Part shown: positions 1 to 64,000 of the stretch, in pieces | Layout of the letters: every line of letters starts with the position of its first letter | How positions within the stretch are numbered: position 1 is the first letter of the stretch | Origin: Meinhardsimonia xiamenensis | Lineage (GTDB): Bacteria > Pseudomonadota > Alphaproteobacteria > Rhodobacterales > Rhodobacteraceae | Assembly (NCBI RefSeq): GCF_900102905.1 | Contig: NZ_FNFV01000003.1 | Span: 186,001 to 250,000 of the forward strand | Length of the DNA: 64,000 nt | Reading direction: 5' to 3' | Program-made: the position numbers and the translations under genes | Notes under the pieces: model-generated | The model's database searches: none | The model's input: the letters and a program-made list of their open reading frames with translations, nothing else | What the model was told of the DNA's origin: nothing

Positions 1-66
1 CATGGCGCGGACGAGCGCCAGATTGAAGCCGTGAGGAGCCCATGTACCAAGGAAAGGGACAAGACG

Positions 67-231
67 ATGAACGGCTTTTTCGACCAGCTCCGCGAGCGTG
101 CCCGCAAGCGCGCCCTCTACCGCCGCACCGTGCGCGAGATCCGCTCGATGCCCGACAGCGTTGCCCGCGATCTCGGCATCTACCGCGGCGAGGCCGAGCG
201 CATCGCGCGCGAGGCGGTTTACGGTCAATGA
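67..231 (+). CDS. DUF1127 small basic protein (54 aa)
   Basis: A 54-residue Arg-rich protein starting MNGFFDQLRERARKRALYRR. The C-terminal half contains the DUF1127 pattern: an amphipathic helix (TVREIRSMP), then LxRDLGIxRxE, here VARDLGIYRGEAERIAREAV. Proteins of this size and composition are abundant in Alphaproteobacteria, and some act in RNA turnover or phosphate and stress physiology; no specific role can be read here. I chose ATG 67 because an AAAGGGA ribosome site lies just upstream and the family begins near this point; an in-frame upstream extension to base 31 has no such site. It is convergent with coaD, with no obvious terminator in the 60 bases between them. Confidence 0.85.
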   Translation: MNGFFDQLRERARKRALYRRTVREIRSMPDSVARDLGIYRGEAERIAREAVYGQ

Positions 232-291
232 CACCGAACCGACCGGGGCCGCAGCGGTTGCAGCGCGGCCCCCGGTCCATTCGCTTCCGCG

Positions 292-792
292 CTATTCCGC
301 GCGTCCGAGTTTCTCGTAGAGCGCCTTGCGCACACCGGGTGTGACGAACTTCGACACGTCACCGCCCAGCCGCGCGATCTCCTTGACCAGACGCGAGGCG
401 ATCGCCTGATGCCGGGCCTCGGCCATCAGGAAGACCGTCTCGATGGAGCTGTCGAGCGCGCGGTTCATCCCCACCATCTGATATTCGTACTCGAAGTCGG
501 CCACGGCGCGCAGCCCGCGCACGATCACCTTCGCCCCCACGTCATGGGCGCAGTCGATCAGCAGGTTCTCGAAGGGATGGGCAATGATTTCGGCGCCCGT
601 GGCCCGCGCGAGCGTGCCGCATTCCTCCTCGATCATCGCCACCCGCTCCTCGAGGCTGAACATCGGCCCCTTGTCGCGGTTGACGGCGACGCCGATCACC
701 AGCCGGTCGAAAAGCCGCGCCGCGCGTTCGATGATGTCGAGATGGCCCAGCGTCACCGGATCGAAGGTGCCGGGATAGAGAGCGATGCGCAT
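292..792 (-). CDS. coaD: Phosphopantetheine adenylyltransferase
   Basis: Cytoplasmic enzyme of coenzyme A synthesis that transfers AMP from ATP to 4'-phosphopantetheine, giving dephospho-CoA. The 166-aa product begins MRIALYPGTFDPVTLGHLDI, carrying the nucleotidyltransferase TxGH motif (residues 14-17), and has the second signature IVRGLRAVADFEYEYQM in the middle, with SRLVKEIARLGGDVSKFV near the C-terminus. The length is normal for CoaD. The start at 792 is preceded by AGGGGAGG on the coding strand; a 15-codon upstream extension is possible but lacks family similarity. The downstream CBS-protein gene lies on the same strand further upstream, separated by 87 bases. Confidence 0.95.
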   Translation of the reverse strand: MRIALYPGTFDPVTLGHLDIIERAARLFDRLVIGVAVNRDKGPMFSLEERVAMIEEECGTLARATGAEIIAHPFENLLIDCAHDVGAKVIVRGLRAVADFEYEYQMVGMNRALDSSIETVFLMAEARHQAIASRLVKEIARLGGDVSKFVTPGVRKALYEKLGRAE

Positions 793-879
793 GTGCCTCC
801 CCTGCGCCATTGGCGGTCCGCCGGCAACAGACGCCATCGCGCGCCCGGATGCAAGGCCCCGCCCGCGAACCGGGCCGGC

Positions 880-1314
880 TCAGTGGCCCATGATCATGCC
901 GGTGAGCGCTTCCTTCTCCATCGAAAGCTCGTCGAGGCGCGCCTTGACCACATCTCCGATGGAGATCAGCCCGATCATGCGGTCTCCCTCGACAACCGGC
1001 ATGTGCCGGAAGCGCCCCTCGGTCATGCGCGACAGGATCTCGTCCGCCTTCTGGTCTGCGGTGCAGGTGACAGGCTCGCGGGTCATGATTGTGTCGACGG
1101 TGGTGCGCAGGCAGGCGTCGCCCGACCTGCCCAGCTCGCGCACGATGTCGCGTTCGGAGATGATCCCCTCCGGCCGCTCGCCGTCGGAGGAGACGACCAG
1201 CGCCCCGATGCGCTTCTCGGAGAGGATCCGCGCCGCCTCCGACACCGGCGCGTCCGGCCGAATGGTGGCCACGCTCTGGTCGCCCTTGGCTTTCAGGATC
1301 TGCTTGACGAGCAT
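880..1314 (-). CDS. Tandem CBS-domain protein
   Basis: A 144-aa soluble protein made almost entirely of two CBS motifs: residues about 8-65 (ATIRPDAPVSEAARILSEKR, then GIISERDIVREL) and about 75-130 (VTCTADQKADEILSRMTEGR, then RHMPVVEGDRMIGLISIGDV). Such stand-alone pairs form a Bateman module that binds adenosine nucleotides such as AMP, ATP or NADH and regulates partners; the ligand cannot be told from sequence. A strong GGAGGAGGA ribosome site sits just before ATG 1314. It lies between coaD and a LysR gene, all on the minus strand, without tight spacing. Related alphaproteobacterial proteins are annotated only as CBS-domain proteins. Confidence 0.88.
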   Translation of the reverse strand: MLVKQILKAKGDQSVATIRPDAPVSEAARILSEKRIGALVVSSDGERPEGIISERDIVRELGRSGDACLRTTVDTIMTREPVTCTADQKADEILSRMTEGRFRHMPVVEGDRMIGLISIGDVVKARLDELSMEKEALTGMIMGH

Positions 1315-1369
1315 GTCGTTTTCCTCCTCCGTCAGTTGCCGACAGCGTCGCGTCGGCCGCAGCGGTCTG

Positions 1370-2266
1370 TCAAGCCTTTGTCATGTCCTGCAGCCGCGCC
1401 ACTTCGGCCGGAAGCGCCTCGAGCAATGCGGCGGCAAAACGGTTGAGCCGTTCCACGCGCCGGTCGTCGGCATGGCGGACGAGATAGAAGCTGCGGGTGA
1501 GGGCGATTTCCTCGGGCAATACCCTTACCACCCGCGGGGCGAAGGGCAGGGCGAAGTCATGCACGATGCCGAGCCCGGCCCCCTCGCGGATCGCGGCCAG
1601 CTGCACCGGCACCGAATTGGAGGCCAGATGCACCCGCTCGGCGCCGATCTCGTCAAGATAGTCAAGCTCGCGGTCGAAGATCATGTCCGGGATGTAGCCG
1701 ACGATGCGGTGACCCTTCAGATCGGCCCGCGAGCGGATTGGCGGGTTGCGGCGCAGATAGGCACGGTGGGCGGCCAGATGCAGCTGATAGTCGGTGATCT
1801 TCTGCACGGTCAGCCGGCCCGACGACGGTGGGCTCACCGCAATGGCCATGTCCGCCTCGCGCTTGGAGAGGTTGAAAACGCGCGGCAGTGCCACGATCTG
1901 GATGTCGAGATCGGGGTTTTCGGCGCCGATGCGGGCGCAGATCTGCGGCAGGAGATAGTTGGCGCAGCCGTCCGGCGCGCCGATGCGCACCTGCCCGCCG
2001 AGCCGCCCGGCCTTGTCGGCAAGCTCGTCGGCGGCGCCGATCACCGCCTGTTCGGCCTCCTCGGCGCGGGCAAGCAGCCGCTGGCCGTCCACCGTCAGCG
2101 CGTAGCCCTGCGGCGACTTGACGAAAAGCGTCGTGCCCAGCGCCTCCTCCAGCCGCTGCATGCGCCGGCCGACGGTTGCCGGGTCGAGCTTCAGCACCCG
2201 CCCCGCGCCGGACAGCGACTCGTGCCTGGCAACTGCCAGAAACACCCTAAGGTCGTCCCAATGCAT
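1370..2266 (-). CDS. LysR-family transcriptional regulator, divergent from mmsA
   Basis: A 298-aa LysR-type regulator. The N-terminal winged helix-turn-helix occupies residues about 1-60 (MHWDDLRVFLAVARHESLSG, GAGRVLKLDPATVGRRMQRL), followed by a periplasmic-binding-protein-like effector domain. I place the start at 2266, where the product begins at the family consensus; a 21-codon extension upstream is possible. It is transcribed away from mmsA across a 150-bp gap, so control of mmsA and of itself is the simple inference. The effector is unknown, perhaps a valine-catabolism intermediate. The gap holds a 10-bp tandem repeat (see the separate entry). Confidence 0.85.
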   Translation of the reverse strand: MHWDDLRVFLAVARHESLSGAGRVLKLDPATVGRRMQRLEEALGTTLFVKSPQGYALTVDGQRLLARAEEAEQAVIGAADELADKAGRLGGQVRIGAPDGCANYLLPQICARIGAENPDLDIQIVALPRVFNLSKREADMAIAVSPPSSGRLTVQKITDYQLHLAAHRAYLRRNPPIRSRADLKGHRIVGYIPDMIFDRELDYLDEIGAERVHLASNSVPVQLAAIREGAGLGIVHDFALPFAPRVVRVLPEEIALTRSFYLVRHADDRRVERLNRFAAALLEALPAEVARLQDMTKA

Positions 2267-2367
2267 GGCTGACGCACCCTCATTCGTGCAAAATGCCTTT
2301 GAAAGACTGCTTCTTTTCCCCACAATCATGCAAGGGTAATCTCGGCCATGTCAGGAAACGGAGCGCC

Positions 2368-2387
2368 GGCGCATGATGGCGCATGAT
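2368..2387. promoter_or_regulatory. 10-bp tandem direct repeat in the lysR-mmsA intergenic region
   Basis: GGCGCATGAT occurs twice head to tail, one helical turn apart, about 30 bp upstream of the mmsA start codon. Placement between a LysR gene and its divergent neighbour makes an operator possible, but the repeat is not the inverted T-N11-A form usual for LysR proteins. Confidence 0.35.
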
Positions 2388-2416
2388 CGTGGCGCTCGAG
2401 GTCGGGAGGATTTCCC

Positions 2417-3916
2417 ATGCAGGAACTTGGTCACTACATCAACGGCACGCGCGTGAAGGGTCAGTCGGGGCGCTTTGCCGATGTCTACAACCCCGCGACC
2501 GGGGAGGTGCAGGCGCGCGTCGCCCTCGCCAATGCCGAGGAAGTCGCCTATGCGGTGGACATCGCCCGCGATGCCCAGCCCGGCTGGGCCGAGGTCAACC
2601 CCCAGCGCCGTGCGCGGGTGATGATGGAGTTCGTCCGGCTTCTTAACCGCGACATGGACAAGCTTGCCGAGGCGCTTTCGCGCGAGCACGGCAAGACGCT
2701 GCCCGACGCCAGGGGCGACATCCAGCGCGGGCTCGAGGTGGTGGAGTTCTGCATCGGCGCGCCGCATCTTCTGAAGGGCGAGTTCACCGATGGCGCCGGC
2801 CCCGGCATCGACATGTATTCGATGCGCCAACCTCTGGGCGTGGTGGCGGGCATCACGCCCTTCAACTTCCCCGCCATGATCCCGATGTGGCAGTTTGCGC
2901 CCGCCATTGCCGCGGGCAACGCCTTCATCCTGAAGCCCTCCGAGCGCGACCCCTCCGTGCCGCTGATGCTCGCGGAGCTGATGGAGGAGGCCGGCCTGCC
3001 CAAGGGCATCCTGCAGGTGGTCAACGGCGACAAGGAGGCGGTCGATGCCATCCTTGATGATCCGATCATCCAGGCGGTTTCTTTCGTCGGCTCCACGCCC
3101 GTCGCGCAATACATCTACGCCCGCGCCTGTGCGACCGGCAAGCGCGCCCAGTGCTTCGGCGGGGCGAAGAACCACATGATCGTCATGCCCGATGCCGACA
3201 TGGATCAGGCCGCCGATGCGCTGGTGGGCGCGGGCTATGGTGCCGCCGGCGAGCGCTGCATGGCGATCTCGGTGGCGGTCCCGGTAGGCGAGAAGACCGC
3301 CGATGCGCTGATCGAGAAGCTCATCCCGCGCATCGAGAAGCTCCGGGTCGGCCCCTACACTGCTGGCGACGATGTGGATTTCGGCCCGCTGGTGACCGAA
3401 GCGGCCAAGAACCGCGTGCTGGGGCTGATCGAGAAGGGCATCGAGGAGGGCGCCAAGCTCGTCGTCGACAACCGCGACTTCACGCTGCAGGGTTACGAGA
3501 AAGGCTTCTTTGTCGGCCCGCACCTCTTCGACCACGTCACGCCGGAGATGGAGATCTACAAGACCGAGATCTTCGGCCCCGTGCTCTCCACCGTGCGCGC
3601 CGGTTCCTACGAGGAGGCGCTGCATCTGGCGATGGATCACGAATACGGCAACGGCGTGGCCATCTTCACCCGCGACGGCGACACGGCGCGCGACTTCGCG
3701 CATCGGGTCAACGTCGGGATGGTGGGCATCAACGTGCCGATCCCGGTGCCGCTCGCCTATCACACCTTCGGCGGCTGGAAGAAGTCGATGTTCGGCGATC
3801 TCAACCAGCACGGGCCCGATTCCTTCCGTTTCTTCACCCGCACCAAGACGGTCACCTCGCGCTGGCCGTCGGGGCTGAAGGAAGGCGGCGAATTCCACTT
3901 CAAGGCGATGGACTGA
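2417..3916 (+). CDS. mmsA: Methylmalonate-semialdehyde dehydrogenase (CoA-acylating)
   Basis: Catalyses the last step of valine degradation: methylmalonate semialdehyde plus CoA and NAD+ to propionyl-CoA, CO2 and NADH; it can also act on malonate semialdehyde. The 499-aa aldehyde-dehydrogenase-fold protein has the family-specific Asn in GITPFNFPAMIPMW (N149), cofactor-loop residues FILKPSERDPSVP, the SFVGST loop near 222-227, and catalytic Cys281 in GERCMAIS. The general-base Glu of ordinary aldehyde dehydrogenases is not in the usual place, as expected for the CoA-dependent MmsA/IolA group. GGGAGGA precedes ATG 2417. The other valine genes (acd, HIBCH, mmsB) lie 33 kb away at 36.8-39.9 kb; this gene stands alone beside a LysR regulator. 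Confidence 0.95.
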   Translation: MQELGHYINGTRVKGQSGRFADVYNPATGEVQARVALANAEEVAYAVDIARDAQPGWAEVNPQRRARVMMEFVRLLNRDMDKLAEALSREHGKTLPDARGDIQRGLEVVEFCIGAPHLLKGEFTDGAGPGIDMYSMRQPLGVVAGITPFNFPAMIPMWQFAPAIAAGNAFILKPSERDPSVPLMLAELMEEAGLPKGILQVVNGDKEAVDAILDDPIIQAVSFVGSTPVAQYIYARACATGKRAQCFGGAKNHMIVMPDADMDQAADALVGAGYGAAGERCMAISVAVPVGEKTADALIEKLIPRIEKLRVGPYTAGDDVDFGPLVTEAAKNRVLGLIEKGIEEGAKLVVDNRDFTLQGYEKGFFVGPHLFDHVTPEMEIYKTEIFGPVLSTVRAGSYEEALHLAMDHEYGNGVAIFTRDGDTARDFAHRVNVGMVGINVPIPVPLAYHTFGGWKKSMFGDLNQHGPDSFRFFTRTKTVTSRWPSGLKEGGEFHFKAMD

Positions 3917-3957
3917 GCCTCGCCACAGCCGTTCGAGCCAGACACCGGCCCGCATGG

Positions 3958-3986
3958 ATGCCCGGCTGCCACAGGTGGCCGGGCAT
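3958..3986 (+). terminator. Hairpin downstream of mmsA
   Basis: A perfect 9-bp stem (ATGCCCGGC / GCCGGGCAT) with an 11-nt loop lies 42 bases after the mmsA stop codon and is followed by TCCT rather than a T run. It is a probable transcript-end structure, but a strict intrinsic terminator is not proven. Confidence 0.5.
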
Positions 3987-4093
3987 TCCTGCTCGGAGCC
4001 GTTCGGTCCTCCTTTTCCCACCGCGCGCATTCGGCCTTTCTGAGAACACGCAGTGCCTGTACCTTGTGAGAAGGAGGCGAGGGCGGACGGCAG

Positions 4094-4582
4094 ATGGCGT
4101 GGGACATCCGCATATATCCCGAGCTCGATCTGGCCTGGGTCCGTTACCACGGCGATGTGACCGACGCCGACTACCGCGCCGTCGTCGCCGCCTATCCCGA
4201 GCATCCCGATTTCCGGCTTGGCCAGCGGATGCTGGTGGACCTGCGCGACATGCGCTCGCTGAAGTTCCGCCACCTGCTGGTCATCGCCTTGCAAGCGCGG
4301 ATTGCCGACTACGCCATGAGATCACCCAACGAGATCCTTCAGGTGATCGTCGCGCCGAGTTCTCTGGCGATGAAGGCGACCTCCACCGTGCTGCGCTCCT
4401 GGCGCGGGCTTGCGACCCCCGTCGTGCGCCGCGTGGTCGGCGAGCTTGACGAGGCCGCCACCATTCTCGGCATCGACGAGGCGAAGCTGCACCGCATTGG
4501 TCGGGAAGTTCGCCTGCCCGCGCCTGGCGCGCGCGGCCCTCAACCCGGCCCTTCGGGCGGCGCGAAGGGGTCCGAGGGGTAG
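4094..4582 (+). CDS. SpoIIAA/STAS-like conserved hypothetical protein (paralogue of 35174-35590)
   Basis: A 162-aa protein of unknown function. It begins [20 protein letters not shown] and contains [16 protein letters not shown] near residues 37-52, an SpoIIAA-like (STAS fold) layout of strand, strand, helix. It is clearly homologous to the 138-aa product at 35174-35590: both have HPD-x-R-x-GQ-x2-LVDL, QAR-x-AD, RSW-x-GL and a closing LGI/LGL helix. It has a longer, low-complexity Pro/Gly tail ([18 protein letters not shown]). The last 43 bases overlap the 3' end of truA on the other strand, and the tail sits in this overlap. AAGGAGG lies 16 bases upstream and GAGGG 10 bases upstream of ATG 4094. 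No signal peptide or membrane segment is visible. Confidence 0.75.
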
Positions 4583-5328
4583 CCCACGCCGGTGAGATAG
4601 AGCCCCTGCGGCGGCGCGACCGGCCCGCAGGCAGCGCGGTCGCGGGCGGCGAGCGCTTCGGCCACGCGCGAGGGCGCCCATGCGCCGGCGCCGACACGCT
4701 CGAGCGTGCCGACGATGGAGCGCACCTGATTGTGCAGAAAGCTGCGCGCGCGCAGATGAAAGCGGTATTCCGCCCCGCCGTCATCGCGCGGGATCTTCTC
4801 GATCTCGATCGCATCGAGGGTCTTGACAGGGCTTTTCGCCTGGCAGAGCGCGGCGCGGAAGGTGGTGAAGTCGTGTCGGCCGATCAGATGCGCCGCGCCG
4901 GCGCGCATCGCCTCCACATCGAGGCGGTGGTTGATCCGCCATGCAAGCCCCGCCTCGAGCGTGAGCGGCGCGCGGCGCGAGATCAGCCGGTAGGTATAGC
5001 GCCGCTCGATGGCGGAGAAGCGGGCGTGCCAGTCGTCCGGCACGCGCGCGGCGGCAAGAATGGCCACCGGATGCGGCTTCAGATGCCAGTTGAGCGCCTC
5101 CGAAAGGCGGAAGGGCTCCCAGTTCCGCCCGAGGTCGCAGTGGGCCACCTGACCGGTGGCGTGAACGCCTGCATCCGTGCGCCCGGCCGCAGCGACGGAC
5201 GGCACCTTGGGCTCGAGCCGGCGCAGTGCCTCCTCCAGCGCCTGTTGCACGGAAGGCTGGCCGGCCTGGCGTTGCCAGCCCGAAAAGGGGCCGCCGTGGT
5301 ATTCGATCTTCAGCGCATAGCGGGGCAT
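4540..5328 (-). CDS. truA: tRNA pseudouridine(38-40) synthase
   Basis: Converts uridines 38-40 in the anticodon stem-loop of many tRNAs to pseudouridine. The 262-aa product starts [20 protein letters not shown], has the catalytic Asp52 in [15 protein letters not shown], the substrate-binding [10 protein letters not shown] and the C-terminal signature [17 protein letters not shown], followed by LYLTGVGYP. Length and domain order are normal for bacterial TruA. The 3' end overlaps the convergent SpoIIAA-like gene by 43 bases. Confidence 0.95.
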
Positions 5329-5374
5329 GGCGCGTCTCTAGCGGCGCGGCAGAGCGATGGCAAACAGACGATCT

Positions 5375-6868
5375 TCAGCCTTCGCCTGTCGTCTCCGCCG
5401 GCAGAGAGGCCGCGCCCCCGCGCAACAGCGAGGCATGGGCGGCGACAAGCGCGGCAATCCTGGCGGCAAGCGTTTCGGGGGGCGGGGTCGGCGCGGGGGT
5501 CTCTCCTCCAAGGTGGCTCAGCGCGTGTTCGGCCGTGGCAATCAGCCGTTCACCGGCGAAGAGGGCATGAAACAGCCGCAGCTGCGCCCCCTCACCACTG
5601 TTGACTAGCGTTTCGACATGCAGCCTGTCGCCTGCCTGCGCCTGCCCAAGATGGCGGATGCGGATCTCTGCGGTGACGAAGCTGCCACCCGGCGTGTGCT
5701 CGCAGTCGGAAGCGATGATCTGCAGCACCCGCCGGGTGGCATCGCCGAGGACGTGCGAGTAGCGTTCCTCGCTCATGCGGCCGTCTGCTTCAGCCCAGTC
5801 GGCGGGCACGACCCGCTCGAGGCTGCGGATGGGGCGGGCAAGATCGACCAGATCATCAAAGCGGCGGGGCAGGGAGGATGCCTCCGACAGCGCGGCGTCG
5901 TGGCGGGCGAGCACCTCTCCCGCACCCCAGCCCCGCGCCTTGAGCCCGCGCAGGATGGTGACGAGGTTGGTATCGCGGATGCGCTCAAGCTCGCGGATCG
6001 AGTGCGCGCCCGACTGGGCGTCGGACTGGGAAGCGATTGCCTCCACAAGCGCCTCGTCAAGCTCGGGTACGTCCATCAGTTTCGTCCAGGGCCACTCCAG
6101 CGCCGGGCCGAACTGGGCGAGGAAATGCCGCATCCCCGCCTCGCCGCCGGCGATGCGGTAGGTCTCGAAAAGCCCCATCTGTGCCCATCTCAGCCCGAAG
6201 CCCATGCGGATGGCGTCGTCGATCTCCGCGGTCGTGGCGATCCCGTCCTTGATGAGCCACAGCGCCTCGCGCCAGACCGCCTCGAGCAGCCGGTCGGCGA
6301 TATGGGCGTCGATCTCGCGGCGCAGGTGCAGGGGGTGCATGCCGATCGAGGCGAGAACCGCCTTGGCCTTCTCGACGAGCGCGGGGTCGTTCGCGTCGGT
6401 GGTGACAAGCTCGACAAGCGGCAGGAGATAGACCGGGTTGAAAGGGTGGGCGACGATGATCTGCCCGGGCCATGTCGCGCAGCCCTGAAGCTCGGATGGC
6501 TTGAAGCCAGAGGTCGAGGAGGCGAGCACGGCTGCCTCCGGCGCATGGGCCTGGATCTGCTGGTAGACCTTGCGCTTGAGCTCGAGCCGCTCGGGCACGC
6601 TTTCCTGAATCCAGTCGGCCCCGTGCACCGCCTCCGAGATGGTGGGCACGATCTCGACCCGCCCCTCGGGCGGCAGCGGCGCGTCGGCGAGGCCCGGCAG
6701 GGCAAGGCGGGCGTTGGCGAACACCTCCGCGAGCTTGCGCGGCGCTTCGGGGTCGGGGTCGAAAAGCGCCACCTCCCAGCCCATCAGCGCAAAGCGCGCC
6801 GCCCAGCCACCCCCGATCACTCCGCCGCCGATGATGGCGGCCCGCCCGCGCTCCACCGCCGCGCTCAT
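5375..6868 (-). CDS. cdhAB: L-carnitine 3-dehydrogenase fused to a thioesterase
   Basis: A two-domain enzyme of aerobic carnitine catabolism. Residues 1-320 are a 3-hydroxyacyl-CoA-dehydrogenase-type NAD+ domain: Rossmann motif [18 protein letters not shown] (14-31), [12 protein letters not shown], and [17 protein letters not shown] with the catalytic His. This type oxidises L-carnitine to 3-dehydrocarnitine. Residues about 335-497 ([20 protein letters not shown] onward, with [20 protein letters not shown]) are a hot-dog thioesterase corresponding to the separate CdhB of Pseudomonas. Its ATG overlaps the cdhC stop by 4 bases (ATGA), so the two are translationally coupled. The product should be glycine betaine plus acetoacetate or acetate derivatives. 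The family call is confident; the carnitine substrate is inferred from the cdhC neighbour and fusion layout. Confidence 0.85.
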
Positions 6869-7779
6869 GCCGGCAGGGGCGCGCGCTTGACGAGACCGAG
6901 GCGCGCGCGCACCTCCTCGGGGCCGATGACCCGTGCGCCCATGTTCTCGATGATCGTCACCGCGCGCTCCACGAGCTGGGCGTTGGTGGCGAGAACGCCC
7001 TTCTCGAGATAGAGATTGTCCTCAAGCCCCACCCGCACATTGCCGCCTGCGAGCACCGCGGCGGCGACATATGGCATCTGATTGCGCCCCAGCGAAAAGG
7101 CCGAGAAGGTCCAGCCCTCGGGGACGTTGTTGACCATCGCCATGAAGGTGTTGAGGTCATCGGGCGCGCCCCAGGGGATACCCATGCACAGCTGCACCAG
7201 CGCCGGCGCCTCGAGGATGCCCTCGCGCACGAGTTCCTTGGCATACCAGAGATGGCCGGTGTCGAAGGCCTCGATCTCGGGCTTCACGCCAAGCTCGGTC
7301 ATCATCCGGCCCATCGCCCGCAGCATGCCGGGCGTGTTGACCATCACATAGTCGGCCTCGGCGAAGTTCATGGTGCCGCAGTCGAGGGTGCAGATCTCGG
7401 GCAGGCACTGGCGGATGTGCTCGACCCGCTCGGCGGCCGAGACCATGTCGGTGCCCGCCCCGAGCGGCAGCGGTGCCTCGGGCGGGCCGGTGACGAGATC
7501 GCCGCCCATGCCGGCGGTGAGGTTCAGCACCACGTCAACCTCGGCCTCGCGGATGCGCTCGGTCACCTCGCGGTAGAGCGCCACATCGCGCGCCGGCGCG
7601 CCCGTCTGAGGGTCACGCACATGGCAGTGGACGATCGCCGCGCCCGCCTTTGCCGCCTCGATGGCGCTCTCCGCGATCTGCCGGGGCGAGCGCGGCACAT
7701 GCGGGCTGCGCTCCTGTGTCGAGCCCGATCCGGTAACGGCGCAGGTGATGAAAACCTCGCGGTTCATGGCAAGCGGCAT
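6865..7779 (-). CDS. cdhC: 3-dehydrocarnitine cleavage enzyme (BKACE/DUF849 family)
   Basis: A 304-aa TIM-barrel beta-keto-acid cleavage enzyme. With acetyl-CoA, members split a beta-keto acid into acetoacetate and a CoA ester; next to carnitine dehydrogenase the expected reaction is 3-dehydrocarnitine plus acetyl-CoA to betainyl-CoA and acetoacetate. Visible family features are [10 protein letters not shown], the zinc-site [37 protein letters not shown] and a conserved [11 protein letters not shown] near the C-terminus. I place the start at 7779 because GGGAGG lies 7 bases upstream, giving [17 protein letters not shown]; an extension to 7809 is unsupported. It is coupled to cdhAB by a 4-base overlap and follows an aldo/keto reductase gene on the same strand. 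Confidence 0.85.
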
Positions 7780-7883
7780 GGGCGGACCTCCCTGATTCCC
7801 CGCGCCCATGATGGAGCGGGAGCACAGGCCTCGAACAGCCGTTTGCGACGGCCCGCGCCGCGAATGCGCATCCCGGCGCGGCC

Positions 7884-8927
7884 TCAGAACGGCATCGGAT
7901 GCGCCTTGTGCGCCTCGGCGATCGCCGCGAGCACCTCGTCCGAAAGCTCAAGCTCGGCCGCCGACAGCGCGGTTTCCAGCTGCTCGTCGGTGCTGGCGCC
8001 GAAGATGGAGGCCCCGACGAAGGGGCGCGTGAGCGTCCAGGCCAGCGCCATGGCGTTGACATCGAGGCCATGGGCCTCGGCGATGGCGCGGTAGGCATCG
8101 ACGGCGGGCCAGACGCGGGGCGAGACGCGGCCGTTCAGCGTGGGCTCAACGGCGCGGCGCGTGTTGGGCGGGGTCCGGTCGGGGCCGTACTTGCCCGAGA
8201 TGAGCCCCATGGCAAGCGGCGAGTAGGGCAGAAGATGCACGTTCTCGTTGACGCAGAGCTCGGCGAGGTCGAGATCGGCAAAGCGGCACAGGAGCGAATA
8301 CTCGTTCTGCACCGTGATGGGGCGCGGCAGGCCGTTCTCTTCCGCCAGCCGCAGCCACAGCGCGGTGCCCCATGTGGTTTCGTTCGACAGGCCGAACCAG
8401 CGCACCTTGCCGGCCGTGATCGCCCGGTCCATCGCCTCGAGCACCTCGACCATGTGCGCCACGGTTTCTGCCCGGTCCTGCCCGGAGGGGTCGTAGCTCC
8501 AGTTGCGGCGCATGTGATAGCCGCCGCGCGCCGGCCAGTGCAGCTGGTAGAGGTCGATGAAATCCGTCTTCAGCCGCCGCAGTGAGCCGTCGATCGCTTC
8601 GGGCAGGATCTTCCCGTCGAAGCCCGCGCCGTCGCGCACCGCCTGCGCGCCCTTCCCGGCGGCCTTGGTGGCGAGAATGACCTCGCCCCGCCGGCCGGTG
8701 CGCGCGAACCAGTCGCCGATGATCTCCTCGGTCAGGCCGGCAGTCTCCTTGCGGATCGGATAGGTCGGGTAGATTTCGGCGGTGTCGATGAAGTTGATTC
8801 CGGCCGCAAGCGCGCGGTCGATCTGCCGGTGCGCCTCTTCGGCGGTGTTGCGGCTGCCCCAGTTCATCGAGCCGAGGCAGAGCCGCGAAACCTTCAGGTC
8901 GCTGGTGCCGAGCGTGATGTAGTCCAT
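7884..8927 (-). CDS. Aldo/keto reductase (Tas-like)
   Basis: A 347-aa NADP(H)-dependent oxidoreductase of the aldo/keto reductase superfamily. The N-terminus [20 protein letters not shown] is typical. Catalytic-tetrad candidates are the Asp and Tyr in [12 protein letters not shown], Lys in [10 protein letters not shown] and His in [23 protein letters not shown] and [10 protein letters not shown] line the cofactor side. Length and the insert after LHWP match the Tas subgroup. The start at 8927 has a GGAAGGGA site. It lies 104 bases upstream of cdhC on the same strand; membership of the carnitine operon is possible, but the substrate cannot be inferred. Confidence 0.88.
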
Positions 8928-9001
8928 GCCTGTCCCTTCCGTTGGTCAGGGAAGGGATAGCGCTGCGCTGGGCCTGGTCCAACCCGGCTGGGCAGGAAAC
9001 C

Positions 9002-9059
9002 GGCCGCGCGGAGCGCGGCCAGTCTCGGTTCGCAGGTATCCGGTTCGCGAAAGCCGGAT
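9002..9059 (-). terminator. Two hairpins downstream of the DsrE-like gene
   Basis: Reading the minus strand after the stop at 9068, a hairpin with ATCCGG/CCGGAT arms and a nearly self-complementary TTCGCGAA loop (9038-9059) is followed by a perfect 8-bp stem GGCCGCGC/GCGCGGCC with a 3-nt loop (9002-9020). T runs are short, so factor-assisted termination is likely. Confidence 0.45.
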
Positions 9060-9067
9060 GCGCCCGC

Positions 9068-9511
9068 TCAGGGGCGCACGTAGGCGTAGCCCTGTTCCTG
9101 CAGCTCGATCAGCCGCACCACGCCCGAGGGCACCACGGCGGCCTCGTCCATCAGTTCGATCTCATGGCCTGCCTTGGCACTCATCGCGCGCTTGGTGTTT
9201 TCGCAGGCGGCGAAGGAGATGTTGTCCATTTCCAATGCCATTGCCGAGATGCGATCCTCCACCGGGCTCTTGCCGGGGATGAACATGTTGAGGCCCGGCC
9301 CGTAGGCGACAAGTTCGATGACCACTTCGTCGCCGATCGACTTGTAATAGCTGTCGACGTTGCGGGCGTTGTTGAGCGCCATGTTCATCACCTGAGGATC
9401 GTTCTGATCCACATGGATGGCCACGTAATGCGTCTTGCCCTCCGCGAGCACGCCGGCCGCAGGCGCCGTGGCAAGCATGACCGCCAGTGTGAGTGTCCTG
9501 ACCGTCTTCAT
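9068..9511 (-). CDS. Secreted DsrE/DsrF-like protein
   Basis: A 147-aa protein with a signal peptide (MKTVRTLTLAVMLATAPAAG, cut near VLAEG) and a mature DsrE-like fold: strand YVAIHVDQNDPQVMNMALNN, then NARNVDSYYKSIGDEVVIEL, VAYGPGLNMF and SFAACENTKRAMS. The single conserved cysteine in AACENT fits the position used by DsrE-type sulfur carriers, but periplasmic members are largely uncharacterised. The ATG at 9511 is preceded by GGGGAGG; the upstream in-frame region lacks a ribosome site and would bury the signal peptide. It is divergent from the imuA-like gene. Confidence 0.8.
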   Translation of the reverse strand: MKTVRTLTLAVMLATAPAAGVLAEGKTHYVAIHVDQNDPQVMNMALNNARNVDSYYKSIGDEVVIELVAYGPGLNMFIPGKSPVEDRISAMALEMDNISFAACENTKRAMSAKAGHEIELMDEAAVVPSGVVRLIELQEQGYAYVRP

Positions 9512-9653
9512 GGGTCTCCTCCCCTTGGTTGCGGCGGCGGTGCCAGTCCCTTGGTTCATCCCGCCACCTTGGAATTCTTGAATATGTTAGCCGCCCCGCG
9601 CCGGGGCCGCCAAGAACAATCGCGTTGCGGGGAGCAGATGGCGGGATGCTTGA

Positions 9654-9668
9654 GAACAATCAGAGAAC
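9654..9668. promoter_or_regulatory. Alphaproteobacterial LexA (SOS) box upstream of the imuA-like gene
   Basis: GAAC-N7-GAAC (spacer AATCAGA) is the reverse-strand form of GTTC-N7-GTTC, the direct-repeat LexA site known in Rhodobacter and other Alphaproteobacteria. It ends 16 bases before the start codon at 9685, where bound LexA would block transcription or initiation. The match is exact at all eight conserved bases. Confidence 0.8.
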
Positions 9669-9684
9669 ATTGTAGTCGGGAAAC

Positions 9685-10341
9685 ATGACCGTGCCGACTC
9701 TCTCCCATGGCCTTTCGCGTTCGCGCCCCCTGCTGGAGGTGACGGGGGAGCTTGCGCTTGCGAAAGGCAGGGTGCACGAGTTCTGCGGCCCGGCGCGGCG
9801 GACGCTGGCGGCGGTGGTGGCCGGACGCACGGCCGGCCCGGTGCTCTGGATCGTGCCGGCTTGGGCGCCGGAGCGGCTGAACCCCGAAGCGTTGCTGCGC
9901 TTCTTCGACCCCGGCCGGCTCATGCTGGTGGAGCCCGCGCGGGGGGAGGATCTGCTGTGGTGCATGGAGGAGGCCCTGCGCGCGGGCGCGGTGGCGCTCG
10001 CGGTGGCCGAGCTGCCCGCCCCGCCCGGCCTGACCCCGGTCAGGCGGCTGCATCTGGCCGCCGAGACCGGGGCGGGCGAGGGGCAGGCGGCGCCTGTGGG
10101 GCTGATCCTCACGCCCGGCGCAGGCGGGGCGCGCGGGGTGGAGAGCCGCTGGCACGCCGCGCCTGCCCATGGTCCGGGCGACGGGGATGAGGGCTGGACG
10201 ATCGAGCGCCGCCTTGCCCGGGCCGCGCCGCCTGCACGCTGGCGCATGGTGGGGCGGGGCGGGGGCTTCGCCCTGACACGGATGGCGCGGGGAGCGGCCG
10301 CGCCTGACATTCGCAGAAGCGAAGCGGCCGGGCACTGCTGA
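9685..10341 (+). CDS. ImuA-like protein (RecA-related, SOS mutagenesis)
   Basis: A 218-aa protein resembling ImuA, the RecA-like accessory factor of the ImuA-ImuB-DnaE2 error-prone repair cassette. Recognisable blocks are GRVHEFCGPARRTLAA, GPVLWIVPAWAPERLNP, FDPGRLMLVEPARGEDLLWC, MEEALRAGAVALAVAELP and RRLHLAAETG, the usual ImuA order; the Walker A loop is degenerate. The upstream LexA box supports the call. Neither imuB nor dnaE2 follows: the next gene is an MFS carrier. The ribosome site (GGGAAAC) before ATG 9685 is weak. It may act with ImuB and DnaE2 encoded elsewhere, or be a stranded remnant. Confidence 0.65.
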   Translation: MTVPTLSHGLSRSRPLLEVTGELALAKGRVHEFCGPARRTLAAVVAGRTAGPVLWIVPAWAPERLNPEALLRFFDPGRLMLVEPARGEDLLWCMEEALRAGAVALAVAELPAPPGLTPVRRLHLAAETGAGEGQAAPVGLILTPGAGGARGVESRWHAAPAHGPGDGDEGWTIERRLARAAPPARWRMVGRGGGFALTRMARGAAAPDIRRSEAAGHC

Positions 10342-10497
10342 AGGGCCACACACCCCTCGCGCCCCCGCCGCAGGCATTGAGGGGACATCGCGCCCGGCAC
10401 GAATGCGCCATGGGCACGTCGCAAAGGGACAAGCCTGGCTCTTCGGGCCGTGACAGGCCGGGCGGCGAGCCATGCAAGCGCCGCAACGGAGGGTGGA

Positions 10498-11718
10498 TTG
10501 CGCCTCATTATCTCGCTCGCCGCACTCCTTCTCTCGGTTCTGCTGCTGCAACTCTCCTCCGGCGGGGTGGCCCCGCTCGACGCCCTGTCAGGCATCGCGC
10601 TGGGCTTTTCGCCGGCCGAGCTGGGGCTGCTCGGATCGGCCCATTTCGCCGGCTTTCTGGCCGGTTGCTGGTGGGCGCCGCGGGTGATGGGAGCGGTGGG
10701 GCACTCGCGCGCCTTCTCGGCCTTCACCGCAACCGGCGCAATCGGGCTTCTGGCCCACATGATCGTTGTCGATCCCATCGCTTGGGCCGTGATGCGCGTG
10801 GCCACGGGGCTTGCCATCGCCGGATGCTACACGGTCATCGAAAGCTGGCTCCAGGCGCGGGTGACAAATGCGGTTCGCGGCCGGGCCATGGGCGCCTACC
10901 GGCTGGTGGACATGGGCGGCTCCCTCGGCGCCCAGCTGCTCATCGCCGTCCTCGAGCCGGCGAGCTACGTGTCGTACAACATCCTTGCGATCCTGTGCGC
11001 GGCCTCGCTGCTGCCGCTGGCGCTGTCCACCGCGGTGCAGCCCGCCACCACCGAGGCTCCCCGGCTTCGACCGGGGCTGGCCTTCATCCGCTCGCCGCTT
11101 GCCGGTGTCGGGGTGATCGTGGCCGGACTCACCGGAGCGGCCTTCCGCATGGTCGGCCCGATCTACGCGCAAGGCGTCGGCCTCAAGCCCGGCGAGATCG
11201 CCTGGTTCCTCGCCGCCTATGTGCTTGGCGGGGCGCTCGCCCAGTTGCCCACCGGCTGGCTGGCGGACAAGATCGACCGCCGCTGGGTGCTGATCTGGCT
11301 CTCCGTCGTCGCCGTGGCGGCCTGCCTGCTCACCGTCGCCACGAGCGGGAACGGCACACTGACGGTGATGCTGGCGGCAGGGTTCTTCGGCCTCGCCACC
11401 TTCCCGATCTATTCGGTTGCCGCCGCCCACGCCCATGACTTTGCCGACGACGAGGAACGGGTCGAGCTTTCGGCCTCGCTCCTCTTCGCCTATGCGCTGG
11501 GTGCGATTGCCTCGCCGGTGATCACCGCAAGCCTTGTCGGCAGCTTCGGCCCGCCGGCGCTGTTCGTCTTCATCGCGCTGGCGCATCTGGCGCTGGCGGT
11601 CTTCGGCGCGATCCGCATGACCGCCCGCCCGGCGCGGCCGAAAACGCGCTATGTCTGGGCGCCGCGCACCTCCTTCAACATCGGCCGGCTCCTGAAGGCG
11701 GCCCGTCGCCGCGACTGA
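10498..11718 (+). CDS. MFS transporter (YcaD-like)
   Basis: An inner-membrane carrier of about 406 aa with 12 predicted hydrophobic segments. It opens with [20 protein letters not shown] and [20 protein letters not shown], the start of YcaD-like MFS proteins, and has the loop [20 protein letters not shown] and a central DKIDRRW motif. The substrate is unknown. I chose TTG 10498 because GGAGG lies 5 bases upstream and the protein then starts at the first membrane segment; a GTG at 10450 would add 16 polar residues. It follows the imuA-like gene by 156 bases and precedes metG. Confidence 0.82.
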
Positions 11719-11792
11719 GCGCCGCCGCTCTGGCGCAGCGGTGCGCCATGCGCTATGGGGCCTGCGTTCGGCCAAGCGGGACGGAAAACCAG

Positions 11793-13505
11793 ATGGCACG
11801 CATTCTCATCACCTCGGCGCTTCCCTACATCAACGGGATCAAGCACCTCGGCAATCTCGTCGGCAGCCAGCTGCCCGCAGACCTCTATGCGCGCTACATG
11901 CGCGCCCGCGGCCATGAAGTGATGTTCATCTGCGCCACCGACGAGCATGGCACGCCCGCCGAGCTCGCCGCCGCCAAGGCCGGCAAGCCGGTGGCCGAGT
12001 ATTGCGCCGAGATGCATGAGGTTCAGGCGCGGCTCGCCGAGGGTTTTCGCCTCTCCTTCACCCATTTCGGCCGCTCGTCGAGCCCCCAGAACCACGCGCT
12101 GACCCAGCATCTGGCAAAGCGGCTGGGCGAGAACGGCTATATCGAGACCCGCACCGAGCGGCAGTTCTTCTCCATCGCCGACAACCGCTTCCTGCCCGAC
12201 CGTTATGTCGAGGGCATCTGTCCCAACTGCGGCTATGACAAGGCGCGCGGCGACCAGTGCGAGAACTGCACCAAGCAGCTTGACCCCACCGAGCTCATCG
12301 AGCCGCGCTCGGCCATCTCGGGCTCGACCGAGCTCGAGCTGCGCGAGACCAAGCATCTCTACCTTCTGCAGTCGAAACTGGCTGGCGAGATCGAGGCCTG
12401 GATCGACTCGCGCACCGACTGGCCTCAGCTCACCGTTTCCATCGCCAAGAAGTGGCTGAAGGAGGGGCTGAAGGACCGCGCCATCACCCGCGACCTCAGC
12501 TGGGGCGTGCCCGCCCAGTTCCCCGGCGCGCCGTGGGAGGGGATGGAGGGCAAGGTCTTCTACGTCTGGTTCGACGCTCCCATCGAATACATCGCCGCCA
12601 CCCATGAATGGGCCGATGCCCAAGGGCTCGACGATACGGCCTGGCGAAGCTGGTGGCGCAATGACGAGGGGGCAGAGGATGTGCGCTACATCCAGTTCAT
12701 GGGCAAGGACAACGTGCCTTTCCACACGCTGAGCTTTCCGGCCACGCTCATCGGCTCGCGCGAGCCGTGGCATCTGGTCGACTACATCAAGTCCTTCAAC
12801 TACCTCAACTACGAGGGCGGACAGTTCTCCACCTCGCAGGGGCGGGGGGTGTTCCAGGATCAGGCGCTCGAGATCCTGCCCGCGGACTACTGGCGCTGGT
12901 GGCTTCTCAGCCACGCGCCCGAGACCTCCGACAGTGAGTTCACCTGGGAGAACTTCCAGCTTTCGGTGAACAAGGATCTCGCCGACGTGCTCGGCAACTT
13001 CGTCTCCCGCGTGACCAAGTTCTGCCGCTCGCGCTTTGGCGAGGCGGTGCCCGAGGGTGGCGACTGGGGCGAGCGGGAGACCGCGCTGATCGCCGAGCTC
13101 GAGACGCGGCTTGCCGCCTACGAGCGCCACATGGAGGCGATGGAGGTGCGCAAGGCGGCAACCGAGCTCAGGGCGATTTGGGCTGCGGGCAACGAATACC
13201 TGCAGGAGGCCGCGCCCTGGGCCGCCTACAAGGAAGACCCCGCGCGCGCGGCGGCGATCATCCGGCTGGCGCTAAACCTTGCCCGGCTCTACGCGGTGAT
13301 CTCTGCGCCCTTCATCCCCGACGCGTCTCAGACGCTCCTGCGCGCGCTGCGCGACGAGGAGGCCGGCTGGCCGGAAGCGGTGGGAACGGCCCTGGGCGCG
13401 CTGCCGCCAGGCCACGCCTTTGCCGTGCCCGACAACCTCTTCCGCAAGATTGCCGACGAGGAGCGCGAGGAGTGGCAGGCGCGCTTCTCGGGCAGGCGCA
13501 GTTGA
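11793..13505 (+). CDS. metG: Methionyl-tRNA synthetase
   Basis: Charges tRNA-Met with methionine using ATP. The 570-aa class I synthetase has the HIGH-type signature [12 protein letters not shown] (11-22), the zinc knuckle [17 protein letters not shown], the methionine-pocket sequence [31 protein letters not shown] and [16 protein letters not shown]. The KMSKS loop is the FSTS variant ([11 protein letters not shown]). The anticodon-binding helical domain follows, and there is no C-terminal dimerisation domain, as in many Alphaproteobacteria. ATG 11793 gives the canonical [20 protein letters not shown]; a 15-codon extension is possible. Its stop is 7 bases from that of the convergent htrA-like gene. 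Confidence 0.96.
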
Positions 13506-13512
13506 GCGCAGT

Positions 13513-14628
13513 CTAGACGCCGTCGGCGAGTGTCACCTCCACCTCCCGCCTCTCGCCGGCGCGCTCGAGAGTCACGCGCACGCGCTCGCCGGGGCGGTGG
13601 CGGTCAAGGGCGGCGATCAGGTCATCGACTTCGTCCACGGGCATGCCGCCGAGCCCCACGATCACGTCACCGGGCACGAGTCGGCCGTCACGCGTGAGGC
13701 GGGCGGGCACCATGCCCGCCGCGTCCGCGGGCGAGCCGGGGATGACGTCGAGAACCAGCACGCCTCTGACACCTTGCCGTGCGGCCAGCGCGTTGACTTC
13801 CGGGTCATAGCGAATGCCCAGCGTGGGAGGCGTGTACCGGCCGGTATTTATGAGTTCGGGGACCACCCGGTTCACGGTGTCGACCGGCACTGCGAAACCG
13901 ATGCCGGCGGAGGCGCCGGAGGGGCTGTAGATGGCCGTGTTAACGCCGATCAATCGGCCGGCGCTGTCCAGAAGCGGGCCGCCCGAGTTGCCCGGATTGA
14001 TCGCCGCATCGGTCTGGACAAGCCCGGTGATGGGCCGGCCATTCGAGGCGGGCAGCTCGCGCCCGAGCGCCGAGACGATACCCTTGGTCAGCGTCCAGTC
14101 GAGCCCGAAGGGGTTGCCGATCGCAAGCACGGTCTGCCCCACCTCGAGCGTGGCGCTTTCGCCCACCGGCAGGGGCGGGGGCAGGGCCTCGGCGTCGATG
14201 CGCAGAACTGCGAGGTCATGCGAGGGATCGCGCCCGACAAGACGCGCCGAATAGCTGCGCCCGTCGGCAAGCTGCACCACCGCCGCGGAGGCGCCCTCGA
14301 TCACATGGTCATTGGTGACGATGTGGCCGCGCCGGTCCCAGACGAAGCCCGACCCGGAGCCGCGCGGGATCTCGAAGACATTGCGCGTCCAGAAGTCGCG
14401 GACGCGCTCGGATGTCGTGATGAAAACCACGCTGTCGCGCGCTGCGCGAAAGACGGCGATGGTCGCCTTCTCGTCCTCGGCGAGGTCGCCCCGCGGCGTG
14501 ACGAGGCGCGGCTCGGCAGGCGGCGCGAAATGGTCGCGGTAGATGTCGGGCCCGATGCGCCAGGCGAGGATGAGCACCAGCGCGGCGAGGGTGACAACGG
14601 CAAGACGGCGGGAAAATCGATCGTCCAT
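13513..14628 (-). CDS. HtrA/DegP-like trypsin-type serine protease with one PDZ domain
   Basis: A 371-aa membrane-anchored periplasmic protease. An N-terminal anchor (about residues 9-25) precedes the protease domain with catalytic His108 (IVTNDHVIEG), Asp138 (DPSHDLAVLR) and Ser215 (INPGNSGGPLL); a single PDZ domain spans about 265-371 (GVRGVLVLDVIPGSPADAAG, PGDVIVGLGG). With one PDZ domain and an N-terminal anchor it is closer to DegS than to DegP. The start at 14628 gives MDDRFSRRLAVVTLAALVLI; an upstream in-frame extension of 44 codons runs through the tRNA-Leu gene and is rejected. The likely role is envelope stress or protein quality control. Confidence 0.9.
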   Translation of the reverse strand: MDDRFSRRLAVVTLAALVLILAWRIGPDIYRDHFAPPAEPRLVTPRGDLAEDEKATIAVFRAARDSVVFITTSERVRDFWTRNVFEIPRGSGSGFVWDRRGHIVTNDHVIEGASAAVVQLADGRSYSARLVGRDPSHDLAVLRIDAEALPPPLPVGESATLEVGQTVLAIGNPFGLDWTLTKGIVSALGRELPASNGRPITGLVQTDAAINPGNSGGPLLDSAGRLIGVNTAIYSPSGASAGIGFAVPVDTVNRVVPELINTGRYTPPTLGIRYDPEVNALAARQGVRGVLVLDVIPGSPADAAGMVPARLTRDGRLVPGDVIVGLGGMPVDEVDDLIAALDRHRPGERVRVTLERAGERREVEVTLADGV

Positions 14629-14690
14629 GGACCCTTCCTGGCAAGCGTGCCCGAAAGAGGTGGCGCGCGGGCGCCGCGGGGTCAAGGCGA

Positions 14691-14774
14691 TGGTGCCCGC
14701 GGCCGGACTCGAACCGGCATGGCCGAAGCCCGGGGATTTTAAGTCCCCTGTGTCTACCATTCCACCACGCGGGC
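14691..14774 (-). tRNA. tRNA-Leu (anticodon UAA)
   Basis: On the minus strand the gene starts GCCCGCGTGGTGGAATGGTA and ends CGCGGGC-A-CCA, so the acceptor stem pairs in all seven positions and CCA is encoded. The anticodon stem is GGGGA/TCCCC with loop CTTAAAA, giving anticodon TAA. A variable arm GGC-TTCG-GCC marks a class II tRNA, and the T arm is GCCGG-TTCGAGT-CCGGC. It lies 62 bases upstream of the htrA-like start. Confidence 0.95.
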
Positions 14775-15052
14775 GCGCTGATTCCGGGCCTGTTCTGGCA
14801 GGAAATCCCCGCAGGTGCCAGAGCCGGTCACCGATCGGGGACGCCTCGCGAAGGGCAGGGGGAGGGACGCCCCGGCGCCGGTGTCGGGGCGGTCTGTGCC
14901 CCGCGCGTCAGGCCTCGCGCACGCCGCGCGATGCAACGTGAGTCTCGGGCGCATGTGTGCGAGGCGCCATGTCTTCGCCGGAGACTGCGCGTTCCCCGGC
15001 CTTGCCGAGGGTTCGGGCTTGACGGCGGGAGGAAGCTGGGCGACGAGAAGGC

Positions 15053-15808
15053 ATGTTCCCGATCCGCGATCACAATCCCTCGCGGCGCACGCCCTATGTG
15101 ACGCTTGTGCTCATCGCCATCAATGTGGGGGTGTTCATCGCCACCGTGCCGGTGCTTTACGGCCCGCCCGCGGTGCAGCAGCGCTTCTTCCTCGACTGGG
15201 CGCTGATACCGGCCCGGATCGAGATGGGCGACGGGGGCTACACGCTCCTGACCTCGATGTTCCTCCACGGCGGCCTTCTGCACATTGCCGGCAACATGCT
15301 CTTCCTGTGGATCTTCGGCGACAACCTCGAGGATCAGATGGGGCATCTGGGCTTTCTGCTCTTCTATCTCGCCTGCGGGGTCGGGGCGGGGCTCACGCAT
15401 GTCATGTTTGCCCAGGGCTCGACCATTCCCACCGTCGGTGCGTCGGGCGCGATCGCCGGCGTCATGGGGGGGTATCTGCTGTTCTTCCCGCGTGCGCGGG
15501 TGGATGTGCTGCTGATCTTCTTCATCTTCATCCAGATCGTCGCCGTGCCGGCGTGGTTCATGCTCGGCATCTGGTTCCTCCTGCAGCTCCTCAATGGCGC
15601 GGTTGCCGACCCGAACATGGGCGGCGTCGCTTACTGGGCGCATGCGGGGGGCTTCGTCTTCGGTGTCCTGTTCGCACTGCCGGCATGGCTCGCGCGTGGC
15701 GGGCCCCGCTTCTGGCGCATCAGCCATGGTCACCCGATGCATGCCGAAACGGTGCTGGGCCGTTACCGGTATTCTGACGTTCCCATCGTGCGGCGGCGCC
15801 GGCGCTGA
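15053..15808 (+). CDS. Rhomboid-family intramembrane serine protease
   Basis: A 251-aa inner-membrane protease that cleaves substrates within their transmembrane segments. It has about six hydrophobic helices, the catalytic Ser131 in the GASGAIAG motif, His197 in AYWAHAGGF, and the FLHGGLLHIAGNMLFLWIFG segment carrying the conserved HxxxN. The N-terminus MFPIRDHNPSRRTPYVTLVL is typical of the subgroup common in Alphaproteobacteria. No strong ribosome site precedes ATG 15053 (GGGAGGAAG lies 18 bases away) and no alternative start is in frame. A 278-bp gap separates it from the tRNA; I see no gene there. Confidence 0.92.
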   Translation: MFPIRDHNPSRRTPYVTLVLIAINVGVFIATVPVLYGPPAVQQRFFLDWALIPARIEMGDGGYTLLTSMFLHGGLLHIAGNMLFLWIFGDNLEDQMGHLGFLLFYLACGVGAGLTHVMFAQGSTIPTVGASGAIAGVMGGYLLFFPRARVDVLLIFFIFIQIVAVPAWFMLGIWFLLQLLNGAVADPNMGGVAYWAHAGGFVFGVLFALPAWLARGGPRFWRISHGHPMHAETVLGRYRYSDVPIVRRRRR

Positions 15809-15856
15809 CGAGCGCATCCGCATCGCGCGGCCGGGCGCGGCGGCGGGTCAGTCGGT

Positions 15857-16645
15857 TCACTGGTTGCGGATGATCCGCGCGAACTGGTCGAAGATCTGCG
15901 GGTTGGCGCAGATCACCTCGCCATCCTCGAGGATGTTCCCGCCGGGGTCGATCGGCTCGACGAGCCCGCCGGCCTCGCGCACGATCAGGATGCCCGCGGC
16001 CAGGTCCCAGGCGTTGAGGCGACGCTCCCAGAAGCCGTCGTAGCGGCCGGCGGCCACCCATGCGAGATCAAGCGCCGCCGCCCCCCAGCGCCGCACGCCG
16101 GAGCAGGCGGGCAGGAGGCGGGCGAGATCCTGCAGCGTCTCGGGCAGGTCCGAGCGCCCCCCGAAGGGCAGGCCGGTGGCAAAAAGCGCCTCGATCATGC
16201 GCCGCCGTCCCGACACGCGCAGGCGGCGTTCGTTCATCCACGCGCCTGCGCCCTTCTCGGCCCAGAAAAGCTCGTCCTTGGCCGGGTCGAAGATGACCGC
16301 CGAGACGATCTCGCCCTTGTGTTCGAGCGCGATCGACACCGCCCAGTGCGGCAGGCCATGAAGAAAGTTCGTGGTGCCGTCCAGCGGGTCGACGATCCAG
16401 CGGCGGGTGGGGTCCTTGCCATCTTCGCCGCCGCCTTCCTCGCCGAGCCACCCGTAGTTGGGGCGGGCGGAGGTCAGCTCCTCCTTGATGATGCGCTCGG
16501 CGGCAATGTCGGCGCGGGAGACAAAGTCGCCCGCCCCCTTCATCGAGACCTGAAGGTTTTCCACCTCGCGGAAGTCCTTCACCAGACTGCGCCCCGCCTT
16601 GCGCGCGGCCTTGATCATCACGTTGAGGTTGGCGCTGCCGTGCAT
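15857..16645 (-). CDS. suhB: Inositol monophosphatase family protein
   Basis: A Mg2+-dependent phosphatase of the inositol-monophosphatase superfamily, 262 aa. The metal site is visible as Glu69/Glu70 (WLGEEGGGE), the signature WIVDPLDGTTNF (Asp86, Asp89) and the distal WDLAAG motif (RRLNAWDLAAGILIVREAGG). The SuhB subgroup also modulates rRNA transcription in enterobacteria; that role is not established here. It is convergent with the rhomboid gene, with 48 bases between them, and divergent from the sorbosone-dehydrogenase operon. Confidence 0.9.
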   Translation of the reverse strand: MHGSANLNVMIKAARKAGRSLVKDFREVENLQVSMKGAGDFVSRADIAAERIIKEELTSARPNYGWLGEEGGGEDGKDPTRRWIVDPLDGTTNFLHGLPHWAVSIALEHKGEIVSAVIFDPAKDELFWAEKGAGAWMNERRLRVSGRRRMIEALFATGLPFGGRSDLPETLQDLARLLPACSGVRRWGAAALDLAWVAAGRYDGFWERRLNAWDLAAGILIVREAGGLVEPIDPGGNILEDGEVICANPQIFDQFARIIRNQ

Positions 16646-16862
16646 CGGTGTTCTCCGGGAAGGGTCCGGCCGGCCTCATAGGCCAGGCGGGCGCGATTGC
16701 CAAGGGCAGCCGCACGGCCAGCCGGGAGAGCCAGCCAGCAGAGGCAGCACCTGGCCCGGCACCCGTGGTCCGCAATCTGGTTGGCGGCGCCCATCACTTG
16801 CGCTAGCATCGCGACGCGGTTGCAAGCCGGATGTGCCGCAACCGGGGGAGGAGATGCGACCA

Positions 16863-17981
16863 ATGAACAGGCTTTCAGCCACGGTTTCGGCGGTGATGCT
16901 GGGCGCGCTGGCGCTGCCCGCCGCTGCCGCGGATTATTCCAAGATCCTCGAGCGGATCCGCCTGCCCGAGGGCTTCAAGATCTCGATCTTCGCGGAGATG
17001 CCCAAGGCGCGCTCCATCGAGGTGGGCAAGCCCCTGGGCGTGGTCTATGTCGGCTCGCGTCACGGCTACATCTATTCGATGGTGGATTATGACCGCGATG
17101 GCGTCGCCGACGAGGTGAAGAAACGCGTGGATGGGCTCAACGTGCCCAATGGCGTGGCGATGCAGGATGCGATCCTCTACGTTGGCATGCAGGACCGCAT
17201 CGCCTATTGGCCGGTGCCGGCGGAATTCGACACCGCCCTGCCGATCGAGCCGCTGGTGACCATCCTTGACGGCATCGACGAGGGCTTCCTGCACGGCTGG
17301 CGCTACATCGACTTCGGGCCGGACCGGAAGCTTTACGTCTCGCTCGGTGCGCCCTGCAACATCTGTGAGCTGAAGGAGAACACCGGCAAGATCATCCGCA
17401 TGGACCCGGACGGCTCCAACGTCGAGGTGGTGGCCGATGGCGTGCGCAACTCGGTGGGCTTCGACTGGCATCCGGTGACGGGCGAGCTGTGGTTCACCGA
17501 CAACGGCGCCGATGGCATGGGTGACGACATCCCGCCCGACGAGCTCAACCGCGTGACGAAGATCGGCCAGCACTTCGGATTTCCGTATTACGGCGGCAAG
17601 TCGGTGAAGCTCACCGGCTACGAGGACAAGGAACCACCCTTCGAGGTCACCCCGCCCGAGATCGAGTTCCAGGCGCATTCGGCCAATCTCGGCATCGACT
17701 TCTACACGGGCGACATGTTCCCCGCCGAATACAGGAACGATGCCTTCGTCGCCCAGCACGGCTCGTGGAACCGGACCGAGCCGGTGGGTTACCGCATCAT
17801 GCGCATCCGCTTTGACGAGAACGGCAACGCGGTGGGCAAGGAGGTCTTCGCCGACGGCTGGCTTGGCGAGGATGGCGCCGCGGTGGGTCGGCCGGTGGAC
17901 ATCGAGGAGCTGCCCGACGGCTCGCTTCTCGTCTCCGACGACTTCGCCGGCGTGATCTACCGGATCAGCTATGGCGAGTGA
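16863..17981 (+). CDS. Periplasmic PQQ-type sugar/sorbosone dehydrogenase-like protein
   Basis: A 372-aa beta-propeller oxidoreductase exported by a Sec signal peptide (MNRLSATVSAVMLGALALPA, cut after AAA). The mature part has the glucose/sorbosone dehydrogenase pattern: IRLPEGFKISIFAEMPKARS, GVVYVGSRHG, FLHGWRYIDFGPDRKLYVSL, GAPCNICELKENTGKI, VRNSVGFDWHPVTGELWFTD and GSWNRTEPVGYRIMRI. Family members bind PQQ and pass electrons to cytochrome c; the substrate is unknown. GGGGGAGGAG fits ATG 16863 (about 10 bases) better than ATG 16854. Its last 11 bases overlap the cytochrome c gene, implying a dehydrogenase-acceptor pair. Confidence 0.82.
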   Translation: MNRLSATVSAVMLGALALPAAAADYSKILERIRLPEGFKISIFAEMPKARSIEVGKPLGVVYVGSRHGYIYSMVDYDRDGVADEVKKRVDGLNVPNGVAMQDAILYVGMQDRIAYWPVPAEFDTALPIEPLVTILDGIDEGFLHGWRYIDFGPDRKLYVSLGAPCNICELKENTGKIIRMDPDGSNVEVVADGVRNSVGFDWHPVTGELWFTDNGADGMGDDIPPDELNRVTKIGQHFGFPYYGGKSVKLTGYEDKEPPFEVTPPEIEFQAHSANLGIDFYTGDMFPAEYRNDAFVAQHGSWNRTEPVGYRIMRIRFDENGNAVGKEVFADGWLGEDGAAVGRPVDIEELPDGSLLVSDDFAGVIYRISYGE

Positions 17982-18306
17982 GACCTTGCGGCTGGGGGCG
18001 GGCGCGCTTGCGCTCGCCCTTGCTTTGCCCGCCGCGGCGCAGGACATCCGCGCCGGGCGCGACAAGGCGCGCATGTGCACGCCCTGCCACGGGCCGCTCG
18101 GCATCGCCGTGGCCCCGGACGCGCCCAATCTCGCAGGCGAGAACGCCGCCTACATAGCCGAGCAGCTGCGCGCCTTCCGCGATGGCAGGCGGGCGCATCA
18201 CCAGATGTCGATCATCGCTTCGGGGCTGAGCGATCAGGACATCGCCGATCTCGCCGCCTGGTTCGAGGCCATCGAAGTTACGGCGAAGGCGCCGGTTCTC
18301 GACTGA
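17971..18306 (+). CDS. Small class I c-type cytochrome
   Basis: A 111-aa periplasmic cytochrome with signal peptide ending LPAAAQ, one heme site CTPCH (Cys36, Cys39, His40) and a likely axial Met79 in HHQMSIIASGL. The arrangement GRDKARMCTPCHGPLGIAVA then NLAGENAAYIAEQLRAFRDG matches cytochrome c553/c4-like electron carriers. It overlaps the preceding dehydrogenase by 11 bases and is very probably its electron acceptor. The 3' end overlaps the convergent metR gene by 29 bases. Confidence 0.9.
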   Translation: MASETLRLGAGALALALALPAAAQDIRAGRDKARMCTPCHGPLGIAVAPDAPNLAGENAAYIAEQLRAFRDGRRAHHQMSIIASGLSDQDIADLAAWFEAIEVTAKAPVLD

Positions 18307-19222
18307 CCGGCTTGTGCCCCTCGCGCTGGAGGCGCACCGGAATTGTGCGCCCCAGCCGCAGGAGATGCGCCATGAAGGGCTTGGTGGTGTCCTCGCTGCG
18401 GGTCGCGGCATAGAGCCGGCGCGTGAGCCCCTTCTCGGTGATCGGCCGCGTGACATAGTCGGAGTGATAGCGCACCTCGCGCACCACCCAGTCGGGCAGC
18501 ACCGCCACGCCGCGGTTCGAGGCCACCAGGAGCAGGATCACCGCCGTCAGCTCCACCTGCCGCACCGCGCGCGGCTCCACCTTGGCCGGGGTCAGAAGCT
18601 GGCTGAACACGTCAAGCCGGGAGCGCTCCACCGGATAGGTGATGAGCACCTCGTCGCGGAAATCCTCCGCCTCCACGAAGGGCTTTTTCGCCAGCGGGTG
18701 CTGGGAGGAGGCGACGAAGACCGGCTCGTAGTCGAAGAGCGGATTGAAATCGACGCCGGGCAGATCCTCGGGGTCGGAGGAGACGACGAGATCGACCTCC
18801 TCGCGCAGGAGCGCGGGCAGGGCGTCGAAGGCCAGCCCGGGGCGGATGTCCACATCCACCTCGGGCCAGGCCTTGCGGAACTCCTCGAGCACCGGGAACA
18901 GCCATTCGAAACAGGCGTGGCACTCGATGGCGATGTGGAGCCGCCCCGACCGCCCCGATTTCAGTGCACGAAAATCCGCCTCGAGCTGCTCGATCTCGGG
19001 CAGGATCTTGTCAGCGAGCTTCAACAGCCGCTGGCCCGCCGCCGAAAGCCGCAAGGGCTTGGAGCGCCGCACGAACAGCTCCACCCCCACCTGATCCTCC
19101 AGCCCCTTCACCTGATGCGAGAGTGCTGACTGGGTGATGTTCAGCTGCTCGGCCGCGCGCGCAAGCCCCCCGGCCTCGTGGATCGCCTTGATCGTGCGCA
19201 GATGGCGAAGCTCGATGTGCAT
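18278..19222 (-). CDS. metR: LysR-family regulator of methionine synthesis
   Basis: A 314-aa LysR-type activator. The N-terminal DNA-binding domain MHIELRHLRTIKAIHEAGGL, RAAEQLNITQSALSHQVKGL and the effector-domain start RSGRLHIAIECHACFEWLFP are characteristic of MetR; the last segment forms the pocket for the co-inducer homocysteine in E. coli. VILLLVASNRGVAVLPDWVV is also typical. It is divergent from metF across 92 bp containing an ATTC-N11-GAAT box and a perfect 10-bp inverted repeat. Activation of metF, and autoregulation, is the expected role. Confidence 0.88.
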   Translation of the reverse strand: MHIELRHLRTIKAIHEAGGLARAAEQLNITQSALSHQVKGLEDQVGVELFVRRSKPLRLSAAGQRLLKLADKILPEIEQLEADFRALKSGRSGRLHIAIECHACFEWLFPVLEEFRKAWPEVDVDIRPGLAFDALPALLREEVDLVVSSDPEDLPGVDFNPLFDYEPVFVASSQHPLAKKPFVEAEDFRDEVLITYPVERSRLDVFSQLLTPAKVEPRAVRQVELTAVILLLVASNRGVAVLPDWVVREVRYHSDYVTRPITEKGLTRRLYAATRSEDTTKPFMAHLLRLGRTIPVRLQREGHKPVSREPAPSP

Positions 19223-19241
19223 GTTCGATTCTGCTCATGAC

Positions 19242-19260
19242 ATTCTTGAGGATTATGAAT
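19242..19260. promoter_or_regulatory. LysR-type box ATTC-N11-GAAT in the metR-metF gap
   Basis: ATTC and GAAT flank 11 bases, so the site contains the T-N11-A core of LysR operators with symmetric arms. It lies 20 bp from the metR start codon and 55 bp from metF. It is the best MetR-site candidate seen here; the enteric MetR consensus is TGAA-N5-TTCA, which it does not match exactly. Confidence 0.5.
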
Positions 19261-19288
19261 TTGTCTCACGTCGCGGCCCGTGAGACAA
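19261..19288. promoter_or_regulatory. Perfect 10-bp inverted repeat upstream of metF
   Basis: TTGTCTCACG and CGTGAGACAA are exact reverse complements separated by 8 bases (TCGCGGCC). The repeat abuts the ATTC-N11-GAAT box and ends 26 bases before the metF ATG. It could be an operator for a dimeric regulator of methionine-cycle genes or, if transcribed, a hairpin just upstream of the ribosome site. Confidence 0.55.
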
Positions 19289-19314
19289 GAGCGCCAACGC
19301 AAAGGGAGTCGCAG

Positions 19315-20181
19315 ATGAAAACTCCGCGCATTTCATTCGAATTCTTCCCCCCGCAGTCGCTGGACGCTTCTTTCCGGCTGTGGGAAACGGTACGCACGCT
19401 CGCCCCGCTGCGGCCGGATTTCGTTTCGGTCACCTATGGGGCCGGGGGCACCACACGCGATCTGACCCATGAAGCGGTGGAGACGATTCATCGCCACTAC
19501 GGGCTCAACGTGGCCGCGCATCTGACCTGCGTGAACGCGAGCCGCGCCGAGACGCTGGAAATCGCCGAGCGCTATGCGCGCGCCGGCGTGACCGAGATCG
19601 TCGCGCTGCGCGGTGACCCGCCAAGGGGGCAGGGGCGCTTCACGCCGCATCCCGAGGGCTTTGCCAGCTCGATCGAGCTCGTGGAGGCACTGGCGCGGAC
19701 CGGCAAGTTCACCATCCGTGTCGGCGCCTATCCCGAGGGGCACCCCGAGTCGGCCGACATGAAACAGAATGTCGAGTGGCTGAAGCGCAAGCTCGATGCC
19801 GGGGCGTCCTCGGCAATCACCCAGTTCTTCTTCGAGGCCGAAAGCTTCTTCCGGTTCCGTGACGCCGCGGCGGCGGCGGGCATCGATGCGCCGATCATCC
19901 CCGGCATCCTGCCGATCGACAACTGGGAGGGCGTCAAGCGCTTTGCCGCCCGCTGCGGAGCGCGCGTGCCGGCATGGCTCGACGAGATGTTTGCCACTGC
20001 CACCCGCGACGGGCGACAGCACCTCCTTGCCACGGCCGTCTGCACAGAGCTGTGCACCGATCTGATCGAGGGCGGGGTGGAGGCGCTCCACTTCTACACC
20101 CTCAACAAGCCGGCGCTGACGCGCGATGTGTGCCACGCGCTTGGCGTCACTCCGGAAGTGGTGCTCGAGAACGTGGCCTGA
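19315..20181 (+). CDS. metF: 5,10-methylenetetrahydrofolate reductase
   Basis: FAD-dependent reduction of methylene-THF to 5-methyl-THF, the methyl donor for methionine synthesis. The 288-aa barrel protein starts MKTPRISFEFFPPQSLDASF, with FVSVTYGAGGTTRDLTHE, AAHLTCVNASR, EIVALRGDPPRGQGRF, the FAD-site DAGASSAITQFFFEAESFFR and PIIPGILPIDNW. Length matches bacterial MetF. AAAGGGAG precedes ATG 19315; an upstream in-frame ATG at 19237 would read through the operator region and is rejected. It is divergent from metR and followed by two large GC-rich hairpins. Confidence 0.95.
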   Translation: MKTPRISFEFFPPQSLDASFRLWETVRTLAPLRPDFVSVTYGAGGTTRDLTHEAVETIHRHYGLNVAAHLTCVNASRAETLEIAERYARAGVTEIVALRGDPPRGQGRFTPHPEGFASSIELVEALARTGKFTIRVGAYPEGHPESADMKQNVEWLKRKLDAGASSAITQFFFEAESFFRFRDAAAAAGIDAPIIPGILPIDNWEGVKRFAARCGARVPAWLDEMFATATRDGRQHLLATAVCTELCTDLIEGGVEALHFYTLNKPALTRDVCHALGVTPEVVLENVA

Positions 20182-20503
20182 CGCTCCCGGTCGGCCGATC
20201 GAGCACCCCGGGGCACGCGCAACCGACACCCCTCGCAAGCGTGCCCCCTGACCACGCCCGGCCCGCCCCCCTCGCAGGCGGCGCCCCCCTCGCGCCGCTC
20301 TCGCCGGGCCGGGCGTGGTTCTATCCCTGCGCATGCTGAACAGTCGCGCTGCCGCCCGCACGGTGAGCGCGCCTGGACGCCGCGTTGATTGAGGCTTTGT
20401 TAACGGATGGCGCGCTAATCTGGGCTCAGTCCGTGTCCGGCCCAAGGGGGAAATTACTGCGGACGTTGGGCAACAGTCGAAGGCGGCAGCGTGAGCACAG
20501 GCA
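20182..20503 (+). other. 322-bp gap: paired GC-rich hairpins after metF, then leader of the H-NOX gene
   Basis: Two perfect inverted repeats follow metF: GGGGCACGC/GCGTGCCCC (20210-20247) and a 15-bp stem beginning ACCACGCCCGG (20251-20265 with 20305-20319). The larger loop holds an 11-bp direct repeat, GCCCCCCTCGC, at 20265 and 20283. The remaining 180 bases lead to the H-NOX gene; a TTGTTAAC/TAATCT-rich patch near 20396-20420 may hold its promoter, but spacing is poor. I see no gene here. Confidence 0.55.
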
Positions 20504-21091
20504 ATGCACGGTCTCATAAACCGCTCGATCGAGGCCTTTCTGGCCGAAACCTACGGCCTTGAGGCGTGGCGCGCCATCGTGGCACGCGCCGGTATCGGGG
20601 TGGAAAGCTTCGAGCCCATGCTGACGTATCCGCCGGAGGTCACCGAGCGGTTGCTTGCGGGGGCGGCTGCGCATCTGGACCGGTCGCGCGAGCAGATCCT
20701 CGAGGATCTCGGCACCTATCTCGTTTCCGAGCCGCGCATGCAGGCGGTGCGCCGGCTTCTGCGTTTCGGCGGGGAAAGCTTTGTCGATTTCCTGCACTCG
20801 CTGGAGGAGCTGCGCGACCGCGCCCGCCTCGCCGTGCCCGATCTGGAGTTGCCCGAACTTGAACTGCACCCGGCGGCCGGCATGGCCTACACGCTCGACA
20901 TCCGTTTCGAACGCCCCGGCTTCGGCCCTGTCCTGCAGGGCATGCTGCGGGCCATGGCCGACGACTACGGCGCGCTGGTCATGCTCGACCATCTCGGCGC
21001 AGCCGGCGGTTGCGAGCGGCTGCGCATCGAACTTCTCGATGCGGCCTTCGCCGAGGGACGCCGCTTCGAGCTTTGCGCGCGGGCTCGGTGA
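20504..21091 (+). CDS. H-NOX (HNOB) fold protein lacking the heme-ligating histidine
   Basis: A 195-aa H-NOX-like sensor. The N-terminus MHGLINRSIEAFLAETYGLE and the block RLLRFGGESFVDFLHSLEEL align with bacterial H-NOX and soluble guanylate cyclase beta subunits. By that alignment, the residue equivalent to proximal His102/His105 is Arg104 (LEELRDRAR, codon CGC at 20813-20815). The YxSxR heme-propionate motif reads Ile133-Arg-Phe-Glu-Arg137, so only its Arg is kept. Either it is heme-free, uses another ligand (His98 is one helical turn away), or binds a different ligand. It ends 6 bases before an HNOBA-GGDEF gene, so it probably controls cyclic di-GMP synthesis. The ribosome site is weak; the MHGLIN start is canonical. 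Confidence 0.85.
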   Translation: MHGLINRSIEAFLAETYGLEAWRAIVARAGIGVESFEPMLTYPPEVTERLLAGAAAHLDRSREQILEDLGTYLVSEPRMQAVRRLLRFGGESFVDFLHSLEELRDRARLAVPDLELPELELHPAAGMAYTLDIRFERPGFGPVLQGMLRAMADDYGALVMLDHLGAAGGCERLRIELLDAAFAEGRRFELCARAR

Positions 21092-21097
21092 GGATCG

Positions 21098-22186
21098 ATG
21101 ATGCCGCCGAGCGACTGTCTGCAAATCGATCGGGCCCGGCTCGATCAGCTCATGCCCATGCACCTTGTGGTGGCCCCTTGCGGGAGCATCCGCCACATGG
21201 CGCCGACGATCCGGCGCATCCTCGGCCCGCCCGACCCCGCGCGTACACGCATCTTCGACCTGTTCGAGATCCGCCGCCCCCGTGAAGCTAGATGCACGGG
21301 TGACCTGCGGAGGCTTGCCGGTGTCACCCTCGGTCTGCGCCTGAAGGAAAGGCCGGGCACCACCTTCAAGGGCCTTGCGGTGCCGGTCGGGCCCGGCGCG
21401 CGGGGTGATCTCCTCGTCAATCTCGGCTTCGGCATCAGCGCAGTGGACGCCGTGGGGCACTATCGCCTGACCGCTTCCGACTTCGCGCCCACCGATGCGA
21501 CGGTGGAGCTTCTCTATCTCGCAGAAGCCAACCGCGCGGTGCTCACCGAATCGCGCAACCTCAACCGCCGCCTGCAGGGGGCGATGATCGCGGCCGAGGA
21601 GCAGGCCTTCACCGACACGCTGACCGGGCTGAAGAACCGCCGGGCAATGGAGCATATCCTGACCCGCCTCGCCGGTGCGGAGGCCGATTTTGCCCTGATG
21701 CTGGTCGATCTCGATTTCTTCAAGCAGGTCAATGACGGCTTCGGCCATGCCGCCGGGGACCATGTGCTGCAGAGCGTGGCGCGCACGCTCATCTCGGCCA
21801 CCCGCGCTCAGGATGCGGTGGTGCGCGCAGGCGGCGACGAATTCGTGCTGATCTTTCCCGGCCTGACCGACAGGGAGCGGCTCGCCCGCATCGCCGGGCG
21901 CATCATCGAGGGGCTTGAAAAGCCGATCGCGGTTGAACGGACGACCTGCCGCATTTCGGCCAGCATCGGGATTGTCACCACGGCCGGATATGGGCACCCC
22001 GACCCCGAGGCCATGCTCAGGGACGCGGACGCGGCGCTTTACGCCAGCAAGCACGCGGGGCGGGCGCGCTTCGCCTTCGGCGGGCCGGACGCGGCGCAGA
22101 CGCGCGAAGCCGCGGGCGAGGAGCGTGCGACGCATGCCGGGGACAACGCCCGCGCCGACCAGGCGGCACCGGGCCGGAGAGCCTGA
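21098..22186 (+). CDS. HNOBA-GGDEF diguanylate cyclase, partner of the H-NOX protein
   Basis: A 362-aa cytoplasmic protein. Residues about 1-140 resemble the HNOBA (heme-NO-binding-associated) domain: IDRARLDQLMPMHLVVAPCG, SIRHMAPTIRRIL, RIFDLFEIRRP. A short coiled linker (141-168, ANRAVLTESRNLNRRLQGAM) leads into a GGDEF domain (169-335) with DTLTGLKNRRAME, MLVDLDFFKQVNDGFGHAAG, intact active site GGDEF (245-249) and an inhibitory RxxD site (RAQD, 236-239) five residues before it. It should make cyclic di-GMP from GTP with product feedback. In animals HNOBA carries signals from the H-NOX domain to the cyclase, so the H-NOX neighbour is the likely input. The C-terminal 30 residues are low-complexity. 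Confidence 0.88.
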   Translation: MMPPSDCLQIDRARLDQLMPMHLVVAPCGSIRHMAPTIRRILGPPDPARTRIFDLFEIRRPREARCTGDLRRLAGVTLGLRLKERPGTTFKGLAVPVGPGARGDLLVNLGFGISAVDAVGHYRLTASDFAPTDATVELLYLAEANRAVLTESRNLNRRLQGAMIAAEEQAFTDTLTGLKNRRAMEHILTRLAGAEADFALMLVDLDFFKQVNDGFGHAAGDHVLQSVARTLISATRAQDAVVRAGGDEFVLIFPGLTDRERLARIAGRIIEGLEKPIAVERTTCRISASIGIVTTAGYGHPDPEAMLRDADAALYASKHAGRARFAFGGPDAAQTREAAGEERATHAGDNARADQAAPGRRA

Positions 22187-22243
22187 CCGCCCGGCAGTCG
22201 GGAAAGGGCAGCGTGCCGGGAACAGGCGCCGGCACCGCCCCTC

Positions 22244-25228
22244 TCAGGCCGCCTCGCCGCCGGTGCTCTCCCGCGCCGCGAGCGCCGCGTCGCAACGGCC
22301 ACACACGCCCGGGTGGGCATGCGTGCCGACATCGGGCAGGAACTTCCAGCAGCGGGCGCATTTCTCGCCCTCCGCCCGCTCCACCACCACGCCCACGCCC
22401 GGCACCTCGGGCAGGCGGAAGGCCTCTGCGGGCGAAGGGTCGGCGGTAAGCTGGATGCCCGAGGTGATGCAGATGTCGTCAAAATCGACCGAGCGCAGTG
22501 CGTCGAGAAGGGCGGCATCCTCCACATGCACCACCGGTGCCGCTTCCAGCGAGGCGCCGATCTCCTTCTCGCGGCGCTTCACCTCAAGCGCCGCCGTGAC
22601 CACCCGCCGCACCCGGCGAATGCCCTCCCACTTCGCCGCAAGCGGCTCGTCAAGCCAGTCGGCCGGGGTAACGGGGAAGTCCTGCAGATGCACCGAGCTC
22701 TCCTCACCGGGGCGGCGGGCAAGCCAGACCTCCTCCATGGTGAAGGCGAGGATCGGGGCAAGCCAGGTGGTCAGCCGCTCGAAGAGGATGTCGAGCACGG
22801 TGCGCGCGGCGCGCCGGCGCAAGCTGTCGGCCGCGTCGCAGTAGAGCGCGTCCTTGCGGATGTCGAAGTAGAAGGCCGAAAGATCGGAGGTGGCGAAGGT
22901 GAAGAGCGCCTGGAACACCCCCTGGAAGTCATGCGCCATGTAGCCCTTGCGCACGCGATGGTCGAGTTCGGCCAGCCGGTGGAGCACCCAGCGCTCGAGC
23001 TCCGGCATCTCCTCGGGCGCCACGCGCTCGGCCTCGTCCCAGCCGGCGAGGTTGCCGAGCATGAAGCGCATGGTGTTTCTGAGCCGGCGGTAGCTGTCGG
23101 CCACACCCTTGAGAATCTCCGGGCCGATGCGCTGGTCGGCGGTGTAGTCCGTCTGGGCCACCCACAGCCGCAGGATGTCGGCGCCGTACTGCTTGACGAC
23201 CTCCTGCGGGGCAATGGTGTTGCCCAGCGACTTGGACATCTTGTTGCCCTTCTCGTCGAGCGTGAAGCCATGCGTCAGCACCGAGCGGTAGGGCGCGCGA
23301 CCGATGGTGCCGCAGGCCTGCAGGAGCGAGGACTGGAACCAGCCGCGATGCTGGTCGGTGCCCTCGAGGTAGAGATCGGCAATGCCGTCGGGCGAGCCGT
23401 CCTCCCGGTCGCGCAGCACGAAGGCGTGGGTCGAGCCCGAATCGAACCAGACGTCGAGCACATCGAAGACCTGCTCCCACTCCTCGGGGTCGTGGTCGGG
23501 GCCAAGGAAGCGCTCCTTGGCGCCCTCGGCATACCACGCGTCCGCCCCCTCGGCCTCGAAGGCCTCGGCGATGCGCGCGTTCACGGCCGGGTCCTTCAGC
23601 AGGAAGTCGGGATCATCCGGTTTTGCACCGCGCTTCACGAAGCAGGTCAGCGGCACGCCCCAGGCGCGCTGGCGCGAGAGCACCCAGTCGGGCCGCGCCT
23701 CGACCATGGCGTGGATGCGGTTGCGCCCCGAAATGGGGATCCACTTCACCAGCTTGTCGATCGAGGTCAGCGCGCGCTCGCGGATGGTGCGGCCGAACTC
23801 GTCCTTGCCGTCGCCCACCTCGCGGTCAATGGCGGCGAACCACTGCGGCGTGTTGCGGTAGATGACAGGTGCCTTCGACCGCCAGGAATGCGGGTAGGAG
23901 TGCTTGATGCGCCCGCGTGCGAGAAGCGCGCCGACGTCCAGCAGCTTGTCGATGACGGCCTTGTTGGCGCCGCCCTCCTTGCCCTTTTCGGTGACGATCA
24001 CCTCGCCGCCGAAGAAGGGCAGGTCGGGGCGGAAGGAGCCGTCCTCGAGCACGTTCCAGGTCATCTTGAGCCCGTACTTGAGCCCGAGCTGATAGTCCTC
24101 GTCACCGTGGCTCGGCGCGGTATGCACAAAGCCCGTGCCCGCGTCGTCGGTGACGTGTTCGCCCGGCAGGAGCGGCACCTCGTAGTCCCACTCGCCATGC
24201 GCGCCCTCGGCGCCGGCGAAGGGGTGGCTGGCAACGAGCTTCTCGAGCTCCTCCGCCGTCACGTCGCGCAGGCGGCGATACATGGAGGCGTCGAGCCGCG
24301 CGTGGGCCATCACCTCCCCGGCCAGCCTGTCGGCGATGAGAAGCCGCTCGCCGATGCGCGCCCAGCACTCCTCGGGCCGGCCGGTGATCTCATAGAGGCC
24401 GTAGGAGATGTCGGGGTTGTAGGCGATGGCGCGGTTCTGCGGGATGGTCCATGGCGTCGTCGTCCAGATCACCACCTTGGCGCCCTTGAGGTCGGGCGCG
24501 ATCTCGCTGCCGTCCTTCGCCGTCTCGCGCAGGGCAAAGCGCACCCAGATCGCGGGGCTTTCGCGGTCGTGATACTCCACCTCCGCCTCGGCGAGCGCGG
24601 TGCGCTCCACCGGCGACCACATCACCGGCTTCGAGCCCTGGTAAATGAGCCCGTTCATGAGAAACTTCATGAACTCCTCGGCGATCACCCGCTCGGCGTG
24701 GAAGTCCATGGTCAGGTAGGGGTCTTCCCAGTTGCCGGTGACGCCGAGGCGCTTGAACTCCTCGCGCTGCACCTCGATCCAGTGCTCGGCGAAGCGCCGG
24801 CACTCCTGGCGGAAGTCGATGACCGGCACTTCGTCCTTGTTGCGGCCCTTGGCGCGGTACTGCTCCTCGATCTTCCATTCGATGGGCAGACCGTGGCAGT
24901 CCCAGCCCGGCACGTAGCGCGCGTCATAGCCCATCATCTGGTGGCTGCGCACCACCATGTCCTTGAGGATCTTGTTGAGCGCGTGGCCGATGTGCAGATG
25001 CCCGTTGGCATAGGGCGGGCCGTCATGCAGGATCCAGGGCTTGCGCCCCTCTGCCCTGGCCCGTTCGCGCAGCCGGTGGTAGACGCCGATCTTTTCCCAA
25101 TGCGCGAGCCATCCCGGCTCGCGGCTTGGCAGGCCCGCGCGCATGGGAAAGTCGGTTTGCGGCAGAAACAGCGTCTCGCGGTAATCGGGCGCTTCGGTGT
25201 CGTCGGTCTTGGGCGTGTCGGCGCACAT
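22244..25228 (-). CDS. ileS: Isoleucyl-tRNA synthetase
   Basis: Charges tRNA-Ile and edits misactivated valine. The 994-aa class I enzyme has the HIGH signature WILHDGPPYANGHLHIGHAL (residues about 66-85), WDCHGLPIEWKIEEQYR, the editing domain with VVIWTTTPWTIPQNRAIAY and HTAPSHGDEDYQ, the substrate motif DVWFDSGSTHAFVL, KMSKS (DEKGNKMSKSLGN) and the C-terminal zinc finger CARCWKF...CGRC. It has the usual domain order and length. ATG 25228 is preceded by AGGA. A long reading frame on the opposite strand is a codon-bias shadow. Confidence 0.97.
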   Translation of the reverse strand: MCADTPKTDDTEAPDYRETLFLPQTDFPMRAGLPSREPGWLAHWEKIGVYHRLRERARAEGRKPWILHDGPPYANGHLHIGHALNKILKDMVVRSHQMMGYDARYVPGWDCHGLPIEWKIEEQYRAKGRNKDEVPVIDFRQECRRFAEHWIEVQREEFKRLGVTGNWEDPYLTMDFHAERVIAEEFMKFLMNGLIYQGSKPVMWSPVERTALAEAEVEYHDRESPAIWVRFALRETAKDGSEIAPDLKGAKVVIWTTTPWTIPQNRAIAYNPDISYGLYEITGRPEECWARIGERLLIADRLAGEVMAHARLDASMYRRLRDVTAEELEKLVASHPFAGAEGAHGEWDYEVPLLPGEHVTDDAGTGFVHTAPSHGDEDYQLGLKYGLKMTWNVLEDGSFRPDLPFFGGEVIVTEKGKEGGANKAVIDKLLDVGALLARGRIKHSYPHSWRSKAPVIYRNTPQWFAAIDREVGDGKDEFGRTIRERALTSIDKLVKWIPISGRNRIHAMVEARPDWVLSRQRAWGVPLTCFVKRGAKPDDPDFLLKDPAVNARIAEAFEAEGADAWYAEGAKERFLGPDHDPEEWEQVFDVLDVWFDSGSTHAFVLRDREDGSPDGIADLYLEGTDQHRGWFQSSLLQACGTIGRAPYRSVLTHGFTLDEKGNKMSKSLGNTIAPQEVVKQYGADILRLWVAQTDYTADQRIGPEILKGVADSYRRLRNTMRFMLGNLAGWDEAERVAPEEMPELERWVLHRLAELDHRVRKGYMAHDFQGVFQALFTFATSDLSAFYFDIRKDALYCDAADSLRRRAARTVLDILFERLTTWLAPILAFTMEEVWLARRPGEESSVHLQDFPVTPADWLDEPLAAKWEGIRRVRRVVTAALEVKRREKEIGASLEAAPVVHVEDAALLDALRSVDFDDICITSGIQLTADPSPAEAFRLPEVPGVGVVVERAEGEKCARCWKFLPDVGTHAHPGVCGRCDAALAARESTGGEAA

Positions 25229-25413
25229 GAGGCTCGTCCTCAGGCTGAAGGTGGCGGTGTCTGCGAAGGGGCGGCGCGGCAGGTCATACGCCTTGTCCCG
25301 GCGGCTCTTCGGTCAGAGCGCCGGGCCGGTAATTCGGCCAATGATCGCGAAGCTCCACGTCATGGGCGCGCTTATAGGCAGGCGCCCGGCACGCGACAAG
25401 ACCCGCCGCGCGC

Positions 25414-26067
25414 TCAGCGCACCCCGGTACCGACGGGACAGGAGACGCCGGTGCCGGCAAGCCCGCAGTAGCCGCCCGGGTTCTTGTGCAGATACTGCTG
25501 GTGGTAGGCCTCGGCGTAGAAGAATTCGGGCGCTGCGCGGATTTCGGTTGTCACCGGGCCGAAGCCTGCCGCGCGCAGCTTCTCGCCATAGGCCTCTGCG
25601 CTCGCCGCGGCCGCCTCGGCCTGTTCGGAGCCGAAGGCATAGATGGCCGAGCGGTACTGGGTGCCGATGTCATTGCCCTGGCGCATGCCCTGGGTGGGGT
25701 CGTGGTTTTCCCAGAACAGCCGCAGAAGCTCGGTGTAGGGCAGGGCGGCGGGGTCGAAGATCACATCGACGACCTCGGCATGGCCCGTCAGCCCGGTGCA
25801 GACCTCTTCATAGGTGGGGTTCGGCGTGTGCCCGCCGGCATAGCCCACCCGCGTGAGCCACACGCCAGGGGTCTGCCAGAAAAGCCGCTCAGCCCCCCAG
25901 AAGCAGCCCATGCCGAACATCGTGCGCTCCATGCCCTCGGGCGGGGCGGCCTTAAGCGGCCGGCCGAACACGGCGTGCGTCTCGGCGGTCGGAATGGGCT
26001 CGGGCCGGCCGGGCAGCGCCTCCTGCGGGGAAACGAGCTTGAGAGGCTTCGCGCTGAGGCCGACCAT
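25414..26067 (-). CDS. msrA: Peptide-methionine (S)-S-oxide reductase
   Basis: Reduces methionine-S-sulfoxide in proteins, repairing oxidative damage. The 217-aa MsrA has the catalytic GCFWG motif (Cys55 in [13 protein letters not shown]), [52 protein letters not shown] and YRSAIYAF. The C-terminal resolving cysteines are in [18 protein letters not shown]. The 45-residue extension before the core is usual for longer alphaproteobacterial forms; no signal peptide is evident. It lies upstream of ileS on the same strand, separated by 185 bases. Confidence 0.95.
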
Positions 26068-26147
26068 CGGTTTGTTCCTCTTGTTTTCGGATATGCCGGA
26101 ATGTCGTGCGAGCGCGTGGCGAAATCAAGCGCTTGGCGCTAAAGGGC

Positions 26148-27395
26148 CTACTGTGCGGCGCGCGCCGCCGAGGCCCGGCGCCGCCACAGCGCGAAGATCG
26201 TCTCGTTGCCCGGCTCCGGGTGGCGGGGGATCATCAATGCCAGAAGCAGAGAGACGCCTGCCATCGCCGCGGCAAGGCCAAACACCGAGGCCGGCGAGGC
26301 CACCCAGAGATAGCCGAGTGCGGCCGGCAGGAACACGGCCGCGATGTGGTTGATGGTGAAGGCCACGGCGGCGGTCGGGGCGATGTCGCCGGGGTCGGCG
26401 ATCTTCTGGAAGTAGGTCTTCATGGCAAAGGCGAGCGAGAAGAACAGGTGATCGATCACGTAAAGCGCCGCCGCCACCACCGCGCCCCAGCCGAAATAGT
26501 AGATGCCGCCATAGGCGAGGAAGACACCCATCAGCCCGACATATTCAAAGACGAGCGCGCGCCGCTCGCCGAACCGGCCCACGAGCGCGCCCATCAGCGG
26601 CCCGAAGATCATGTTGGCGACATAGTTGATCAGAAACAGCGCCGTCACCTCATGCACCTCGAAGCCGAAGCGCTCGACCATCATGAAGGCGGCAAAGACG
26701 ACGAAGATCTGCCGCCGCGCGCCGGACATGAACTGCAACAGGTAGTAAAGCCAGTAGCGCCGCCTGAGCACCATGCGCTTGAGCTGCGGGTGCGGTGCCT
26801 CGAACTGCGGGTAGGCGAGGAAACCGAACAGCGCCACCGCCGCGGTGAAGCCGCCCGCGGCGAGATAGACGGTGTTGTAGTCAAGGCCGAGCGTCTTCCA
26901 GCCGAGCACCAGCGTGGCATAGGCGATGAGCGAGGCGGCCGAGCCCGCCGCCACCACCCAGCCGAGGATCTGCGGGGCGCGCCTCTTGTCGAGCCACTGC
27001 AGCTGCAGCGACTGGTTCACCGTCTCGTAGTAGTGAAAGCCGAGCGAGGAGAGGAAGGTGACGACGAGAAGCCCCGTCAGCGAGGGAAACCACGCCGTCA
27101 CCGCCGTTGCGATGCCGAGGAGTGCCAGCGAGATCAGCGCCAGCGTCTGCTCGCGCACGAAGATGATGATCGCGATGACGCCCACGGCAAAGAAGCCGGG
27201 GATCTCGCGCACCGTGTGCAGCCAGCCGATCTCTACCCCTGTGAAGCCCGCGGCCTCGATGACGAAGTTGTTGAGCAGCGCCGACCATGTGGCAAAGGAG
27301 ACCGGCATGGCGAAGGCCATGAGCAGCAACAACGCCACCGGCTGCCGCCACAAGGGCAGCGCTTTGGCCTCTTCGAGGGTCATCTTCCGCCGCAT
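26148..27395 (-). CDS. MFS transporter, substrate unknown
   Basis: A 415-aa inner-membrane protein with about 11-12 hydrophobic segments, starting MRRKMTLEEAKALPLWRQPV and then LLLLMAFAMPVSFATWSALL. Loops such as FQKIADPGDIAPTAAVAFTI and LVGRFGERRALVFEYVGLMG fit the major facilitator superfamily, with a cytoplasmic central loop near PQFEAPHPQLKRMVLRRRYW. I cannot name a substrate. It is divergent from the YeeE/YedE gene across a gap with two perfect inverted repeats, and 80 bases upstream of msrA on the same strand. Confidence 0.8.
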   Translation of the reverse strand: MRRKMTLEEAKALPLWRQPVALLLLMAFAMPVSFATWSALLNNFVIEAAGFTGVEIGWLHTVREIPGFFAVGVIAIIIFVREQTLALISLALLGIATAVTAWFPSLTGLLVVTFLSSLGFHYYETVNQSLQLQWLDKRRAPQILGWVVAAGSAASLIAYATLVLGWKTLGLDYNTVYLAAGGFTAAVALFGFLAYPQFEAPHPQLKRMVLRRRYWLYYLLQFMSGARRQIFVVFAAFMMVERFGFEVHEVTALFLINYVANMIFGPLMGALVGRFGERRALVFEYVGLMGVFLAYGGIYYFGWGAVVAAALYVIDHLFFSLAFAMKTYFQKIADPGDIAPTAAVAFTINHIAAVFLPAALGYLWVASPASVFGLAAAMAGVSLLLALMIPRHPEPGNETIFALWRRRASAARAAQ

Positions 27396-27436
27396 GGCTT
27401 CGAGATACGCCGAGGCGCGGGCGAAGGCGAGAGCAA

Positions 27437-27451
27437 ATTGACACGGTCAAT
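27437..27451. promoter_or_regulatory. Inverted repeat ATTGAC-N3-GTCAAT between divergent transporter genes
   Basis: A perfect 6+6-bp palindrome with a 3-bp centre lies 41 bp from the MFS start codon. It superficially resembles an FNR site (TTGAT-N4-ATCAA) but the spacer is one base short and the outer half-site bases differ, so no regulator is assigned. Confidence 0.4.
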
Positions 27452-27461
27452 GAAGGGCAAA

Positions 27462-27477
27462 CGAATTCGGCAATTCG
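27462..27477. promoter_or_regulatory. Inverted repeat CGAATT-N4-AATTCG between divergent transporter genes
   Basis: A perfect 6+6-bp palindrome with a 4-bp centre, 10 bp after the first palindrome and 62 bp before the YeeE/YedE start codon. AT-rich repeats are unusual in this GC-rich sequence. Control of the sulfur-transport gene by a dimeric repressor is an inference. Confidence 0.4.
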
Positions 27478-27539
27478 CATGACATGGATCAAGGGGCCGG
27501 CCTCGCCTCTTGGCTATGCGAAGGCAAACGGAGGCGGCG

Positions 27540-28613
27540 ATGGACATCCTGTCACTTGTCGAGCGAATCGGAGAACAGCCCGCGGCGGCGCTTATGGGCC
27601 TGATGACTGGGGTCATCTTCGGGGTGGCGGCACAGCGCTCGCGCTTCTGCCTGCGTGCGGCGACGGTGGAATTTGCCCGCGGCAAGCTTGGCCCGCGCAT
27701 GGCCGTGTGGCTCCTGTGCTTCGCCACCGCACTGTTCTGGGTGCAGGGGGCGGAGCTTCTGGGCTTCATGCGTGCCGAGGATGCCCGCATCCTTGCCGTG
27801 CCGGGGAGCTGGTCGGGTGCCGTCATCGGGGGTCTGATATTCGGTGCGGGCATGGTGATGGCGCGGGGCTGCTCGGGGCGGCTTCTGGTGCTCGCCGCCA
27901 CGGGTAATCTGCGCTCGGTGGTCTCGGGGCTTGTCTTTGCCGTCTTCGCGCAGATGAGCCTGACGGGTTGGCTGGCGCCTTTGCGCGACTGGCTGGCCGC
28001 GCTCTGGGTGACGCCGGGCGGGCGCAATGTTCAACTCACCGCCTATTGGCCGGAGGGGACGGGCCTAGCGCTTGGCGTGATCTTTGCGGTGATCGCGCTG
28101 TGGCTTGCCTGGCGCAACCGCGTGGGCTGGCATGTGCTCCTCTTCGGCTCCGGTGTGGGGTTTGCCGTTGCCGTCGGATGGGTCGTCACTTTTGGTCTGG
28201 CGCAGGTCAGCTTCGAGCCGGTGCAGGTGGAGAGCCTGACCTTCTCCGGCCCTTCGGCCAATACGCTGATGTTCTTTCTCGACCGCTCCTCGGTGCTTGA
28301 GTTCGACATCGGGCTTGTGCCTGGTGTGGCGCTTGGCGCCTTCCTTGCCGCCGCCATGGGGAGGGAACTCAAGCTTCAGGGCTTCGAGGGTGCCCAGCCG
28401 ATGCGCCGGGCTCTGACGGGCGCGGCGATGATGGGCTTTGGCGCCATGCTCGCGGGAGGCTGCGCCATCGGCAACGGGGTCACGGGAACATCGGTGTTTG
28501 CCGCCACCGCCTGGGTGGCGCTGACGGCGATGTGGGTCGGTGCCGTGGCGACCGACTGGCTGCTCGACCAAGGGCATCTTGAGCTTCTGCGCGGCCGGGC
28601 ACGGCCAGCGTAG
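27540..28613 (+). CDS. YeeE/YedE-family (sulfur transport, TsuA-like) membrane protein
   Basis: A 357-aa polytopic inner-membrane protein with about nine or ten hydrophobic helices. It has the repeated cysteine motifs of the YeeE/YedE family, members of which import thiosulfate: SRFCLRAA (Cys37), ARGCSGRLL (Cys111) and LAGGCAIGNGVTGTS in the second half. ATG 27540 is preceded by GGAGG; the upstream in-frame ATG at 27510 has none. It stands alone, divergent from an MFS gene and convergent with priA (10 bases between stops). No TusA-like partner is adjacent. Confidence 0.85.
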   Translation: MDILSLVERIGEQPAAALMGLMTGVIFGVAAQRSRFCLRAATVEFARGKLGPRMAVWLLCFATALFWVQGAELLGFMRAEDARILAVPGSWSGAVIGGLIFGAGMVMARGCSGRLLVLAATGNLRSVVSGLVFAVFAQMSLTGWLAPLRDWLAALWVTPGGRNVQLTAYWPEGTGLALGVIFAVIALWLAWRNRVGWHVLLFGSGVGFAVAVGWVVTFGLAQVSFEPVQVESLTFSGPSANTLMFFLDRSSVLEFDIGLVPGVALGAFLAAAMGRELKLQGFEGAQPMRRALTGAAMMGFGAMLAGGCAIGNGVTGTSVFAATAWVALTAMWVGAVATDWLLDQGHLELLRGRARPA

Positions 28614-28623
28614 CAGAACCCGT

Positions 28624-30843
<2,220 letters not shown>

Positions 30844-30891
30844 CGGCTATCAGTGCCGCGAGTTTTCGCGCGAGACAACGGGAGACCCCCC

Positions 30892-31545
30892 ATGAAATTT
30901 TTTGTCGATACCGCCGATGTCGCCGCCATCCGCGAGCTTGCCGCTCTGGGCATGGTCGACGGCGTTACCACCAACCCCTCCCTGATCGCCAAGTCGGGCC
31001 GCGACATCAAGGAGGTCACCGCCGAGATCTGCGAGATCGTCGACGGCCCTGTCAGCGCCGAAACCGTGGCGCTCGACGCCGAAGGGATGATCGCCGAGGG
31101 CCGCGAACTGGCCAAGATCGCCGACAACATCGCCATCAAGGTGCCGCTCACCTGGGAGGGGCTCAAGGCCTGCCGGGCGCTTACCGGCGAAGGCTACATG
31201 GTGAACGTCACGCTGTGCTTCTCGGCCAACCAGGCAATTCTTGCCGCCAAGGCCGGGGCAACCTTCGTCTCGCCCTTCATCGGAAGGTTGGACGACATCA
31301 ATCTCGAAGGCATGGATCTGATCGCCGATATCCGCAAGATCTACGACAACTACGACTTCTCCACCCAGATCCTCGCGGCCTCCGTGCGTCAGCCCAACCA
31401 TGTCAGCCAGGCGGCGCTGATCGGGGCCGACATCGTCACCGCGCCGCCGGAGGTCATCAAGAAGATGGCCCAGCATCCGCTGACCGACAAGGGGCTCGCC
31501 GCCTTCCTCGCCGACTGGGAGAAGACCGGTCAGAAAATCCTGTGA
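30892..31545 (+). CDS. Fructose-6-phosphate aldolase/transaldolase (small type)
   Basis: A 217-aa TIM-barrel enzyme of the small transaldolase/FSA group, starting [20 protein letters not shown]. The Schiff-base Lys83 lies in [54 protein letters not shown] and [10 protein letters not shown] are all present. Bacterial members of this length are usually annotated transaldolase (tal) and act in the non-oxidative pentose phosphate pathway; sequence alone does not separate them from true fructose-6-phosphate aldolases. A transketolase gene lies 16 kb downstream. Confidence 0.92.
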
Positions 31546-31600
31546 TTCACGGAGTCGCGCGGCGGGGGCGCTGAGGCCCACAAGGCAAGAAGCCAGAAAG

Positions 31601-31636
31601 TTGCGGAAATTCCGCCCCATCCGGTATAGGATGGGG
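31601..31636 (+). promoter_or_regulatory. Promoter candidate with overlapping inverted repeat before DUF484
   Basis: TTGCGG (31601-31606) and TATAGG (31625-31630) are 18 bp apart, a good sigma-70-type spacing. A perfect 8-bp inverted repeat, CCCCATCC/GGATGGGG with a 6-nt loop (31615-31636), covers the -10 element, so the site could be repressed or the repeat could end the upstream transaldolase transcript. Confidence 0.45.
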
Positions 31637-31668
31637 CAAGAGCCGACCTTGGCAGCGAAGAGGCAGGC

Positions 31669-32382
31669 ATGACGGGCAGCAATCTGGCCGAGATCAGCGA
31701 CGATTTGCGCGCGCGCATCCTCTCCGACCCGGAGGTGATTCTCGAAGACCCCGAGGTGATGGCCGCCCTTGTTGCCGCGAATGAGCGGCTCATGGGCGGC
31801 AACATCGTCGATCTGCGCGGCGTGGCGATGGAGCGGCTCGAGGCCCGGCTCAAGCGGCTCGAGGAAACGCATGCCCAGGTCATCGCCGCGGCCTACGAGA
31901 ATCTCGCCGGAACCAACCGGGTCCACCGGGCGGTGCTCCGGCTGATGGAGGCCACGGAGTTCGAGGACTTCCTTGCCTGCCTGTCAAGCGAGATGCCCGA
32001 GCTTCTCAGGGTTCAGGCGATACGTCTGGTGGTGGAAACCGAGGCGTCGCCCGACGATCCCGCGGTGCGGCGACTGGGCGACGTGCTGACCGTTGCCGAC
32101 CCGGGGTTCATCGAGGGGTATCTGACCCAGGGGCGCAACGTGCCGGCCCGGCAGGTGACGCTGCGCCAGCTTCAGCCCGACAGCGAGGTGATCTATGGCG
32201 CGGCGGTGGGCTGGGTGCGCTCGGAGGCCTGCCTGAGGCTCGATTTCGGGCCCGGCAACCTGCCCGGCATGCTGTGTCTCGGGGCGGAGGATCCGCATCA
32301 GTTCAAGCCCTCGCAGGGCACCGATCTGCTGGCCTTCTTTGCCGGCGTCTTCGAGCGGCTGATGCGCCGCTGGCTGGCGTGA
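31669..32382 (+). CDS. DUF484 family protein
   Basis: A 237-aa cytoplasmic protein with a short coiled coil (about residues 50-75, VAMERLEARLKRLEETHAQV) followed by a GAF-like domain (about 85-235: LVVETEASPDDPAVRRLGDV, GMLCLGAEDPHQFKPSQGTD). Its molecular function is unknown. In many Proteobacteria DUF484 sits directly upstream of xerC, as here, and stop and start overlap as GTGA. The N-terminus ILSDPEVILEDPEVMAALVA is typical. Confidence 0.88.
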   Translation: MTGSNLAEISDDLRARILSDPEVILEDPEVMAALVAANERLMGGNIVDLRGVAMERLEARLKRLEETHAQVIAAAYENLAGTNRVHRAVLRLMEATEFEDFLACLSSEMPELLRVQAIRLVVETEASPDDPAVRRLGDVLTVADPGFIEGYLTQGRNVPARQVTLRQLQPDSEVIYGAAVGWVRSEACLRLDFGPGNLPGMLCLGAEDPHQFKPSQGTDLLAFFAGVFERLMRRWLA

Positions 32383-33341
32383 GCGCCCGCCGCGTCGAAC
32401 CGGCATTGCGTGATCCCGAGCTCATCGCGCCCGCCTTGCGCGCGGCGATGGCTGAGTGGCTCGCCGGGCTCCGCGCGCTTCAGGGCGCCTCGGAGCGCAC
32501 CATCGAAGCCTATGGCGCCGATGTCACCGGCTTTCTCGCCTTCATGGCGCGCCATCTCGGCGGGCGCGGGGGCATCGGCATGCTGGCGGCGATCGGGGTG
32601 AGCGACATGCGCGCCTGGATGGCGCACGAGCGCGGGCGCGGGCTGTCGCCCCGGTCGCTGGCGCGGGCGCTGTCGGCGGTCAAGACCTTTACCCGCTGGC
32701 TCGCCGAACGGGAGGGTTTCGACGCGACGCCGATCCTGATGGCGCGCAGCCCCCGCTTCAAGGCGAAGCTTCCGCGCCCGCTCTCCGAGCCCGATGCGGT
32801 GCGGGTGATCGAGACGGTGGGTGAACAGGCCCGCGATGGCTGGCAGCGGGCGCGTGACGTGGCGGTGGTCACGCTTCTCTACGGCTGCGGGCTGCGCATC
32901 TCCGAGGCCCTGGCGCTCACGGGGGCGGATGCCCCGCTTGGCGAGATGCTGAGAATCGTCGGCAAGGGCGGCAAGGAGCGGCTGGTGCCGGTCATTCCCG
33001 CCGCCCGGGAGGCGGTGGCAGCCTATGTGGCGGTCTGCCCCTACGCGCTTGCGCCCGAGGAGCCGCTCTTTCGGGGCGCCCGGGGTGGGGCCTTGAGCCC
33101 CGCGATCGTGCAGAAGGCAATGCAGCGCGCGCGCATGCAGCTCGGGCTGCCCGCCACGGCGACCCCGCATGCGCTGCGCCATTCCTTCGCCACCCACCTG
33201 CTTGCCGCCGGCGGCGATCTGCGCGCCATACAGGAGCTCTTGGGACATGCCTCGCTGTCAACGACGCAGGCCTACACGGCGGTCGACGCGGTGCGGCTGA
33301 TGGAAGTCTACGAGGCCACACATCCGCGCGCGTCGGGCTGA
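32379..33341 (+). CDS. xerC: Tyrosine recombinase XerC
   Basis: Site-specific recombinase resolving chromosome dimers at dif with XerD. The 320-aa protein has the N-terminal core-binding SAM-like domain (WLAGLRALQGASERTIEAYG) and a catalytic domain with Arg in YGCGLRISEALAL, Lys in VGKGGKERLVPV, HALRHSFATHLL, LGHASLSTTQAYT with the nucleophile Tyr. A GTG start at 32379 overlaps the DUF484 stop by 4 bases; the upstream in-frame ATG at 32274 lies within DUF484. It is assigned XerC rather than XerD from the DUF484 context. Confidence 0.92.
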   Translation: MSARRVEPALRDPELIAPALRAAMAEWLAGLRALQGASERTIEAYGADVTGFLAFMARHLGGRGGIGMLAAIGVSDMRAWMAHERGRGLSPRSLARALSAVKTFTRWLAEREGFDATPILMARSPRFKAKLPRPLSEPDAVRVIETVGEQARDGWQRARDVAVVTLLYGCGLRISEALALTGADAPLGEMLRIVGKGGKERLVPVIPAAREAVAAYVAVCPYALAPEEPLFRGARGGALSPAIVQKAMQRARMQLGLPATATPHALRHSFATHLLAAGGDLRAIQELLGHASLSTTQAYTAVDAVRLMEVYEATHPRASG

Positions 33342-33392
33342 GGCGACCTCGCGCGGTTTGCACGCGCGGCGGTTTTCGTTCATGACAGGCGC

Positions 33393-34088
33393 ATGACTGC
33401 CCGTGCCAAGGCCATTTTCGTGCATCTCTTCACCGCCACGGGTGCGGTGCTGGCGATGCTCGCCATGCTCTCCGCTGTCGACGGCGACTGGAGCATGATG
33501 TTCCTGTGGCTGGTGGCGGCCTTCATCGTTGACGGCATCGATGGGCCGCTGGCCCGCCGCTACCACGTCAAGACCCATGCGCCGCAGTGGAACGGCGAGC
33601 TCATGGATCTCATCATTGACTATCTCACCTATGTCTTCATCCCCGCCTTCGCCCTCTTCAAGTCCGGCCTGCTCCCGGGGTGGACGGGATGGACGGCGAT
33701 CATCGTCATCACCTTCGCCTCGGTGATCTATTTCGCCGACACACGGATGAAGACAAAGGACAAGAGCTTTGCCGGCTTTCCCGGCTGTTGGAACATGGTG
33801 GTGATCGTGCTGTTCGCGCTGAAGCCGGAATTCTGGACGATCCTCACCATCGTCGTCCTTCTGGCGGCGGCGATGTTCACGCCGCTGAAATTCATCCATC
33901 CCATCCGTACCCGCCGCTGGCGCGCGCTTTCGCTGCCGGTGGCGCTTGCCTGGACGTTCTTTGCGGGCTGGGCAGCCTGGGTGGATTTCCATCCCGAAAG
34001 TTGGGCGCACTGGGGGCTTCTTCTGACGAGCCTCTATCTGCTGTTTGCCGGCATCGCTCAGCAGATCATCCCCGAGCGGGCTGCATGA
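33393..34088 (+). CDS. pcs: Phosphatidylcholine synthase
   Basis: An inner-membrane CDP-alcohol phosphatidyltransferase that condenses CDP-diacylglycerol with choline to give phosphatidylcholine in one step, a pathway best known in Alphaproteobacteria. The 231-aa protein contains the catalytic pattern D-G-x2-A-R-x(8-9)-G-x3-D-x3-D (DGIDGPLARRYHVKTHAPQ then GELMDLIIDYLTY, within residues 47-80) and about seven hydrophobic helices. FADTRMKTKDKSFAGFPGCW is typical of Pcs. It overlaps corA by ATGA, so both are co-translated. Confidence 0.9.
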   Translation: MTARAKAIFVHLFTATGAVLAMLAMLSAVDGDWSMMFLWLVAAFIVDGIDGPLARRYHVKTHAPQWNGELMDLIIDYLTYVFIPAFALFKSGLLPGWTGWTAIIVITFASVIYFADTRMKTKDKSFAGFPGCWNMVVIVLFALKPEFWTILTIVVLLAAAMFTPLKFIHPIRTRRWRALSLPVALAWTFFAGWAAWVDFHPESWAHWGLLLTSLYLLFAGIAQQIIPERAA

Positions 34089-35050
34089 TCTCGGCCTTCC
34101 GTCTGAGCGGAAACCGCCTTGAGCCGCTCGATGCGTCGCAGGCACTTGAACGGGCAGACTGGATCGACCTTCTCGCGCCGAGCCCCGAGGAGGTCGCGGC
34201 CGTCGCCCGGCTGGGGCTCGACATCCCGAGCGCGGACGAGATGGAAGAGATCGAGCCGTCAAACCGCCTGTTTCGCCGCGACGGGGTCGATTACATGACA
34301 GTCGTCCTGCCGGTCACGCGCGAGGTGCCGCTGCCACGCGTGCGGCCTGTCAGTTTCATCCTTGCGCCCGACAGGCTGGTGACCGTGCGTCATCACCCGT
34401 TGCGCGCCTTCGAGACCTTCCTCGCCAATGGAGAGGTGCCCGTTTCGCGCGACGAAGCTCCAGCGCCTGAGGCCATCCTTCTCGGGTTGATGGACGCGGT
34501 GGTCGGGCGCATGGCCGATCTCCTCGAAGCATCGGGCCGCGCGCTTGATGCGCTGATGGCCTCGATCCATGCGCCTGGCACAGGGCCTGGGGTGAACGTT
34601 CTGCGAGGAGCGCTCGCCAGCCTCGGGCGAGAGGGCGAGCTTGTTGCGCAACTGCGCCAGGCGCTCGTGACGCTTGAACGGGCGCTCGGGCACTGTGCGG
34701 CGAGCCGGGCAGGGGTGGAATCCTCCACCGAGGTCTTGCGCTTTCTGCAGCTGGAGCAGCGCGACATCGCTGCGCTGGCGGTGCATGCGGATTTTCTATC
34801 GGCGCGGCTCGGTCAGGCCTCCGAAGTGACCCTCGGGGTGATCAACCTCGACCAGAACAACACGATAAGGATCATCTCGGTGGTGACGGCGCTGTTTCTC
34901 CCACCCACGTTGATCGCGTCGATCTACGGCATGAACTTCGCCTTCATGCCCGAACTCGGCTGGCCCCTCGGATACCCGCTTGCCCTCGGGCTCATGGCGT
35001 TGGCCTCCTGGGGTACATGGCGCTATTTCCGCAGCAAGGGCTGGCTCTGA
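34085..35050 (+). CDS. corA: CorA-family divalent cation transporter
   Basis: A 321-aa pentameric inner-membrane Mg2+/Co2+ channel. The cytoplasmic domain covers residues 1-250 (MISAFRLSGNRLEPLDASQA onward), ending in the long helix with LDQNNTIRIISVVTALFLPP. The first membrane helix carries the pore motif YGMNF followed by a loop MPELGW, and a second helix ends in the positive tail RYFRSKGWL. It overlaps pcs by 4 bases; coupling a phospholipid synthase to a Mg2+ channel has no obvious functional reason beyond joint expression. Confidence 0.92.
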   Translation: MISAFRLSGNRLEPLDASQALERADWIDLLAPSPEEVAAVARLGLDIPSADEMEEIEPSNRLFRRDGVDYMTVVLPVTREVPLPRVRPVSFILAPDRLVTVRHHPLRAFETFLANGEVPVSRDEAPAPEAILLGLMDAVVGRMADLLEASGRALDALMASIHAPGTGPGVNVLRGALASLGREGELVAQLRQALVTLERALGHCAASRAGVESSTEVLRFLQLEQRDIAALAVHADFLSARLGQASEVTLGVINLDQNNTIRIISVVTALFLPPTLIASIYGMNFAFMPELGWPLGYPLALGLMALASWGTWRYFRSKGWL

Positions 35051-35173
35051 GGCCGCAGTCGGCCTTGCGCATCTGCGAATCGGGCGTCTTTCGCGTTGCC
35101 AGCGGGTGGGGCCCGGCTATGCTCGCTTGGCAGGAACGGAACGATTGCAAGACGCGAGAAGGGGCGGCACTCG

Positions 35174-35590
35174 ATGGCGGTCACATTTTCCATCTTCCCC
35201 GAACGCGGGCTCGTCTATGTGCGTTACGAGGGCGAAGCGCGCCTTGCCGACACCATGGCGGCCTTCGCCGAATATGCAGCCCATCCCGATTGCCGCCCGG
35301 GCCAGAAACAACTGGTCGATCTCTCTGCCGTCACCGGCGTGGAGATGAACTTTGCGCAGCTGATGGAGATGCAGGCACGCAAGGCCGATCTCTTCGGCAC
35401 TGCGGAGGAAACCCTGATGGTCTATTTCGCGCCCACGCCCGAGGCGCGGCGGATCGCGAATCTTGCCATGCGTTCCTGGCAGGGGCTGGGGAAAGTGGTC
35501 GCGCTGGTCGCCGAAACCGAGAAGCAGGCACTCGAACTTCTCGGCCTTTCCGAGACCGGAATTGCCGAACTGACGGCGCAGGCGGGATAG
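35174..35590 (+). CDS. SpoIIAA/STAS-like conserved hypothetical protein (paralogue of 4094-4582)
   Basis: A 138-aa soluble protein starting MAVTFSIFPERGLVYVRYEG. It is homologous along its whole length to the product of 4094-4582: shared blocks include HPDCRPGQKQLVDL (37-50), MQARKAD, MRSWQGL and ALELLGLSETGI. The alternating strand and helix pattern fits the SpoIIAA-like STAS fold, but the phosphorylatable serine of anti-sigma-factor antagonists is not evident. Function is unknown. The ribosome site (AAGGGG) is weak. It precedes the ybdK gene by 33 bases on the same strand and could be co-transcribed. Confidence 0.75.
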   Translation: MAVTFSIFPERGLVYVRYEGEARLADTMAAFAEYAAHPDCRPGQKQLVDLSAVTGVEMNFAQLMEMQARKADLFGTAEETLMVYFAPTPEARRIANLAMRSWQGLGKVVALVAETEKQALELLGLSETGIAELTAQAG

Positions 35591-35623
35591 TCCCGCCGCA
35601 GGCCAAAGCGCAGGGAGGCGACC

Positions 35624-36757
35624 ATGGCCATCAGCGAACCGAGCTTCACCCTTGGCATCGAGGAGGAGTATCTCCTCGTCGATCGCGACGGCTTCGATCT
35701 CGCGGAGGCCCCGGCCAAACTCATGGAGGCCCTGCGCGCGCGCCTCGGTGATCAGGTCAGTCCCGAATTCCTGCGCTGTCAGGTCGAGGTGGGGACGCGC
35801 GTCTGCGCAAACATCGCAGAGGCCCGGGAAGAGCTGCGCAATCTCCGCCGTGCCGTGGCCGAAGAGGCCGCGCGGTTCGATCTGGTGCCGCTTGCCGTCT
35901 CCTGCCATCCCACCGCCGACTGGGAGGATCAGCCGCGCACCGACAAGGAGCGTTACGAAGTCATCGAGCATGACCTTGCCGCCGTGGCGCGGCGGCTGCT
36001 GATTTCCGGAATGCATGTGCATGTGGGCATCGAGGACGAGAACCTGCGCATCGACCTGATGAACCAGGCAACCTACTTCCTGCCGCATCTTCTGGCGATG
36101 AGCGGCTCGTCACCCTTCTGGAAGGGGCACGATACCGGGCTGATGAGCTACCGCCTGACGGTTTTCGACAATGTGCCCCGCACGGGCCTTCCGCCGCGTC
36201 TGTCGGACTGGTCGGAATACCAAAGGTCGATCGAGGCGATCGTTGCCACGGGCGCGATCGAGGACGGCTCCAAGATCTGGTGGGACATGCGCCCTTCGGT
36301 GCGCTTTCCGACGCTCGAGGCGCGCATCTTCGACAACTCGCCGCGGTTGGAGCACACGCTGACGCTCGCCGCCTTCACCCAGTGCATCCTGCGCCACCTG
36401 TTCCGGCTGCGCCTCAAGAACCAGCGCTGGCGCATCTACGACGCCTTCCTCATCGGCGAGAACCGCTGGCGCGCCCAGCGCTACGGCATGCGCGAGGGGC
36501 TGATCGATTTCGGGCGGGGAGAGCTTGTGCCCTTCCCCGAGCTTCTGGAGGAGATGCTCGAGCTTTTTGCCGAGGACGCCGAAGCGCTGGGCTGCGTGGC
36601 CGAGATCGAGGGCGGGCGCGACATTCTCGCCCAAGGCAGCTCTGCCGAACGCCAGCGCCGCGTCTTTGCCGACGAAGTCGCCGCGGGCGCGACACGGGAA
36701 GAGGCCTTCCGCGGCGTGATCCTGAGCCTGATCGAGGAATATCGCGCCGATCTATGA
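35624..36757 (+). CDS. ybdK: YbdK-type carboxylate-amine (glutamate-cysteine) ligase
   Basis: A 377-aa ATP-dependent ligase of the GCS2 family. It begins [20 protein letters not shown], with the conserved GIEEE metal and substrate site, [59 protein letters not shown] and [12 protein letters not shown]. coli YbdK has weak gamma-glutamylcysteine-forming activity in vitro; the true product is uncertain. GGGAGG precedes ATG 35624. It lies between the SpoIIAA-like gene and the valine operon, with 89 bases to the latter. Confidence 0.88.
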
Positions 36758-36799
36758 GAAGATGGCCGGGCGCGGACGCTTGCCAGGAGGGGCGCGGCG

Positions 36800-36821
36800 G
36801 CGTTAATTAAACGCGCGTTCA
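36800..36821. promoter_or_regulatory. Overlapping palindromes upstream of the valine-degradation operon
   Basis: GCGTT-N5-AACGC (36800-36814) overlaps the perfect palindrome AACGCGCGTT (36810-36819), flanked as TAAACGCGCGTTCA. TNAACG-type half sites are typical of TetR-family repressors of acyl-CoA metabolism, and the element sits 25 bp before the acd start, where it could overlap the promoter. No regulator gene is adjacent. Confidence 0.45.
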
Positions 36822-36846
36822 GTTCGGCCGGAGAGGGGAGGCAGCG

Positions 36847-37992
36847 ATGGATTTCGCGCTCAGCGAGGAACAGACGGCGATCTACGACATGGTCCGCGCT
36901 TTCGGCGAGGAGCACGTCGCGCCACATGCCCGCGAGTGGGAGGCGGCGGGCACCATCCCCCGCGATCTCTGGCCCAAGCTCGCCGAGCTTGGCATGGGCG
37001 GCATCTTCGTCTCGGAGGAGGCGGGCGGGGCGGGGCTCTCGCGGCTCGACGGCACGCTGATCTTCGAGGCGCTGAGCCGCTCCTGCGCGTCGGTCGCGGC
37101 ATTTCTCTCCATCCACAACATGTGCGCGGCGATGATCGACCGCTTCGCCAGCGAGGAAATGAAGGCCCGGCTCCTGCCCGGCATCGTGGCGATGGAAACG
37201 GTCGTCGCCTATTGTCTTACCGAGCCCGGTTCGGGCTCGGACGCGGCCGCGCTCAGAACCCGGGCCGAGCGCACGAACGAGGGCTATGTGCTCAACGGCA
37301 CCAAGGCCTTCATCTCCGGCGGCGGTTATTCGGACCTCTACCTCGTCATGGCCCGTACCGGCGACGACTCGCCGCGCGGCATCTCCGCGATCGTGGTCGA
37401 GGCGGGCACGCCCGGCCTGTCCTTTGGCAAGCTCGAGGAGAAGATGGGCTGGCGCTCCCAGCCCACCGCGCAGGTGCAGTTCGATGACTGCACCGTTCCG
37501 GCCGAGAACCTCGTGGGCGAAGAGGGCAAGGGCTTCAAATACGCCATGGCCGGGCTTGACGGCGGCCGGCTCAACATCGCCGCCTGCTCGCTTGGCGCCG
37601 CCCAGGCCGCCTTCGAGAAGACCCGCGCCTACATGGCCGAGCGGCGGGCCTTCGGGCAGACGCTCGACCAGTTCCAGGCGTTGCAGTTCCGCCTTGCCGA
37701 CATGGAGATCGACCTGCAGGCGGCGCGCACCTTCCTGCGCCAGGCGGCATGGAAGCTCGATCAGGGCGCGCCCGATGCCACGAAGTTCTGCGCCATGGCC
37801 AAGAAATTCGTCACCGAAGTCGGCAGTCAGGTTGCCGACCAGTGCCTGCAGCTGCATGGCGGCTACGGCTATCTCGCCGATTACGGCATCGAGAAGGTGG
37901 TGCGCGATCTGCGCGTGCACCAGATTCTCGAAGGCACCAACGAGATCATGCGGCTCATCGTGGCCCGCAGCCTTCTGGCCGAGCGGCCATGA
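36847..37992 (+). CDS. Acyl-CoA dehydrogenase, probably isobutyryl-CoA dehydrogenase
   Basis: FAD enzyme oxidising isobutyryl-CoA to methacrylyl-CoA in valine breakdown. The 381-aa protein starts MDFALSEEQTAIYDMVRAFG, with the ACAD signatures VVAYCLTEPGSGSDAAALRT and LQLHGGYGYLADYGIEKVVR, and the catalytic Glu in HQILEGTNEIMRLIVARSLL. GGGGAGG precedes ATG 36847. Its stop overlaps the next start as ATGA; the following HIBCH and mmsB genes fix the substrate class as valine-derived, though the substrate is inferred from context. Confidence 0.88.
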   Translation: MDFALSEEQTAIYDMVRAFGEEHVAPHAREWEAAGTIPRDLWPKLAELGMGGIFVSEEAGGAGLSRLDGTLIFEALSRSCASVAAFLSIHNMCAAMIDRFASEEMKARLLPGIVAMETVVAYCLTEPGSGSDAAALRTRAERTNEGYVLNGTKAFISGGGYSDLYLVMARTGDDSPRGISAIVVEAGTPGLSFGKLEEKMGWRSQPTAQVQFDDCTVPAENLVGEEGKGFKYAMAGLDGGRLNIAACSLGAAQAAFEKTRAYMAERRAFGQTLDQFQALQFRLADMEIDLQAARTFLRQAAWKLDQGAPDATKFCAMAKKFVTEVGSQVADQCLQLHGGYGYLADYGIEKVVRDLRVHQILEGTNEIMRLIVARSLLAERP

Positions 37993-39047
37993 GCGAGGAA
38001 ATCCTCATCCGCAGGGAAGGCCGGGCAGGGCGGATTACGCTCAACCGCCCCAAGGCGCTGAATGCGCTGACCTGGCCGATGGTCACGGCCATCGAGGAGG
38101 CGCTCGATGCCTGGGCGGATGACGGGGAGGTGGCGCTTGTCCTGATCGACGGGGCGGGCGAGCGCGCCTTCTGCGCCGGGGGCGACATCGCCGAGCTCTA
38201 CCGCACGGGGCGGGCGGGCGACTACGACTACGGCCGGCGCTTCTGGCGCGACGAATACCGCATGAACGCCAAGCTCTTCCATTTCCCCAAGCCGGTGGTG
38301 ACCTTCCTGCACGGCTTTGTCATGGGCGGCGGCGTCGGCGTGGGGTGCCATGGCTCGCATCGCATCGTCTGTGAAAGCTCCGTGGTCGCGATGCCCGAAT
38401 GCGGCATCGGGCTGGTGCCCGACGTGGGCGGTTCGCTGATCCTCGCCCGGGCGCCGGGGCGACTTGGCGAGTATCTCGGCACCACCGGCACGCGCATGGG
38501 GCCGGCCGATGCCATCCATGCGGGCTTTGCCGACCATTTCGTTCCCGCCGCGGACTGGGAAGGGCTCAAGGCCGAGCTTTGCGCCTCGGGAGATGCGCGC
38601 GCGGTGGCGGCGGCGGCAAAGGCGCCCGGCGAGAGCGCGCTTGCCGCGCGCCAGCGGCTCGTTGACCGCCACTTCGGCGGCGAGACGCTGGGCGACATCC
38701 TGCGCTCCTTGCGCATCCCCACGCCGGGCGAGCCCGAGAACACCGCCTTCTGCGAGGAGACGCTGAAGGTGATGGCGCGCAACTCGCCCCTGTCGATGGC
38801 CTGTACGGTGCAGATCATCCACCGCCTGCGCGGGCCTGGCGCCACCATCGAGCGCGCGCTCGATCTCGAATACCGCTTCACCGCGCGGGCGATGGAGAAG
38901 GGCGACTTTCTCGAAGGCATCCGCGCGGCCATCATCGACAAGGACCGCAACCCGCGCTGGCGTCACACGCTGGACACCCTCAAGGATTACGAGGTGACGC
39001 GGATGCTGATGCCCCTGCCGCGCGAGGAGAAGAAGACGACATCATGA
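37989..39047 (+). CDS. 3-hydroxyisobutyryl-CoA hydrolase
   Basis: A 352-aa crotonase-fold enzyme that hydrolyses 3-hydroxyisobutyryl-CoA to 3-hydroxyisobutyrate. It begins MSEEILIRREGRAGRITLNR and has the crotonase oxyanion segments AFCAGGDIAELYRTG and FLHGFVMGGGVGVGCHGSHR. The HIBCH active-site sequence VAMPECGIGLVPDVGGS carries Glu and Asp, where ordinary hydratases have two glutamates. The C-terminal extension after residue 250 is the HIBCH type. It is coupled to acd and mmsB through ATGA overlaps at both ends; methacrylyl-CoA hydratase is not in the cluster. Confidence 0.88.
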   Translation: MSEEILIRREGRAGRITLNRPKALNALTWPMVTAIEEALDAWADDGEVALVLIDGAGERAFCAGGDIAELYRTGRAGDYDYGRRFWRDEYRMNAKLFHFPKPVVTFLHGFVMGGGVGVGCHGSHRIVCESSVVAMPECGIGLVPDVGGSLILARAPGRLGEYLGTTGTRMGPADAIHAGFADHFVPAADWEGLKAELCASGDARAVAAAAKAPGESALAARQRLVDRHFGGETLGDILRSLRIPTPGEPENTAFCEETLKVMARNSPLSMACTVQIIHRLRGPGATIERALDLEYRFTARAMEKGDFLEGIRAAIIDKDRNPRWRHTLDTLKDYEVTRMLMPLPREEKKTTS

Positions 39048-39919
39048 AGATCGGTTTCATCGGGCTGGGCAACATGGGCGCGCCGATGGCCCGCAACCTC
39101 GCCAGGGCGGGCCACGAGGTGAAGGGCTTCGACATCGCTGCGCCCTGCCCCGAGGGGGTGGAATGCGTGGGCTCGGCCGCGGAGGCGGCGAAGGGCGCGG
39201 AGGTGGTCATCACCATGCTGCCCGACGGCAACATCCTGCGCCAGGTCGCCGCCGAGATCATCCCGGTCATGGAGAAGGGCGCGGTGTTCCTCGACTGCTC
39301 GACGGTCGATGTGGAAAGCGCGCGCGAAGTGGCACGGCAGGCCGAGGCGGCGGGGCTGAGGCCGCTCGATGCGCCCGTCTCGGGCGGGGTCGGCGGCGCG
39401 GAGGCGGGCACGCTTACCTTCATGGTGGGCGGCTCGGAGGAAGCCTTCGAGATCGCGAAGCCCCTCTTCGAGGTGATGGGCAAGAAGGCCGTCCATTGCG
39501 GGCCATCGGGCAACGGGCAGGCGGCGAAGATCTGCAACAACATGATCCTCGGCGTGACCATGATCGCCACCTGCGAGGCCTTCGCGCTGGCCGACAGGCT
39601 CGGCCTCGACCGCCAGAAGCTCTATGACGTGGTCTCCACCTCGTCGGGCTACAGCTGGGTGATGAATGCCTATACGCCCGCCCCCGGCGTCGGTGTGCCC
39701 TCGCCGGCCGACAACGACTACAAGCCCGGTTTCGCCGCCGAGCTGATGCTGAAGGATCTGCGCCTGTCGCAACAGGCGGCCGAGGCGGTGGATGCCGACA
39801 CGCCCATGGGCCAGCGCGCGGCCGAACTCTACGAGGCCTTCGTCGAGCGCGAAGGCGGGCGCGGGCGCGACTTCTCGGCGATGCTGCCGCGCTTCGAGAG
39901 CCGCCGCCGGCGCGGGTGA
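39044..39919 (+). CDS. mmsB: 3-hydroxyisobutyrate dehydrogenase
   Basis: NAD+-dependent oxidation of 3-hydroxyisobutyrate to methylmalonate semialdehyde, the substrate of MmsA (2417-3916). The 291-aa protein has the Rossmann motif MKIGFIGLGNMGAPMARNLA, the substrate-binding DAPVSGGVGGAEAGTLTFMV and the catalytic Lys162 in GNGQAAKICNN. C-terminal KDLRLSQQAAEAVDADTPMG matches 3-HIBADH. Its ATG overlaps the HIBCH stop by 4 bases. Confidence 0.95.
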   Translation: MKIGFIGLGNMGAPMARNLARAGHEVKGFDIAAPCPEGVECVGSAAEAAKGAEVVITMLPDGNILRQVAAEIIPVMEKGAVFLDCSTVDVESAREVARQAEAAGLRPLDAPVSGGVGGAEAGTLTFMVGGSEEAFEIAKPLFEVMGKKAVHCGPSGNGQAAKICNNMILGVTMIATCEAFALADRLGLDRQKLYDVVSTSSGYSWVMNAYTPAPGVGVPSPADNDYKPGFAAELMLKDLRLSQQAAEAVDADTPMGQRAAELYEAFVEREGGRGRDFSAMLPRFESRRRRG

Positions 39920-39999
39920 AACGCCCCCGCAACGGCCACACGGAGCGACAAAATGCCTCGCGTGGTAAGGGGCTCGCACGAATTTGGGGAAAAGCGGCG

Positions 40000-40027
40000 T
40001 TACAGATACAGCCACAGGTGGTATATC
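40000..40027 (+). promoter_or_regulatory. Promoter candidate before the DUF2892 gene
   Basis: TTACAG (40000-40005) and TATATC (40022-40027) are 16 bp apart in an unusually AT-rich stretch 37 bases before the gene. The fit is fair for a housekeeping promoter; the spacing is one base short of ideal. Confidence 0.4.
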
Positions 40028-40063
40028 TTCCTGCCTGACCGGCGAATCGAAGGGATCGTTGGA

Positions 40064-40270
40064 ATGAAGAAGAAAAATGAAGGAATCGTTGACCGCACCC
40101 TGCGCGTCACGCTCGGCTCCGGTCTTCTGATCTCGTTCTTCATTTTTCCCGAGGCGTCCTGGCGATGGTGGCTGCTTCTGGGGTTCTTCCCGCTGATCTC
40201 CGGACTCGTCGGTTACTGCCCCCTCTATTCGCGCTTGGGGCTTTGCACCTGCCCGAAGGATCAAGCCTGA
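40064..40270 (+). CDS. DUF2892-like small membrane protein (68 aa)
   Basis: A 68-residue protein, MKKKNEGIVDRTLRVTLGSG then LLISFFIFPEASWRWWLLLG, with two membrane helices and the closing pattern LVGYCPLYSRLGLCTCP. This matches the YgaP/DUF2892 inner-membrane domain, in which NxGxxDRxxR and GxCPLYxxxGxxTC are conserved; the cysteines may relate to sulfur-transfer chemistry in larger fusions. AAGGGA is 8 bases upstream of ATG 40064. No rhodanese is adjacent. Its base composition is more AT-rich than its neighbours. Confidence 0.85.
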   Translation: MKKKNEGIVDRTLRVTLGSGLLISFFIFPEASWRWWLLLGFFPLISGLVGYCPLYSRLGLCTCPKDQA

Positions 40271-40387
40271 ACGCCTGAGTCGCCCCGGACGCCCGCGCGT
40301 TCCCGCGGTGGCATGTGTGGCCGGCTTGCCATTGAGCCCGCGGCGCGACAGCCTGTCGACGCAGAAGATCCCATCGTCCGAGGCGTG

Positions 40388-41569
40388 ATGCACGAGATTT
40401 CCCAGTCTCCCACCGACCCCGAATTCGTTCAGAACCCCTATCCCTTCTACGAGCGCGCCCGTGCCCTTGGGGAGGTGGTGTACTGGCGCGACTATGAGCT
40501 GCCCGTCGCCCTGAGCCACCGGGCCGTGGATATGATACTGCGTGACCGGAGGCTGGGGCGCGAGCCGCCCGCCGAAGCGCGCGGGCCGGTTCCCGAACAT
40601 CTGGCGCCCTTCTTCGAGATCGAGGCGCACTCGATGCTCGAACTCGAGCCGCCCCGCCATACCCGGCTGCGCGGTCTCGTTCTGCGCGCCTTCACATCGC
40701 GCCGGATCGCCGGGCTTGCCCCGGAGATCGCCGAGCTGTGCCACGCCCTGATCGACGGCTTTCCCGAGGGCGAATTCGATCTCTTGCCGCGCTACGCCAC
40801 CCGCGTGCCCGTGATCGTCATCTGCCGGTTGCTCGGGGTTCCCGATTCGATGGCCGATCAGCTTCTCTCCTGGTCGCATGACATGGTCGCCATGTATCAG
40901 GCCCGTCGCGACCGGGCGGTCGAGGAGGCAGCGGCGCGGGCCGCGGGCGCCTTCGCAGCGTTCATGCGCAGCTACGTGGAGGAGCGGAGGGCGCGGCCGG
41001 CAGATGATCTGATCACCCATCTCATCGCCGCGGAGGAGGAGGGCGAGCGGCTGACCATCGACGAGCTTGTCGCCACCTGCATACTACTTCTTAACGCCGG
41101 TCACGAGGCGACGGTGCACACGCTTGGCAATGGGGTGAAGCTGCTGCTGGAGGAGGGGGCGGATCCGGCCTGGCTTGCCCCCGGGACGATCGAGGCCACC
41201 GTTGAGGAAATCCTGCGCTTCGACCCGCCGCTGCATCTGTTCACGCGTTTCGCGTATAAGGAGGTGGAGCTCTTCGGCGCAAAGCTGAAGCGGGGCGACA
41301 GAATCGGCTGTCTTCTCGCCGCGGCGAACAGGGACGCGGCGGTCTTCGAGACGCCGGGGCGATTTGACCCGGCACGTCCGGCGCGTGCCAATCTGGCCTT
41401 CGGCGCGGGCCGGCATTTCTGTGTCGGTGCGCCGCTTGCCCGGCTCGAGCTCAAGGTGGCGCTGTCCGTGCTCTTCGACCGTTGCCCAGGGCTTACGCTC
41501 GCCGCGACTCCGCGTTATGCCGATCTCTATCATTTCCATGGGCTCGAACGGCTCATGGTGCGGCTGTAG
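40388..41569 (+). CDS. Cytochrome P450
   Basis: A 393-aa soluble bacterial P450 monooxygenase. Features in order: I-helix CILLLNAGHEATVHTL (oxygen-activation A/G-G-x-E-x-T), the ExxR motif in VEEILRFDPPLHLFTRFAY, and the heme-thiolate loop FGAGRHFCVGAPLARLEL with the ligand Cys. MHEISQSPTDPEFVQNPYPF opens the family as in CYP107/CYP114-like bacterial forms. The substrate is unknown and no ferredoxin or reductase gene is adjacent. The start at 40388 (weak GAGG) is preferred to an in-frame ATG at 40313, whose extra 25 residues lack P450 similarity. Confidence 0.92.
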   Translation: MHEISQSPTDPEFVQNPYPFYERARALGEVVYWRDYELPVALSHRAVDMILRDRRLGREPPAEARGPVPEHLAPFFEIEAHSMLELEPPRHTRLRGLVLRAFTSRRIAGLAPEIAELCHALIDGFPEGEFDLLPRYATRVPVIVICRLLGVPDSMADQLLSWSHDMVAMYQARRDRAVEEAAARAAGAFAAFMRSYVEERRARPADDLITHLIAAEEEGERLTIDELVATCILLLNAGHEATVHTLGNGVKLLLEEGADPAWLAPGTIEATVEEILRFDPPLHLFTRFAYKEVELFGAKLKRGDRIGCLLAAANRDAAVFETPGRFDPARPARANLAFGAGRHFCVGAPLARLELKVALSVLFDRCPGLTLAATPRYADLYHFHGLERLMVRL

Positions 41570-41618
41570 GGGGCGCCGCCCCCTCTGCCGCTTCGCGGCA
41601 TTCACCCCCGGGGTATTT
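41568..41618 (+). terminator. Twin hairpins and GGGGTATTT element after the P450 gene
   Basis: Starting in the stop codon, AGGGGGC/GCCCCCT (3-nt loop) is followed by TGCCGC/GCGGCA (3-nt loop) and then CCCCCGGGGTATTT (41605-41618). The last part resembles a short motif common after genes in Rhodobacteraceae. A related copy lies at 60196-60211 in reverse. Confidence 0.5.
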
Positions 41619-41659
41619 CCACCCAGGGTGAGAGAACAGGGATAGCAAGGGAGACGGGC

Positions 41660-42088
41660 ATGGCCACGATCGGGTTGCGCAAGGCGCGGACAATCATTCG
41701 CAAGGCGCTCGAGAAGGCGCGGGAGATGGAACTCAAGCCCCTCTCGGTGGTCGTCCTTGACGCCGGCGGCCATGTCATCGCCTTCGAGCGGGAGGATGGC
41801 GCAAGCCCGGGGCGCTTCGACATCGCCCGCGGCAAGGCCTATGGCGCGGTGATGACCGGGATGCCGGGTTCGGCGCTGCGCGACCGTGCCGAGGCGCAGG
41901 CCTATTTCGTCAATGCCCTGAACGGGCTGTGGGATGGGAAGATGGTACCGGTGCCCGGCGGGATACTGGTGCGCGACGGCCGCGGCAACGTGATCGGCGC
42001 GGTCGGGGTGACCGGAGACACCTCGGAGAACGACGCCATCGCGGGGATGGCCGGGGTGGAGGCGGCGGGGCTCACGGGCGAGGCCTGA
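41660..42088 (+). CDS. GlcG/HbpS-family heme-binding-like protein
   Basis: A 142-aa protein of the GlcG/HbpS (DUF336) family: MATIGLRKARTIIRKALEKA, KPLSVVVLDAGGHVIAFERE, DGASPGRFDIARGKAYGAVM, VPGGILVRDGRGNVIGAVGV and TGDTSENDAIAGMAGVEAAG. Family members include the extracellular heme binder HbpS and genes beside glycolate oxidase; many have unknown roles. No signal peptide is visible, so it is probably cytoplasmic. It follows the P450 by 90 bases, and AGGGAG precedes ATG 41660. Confidence 0.85.
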   Translation: MATIGLRKARTIIRKALEKAREMELKPLSVVVLDAGGHVIAFEREDGASPGRFDIARGKAYGAVMTGMPGSALRDRAEAQAYFVNALNGLWDGKMVPVPGGILVRDGRGNVIGAVGVTGDTSENDAIAGMAGVEAAGLTGEA

Positions 42089-42151
42089 GCCCTCGCAACC
42101 CGGCGCCATCGTTGTTATATCCCGGCCGTCGGGAGAAGGAGGCAGTGGCGC

Positions 42152-42928
42152 ATGGCGCGACCGATCGTCGGCATCATCGGCAACAGCCACATGATCTCGG
42201 ACCGCTACCGGGTTCTGGGTGCGGGGTATTTCTGCGCCGAGGCGATCGCGCATGTGGCGGGGGCGGTGCCCGCCATCGTGCCGAGCGCGCCGGAGCTCGT
42301 CTCCATCGAGGAGCTGATGGAGCATTATGACGGGTTTCTCTTCACCGGCGGGCGGCCGAATGTGCACCCGGAGGAGTACGGCCACGAGCCGACCGAGGCG
42401 CATGGCGCCTTCGACCGTGATCGCGACCGGGTTGCGCTGCCGCTCATCCGGGCGCTGACCGAGCGCGGGCAGCCCTACCTCGGCATCTGTCGCGGCTTTC
42501 AGGAGGTCAATGTCGCCTTCGGCGGCACGCTGCACCCGGAGATCCGCGAACTGCCGGGACGGATGAATCACCGCATGCCGCCCGATGGCACGCTCGAGGA
42601 AATCTTCGCGCTGCGCCAGCGGGTGACGTTCGCGGAGGGCGGGGTGTTCCACCGGCTGATGGGCGCACGCCAGGTGATGACGAACACGCTGCACGGGCAG
42701 GGCATACTCGAGCCCGGGCGGCGGATCGTGATCGACGGCTGGGCGGACGATTCCACCCCCGAGGCGCTCTATGTGGCCGATGCGCCGGGCTTCACGCTGT
42801 CGGTGCAGTGGCACCCCGAATACAACGCCGCCAATGATCCGGTGAGCCGCAAGCTCTTCGAGGCCTTCGGGCAGGCGGTGCGGGACTGGGCCGAGGGACG
42901 GCGGCCGCGGCGGCTGAAGAGCGCCTGA
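42152..42928 (+). CDS. PuuD-like gamma-glutamyl-gamma-aminobutyrate hydrolase (peptidase C26)
   Basis: A 258-aa class I glutamine-amidotransferase-fold hydrolase. It has the nucleophile Cys113 in YLGICRGFQEVNVAFGGTLH, the oxyanion GFLFTGGRPNVHPEEYGHEP and the catalytic His in SVQWHPEYNA. PuuD cleaves gamma-glutamyl-GABA in putrescine use; this is the nearest named relative, but no other puu gene is near. GAAGGAGG precedes ATG 42152. The gene ends 3 bases from the convergent kynU stop inside a palindrome. Confidence 0.88.
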   Translation: MARPIVGIIGNSHMISDRYRVLGAGYFCAEAIAHVAGAVPAIVPSAPELVSIEELMEHYDGFLFTGGRPNVHPEEYGHEPTEAHGAFDRDRDRVALPLIRALTERGQPYLGICRGFQEVNVAFGGTLHPEIRELPGRMNHRMPPDGTLEEIFALRQRVTFAEGGVFHRLMGARQVMTNTLHGQGILEPGRRIVIDGWADDSTPEALYVADAPGFTLSVQWHPEYNAANDPVSRKLFEAFGQAVRDWAEGRRPRRLKSA

Positions 42929-42931
42929 GGC

Positions 42932-44128
42932 TCAGGTTACCGCGGCGCGGCGGCGGCAGGCCGGGTCGTCCCATAGCCGATTGCGCATCACCTCCTCCAG
43001 GACGGCGGCGGCGCGCAGTATGTCCTCCTCGCCGATGTAGAGGGGCGTGATGCCGAAGCGGATGATGTCGGGGGCGCGGAAATCGCCGATCACCCCGCGG
43101 GCGATCAGCGCCTGCATCACCGCATAGCCTTCAGGATGGCGGAAGGAGACCTGGCTGCCGCGCTCTTCGGGCGCGCGCGGCGAGGCGAGCACGAGCTCGG
43201 GGCAGCGGCGCTCCACCTCGGCGATGAAGAGTTCGGAGAGTGCAAGCGAGCGGGCGCGGACATCGGCCATGTCGACCATGTCGAAGATGTCGAGCGCGGC
43301 ATCGAGCGCGGCCATCTGGATGACGGGTGGCGTGCCAACGCGCATCCGGGCGATGCCGCCTGCGGGGCGATAGGCGGGCTCGAAGGCGAAGGGCGCGTCA
43401 TGCCCGAGCCAGCCCGAAAGGGCGGGCAAGGCCGCTTCGGCATGGCGCGGGGCGACGTGAATGAAGGCCGGTGCGCCGGGCCCGCCGTTGAGGAACTTGT
43501 AGGTGCAGCCCACCGCGAAATCGGCACCGGCGGCGGTGACATCGACTTCCAGCGCACCGGCGGAATGCGCAAGATCCCAGATCGTCAGCGCGCCCACCTC
43601 ATGCGCGCGGGCGGTGAGCGCCCACATGTCGTGACGTCGGCCGGTGCGGTAGTCCACCTCCGTGAGCATCAGCACCGCAACCTCCTCGGTCAGATGCCCG
43701 GCCACCTCTTCGGGTTCCACGAGCTTCAGCCTGTGACCCTGCCCGAGCGTGGCAATGAGCCCTTCGGCCATGTAAAGATCACTGGGGAAATTGCCGGTAT
43801 CGGAGAGGATCACCCGGCGGGAGGGATTGAGGGCCAGAGCCGCCGCCAGCGCCTGATAGACCTTGATCGACAGCGTGTCGCCGACCACGGTGGTGCCTTC
43901 GGGAGCGCCGATCAGCCTGCCAATGCGGTCGCCGAGCCTGAGCGGCATCTCCATCCACCCGGCGCGGTTCCAGGCGGTGATCAGCATCTCGCCCCATTCC
44001 TTGTGCACGCAGCGCTCGATGCGCTCGGCGGCGGCGCGGGGCAGGGGGCCGAGCGAGTTGCCGTCGAGATAGGTGATGCCTTCGGGCAGGTGGAAGGCGG
44101 CGCGCGTGGCAGCGAAATCGGTGGTCAT
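42932..44128 (-). CDS. kynU: Kynureninase
   Basis: PLP enzyme of tryptophan degradation, cleaving kynurenine to anthranilate and alanine. The 398-aa protein shows YLDGNSLGPLPRAAAERIER, GDTLSIKVYQALAAALAL, ILSDTGNFPSDLYMAEGLIA, LTEVDYRTGRRHDMWALTAR, IWDLAHSAGALEVDV and the PLP lysine K211 in GCTYKFLNGGPGAP. Its start and the upstream SDR stop share one base (TGATG). Tryptophan 2,3-dioxygenase and kynurenine formamidase genes are not in the window. Confidence 0.94.
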   Translation of the reverse strand: MTTDFAATRAAFHLPEGITYLDGNSLGPLPRAAAERIERCVHKEWGEMLITAWNRAGWMEMPLRLGDRIGRLIGAPEGTTVVGDTLSIKVYQALAAALALNPSRRVILSDTGNFPSDLYMAEGLIATLGQGHRLKLVEPEEVAGHLTEEVAVLMLTEVDYRTGRRHDMWALTARAHEVGALTIWDLAHSAGALEVDVTAAGADFAVGCTYKFLNGGPGAPAFIHVAPRHAEAALPALSGWLGHDAPFAFEPAYRPAGGIARMRVGTPPVIQMAALDAALDIFDMVDMADVRARSLALSELFIAEVERRCPELVLASPRAPEERGSQVSFRHPEGYAVMQALIARGVIGDFRAPDIIRFGITPLYIGEEDILRAAAVLEEVMRNRLWDDPACRRRAAVT

Positions 44129-44883
44129 CAGATCTGGCCCCCGGAAATCTCGATCGCCTGGCCGTTGACCGATTGCGAGGCTGGCCCGCAGAGCCAGAGC
44201 GCTGCGGCGGCCACTTCCTCCGGCTCGATCAGGCGCTTGTGGGGGTTGGCCTCGACCATCAGCGCCAGCGCCTCGGCCTCGGAGATGCCCGCGCGCCGGG
44301 CGATGGAGGTGATGTTGCGGTCGATGATGGGGGTGGCGACATAGCCGGGGCAGAGTGCGTTGAAGGTGATGGGCTTGCCAAGATGGTCGGCCGCAAGCCC
44401 CCGGATGAGGCCGACCATGCCGTGTTTCGAGGCGGTATAGGCGGTGGCGCCCTTGAGCCCCTTGAGCCCTGCCACCGAGGCCACGGCGATGACCCGGCCC
44501 CAGTCGAGCCCGTGCATCGTCTTCAGCGCCTCGCGGATGGTGAGAAAGGCGCCGTCGAGGTTGACGGCCATGATCTGGCGCCAGAAGGCCATGTCGGTCT
44601 TGTGCAGCGAGCGTCCCTCGGCAAGGCCTGCATTGGCGACGTGGATCGCCACCGGCCCACGCGCCTCTACAGCGCGGGCGAAGCCCTCGCGCACGCTGTC
44701 CTCGTTGGACACGTCCATCACCTGCGGGAAGAGCCCCGGCGCCTGCGCGGCCGCTGCCTCGAGCACCTCAAGCCGGCGCCCGGTGATGGTCACCTTCGCG
44801 CCGCGTTCGGCGAGCGCCCGCGCAATGGCAAGCCCGATGCCGGTGCCTCCTCCCGTCACAAGGGCATGCGCGTTTTCGATCAT
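44128..44883 (-). CDS. SDR-family oxidoreductase, coupled to kynU
   Basis: A 251-aa classical short-chain dehydrogenase/reductase. MIENAHALVTGGGTGIGLAI holds the TGGGTGIG cofactor motif, HVANAGLAEG is the NAG motif, Ser136 (AVASVAGLK), Tyr149 and Lys153 (AYTASKHGMVG) complete the catalytic set, and the C-terminal VEANPHKRLIEPEEVAAAA is typical. Closest remembered relatives are 3-hydroxybutyrate dehydrogenase-like SDRs, but the substrate is unknown. The start at 44883 gives the family N-terminus; the in-frame upstream stretch is spurious. A one-base overlap couples it to kynU. Confidence 0.85.
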   Translation of the reverse strand: MIENAHALVTGGGTGIGLAIARALAERGAKVTITGRRLEVLEAAAAQAPGLFPQVMDVSNEDSVREGFARAVEARGPVAIHVANAGLAEGRSLHKTDMAFWRQIMAVNLDGAFLTIREALKTMHGLDWGRVIAVASVAGLKGLKGATAYTASKHGMVGLIRGLAADHLGKPITFNALCPGYVATPIIDRNITSIARRAGISEAEALALMVEANPHKRLIEPEEVAAAALWLCGPASQSVNGQAIEISGGQI

Positions 44884-45007
44884 CTTCGGTCTCCTCCCTG
44901 CCTCACGCGAGCCTGGGCGCAGAGTATCGGCCGCGCCGGGCTGGGCAAGGGGTGCGGGAAGGGGGGCGGGAATTCGTTCAGGGATTGGCGTGAGCAGCCA
45001 AGAGAAA

Positions 45008-45037
45008 GGGCGCCACCGCCGGCCGGCGAAGGCGCCC
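45008..45037 (-). terminator. Intrinsic terminator of gap
   Basis: On the minus strand GGGCGCC-TTC-GCCGGCCGGC-GGT-GGCGCCC forms a 7-bp outer stem with a palindromic centre, followed by TTTCTCTT. It lies 23 bases after the gap stop codon, correctly oriented. Confidence 0.7.
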
Positions 45038-45059
45038 CCCGTCAGAGCGTGCCGATGGC

Positions 45060-46061
45060 TCAGAGGTGCTTGCCCATCTCCACCGCGGTGTCGGCCATGC
45101 GGTTGGAGAAGCCCCACTCGTTGTCATACCAGCTGAGGATGCGCACCATGCGCCGCTCCATCACCTTGGTCTGGTCCATGTGGAAGACCGAGGAGTGCGG
45201 GTTGTGGTTGAAGTCGCAGGAGACGAGCTTTTCCTCGGTGTAGCCGAGGATGCCCTTGAGCGAGTTGTCGGCGGCGACGCGGATGGCGTCGTTGATCTCC
45301 TCCACCGTGGTCTCGCGCTTGGCCTCGAAGACGAGATCGACCACCGAGACGTTCGGCGTGGGCACGCGGATCGCCACCCCGTCGAGCTTGCCGTTGAGCT
45401 CGGGCAGCACCAGCCCCACCGCCTTGGCGGCACCGGTGGAGGTCGGGATCATGCTCAGCGCCGCGGCGCGGGCGCGGTAGAGATCCTTGTGCATGGTGTC
45501 GAGCGTCGGCTGGTCGCCGGTGTAGGAGTGGATGGTGGTCATGAATCCGCGCTCGATGCCGACCGCCTCGTTGAGCACCTTGGCCACCGGCGCGAGGCAG
45601 TTGGTGGTGCAGGAGGCGTTGGAGACCACGAGATCCTTCGAGGTCAAGGTGGTGTGGTTGACGCCGTAGACGATGGTCTTGTCGGCCCCCTTCGAGGGTG
45701 CCGAAACCAGCACCCGGCTGGCCCCGTTCTCGAGATGCACCGCGGCCTTCTCGCGGTCGGTGAAGATGCCGGTGCATTCCATCACGATGTCGACATGCTT
45801 CCAGGGCAGCTCGCGCGGGTCGCGGATGGCGGTCACCTGGATCGGGCCGAAGCCGACGTCGATCCAGTCATCGCCGGTCTTCACCTCGCCGGGGAAGCGG
45901 CCGTGAACGCTGTCGTAACGCAGAAGATGCGCGTTGGTTTCGACCGGGCCGAGGTCGTTGATGGCCACCACCTCGATGTCGGTGCGCGCCGACTCGACGA
46001 TGGCGCGAAGCACGTTGCGTCCGATCCGGCCGAAACCGTTGATGGCGACCTTGACTGCCAT
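45060..46061 (-). CDS. gap: Glyceraldehyde-3-phosphate dehydrogenase
   Basis: NAD+-dependent glycolytic/gluconeogenic enzyme, 333 aa. It has the Rossmann start [20 protein letters not shown], the catalytic Cys151 in [12 protein letters not shown], and the His-containing [11 protein letters not shown], then [15 protein letters not shown] at the C-terminus. VVAINDLG keeps an acidic-loop Asp but not the Asp typical of strictly NAD-specific forms at the first position. The start at 46061 is the family start; the in-frame extension to 46172 overlaps the end of the neighbouring small gene. A good terminator follows. Confidence 0.96.
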
Positions 46062-46119
46062 GGTCCCTTGTCTCCCTCGTTGCTGGTGCCGCCCGCGTGG
46101 GCGGCGGTCGTCCGCGGCT

Positions 46120-46263
46120 TTAGCGCCAAAAGGCCAGATACTCAATCGCGGCAAGAAGCCTTCTGCCGACAAATACCGGCAGGTTCCAGTGCAGCCAGAA
46201 ATGGTCCGCCGTCACGAGGGCGATGATCACGAGGCCCAGGGCGATCGCCAGCCTGTTGGTCAT
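46120..46263 (-). CDS. Small single-pass membrane protein (47 aa), between hpf and gap
   Basis: A 47-residue protein with one hydrophobic segment ([20 protein letters not shown]) and an aromatic C-terminus ending IEYLAFWR. I remember similar short proteins between gap and neighbouring genes in Rhodobacteraceae, which supports it being real, but its function is unknown. The start codon at 46263 lies in a stretch of the minus strand between hpf and gap, all in one orientation, so co-expression is plausible. Its small size makes annotation easy to miss. Confidence 0.6.
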
Positions 46264-46324
46264 GAACCGGGCCCTCCCTCTCGTCGAGGTGACGATAGGG
46301 AGGGGAGAGGCTGTCGGGAAGGGG

Positions 46325-46672
46325 TCAATGTGACCGGCCACGCTCCCTGTCGGAGCGCTTGCGCTTGAATTCCTCCAGCTCGCGGAGCGCCGAGGCGAAG
46401 GTTTCGCGGATGAGCCGCGGCAAGTCGTCCCACATTGCCGGGTCATCGCCCTTGCTCTTGACCACGATGTTCGGGCCGGGAACCTCAAGCTCGATCTTGA
46501 CGTGATGAGCCACGCCCTTCGGGCCGTGGTCGGAATCCTTCTCGATGGCCACGCGCGCGGTCACGAGCCGGTCGTAATGACGCTCAAGCTTGGCCAGTTC
46601 CTCGAGCACGAGCTTGCGGATGGCCTCGGAGCTGTCGAGGCCGTGAAAGACGATCTGCGGTTCGGTCTGCAT
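46325..46672 (-). CDS. hpf: Ribosome hibernation-promoting factor family protein (short form)
   Basis: A 115-aa HPF/RaiA-type protein that binds the 30S subunit in stationary phase. It begins MQTEPQIVFHGLDSSEAIRK, with VTARVAIEKDSDHGPKGVAH and HVKIELEVPGPNIVVKSKGD, and a basic C-terminus (LEEFKRKRSDRERGRSH). It lacks the long C-terminal dimerisation domain, so it is a short HPF or RaiA-like form. The fold matches but it is a diverged member, so annotation as HPF/RaiA-family is safest. Confidence 0.78.
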   Translation of the reverse strand: MQTEPQIVFHGLDSSEAIRKLVLEELAKLERHYDRLVTARVAIEKDSDHGPKGVAHHVKIELEVPGPNIVVKSKGDDPAMWDDLPRLIRETFASALRELEEFKRKRSDRERGRSH

Positions 46673-46854
46673 GCGCGGGTATCTCCCTTCTGTCCGGTTC
46701 TGTCACGTCACAGCTAGGTGCGGCGTTTCGCAGTTACCATCCTCCGATGCAAGCGCCCGCCGCCCTGACACAGGTCAATGCAATGGGGCCGCCGGCTCCC
46801 CATATTCGCAGAGGACAGGACGAGCATGAATACGAGCATGAACTGGAGGATGTG

Positions 46855-47292
46855 ATGAGCGCACTTGGACTGCCGATCATCGACAACGCCGTGCAGGACG
46901 CCAACCGCTGGATCAACGAGGTCAACGCCCATGTTGGCTGGGACGACAAGCAGCGCGCCTACAGGCTGCTGCGGCAGGTGCTGCACGTGGTGCGCGACCA
47001 CCTGAACGTGGACGAGGCCGCGCAGCTCGGTGCGCAGCTGCCAACGCTGATCCGCGGCATCTACTACGAGGGCTGGGATCCCTCCAGGACGCCGGTGAAG
47101 ATGCGCAAGCCCGAAGAGTTCATCGCCGCCGTGCAGGCCGGTTTCCAGACCGACCCGCTCGGTGATGCGAAGGAGGCGATTGCCGCCGTCTTCGCCGTGC
47201 TCGATGCGCATGTCTCGGCCGGCGAGATGGAGGAGGTGAAGCAGGCCTTCACCAAGGAGATCCGCGCGCTCTTCGGCGGGGTGGAGGCCTGA
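46855..47292 (+). CDS. DUF2267 protein
   Basis: A 145-aa soluble alpha-helical protein: MSALGLPIIDNAVQDANRWI, EVNAHVGWDDKQRAYRLLRQ, VLHVVRDHLNVDEAAQLGAQ, LPTLIRGIYYEGWDPSRTPV. This is the DUF2267 pattern; function unknown. GGAGG is 5 bases upstream of ATG 46855, so I prefer this to the in-frame ATG at 46747, whose extra residues include a repeated acidic EHEYEHE run encoded by a 12-bp tandem repeat. It is divergent from hpf and convergent with tkt. Confidence 0.85.
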   Translation: MSALGLPIIDNAVQDANRWINEVNAHVGWDDKQRAYRLLRQVLHVVRDHLNVDEAAQLGAQLPTLIRGIYYEGWDPSRTPVKMRKPEEFIAAVQAGFQTDPLGDAKEAIAAVFAVLDAHVSAGEMEEVKQAFTKEIRALFGGVEA

Positions 47293-47298
47293 CCCCGC

Positions 47299-49314
47299 TC
47301 AGAGTAGCGCCTTGGCGCGGGCGGCGAGGTTCTCGGCGGTGAGGCCGAACTTCTCGTAGAGCACCTTGGCGGGCGCGGAGGCGCCGAAGCTCGAGAGGCC
47401 CACGAAATCGGCCTTCGCCTCGCGCCCGCGCTCACCGCACAGCCAGCGGTCCCAGCCAAGCCGCACGCCGGCCTCGATGCCCACACGCACGGGGCCCGCG
47501 GGCAGGACGCGGCGGCGATAGGCCTCGTCCTGCTCGGCGAAAAGCTCCCAGCAGGGCATGGAGACAACGCGCGTGCCGATCCCCTCGGCCTGCAAAAGCT
47601 CGCGCGCGGCAAGCGCGATTTCCACCTCGCTCCCGGTGGCCAGCAGGATCACCTGCCGCTTGCCTTCCGACTCGGCCAGCACGTAGGCGCCCTGCGCCGT
47701 GAGGTTCCTGGCCTTGTGCTGGGTGCGCACCGTGGACACGCCCTGCCGGGTGAGCGCGAGGACGGAGGGGATGCGGGTCTCGCTCAGCGCCAGCTCCCAT
47801 GCCTCGGCCGTCTCTACCGTGTCGGCCGGGCGGAACAGGCGCAGGTTCGGCGTGGCGCGCAGCATCGCCAGATGCTCCACCGGCTGGTGGGTGGGCCCGT
47901 CCTCGCCGACGCCGATCGAGTCATGAGTCATCACATAGACGACCGGCACGCCCATCAGCGCCGACAGCCGGATCGCCGGTCGGGCGTAGTCGGTGAACAC
48001 CATGAAGGTGCCGCCATAGGGGCGCACGCCGCCATGCAGGGCCATGCCGTTCATCGCCGCGGCCATGACATGCTCGCGGATGCCGTAGTGGATGTAGCGG
48101 CCCTTGCGGTTGTCCACGTCGAAGACGCCAAGATCGGGCGTCAGCGTGTTGTTGGAGCCGGTGAGGTCGGCCGAGCCGCCCAGCGTCTCCTTCATCACCG
48201 GGTTGATCGCCTTCAGCACCGTCTGCGAGGCCGCGCGCGTGGCGACCTTGGGTTGCGCCTCGGCGGCCTCCTTCTTGACCTTGCGGATGACCGAGGCGAG
48301 CCGCTTCGGCGCCTCATGGGCGAAGACGCGGCGGAACTCGGCCTGCCTGGCTTCCGACAGCTGCGCCAGCCGCGCCTCCCATGCCTCGCGCTCGGGCCGG
48401 CCGCGCGCGCCGATCGCCTCCCACGCGGCCTTGATCTCGGCCGGGATCTCGAAGGGCGCGGCCGTCCAGCCATAGGCGGCCTTGGTCGCGGCGATGAGCT
48501 CGGGATCGGTCAGCGCGCCATGAGCCTTGGCGGTGTCCTGTGCCGCCGAGCCGAGCCCGATATGGGTGCGGCAGGCGATCATGGTCGGCCGGTCGGATTT
48601 CTTCGCCGCCGTCAGCGCGGCATCGATCGCCTCGGGGTCGTGGCCGTCACACTCCAGCACCTCCCAGCCGGCGGCTTCGAAGCGCAGCTTCTGGTCGGTG
48701 GCGTCGGCGAGCGAGACCTTGCCGTCGATGGTGATGCCGTTGTTGTCCCACAGAAGGATCAGGCGCGAGAGCTTCTGGCGCCCCGCAAGCGTGATCGCCT
48801 CCTGGCTGATGCCCTCCATCAGGCAGCCATCGCCCGCGATGACATAGGTGTAATGGTCCATCACCTTGCGCCCCCATGTGGCGCGCAGGTGCTCCTCGGC
48901 GATGGCAAAGCCCACCGCATTGCCCACCCCCTGGCCGAGGGGGCCGGTTGTCGTCTCCACGCCGGGCGCATGGCCATACTCGGGGTGGCCGGCCGTCTTC
49001 GAGCCCCACTGGCGGAAGTTGCGGATCTCCTCGATGGTCATGCCGGGCATGCCGGTGAGGTAGGCGAGCGCATAGATCAGCATCGAGCCGTGACCGGCCG
49101 ACAGGATGAAACGGTCGCGGTCGGGCCAGTCGGGGCGCGCGGCATCGAACTTCAGGTGCTTCTCGAACAGCACCGTGGCGACATCGGCCATGCCCATCGG
49201 CATGCCGGAATGGCCCGAATTGGCGGCGGCCACGGCATCGAGCGTCAGCACGCGGATGGCACAGGCCTTCATCCAGTGGTCGGGGTGGCGGGCTTTCAGC
49301 TCGGCGATCTCCAC
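47299..49314 (-). CDS. tkt: Transketolase
   Basis: TPP enzyme of the pentose phosphate pathway (Calvin cycle in phototrophs). The 671-aa protein has [60 protein letters not shown], the TPP motif [25 protein letters not shown] and pyrimidine domain [19 protein letters not shown]. The C-terminal domain ends [24 protein letters not shown] at 49314 with AAGGAAGG about 9 bases upstream gives the known start ([20 protein letters not shown]); an in-frame ATG at 49470 is unsupported. A promoter candidate lies at 49369-49396. Confidence 0.95.
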
Positions 49315-49368
49315 GGGGCGCGTCCTTCCTTGAGTGGTTGCGTCACGGTTGGGGCAAAATGCGCGCTC

Positions 49369-49396
49369 CTGATAGCAGCGGGCGGCGGAAGTGCAA
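49369..49396 (-). promoter_or_regulatory. Promoter candidate for tkt
   Basis: On the minus strand TTGCAC (49391-49396) and TATCAG (49369-49374) are 16 bp apart, about 55 bases before the GTG start. It is a moderate sigma-70-type match in a GC-rich context. Confidence 0.4.
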
Positions 49397-49509
49397 GGCG
49401 GCAGGGGCGGGCGGGAACAGGGTTCGCGCGGCAAAACGGGCTGGCCTGAGGCGCGTGGAGCCGTTAGCATCCTGTTGCGAAGCCCGAAAAGAAAAACGGG
49501 GTCAGGGGC

Positions 49510-50028
49510 ATGTCGGAGCTTTCTGAACTGGAACGACGGCTGAGCGAGGCGCTTGACCGGATCCGCGAGGGCGTGGAGCGGCTGACGCTCGCTCCCTTGC
49601 CCGCCGCGCCATCCGAGGCGGCGGCGGACGAAGCGCGCGGAGCGGCCGAGGAAATCGCGTCGCTACGCGAGGCCCTCGAGGCCGAGCGGCTTGCCAATGC
49701 CCAGCTTGAGGAGCGGCTCGCCGCGATCCGAAGCCGGCTCGAGGAGAAGGTCGAGGAGCTCTCGGGCGAGGTCGAGGGCCTGCGCGAGCAGCTCGAGGCA
49801 ACCCATGCCCGCAACCGCCATCTCAAGCGCAGGCTCGAGGAGGTGCGCGCCGCGCTTGCCCGCCTGCGCGAAGCGGCGTCGGAAGGCGTGACCGAGCCCG
49901 AGCAGATCAACCGCGCGATGCTGGCCGAGCTCGAGAGCCTGCGCGCGCTGCGCGAGGCGGACCGTCATGAGCTCGATGCGCTCATTGCCGAGCTGAAGCC
50001 GCTGGTTGAGGAGGCAGCCGATGCCTGA
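49510..50028 (+). CDS. Coiled-coil protein upstream of zapA
   Basis: A 172-aa protein rich in Glu, Ala, Leu and Arg. A long coiled coil runs from about residue 45 to 122 ([60 protein letters not shown]). No catalytic motif or membrane segment is seen. Its stop overlaps the zapA start by 8 bases, and gene order coiled-coil/zapA is common in Rhodobacterales, so a division-associated structural role is the inference. It starts 195 bases from the divergent tkt gene. Confidence 0.75.
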
Positions 50029-50461
50029 GGTTTCGATCACCATCGGCGGGCGCAGCTTCACCGTCGCCTGTCAGGATGGCGAGGAGCATTATCTGCACGC
50101 GGCCGCAGCGCTGCTCGACGCCGAGGCAAGCGCCCTGACGGCCCAGATCGGCCGTCTGCCGGAGCCGAAGATGCTCCTGATGGCCGGGCTCATGCTGGCG
50201 GACAAGGCCGCGGGCATGGAGGAGCAACTGAAGAGCCTCGAGGAGGCGCAGAAGGCGCTGCAGGCCGAGCTCGCCGCCGCACAGGCCGAGATCGAGGCTT
50301 TGAAGAGCGCGCCGCCACCCGAACCCGAAAAGATCGAGGTTCCGGTCATTCCCGACGATGTGACGGAGACGCTCGCCGAACTCGCCGCACGCGCCGAGGC
50401 GCTTGCGGCCGAGCTTGAGGAGAAGACGCGCGAGGAGGCCTCGGGGCGGGGCGCCGGCTGA
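50021..50461 (+). CDS. zapA: Cell division protein ZapA
   Basis: A FtsZ-associated protein that bundles protofilaments at mid-cell. The 146-aa product has the ZapA domain at residues 1-90 ([56 protein letters not shown]) and an extended coiled-coil tail (EEQLKSLEEAQKALQAELAA) with a Pro-rich break. It is longer than E. coli ZapA (109 aa), as usual in Alphaproteobacteria. GAGGAGG precedes ATG 50021, which overlaps the upstream gene by 8 bases. Confidence 0.88.
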   Translation: MPEVSITIGGRSFTVACQDGEEHYLHAAAALLDAEASALTAQIGRLPEPKMLLMAGLMLADKAAGMEEQLKSLEEAQKALQAELAAAQAEIEALKSAPPPEPEKIEVPVIPDDVTETLAELAARAEALAAELEEKTREEASGRGAG

Positions 50462-50477
50462 GGGCGCCCCGCCGCGT

Positions 50478-50840
50478 TCAGCTGTTGGCTTCGCGGATCT
50501 TGTTGGCCGCGTCCTTATCGTAGGCGACGCCCTTCTTGTCGAAAAGCTCGTCGAGCTCGCCCGAAAGCGTCATCTCGGTGACGATGTCGCAGCCGCCCAC
50601 GAACTCGCCCTTCACATAGAGCTGCGGGATCGTCGGCCAGTCCGAGTACTCCTTGATTCCCTGGCGGATTTCCTCGTCGGCGAGCACGTTCACGTCGGTA
50701 TACTCGACGCCCATGTAGTTGAGCACCGAGGCCACGCGGCTCGAGAAGCCGCACTGGGGCATGGTCTTGGTGCCTTTCATGAACAGCACCACGTCATTGT
50801 TTTCGACCATCTCGCGGATGCGGTCGTGAACGCTCATCAT
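50478..50840 (-). CDS. grxD: Monothiol glutaredoxin (Grx4 type)
   Basis: A 120-aa class II monothiol glutaredoxin that binds a glutathione-ligated [2Fe-2S] cluster and works with BolA in Fe-S trafficking and iron regulation. The active site is Cys30 in [12 protein letters not shown] (CGFS motif); [28 protein letters not shown] and a C-terminal [10 protein letters not shown] follow the family. BolA is encoded immediately upstream on the same strand (37 bases), a classic pairing. Confidence 0.95.
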
Positions 50841-50877
50841 CGTTCTCCTGAAATTCGGGGGGAGGCGGCCGGCGCGG

Positions 50878-51120
50878 TCAGTCCGGCGCCTTGGTGGTCA
50901 GGGCCAGCGCGTGCAGCTCGCCGTTGGGGCCGTCCATCTTGCCCTTGAGCGCGGCATAGACGGCGCGTTGTTGCTGGACGCGGTTCATGCCGCGAAAGCT
51001 CTCGTCGATCACCTCGGCGGCGTAGTGGTTCCCGTCGCCGGCCAGATCGGTGATGGTGATCTTGGCATTCGGAAATGCCGCGCGGATCAGCGCCTCGATC
51101 TCGTGGGCTTGCATTGCCAT
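50878..51120 (-). CDS. BolA-family protein
   Basis: An 80-aa BolA/IbaG-like protein that partners the CGFS glutaredoxin encoded just downstream. It reads [60 protein letters not shown], ending in [13 protein letters not shown]. The helix-strand pattern and the HxL motif (ELHALAL) are family features. I place the start at 51120; an alternative MQAH start is six bases downstream. Confidence 0.9.
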
Positions 51121-51220
51121 GTGGCTTGGTCCTGTCGCCGCGTGTTCCTCGCCGAAGATGTAGAGCGGCGGGGGCGGGGGTGCAAGGCCGGGGCGACGGA
51201 TGCCGCCCCGGCCCGCAGGG

Positions 51221-51739
51221 CTACGAGCCCGTGCCGGTGACGACGAGCGGTCCGACCATGCCCGATTCGTAATGCCCCGGCACGTTGCAGGCGAATTCGA
51301 TCCGTATCGGCCCGGCGAAGGTCCAGATGATCTCACCGCTCTCGCCGGGCTCGAGCAGAAGCGAGTTGGGGTCGTCATGACCCATGCCGTGATGGATGCG
51401 ATCGGCCTCGAGCATGCCCGATTCCATCATCGCCAGCATCTCCTTGCGGTGCTCGGCATGCATGGCGGGCGTGCCGAGCCCGAACTCGTGCACGAAGTCG
51501 CCGCGGTTCTCCGCGACAAAGCGCACCGTCTCTCCGGCGGCGACTTCGATCACGCCCGGATCATAGGCGTTGTCGGTCATCACCACACGGATGGTGCGCG
51601 TGGCGTGGGGGGCCTCGCCGGGTCTGCCGAAGGCGAAACCGTCGTCATGGCTGTGGCCGCCGGTGTGGCTGCCTCCGGCAAGGGCGGGCAGGGCGGTGAG
51701 CGCGGCAATCGCCACCGCGCAGGATATGGTCAGGCGCAT
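51221..51739 (-). CDS. Secreted cupredoxin-like copper-binding protein
   Basis: A 172-aa periplasmic protein with a signal peptide (MRLTISCAVAIAALTALPAL then AGG) and a His-rich N-terminal stretch (GGSHTGGHSHDDGFAFGRPG). The cupredoxin domain has Cu-ligand candidates His84 (DFVHEFGLG), Cys151, His156 and Met161 (IEFACNVPGHYESGM), matching plastocyanin-like type 1 sites. A Met/His insert (MHAEHRKEMLAMMESGMLEA, DRIHHGMGHD) may bind extra copper, as in copper-tolerance proteins. A Cys/His-rich hypothetical gene overlaps its 5' end. Confidence 0.88.
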   Translation of the reverse strand: MRLTISCAVAIAALTALPALAGGSHTGGHSHDDGFAFGRPGEAPHATRTIRVVMTDNAYDPGVIEVAAGETVRFVAENRGDFVHEFGLGTPAMHAEHRKEMLAMMESGMLEADRIHHGMGHDDPNSLLLEPGESGEIIWTFAGPIRIEFACNVPGHYESGMVGPLVVTGTGS

Positions 51740-52181
51740 CCTGATGCTCCCATTTTCTGAAAGATGTGTTGTCGTTTGGCTCGTTGCAGCCGCAATGGTC
51801 AGAGCCGGTGGGAGTGGGGGGCGGTGTCTCCGGCAAGATCAGACTTTGGTGAAATGTCTCGAGGGCTCCGAGGCGGAGCACAACCGCCAGCCGAAAGCTG
51901 GCTTCCCGCGGCTGGGGTGTCTCCAGCGAGGCGAAGTGATCGGCGTGGCATGGCGTTGGATGGTGGTGCACGTCGACATTGCGATCATCGTGCCGGTCCA
52001 AGGCCTGGACGGCGAGATTCTGGCAGTCGTCCGCGGTGCTGTCGAGCGCATGCAGGCGCAGTCGGGCGTGCGACGCGGGAGCGAAGATCACTGCCAGAAG
52101 AAGGGCCAGAACGCCGGTTGCGAGCCGAAAAGCCTCTCTCCGTGCTCGCACACTTCGCACCGATGTCCTGCCGAGGGACAT
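51645..52181 (-). CDS. Hypothetical Cys/His-rich exported protein, overlapping the cupredoxin gene
   Basis: A 178-aa product with an N-terminal signal or anchor (FRLATGVLALLLAVIFAPAS then HA) and a His/Cys-rich stretch RHDDRNVDVHHHPTPCHADH, later GSDHCGCNEPND. I do not recognise the family. Metal binding is suggested by composition and by the cupredoxin neighbour. GAGG precedes ATG 52181 by about 8 bases. The last 95 bases overlap the cupredoxin gene in another frame, and the final 30 residues are low-complexity, so the true stop may differ or the gene may be frameshifted. Composition is lower in G+C than adjacent genes. Confidence 0.4.
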   Translation of the reverse strand: MSLGRTSVRSVRARREAFRLATGVLALLLAVIFAPASHARLRLHALDSTADDCQNLAVQALDRHDDRNVDVHHHPTPCHADHFASLETPQPREASFRLAVVLRLGALETFHQSLILPETPPPTPTGSDHCGCNEPNDNTSFRKWEHQDAPDHILRGGDCRAHRPARPCRRQPHRRPQP

Positions 52182-52296
52182 GCCGCCTGCCTCGTTCTCT
52201 GGTTGGCTCGACGGGCAGGTGAACGGAGCAGAGCGCATCTGTCAACGCCACGCAGATCACACGGGCGTCAGCGGCGGCACGCCGCCTCCGGGTGTT

Positions 52297-54465
<2,169 letters not shown>

Positions 54466-54585
54466 TGCGCTCCCCCGGGTGGCGCCCTCGGCGGCCTCCG
54501 GGCCCTCATATGCGAACCCGCGGCAAGGGTGAAGGGTGGCCGCGCCCGCGATGCGGCGCGACAGGCACAAGGGCCGGTGGATGAC

Positions 54586-54666
54586 AAAAAAAGAGGCCGA
54601 GCGGCAAGGCTCGGCCCAAGTCCAACAGGGAGGTAGAAGACCGTGCGAGAGGTCGCCGCGGCTTCT
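54586..54666 (-). ncRNA. Candidate trans-acting small RNA (resembles alpha-r8/MmgR, suhB motif)
   Basis: An untranslated RNA of about 80 nt on the minus strand. The predicted 5' end lies near 54666. Single-stranded CTACCTCCCTGTTGG is followed by a perfect 8-bp hairpin GGCCGAGC/GCTCGGCC and TCTTTTTTT, an intrinsic terminator. The CCTCCC loop can pair with ribosome-binding sites. The layout (about 80 nt, CCTCCCTGTTGG, GGGCC hairpin, U-run) resembles the alpha-r8 or MmgR RNA named for the suhB motif, known in Rhizobiales; that family match is from memory. The upstream promoter is listed separately. Confidence 0.7.
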
Positions 54667-54672
54667 GGAGCG

Positions 54673-54701
54673 CAGATAGTTGGCAAATGCAACGGAATCA
54701 A
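54673..54701 (-). promoter_or_regulatory. Promoter of the small RNA
   Basis: On the minus strand TTGATT (54696-54701), a 17-bp spacer, then TATCTG (54673-54678). This near-ideal spacing places transcription start about 54666, which fits an RNA of about 80 nt ending in the U-rich terminator. Confidence 0.6.
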
Positions 54702-54771
54702 GCGCGGATGGCGCCCCGGGGTGCAAAGCTGCCATGCGTGGAGTGCATGGCTTGCGCTGCGCGCACCGCGA

Positions 54772-55680
54772 TCAGGCGGCCTCTCCCTCGCGCATCCGGC
54801 GGCGGTGGGCGATCACCTCCTCGGTGACGAAGTCGCGGAAGGCGGCGATGCGGCGGGAGTGGCGCAGCTCTTCCGGATAGGCGAGATAGACCGGCACCTC
54901 TTCCGACTCGAGTTCCGGCAGGACCCTGACAAGCTGAGGAAAATCCTGTGTCAGATAATCGGGCAGAACGCCTATGCCGAGATCGTTGAGCACGGCCTGC
55001 AGCACGCCGAAATAGTTGTTCACGGTCAGCCGCGAACGCACGTCATGGGTCATCAGCAGCTGCACCAGCCGCGCCCCGGCCGAGACCTGCGGCGCCGAGG
55101 TGTTCTGGCACACCAGCCGATGCGACGAGATGTCCTCGATCCGCTCGGGCGTTCCGGCCGCCTCGAGATAGGCGGGCGTGGCGTAGAGGCGCATGCGCAC
55201 CTCCATCAGCTTGCGGCGGATCAGGTCCGCCTGGCTCGGTTCCTTCATGCGGATGGCGACATCGGCCTCGCGCATGGGCAGGTCGAGCACCCGCTCTTCA
55301 AGCATCAGGTCGATGTTGAGATCGGGGTAACGGTCGTAGAGCGCCTTCAGCCTTGGCGCCAGCCACAGCGTGCCGAAGGCAATGGTTGTGGTCACCCTGA
55401 GCTCGCCGAAGACCTCCTCGCGGCTGTCGCGGATGCGCGCCTCCGCCGCCTCGAGCCGCCGCGCCATGGCCTTGGTGGCGTCGAACAGAAGCTCGCCCTG
55501 TTCGGTGAGAATCAGTCCGCGCGCATGGCGGTGAAAGAGGGTGGTGCCGAGGCTCTCTTCCAGCGCCCGAATCTGTCGCGAGACGGCCGATTGGGAAAGA
55601 TGGAGCGTCTCCCCCGCATGGGTGAGGCTGCCGGCGGAGGCGACGGCGTGAAAGATCCTTAGCTTGTCCCAGTCCATCAT
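54772..55680 (-). CDS. LysR-family transcriptional regulator, divergent from indolepyruvate oxidoreductase
   Basis: A 302-aa LysR-type regulator. DNA-binding part: MMDWDKLRIFHAVASAGSLT, AGETLHLSQSAVSRQIRALE. Effector domain begins ELRVTTTIAFGTLWLAPRL. YFGVLQAVLNDLGIGVLPDY is a typical hinge region. It is divergent from the large 2-oxoacid oxidoreductase, and the intergenic region holds a perfect palindrome containing T-N11-A, so this regulator is the natural candidate to bind it. The inducer is unknown. Confidence 0.85.
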   Translation of the reverse strand: MMDWDKLRIFHAVASAGSLTHAGETLHLSQSAVSRQIRALEESLGTTLFHRHARGLILTEQGELLFDATKAMARRLEAAEARIRDSREEVFGELRVTTTIAFGTLWLAPRLKALYDRYPDLNIDLMLEERVLDLPMREADVAIRMKEPSQADLIRRKLMEVRMRLYATPAYLEAAGTPERIEDISSHRLVCQNTSAPQVSAGARLVQLLMTHDVRSRLTVNNYFGVLQAVLNDLGIGVLPDYLTQDFPQLVRVLPELESEEVPVYLAYPEELRHSRRIAAFRDFVTEEVIAHRRRMREGEAA

Positions 55681-55778
55681 GTGGCCTTCATTGCGCCCGG
55701 CGGGGGCGATCGCGCATTTGGGTTTCCGCAGTGCTTAACACAACCCTGTTCCAATGTGGTGACGGGATTTTGACTTTG

Positions 55779-55799
55779 TAGGTCAGGATTTTTGACCTA
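55779..55799. promoter_or_regulatory. Perfect 7-bp inverted repeat (operator) before the indolepyruvate oxidoreductase
   Basis: TAGGTCA and TGACCTA are exact reverse complements separated by GGATTTT. GGT-N11-ACC lies within, so the T-N11-A core of LysR sites is present. TATAAC (55798-55803) overlaps its right arm and TTGACT (55770-55775) flanks its left, 22 bp apart, longer than the usual spacing. Confidence 0.6.
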
Positions 55800-55850
55800 T
55801 AACCCGACGCAGGGCACGCCCCGGGAGGAGCCCAGGGAGGAGGGTGAGCG

Positions 55851-58800
55851 ATGAGCCTGCGCGATGTGAGCCTTCACGACCGTTTCGATCTGCAGAAGTC
55901 GCCGGTTCTGCTGAACGGCACCCAGGCGCTGGTGCGGCTGATGCTGATGCAGAAGGCGCGCGACCGCGCGGCGGGGCTGAACACCGCGGGCCTCGTCACC
56001 GGCTATCGCGGCTCGCCCTTGGGCGGCGTCGATCAGCAGATGTGGCGCGCGCAGGCCGATCTCGAGGCGAATGACATCCGCTTCATCCCCGGCCTCAACG
56101 AGGATCTCGCCGCTACCGCGCTGTGGGGCACGCAGCAGGCGGAGCTGCGCGGCGAGGGGCGCTTCGACGGCGTGTTCGGCCTGTGGTACGGCAAGGGCCC
56201 CGGCGTGGACCGCTCGGGCGACGTGATGCGGCATGCGAACATGGCGGGCACCTCGCCCCATGGCGGCGTGCTGATGGCGATGGGCGACGATCACACCGGC
56301 GAATCCTCCACCACGCTGCACCAGTCCGACTGGGCGATGGTGGACGCCTACATGCCGGTGCTGAGCCCCGCCGGCGTGCAGGAAATTCTCGATTACGGCA
56401 TCTACGGCTTTGCCCTGTCGCGCTTCGCCGGCGTCTGGGCCGGGCTGAAGCTGATGAAGGACACGGTGGAGGCGACCGCCGTCGTCGATGGCCGGCCGGA
56501 GCGGATGCAGCTCATCACGCCAGACTTCGCGATGCCCGAAGGCGGGCTCAACATCAGGCTGATCGACACGCCGGTGGCGCAGGAAGCGCGCATGATCGAC
56601 TACAAGCGCTTCGCCGCCGAGGCCTTCGCCCGCGCCAACAGCATCGACCGGCGCGTCTGGGGGGCGCCGGGCGCGAAGATCGGCTTTGTCGCGGCGGGCA
56701 AGAACTGGCTCGATCTTGTCCACGCGCTCGAGCTTCTGGGGCTGGACGAGGCCGAGGCGCGGCGGCTCGGGATCACCACCTACAAGGTGGGCCAGACCTT
56801 CCCGCTCGACATGCAAAGCTTCCGCGAATGGGCCGAGGGGCTCGAGCTGATCGTCATCGTCGAGGAAAAGCGCAAGCTGATCGAGGTGCAGGCCAAGGAG
56901 GCGATCTTCGACGACCGCCGCGGCCGGCGCGTCTACGGCTGGCGCAACGACCGCGGCGAGGAGCTCTTCCCCACCCGCTATGCGCTCGACCCGGTGATGA
57001 TCGCCGAGAAGATCGGCGCCATCCTCATCGAGGAGGGGCGCGGCACCGAGGGTGTGAAGGCGGGGCTCCGGCGGATCGAGGAGGCCCGCCGCGCCGACAA
57101 TGCCCCCGAGATCGCCCAGCGCCTGCCCTGGTTCTGCTCGGGCTGCCCGCACAACACCTCCACGAAGCTGCCCGAGGGCAGCCGCGCCTATGCCGGCATC
57201 GGCTGTCACTACATGGTGCAGTGGATGGACCGCGAGACCATCGGCTTCACCCAGATGGGCGGGGAGGGGGCGAACTGGGTGGGCGAGGCGCCGTTTTCGA
57301 AGCGCGCCCATGTCTTCCAGAACCTCGGCGACGGCACCTATGAGCATTCGGGCGTGCAGGCGATCCGCTTCGCCGTCGCCACCAACACCAACATCACCTA
57401 CAAGATCCTCTACAACGACGCGGTCGCCATGACCGGCGGCCAGCCGCTCGAGGGCGGTCTGACACCCCAGCAGATCGCGCGCGAGCTTCTGGCGATGGGC
57501 GTGAAAAGGGTCGCGCTCGTCTACGATCCCAAGGAAGAGCTCGACTTGGCGAGCTTCCCGCCCGAAGTCGAGAAGCACACCCGCGACGAGCTTCTCGCGG
57601 TGGAAAGGAAGTTTCGGGACATCAGGGGCGTCACGGCGATCGTCTACGTCCAGACCTGCGCGGCCGAGAAGCGCCGCCGCCGCAAGCGCGGTGCCTTCCC
57701 CGACCCCGACCTGCGCGTTTTCATCGACCCCGACGTGTGCGAGGGCTGCGGGGACTGCGGCGTGCAGTCGAACTGCGTCTCGATCGTCCCGCTCGAGACC
57801 GAATTCGGCCGCAAGCGCGCCATCGACCAGTCCTCCTGCAACAAGGACTTCTCCTGCCTCGACGGCTTCTGCCCCTCCTTCGTCACCGTCAAGGGGGCGA
57901 AGATACGCAAGGCCGCGACGGTGGAGGTCGATGTGGGCCATCTGCCCGAGCCAGAGCTGCCCCCGATCGCGGGAACCTGGAACACGGTCATCACCGGCGT
58001 GGGGGGCACCGGCGTTGTCACCATCGGCGCGGTGATGGCCATGGCCGCCCATCTCGACGGCAAGGGTGCGGGCATGATGGAGATGGCGGGTCTTGCCCAG
58101 AAGGGCGGCGCGGTGGCGATCCACTGCCGCATCGGCGAAACCCCCGAGGCGATCAGCGCCATCCGCGTGGCCACCGGCGAGGCCGATGCGCTGATCGGCG
58201 GCGATCTCGTCGTGTCGGCCGGCGCGAAGACGCTGGCGCTCACCGCGCCGGGGCGCACCGGCGCGGTGGTCAATTCGCACGAGATCATCACCGGCCAGTT
58301 CACGCAGGACCCCGAATTCCGCCTGCCCGCCGAGCGGCTGCGCCTGTCTCTCGAGGCGCGCCTTGGCGCGCGGCTCACCCTGCTCGACGCGACCGAGATC
58401 GCGCGGCTCGCGATGGGCGACACGATCTTCTCCAACATGATCGTCTTCGGCGCGGCATGGCAGCAGGGCCTGGTGCCGCTCTCGCATGAGGCGATCCTGC
58501 GCGCGATCGAGCTCAACGGCGCGGCCGTCGAGCCCAACAAGCGCGCCTTCGAGCTCGGCCGCTGGGCCGCGCTCAACCCCGAGGCGGCGGCGGCGCTGGG
58601 CGGCGAGAGGGTGGCGCAGAAGCCCAGGACGCTTGCCGAGCGCATTGCCCTGCGCGCCGAGCACCTTGAGGCCTACCAGTCGAAGCGGCTCGCCCGGCGC
58701 TACCTCAAGCTTGTCGAGTCCGTCGAGGACGAGCGCCTGCGCGAGGCCATCGCCAAGGGCTATCACAAGCTCCTTGCCTGCAAGGACGAATACGAGGTCG

Positions 58801-59255
58801 CCCGGCTTCTCTCCCGCACCGCGGCCAAGGCGGCGGAGGCGTTCGAGGGTGATCTCGAACTCACCTACCACCTCGCCCCGCCGCTCCTTGCCCGCAAGGG
58901 CCCCGAGGGGCGGCCGAAGAAGCGCGCCTTCGGCCCCTGGCTTGCCCGCTTCCTGCCGCTGCTTGCGCGACTGAAGTTCCTGCGCGGCACGCCCTTCGAC
59001 CCCTTCGGATACACCCAGGAGCGGCGCATGGAGCGCGCGCTGATCCGTCAGTATGAGGCGGATGTCGCCCGGCTTCTCGACGGCGCGGCGGCGCGCAACA
59101 TGGAGGCGGCCGTGGCGCTGGCCGAGCTGCCGCTCATGATCCGCGGCTTCGGCCCGGTGAAGGCGGCAAATGCCGAGAAGGCGGCGAAGCGGCGAGAGGA
59201 GCTCTGGGCCGCCATCGAGGCGGGGCCCGCCCCGCTCCGGCAGGCCGCCGAATAG
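55851..59255 (+). CDS. Indolepyruvate ferredoxin oxidoreductase (fused, 1134 aa)
   Basis: A large TPP and Fe-S enzyme of the 2-oxoacid:ferredoxin oxidoreductase family that decarboxylates aryl-pyruvates to acyl-CoA. In one chain: N-terminal pyrimidine-binding region ([40 protein letters not shown]), a TPP/Fe-S segment ([17 protein letters not shown]), [12 protein letters not shown] with [20 protein letters not shown], a cysteine cluster [13 protein letters not shown] and [12 protein letters not shown], then the gamma domain [42 protein letters not shown] precedes ATG 55851. The usual ferredoxin partner is not adjacent. The closing 200 residues ([13 protein letters not shown] region) form the DUF-type C-terminal extension. 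Confidence 0.88.
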
Positions 59256-59353
59256 GTGATCGCGGGGTTTGGCCGGCGCGGAGATTCGGATGTGGAAATC
59301 GCGGCGCGTTCGGCCTAATTGCGGTGCGCGATCACAGGGGAGACTCGAGACAC

Positions 59354-60166
59354 ATGGCCGTCGGCATCTTCGATTCGGGGCTGGGTGGACTGACCGTGCT
59401 CGACGCGATCACGAAACGCCTGCCCGACCAGGCGTTGATCTACTATGGCGACAACGCCCATGCGCCCTATGGGGTGCGCGATGCCGATGACATCTTCCGC
59501 CTGACCACCGCCGGCGTGCAGCGGCTCTTCGATGCCGGCTGTGATCTCGTCATTCTTGCCTGCAACACCGCCTCGGCCGCGGCCCTGCGCCGCATGCAGG
59601 AGACATGGGTGCCCCGCGACAAGCGCGTGCTGGGCGTGTTCGTGCCGCTCATCGAGGCGCTCACCGAAAGGCCGTGGGGCGACAACTCGCCGCCGCGCGA
59701 GGTGTCGGTGAAGCATGTCGCGCTCTTCGCCACACCCGCCACCGTGGCCAGCCGCGCCTTTCAGCGCGAGCTTGCCTTCCGCGCCATCGGCGTTGATGTC
59801 GAGGCGCAGAGCTGCGCCGGCGTCGTCGATGCCATCGAGGAGGGCGACATGATCCTCGCCGAGGCGCTGGTCAGAAGCCATGTCGAGGCGCTCAAGCGCA
59901 AGATGCCAAACCCCGAGGCGGCGGTTCTCGGCTGCACCCACTACCCGCTGGTCGAGGACGTGTTCCGCGCCGCACTCGGCCCCGAGGTGAAGGTGTTCAG
60001 CCAGCCGCGAATCGTGGCCGAAAGCCTTGCCGACTACCTCGCTCGCCACCCCGAGCGGGCAGGGAAGGGCACCGAGTCCTTCTTCCTCACCACGGGCGAC
60101 CCGCGCCGCGTCTCGGACGGGGCCACGCGGTTTCTCCGCCGCCGCATCGAGTTCCGCGCCGCCTGA
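59354..60166 (+). CDS. murI: Glutamate racemase
   Basis: Makes D-glutamate for peptidoglycan from L-glutamate using two cysteines. The 270-aa protein begins [20 protein letters not shown], has [14 protein letters not shown], the first catalytic Cys in [15 protein letters not shown] and the second in [15 protein letters not shown]. It has the right length and order. ATG 59354 is preceded by AGGGGAGA about 10 bases away; an upstream in-frame ATG at 59324 is possible. A GC-rich hairpin follows at 60214-60230. Confidence 0.95.
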
Positions 60167-60195
60167 GGCCGGGCGCCGCGCCCTTCCTCCATCAC

Positions 60196-60230
60196 CTTGG
60201 TCCAAATACCCACCCGCGGCGCAGCCGCGG
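60196..60230 (+). terminator. Hairpin and reverse-oriented GGGTATTTGGACC element after murI
   Basis: CCGCGGC-GCA-GCCGCGG (60214-60230) is a perfect 7-bp stem with a 3-nt loop. Just before it, CTTGGTCCAAATACCC (60196-60211) is the reverse of the GGGTATTT motif seen after the P450. T runs are lacking; it may terminate the transcript with Rho. Confidence 0.4.
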
Positions 60231-60331
60231 CAATGTCGCATTTGGCACAAGCGACGGTGAAATCGGGCAAGGCCGGCGCCACAACGCGCCTCTACTCTTG
60301 CACAGACGCAGGAGGAGAGAGGCAAGGCCCG

Positions 60332-61492
60332 ATGGATTTCGCGCTGAGCGAGGAGCAGGAGCTGATCGTCGCCACCGTGCGGCAATTCGTCGAGCGCGAG
60401 ATCTACCCGCATGAGGCGGAGGTGGAGCGTCTGGGCCGCGTGCCACCGGAGCTTGCCGCCGAGATCCGGGCCAAGGTCATCGAGATGGGCTTCTGGGCCT
60501 GCAACTTTCCCGCCGAGGTGGGGGGCGCGGGGCTGAGCCATCTCGACTTCACGCTGGTCGAACGCGAGCTTGGGCGCGGATCGATGGCGCTCACGCATTT
60601 CTTCGGCCGGCCGCAGAACATCCTGATGGCCTGCGAGGGCGAGCAGCGCGAGCGCTACCTCTTTCCCGCCGTGCGCGGCGAGAAGATGGACGCGCTGGCA
60701 ATGACCGAGCCCGGCGCGGGCTCCGACATCCGCTCGATGGCCACAACGGCGGTGCGGCAGGGCGGCGACTGGGTCATCAACGGCACCAAGCACTTCATCT
60801 CGGGCGCCGACACCGCCGACTTCTTCATCGTCTTCGTCGCCACCGGCGTGGACGACACGCCCAAGGGGCCGAAGAAGCGCATCACCTGCTTTCTCGTCGA
60901 TCGCGGCACGCCCGGCTTCACCGTGCGCGAGGGCTACCGCTCGGTCTCGCACCGCGGCTATCACAACTGCATCCTCGAGTTCGACGACTGCCGCCTGCCC
61001 GACTCCCAGATTCTGGGCGAGGTTGACGGCGGATTCGCGGTGATGAACGAGTGGCTCTATGCCACGCGGCTCACCGTTGCCGCCTTCTGCGTGGGGCGCG
61101 CGCGGCGGGTCTTCGACCACGCGCTGTCATGGGCAGCGGAGCGGCGCCAGTTCGGCCAGCCGATCGGCCGGTTTCAGGGCGTGGGCTTCCAGATCGCCGA
61201 CATGATCACCGAGATCGATGCCGCCGACTGGCTCACGCTCTCGGCCGCCTGGCGGCTCGACCGGGGCCTGCCCGCTAACCGCGAGATTGCCTCGGCCAAG
61301 CTCTACGCCAGCGAGATGCTGGCGCGGGTGACCGATGCCACGGTGCAGATTCACGGCGGCATGGGGCTGATGGACGATCTGCCCATCGAGCGCTTCTGGC
61401 GCGACGCGCGGGTGGAGCGGATCTGGGACGGCACCTCCGAGATCCAGCGCCACATCATCTCGCGCGAGTTGTTGCGGCCCTTGGGTGCGTGA
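60332..61492 (+). CDS. Acyl-CoA dehydrogenase (carnitine/crotonobetaine-type context)
   Basis: A 386-aa FAD-dependent acyl-CoA dehydrogenase. It begins MDFALSEEQELIVATVRQFV, has AMTEPGAGSDIRSM, FDDCRLPDSQILGEVDGGF, EWLYATRLTVAAFCVGRA, and the C-terminal signature IHGGMGLMDDLPIERFWRDA. The usual catalytic Glu is replaced by Asp in RIWDGTSEIQ, so the base may lie elsewhere, as in some long-chain, isovaleryl and caiA-like enzymes. GGAGGAGAGAGG precedes ATG 60332. It heads an operon with an NDP-forming CoA ligase and a caiD-like gene, suggesting a role in gamma-butyrobetaine or crotonobetaine metabolism, which is inferred. Confidence 0.85.
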   Translation: MDFALSEEQELIVATVRQFVEREIYPHEAEVERLGRVPPELAAEIRAKVIEMGFWACNFPAEVGGAGLSHLDFTLVERELGRGSMALTHFFGRPQNILMACEGEQRERYLFPAVRGEKMDALAMTEPGAGSDIRSMATTAVRQGGDWVINGTKHFISGADTADFFIVFVATGVDDTPKGPKKRITCFLVDRGTPGFTVREGYRSVSHRGYHNCILEFDDCRLPDSQILGEVDGGFAVMNEWLYATRLTVAAFCVGRARRVFDHALSWAAERRQFGQPIGRFQGVGFQIADMITEIDAADWLTLSAAWRLDRGLPANREIASAKLYASEMLARVTDATVQIHGGMGLMDDLPIERFWRDARVERIWDGTSEIQRHIISRELLRPLGA

Positions 61493-61539
61493 GATGCGAC
61501 AGGTGAGGAGGCTGGTTTCAGGCGTCCCGGCAAGGCACA

Positions 61540-61617
61540 GGGCATGCGCCCGACCGGGCGGGTGCAGAATGCGCCCGCCTGGGGGCGGGCGGGCGCATGC
61601 CCGGCCTGACGGCCGGG
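61540..61617 (+). repeat. Complex intergenic inverted repeats between acyl-CoA dehydrogenase and CoA ligase
   Basis: A perfect 13-bp stem, GGGCATGCGCCCG with CGGGCGCATGCCC (61540-61552, 61590-61602), encloses a 37-nt GC-rich loop with a second copy of ATGCGCCCG (61569-61577). It is immediately followed by the 7-bp hairpin CCCGGCC/GGCCGGG with a 4-nt loop (61600-61617). It may attenuate or end transcription inside the operon, or stabilise the upstream RNA. Confidence 0.5.
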
Positions 61618-61663
61618 CCGGGGACCGTCTCTTCGCCGTTTCCCAAAGGCGCCTCTCCCGGCC

Positions 61664-63727
61664 ATGACTTCCGATCTCTCGCGCCTCTTCCGTCCGCGCG
61701 CCATCGCCGTGATCGGCGGAGGTGTGTGGGGTGCGAATGTGATCGCCACCTGCCGCAAGATGGGTTTTGACGGCAGGCTCATGGCCGTCCATCCCACCCG
61801 CGGCGAGATCGCCGGCGTGCCGGCGGTGCGCCGCGTGGCCGATCTGCCCGTCGCGCCCGACGCGGCCTTCGTCGCCGTCAACCGCGCCGCCGCCATCGAG
61901 GCCATCGAAGAGCTTGGCCGGAGGGGCGCAGGCGGCGCGGTGTGTTTCGCATCCGGCTTTGCAGAGGCCGATGCCGAAACCGGCGACGGCGCGGCACTTC
62001 AGGCGCGCCTGCTCGCCGTGGCAGGCCGCATGCCGATCCTCGGCCCCAACTGCTACGGCTTCATCAACGCGCTCGACCGCGCCGCCCTCTGGCCCGATCA
62101 GCACGGGCTCGTGCCGGTCGAGCGCGGCGTTGCCCTTGTCGGGCAGTCCTCGAACATGCTCATCAACCTGACGATGCAGCGGCGGGGGCTGCCCATCTCC
62201 CACGTCGTCGCCGCGGGAAATCAGGCGCAGCTCGGGCTTGCCGCCATCGGCCGCGCGCTCCTTGCCGACGACAGGGTCACGGCGCTGGGCCTGCACATCG
62301 AAGGCTTGGGCGATCCTTCAGCCTTCGAGGCGCTGGCGCGGGCGGCGCGGGCGGTCGGCAAACCCGTTGTTGCGCTCAAGGTGGGCGCATCGGCCGAGGC
62401 GCAGACGGCCACGCTTTCGCATACCGCGTCTCTGGTGGGAAGCGCGGCCGGGGCGGCGGCACTTTTCGCCCGCCTCGGAGTCGCGCAGGTGCATGACCTC
62501 GCCTCCTTTCTCGAGGCCCTGAAGCTTGCCCATGGGCTCGGCAGGCTCCCGGCCGCGAGCCTCGCGTCGATGTCCTGCTCGGGCGGCGAGGCGAGCCTGA
62601 TGGCCGACATGGCGGCGGCGCGCGGCATCGCCTTTCCGGCGCTGACAGAAGGACAGCGCGCCCGCCTGCGCGAGGTCTTGGGGCCCAAGGTCGCGCTTTC
62701 CAACCCCCTCGACTACCACACCTACATCTGGGGCGACACGGAGGCGATGGCGGAGACCTTCGCTGCCATGCTCGCGGGCCCGGCCGCGCTTGGCTGCCTG
62801 ATCGTGGACTATCCACGGGCCGACCGCTGCGACGCCTCCGCCTGGGCGCCGGTGATCGAGGCGGCCGCGCGGGCGCGCGCCGCTTCCGCCTGTCCCCTTG
62901 CGCTGCTGGCCACGCTGCCCGAGAACATGCCCGAGGAGATTGCCGCCGAGGCCTTCGCGCGGGGGCTGGTGCCGCTCGCAGGCCTCGCCGAGGCACTCGA
63001 CGCTATCGCCGCCCTCGCGCGCGCGGGCGGAGCGCCCGAGGCACCGGCTCCCGCCTTTGCGCCCCCAGAGCCTGCCGGTGGCCGCGTGACATTGTCCGAG
63101 GCCGAGGCGAAGGCCGCGCTCGCGGACCATGGGCTCGCAGTGCCGGCCGGGCGCCGGGCGGCGAGCGCGGCGCAGGCGCGCGAGGCGGCCGAGGCGCTGG
63201 GCTTTCCGGTCGTTCTCAAGGCAGAGGGGATTGCCCACAAGACCGAGGCCGGGGCGGTGCGGCTCGGGCTCACCTCGGGCGCGGAGGTGGAGGCGGCGGC
63301 GCGCGCGATGGGCGCGGGCAGCTTCCTTGTCGAGCGCATGGTCGAGGGCGCGGTGGCCGAACTCGTGCTGGGCATCACCCGCGATCCGGCGCATGGCTTT
63401 CTGCTCACCATCGGCGCGGGCGGGCAGCTTGCCGAGCTCTTGGCCGACACCGCGACGCTGATCGTCCCGGCAGGCCGGGCGGAAATCCTGGCCGCGCTGT
63501 CGCGCCTGCGCATCTGGCGGCTGCTCGCGGGCTGGCGGGGGGCACCGGCGGGCAACATCGAAGCGGTTGCGGATGCCGCCCTTGCGCTGCAGGATTTCGT
63601 GATCGCCGCGGAAGGGCGCGTGGTGGAGGCCGAGATCAACCCGCTCATCGTCACGCCCGAGCGCGCCGTGGCGGCCGATGCGCTGGTGGTCAGGATCGAA
63701 AGCGAAGGGGAGGGCGCCGATGGCTGA
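61664..63727 (+). CDS. NDP-forming acyl-CoA synthetase (acetate-CoA ligase family)
   Basis: A 687-aa fused CoA ligase that forms acyl-CoA with ADP or GDP recycling to NTP. N-terminal CoA-binding Rossmann domain ([20 protein letters not shown]), a flavodoxin-like succinyl-CoA-ligase domain with phospho-His candidate His253 in [11 protein letters not shown], and a C-terminal ATP-grasp domain (about 465-687: [50 protein letters not shown]). The substrate is inferred to be carnitine, crotonobetaine or gamma-butyrobetaine from the caiD neighbour. It lacks a clear ribosome site, and a structured 171-base gap precedes it. It overlaps the next start by 8 bases. Confidence 0.85.
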
Positions 63728-64000
63728 ATTGAAGGTGCGTGACGAAGGGCCGCTAAGGGTCACCCGCCGTGGCCATGTGGCCGAATTCACGCTGGACCGC
63801 CCGCCCGCCAACGCCATCGACCTCGCCACGAGCCGGATCATGGGCGAAATCTTCACCGAGTTCCGCGATGACCCCGAGATTCGCGTCGGTCTGGTGACGG
63901 CGGCGGGCGAGAAGTTCTTCTGCCCCGGCTGGGATCTGAAGGCCGCGGCGGCGGGCGACGCGGTGGACGGCGACTATGGCGTCGGCGGCTTCGGGGGTCT
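63720..64000 (+). CDS. Carnitinyl-CoA dehydratase/enoyl-CoA hydratase (CaiD-like), truncated by window end
   Basis: The first 93 codons of a crotonase-family enzyme that runs off the window end. The product begins [20 protein letters not shown] and contains [40 protein letters not shown] and [20 protein letters not shown]. The block [28 protein letters not shown] matches the N-terminus of E. coli CaiD, which hydrates crotonobetainyl-CoA to carnitinyl-CoA. ATG 63720 overlaps the ligase stop by 8 bases. The carnitine link is inferred from this N-terminal resemblance. Confidence 0.8.

Follow-up and report, generated by a model that had tools for sequence, protein, structure and literature searches.

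A conserved RNA between a vtlR-type LysR gene and purL is probably the ortholog of the small RNA SorY in the Rhodobacteraceae

SorY of Rhodobacter sphaeroides is a trans-acting small RNA that has its own promoter, starts at genome position 1,632,642 (PMC6238624), depends on RpoHI/RpoHII and is bound by Hfq (PMC5036791). It affects the stability of the takP mRNA and limits malate import (PMC6238624, PMC5036791, PMC8307010, PMC7866481). SorX, which has its 5′ end at 2,598,224, follows the OmpR-like gene RSP_0847 (PMC6238624). AbcR1 and AbcR2 belong to alpha-r15, a family of the Rhizobiaceae and Brucellaceae (PMC3712013), and carry two anti-Shine-Dalgarno motifs, one in the loop of a 5′ hairpin and one before the terminator (PMC8844928); periplasmic binding proteins are among their targets, and AbcR2 is RpoH1-dependent (PMC8844928, PMC7486931). 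Their genes adjoin lsrB in S. meliloti (PMC8844928), a place for which mmgR was considered and rejected, and lie downstream of vtlR in Agrobacterium, the trxB-vtlR arrangement being described for the Alphaproteobacteria (PMC7486931). The alpha-r8 RNAs are defined by the 10-mer UUUCCUCCCU, a terminator and, usually, a neighbouring gene for FGase (N-formylglutamate amidohydrolase), MmgR being the only member that had been characterised before (PMC12559287).

The window, that is, the whole stretch of DNA that was analysed (64 kb), contains a LysR-family gene, a small RNA and purL on one strand, with the following features:

52297..54465, minus strand: purL, the downstream neighbour (Pfam AIRS domains; adjoins the RNA in many relatives)
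54586..54666, minus strand: SorY-type small RNA of about 81 nt, with the start predicted from the R. sphaeroides ortholog
54586..54617, minus strand: intrinsic terminator hairpin and seven Ts (terminator scan, pairing in orthologs)
54618..54634, minus strand: core ACCUCCCUGUUGGACUU, putative anti-Shine-Dalgarno pairing element (conservation; mostly predicted to be unpaired)
54635..54666, minus strand: 5′ hairpin, variable in sequence with the folding kept
54674..54702, minus strand: RpoH-like promoter CTTGAT-N17-CTATCT (sequence; score 11 of 12)
54702-54697 and 54679-54674, minus strand: its −35 element CTTGAT and, after 17 bp, its −10 element CTATCT (sequence)
54772..55680, minus strand: vtlR/lsrB ortholog of the LysR family, the upstream neighbour (Pfam LysR domains, orthology, trxB-vtlR order)
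55851..59255, plus strand: indolepyruvate ferredoxin oxidoreductase-like gene ('iorA'), the outer neighbour (Pfam POR and DUF6537; synteny)

Because the LysR protein of the window reached no NCBIfam cut-off among the best 25 of the 52 families matched, its identity as VtlR rests on orthology and on synteny with trxB.

The RNA element at 54666-54586 is real, and its conservation goes far beyond chance. An earlier note on this DNA had described an unannotated small RNA gene between the LysR gene and purL, with a −35/−10 pair at 17-bp spacing and a hairpin followed by seven Ts, and the parts were all located on the minus strand: the promoter, the anti-Shine-Dalgarno core and, at 54617-54586, the terminator. 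'Unannotated' is true of Rfam at gathering thresholds, with which one tRNA and nothing else was found across the 64-kb window. The core reads ACCTCCCTGTTGGACTT at 54634-54618 (minus strand), with CCTCCCTGTTGG at 54633-54622, and in the RNA the single-stranded core is ACCUCCCUGUUGGACU. The terminator hairpin (GGGCCGAGC...GCTCGGCCT, nine pairs, 54617-54594) is followed by the seven Ts at 54592-54586. Scanning of 54000-55200 gave one terminator compared with 0.7 in shuffles, so that the terminator by itself is no more than chance, and a sigma-70 scan gave no promoter at its threshold. The fold of the 80-nt RNA was stabler than every one of 200 shuffles (z −3.19), and the spacing from promoter to start agrees with the published start of SorY.

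In a lax Rfam scan of 351 bases, SorY (RF02651) was matched with 46.8 bits (E 1.7e-8, cut-off 111) and SorX (RF02784) with 39.9 bits (cut-off 46.6). The SorY cut-off was passed by just one of 295 family genomes (G075, 115 bits), and 279 of them, the source genome counted, have a match to the model at E≤0.001, 16 being left without one under strict filters; the threshold thus marks near-identity with the seed and not the gene family. The window RNA is filed as a SorY ortholog, not as an RF02651 match. In G075 the SorY match begins at contig position 1,632,645, which is 3 nt away from the start given in the literature, and the SorX match lies at 2,598,225; since both positions agree with the published ones, G075 is presumably R. 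sphaeroides. Its SorY locus has the order iorA (divergent), lysR, RNA, purL. This is also the order in the window, where the RNA comes after lysR and before purL with iorA divergent, and by position the window RNA is thus the ortholog of SorY. The core ACCUCCCUGUUGGACUU stands before the terminator in the window as well, and the promoter is conserved and RpoH-like, dependence on such a sigma factor being here a prediction from sequence.

The possibility that the window RNA is SorX itself was rejected, as its 39.9 bits fall below the cut-off of 46.6 and the source genome (G000) has a separate SorX ortholog at G000:C12:387490-387561, which exceeds the cut-off with 66 bits and follows a response-regulator gene. 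Two more candidate anti-Shine-Dalgarno RNAs were observed in this genome, at G000:C5:15319-15377 (-) and G000:C11:277938-278015 (-) (L146 and L147). Their SorX scores, 30.5 and 28.8 bits, are below the cut-off; they have CUUCCUCCCUG cores nearer the alpha-r8 10-mer and, together with SorY and SorX, would form four siblings like SisA-D in Caulobacter.

Conservation in related genomes, on which the earlier note had made its proposal depend, was found both in the 279 genomes matching the SorY model and in loci fetched through the LysR gene. Eighty named loci, which we take to be mostly Rhodobacteraceae, Paracoccaceae or genera belonging to the Rhodobacterales, were gathered using the LysR protein alone, with the RNA sequence unused. 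The core, with at most three mismatches, was present on the LysR strand in 75 of the 80, within about 330 nt downstream of the LysR gene in 74 of these and, in L071, 1.35 kb downstream and adjoining purL. Among the five loci without the core, L104 is a contig ending 76 bases after the LysR gene. A blastn match to the RNA was present in 30 of 61 genomes, again counting the source genome.

A set of 77 orthologs consisted of the 75 named loci, L111 and the window, with a core of at most two mismatches as the condition for inclusion. The first 16 nt of the core are identical in all 77 and the bases on both sides vary, an invariance that is partly due to selection since the orthologs were picked for the core; single core changes occur in three loci outside the set (L015, L023 and L133). 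The core was predicted to be unpaired in most of the 77, save for a 2-bp helix within it. Promoter scores of at least 10 of 12 were obtained for 47 of the 77 compared with 1.1 % of mononucleotide shuffles, the consensus used for scoring having been drawn by eye from the same 77. The 38 nt before the core had a mean folding z of −3.0 in the 77 orthologs, compared with −0.47 for nt 110-73 before the core, and a local 5′ hairpin of at least five pairs was formed in 56 of the 77 single-sequence folds; as MAFFT does not align this hairpin, energy z-scores were used for it and not covariation. All 77 have a terminator of at least six pairs. In the terminator alignment 97.0 % of the cells are paired and one pair has both its bases exchanged in 10 cells, AU to GC with the pairing kept in 10 of 40 aligned sequences. 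A covariance model built from 40 SorY sequences (R1; A1 uses 40 of the 77 orthologs) matched all of 61 genomes drawn from the order, every one of them Rhodobacteraceae. On 42 lysR loci outside its building set (347 kb) R1 found 37 SorY sites, below which there were just six antisense terminators and one match of 11.7 bits.

Within the class, 142 genomes were compared with the LysR protein of the window; 83 hold a match at E≤1e-40, mostly just one and mostly with 45-55 % identity, and 68 vtlR loci were taken from the 81 non-family genomes with a match, leaving out G043 and the 12 weakest. Of 28 non-family loci, 24 have a thioredoxin-reductase motif directly upstream of vtlR, and the motif was also present at 32 of another 40; three of the thioredoxin-reductase proteins were sampled, and all exceed the cut-off of TIGR01292. 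Many of the other families have, just after vtlR, an RNA with ACGUCUCCCAGACGUGAAGCCUCCCUGUUNNACUU and a terminator. A model built from 16 of these vtlR-linked RNAs outside the Rhodobacteraceae (R2) finds 20 of the 28 loci, 16 of which are its own training set, and 23 of the 40 fresh loci at E≤0.01, placing an anti-Shine-Dalgarno RNA at vtlR in 43 of 68 non-family loci; no Rfam family was over its cut-off in the 20 vtlR-linked loci scanned. R2 also recovers 39 of 39 SorY loci tested (20.7-37.2 bits), including the window (E 0.0021), and the 402 kb searched hold just one further match (E 1.0); it scores SorX at 38.6 and 31.1 bits. An R2-type RNA of 68.4 bits was also observed on a megaplasmid, Tistrella mobilis pTM3 (NC_017958.1, L399:2486-2566), with no vtlR or trxB within 2.5 kb, which counts against strict linkage.

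Like AbcR, the window RNA lies downstream of vtlR/lsrB. No conserved anti-Shine-Dalgarno motif was seen, by eye, in the 5′ hairpin of 40 aligned SorY orthologs, so that these do not have the two motifs of AbcR. The second AbcR motif, UUCCCCUC, was absent just downstream of vtlR in all 68 loci and was found twice, elsewhere in L349 and L383. As to the multi-copy feature of AbcR, the window locus has one copy, with siblings elsewhere in the genome, and the family genome G001 has a tandem second copy. In this genome a second RNA comes after the SorY-type RNA at the vtlR locus (L006:1320-1381 and L006:1501-1570); it scores 51.1 bits to SorX, over the cut-off, and resembles the tandem abcR1/abcR2 of rhizobia.

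Joining SorY with the vtlR-linked RNAs is plausible, and we lean slightly towards an account in which SorY is the Rhodobacteraceae branch of an ancestral anti-Shine-Dalgarno RNA downstream of the redox-linked vtlR/lsrB in the Alphaproteobacteria. Outside the family there would be two AbcR-like anti-Shine-Dalgarno motifs (a ACGUCUCCCAGACGU hairpin loop and CCUCCCUGUUNNACUU), of which the first would have been lost in the Rhodobacteraceae, where the gene would also have been put under RpoH, and AbcR of the Rhizobiales would be the best-known relative or a functional equivalent. It is possible, but rather unlikely, that convergence on an anti-Shine-Dalgarno core with a terminator, and not common descent, explains the likeness of SorY, alpha-r8, SorX and the vtlR-linked RNAs. 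Convergence could come about since CCUCC simply complements ribosome sites, and it agrees with the occurrence of anti-Shine-Dalgarno motifs in several sRNA families, of an R2-type RNA away from vtlR and of weak R2 matches in 14 of 30 alpha-r8 loci (E≤0.05, none above 21.9 bits); it sits poorly with an identity that reaches past CCUCCC (CCUCCCUGUUNNACU) and with the one genomic place after vtlR that SorY and the other RNAs share. The orthology of the window RNA with SorY is untouched by convergence of this kind.

The earlier note had likened the layout to that of the alpha-r8/MmgR (suhB) RNA and proposed the Rfam suhB covariance model (RF00519) as a check. The likeness did not hold up: the score was 31.8 bits compared with a cut-off of 41, the position of the alpha-r8 10-mer reads CUACCUCCCU in the window RNA, with 8 of 10 bases matching, and the FGase genes of the source genome are on contig 12 and the RNA on contig 8. 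Among 12 FGase loci from 10 family genomes, only that of G001 has a canonical alpha-r8 RNA (L220, 60.4 bits, cut-off 41), and the same genome has a SorY-type RNA. A LysR gene was sought at alpha-r8 loci and none was found; of 11 FGase loci scanned (L215-L225), 9 have a tRNA gene nearby. We consider it very unlikely that the window RNA is a member of alpha-r8 (MmgR/SisA family) controlling storage and carbon metabolism, since the coexistence of both kinds in G001 largely refutes this and R2 scores SorY loci at 20.7-37.2 bits and alpha-r8 loci at 21.9 or less, although the layouts are alike, RF00519 gives a match below its cut-off, and R1, a SorY-only model, picks up 20 of the 30 alpha-r8 loci at E≤0.05 and, when E is relaxed to 0.3, 27 of them, with few non-SorY matches in 347 kb of lysR loci. 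SorY-type and alpha-r8 RNAs are at most relatives.

The window RNA can hardly be just the 3′ end of the lysR mRNA or a purL leader: lysR, RNA and purL do share one strand and follow each other within about 310 nt, and SorX, a relative, is cut from a 3′ UTR (PMC6238624), but a conserved promoter stands directly 5′ of the RNA, a separate start has been mapped for the ortholog in R. sphaeroides (PMC6238624), the core is the most conserved part, and in L036 and L066 purL is more than 2 kb away with the RNA still beside lysR.

We conclude with considerable confidence that the window RNA is an ortholog of SorY, with an RpoH-like promoter and, by prediction, Hfq as a partner, a core that blocks ribosome sites and targets among solute-uptake genes. 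The takP gene of G075 was identified through its product, which matches PDB 2hzk along all 365 residues (E 7e-255); the entry itself is labelled SmoM, and the codes 2HZK/2HZL belong to a structure paper of 2007 that deals mainly with TakP (PMC1839085). The takP leader of G075 (GUCCACAAGGGAGG, GUCCACAAGGGAGGAAUGCCAUG) is complementary to the core at its ribosome site, GUCCA with UGGAC and AGGGAGG with CCUCCCU, so that the core, to judge by the letters, appears to face the ribosome site of its target, in line with the pairing that the earlier note had expected. The closest takP homolog in the source genome is 33 % identical, and its site, CAACGGGAGG, matches with a bulge.

Core pairing with the 14 TRAP binding-protein genes of the source genome, five of which had their frames picked by hand, had a median of −18.0, compared with −15.5 for 57 background starts of similar Shine-Dalgarno strength (p 0.006), these starts being mechanical ORFs and not curated genes. 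As a group the TRAP genes also paired more strongly than the full set of 328 background starts (p 4e-8) and than the 36 with the strongest Shine-Dalgarno sequences (p 0.035); with Shine-Dalgarno strength controlled, the enrichment is weak. With 150 background starts the true core paired no better than 30 shuffled cores (−11.7 vs −12.1).

Sites of the form CAGGGAGG-N2-9-ATG numbered 32 in the source genome (15 forward, 17 reverse) vs 2 for a reversed-pattern control, which is a weak control because Shine-Dalgarno sequences are enriched before ATG in any case. Thirty loci with CAGGGAGG sites were examined, one of which (L208) is the antisense of SorX, and five Pfam-checked genes (malic enzyme, TRAP DctQ, zinc alcohol dehydrogenase, an ABC ATPase and a branched-chain amino-acid permease) are only suggestive as targets. 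In 126 of 248 genomes there is a 13-base site without mismatch before an ATG; since all 30 loci fetched for such sites proved to be SorY/SorX-type RNAs read on the antisense strand, the search gave no conserved perfect target.

In the proposed mechanism, a heat-shock-type sigma factor of the RpoHI/RpoHII class would transcribe about 81 nt from the RNA's own promoter, and the 5′ hairpin and the terminator would keep the conserved core ACCUCCCUGUUGGACU open. Aided by Hfq, CCUCCC would pair with the Shine-Dalgarno sequence of target mRNAs, the bases directly 5′ of which would pair with GUUGGAC; this would block ribosomes and promote decay of the mRNA. The targets would chiefly be solute-uptake genes, as takP is in R. 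sphaeroides, and carbon uptake would thereby drop under oxidative stress. Under stress, the window RNA very likely keeps ribosomes off their sites on transporter mRNAs. What is reported for R. sphaeroides, namely where the RNA starts, that it binds Hfq, that it needs the sigma factors and that it acts on takP, is expected by analogy to carry over to the source organism; the core is presumably the part that contacts takP, and the target set may extend to further TRAP transporters.

SorY is already known, and the kind of molecule is not new. Among the matches listed in the open-access literature none joins SorY with AbcR or vtlR, nor was the family-wide conservation of SorY or its place beside vtlR found in print within the same scope, and the original SorY, SorX and MmgR papers may state part of this; the strings SorY and AbcR occurred together, among the matches listed, just in an 1821 book review. 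An RNA studied in one species is conserved through a large bacterial family, in which its orthologs are hidden by the RF02651 gathering score of 111 bits, and complementarity to the takP ribosome site is offered as a reason for the conserved core. If the proposed unification is true, the literatures on SorY in photosynthetic bacteria and on AbcR in rhizobia and brucellae would concern one old module of nutrient-uptake control tied to a redox regulator.

Compared with the known systems, the window RNA shares a hairpin, a CCUCCCU stretch and a GGGCCG terminator with alpha-r8 (MmgR/SisA-D, RF00519), whose 10-mer, FGase neighbour and model score it lacks and which coexists with the SorY kind in G001. 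It has the core and the terminator type in common with SorX (RF02784), whereas SorX is processed out of an OmpR-like gene's 3′ UTR (PMC6238624). With AbcR1/AbcR2 (alpha-r15, Rhizobiales) SorY shares the place adjoining vtlR/lsrB and anti-Shine-Dalgarno pairing, but AbcR has its first such motif in the loop of the 5′ hairpin and the second motif UUCCCCUC, whereas SorY has one motif and another sequence; the two-motif layout of AbcR is seen in the vtlR-linked RNAs outside the family. The closest system is SorY of R. sphaeroides (RF02651), from which the window RNA differs in the diverged sequence of its 5′ hairpin and in its score of 46.8 bits compared with the cut-off of 111, and with which it shares the locus order, an identical 17-nt core, the promoter type and the approximate length.
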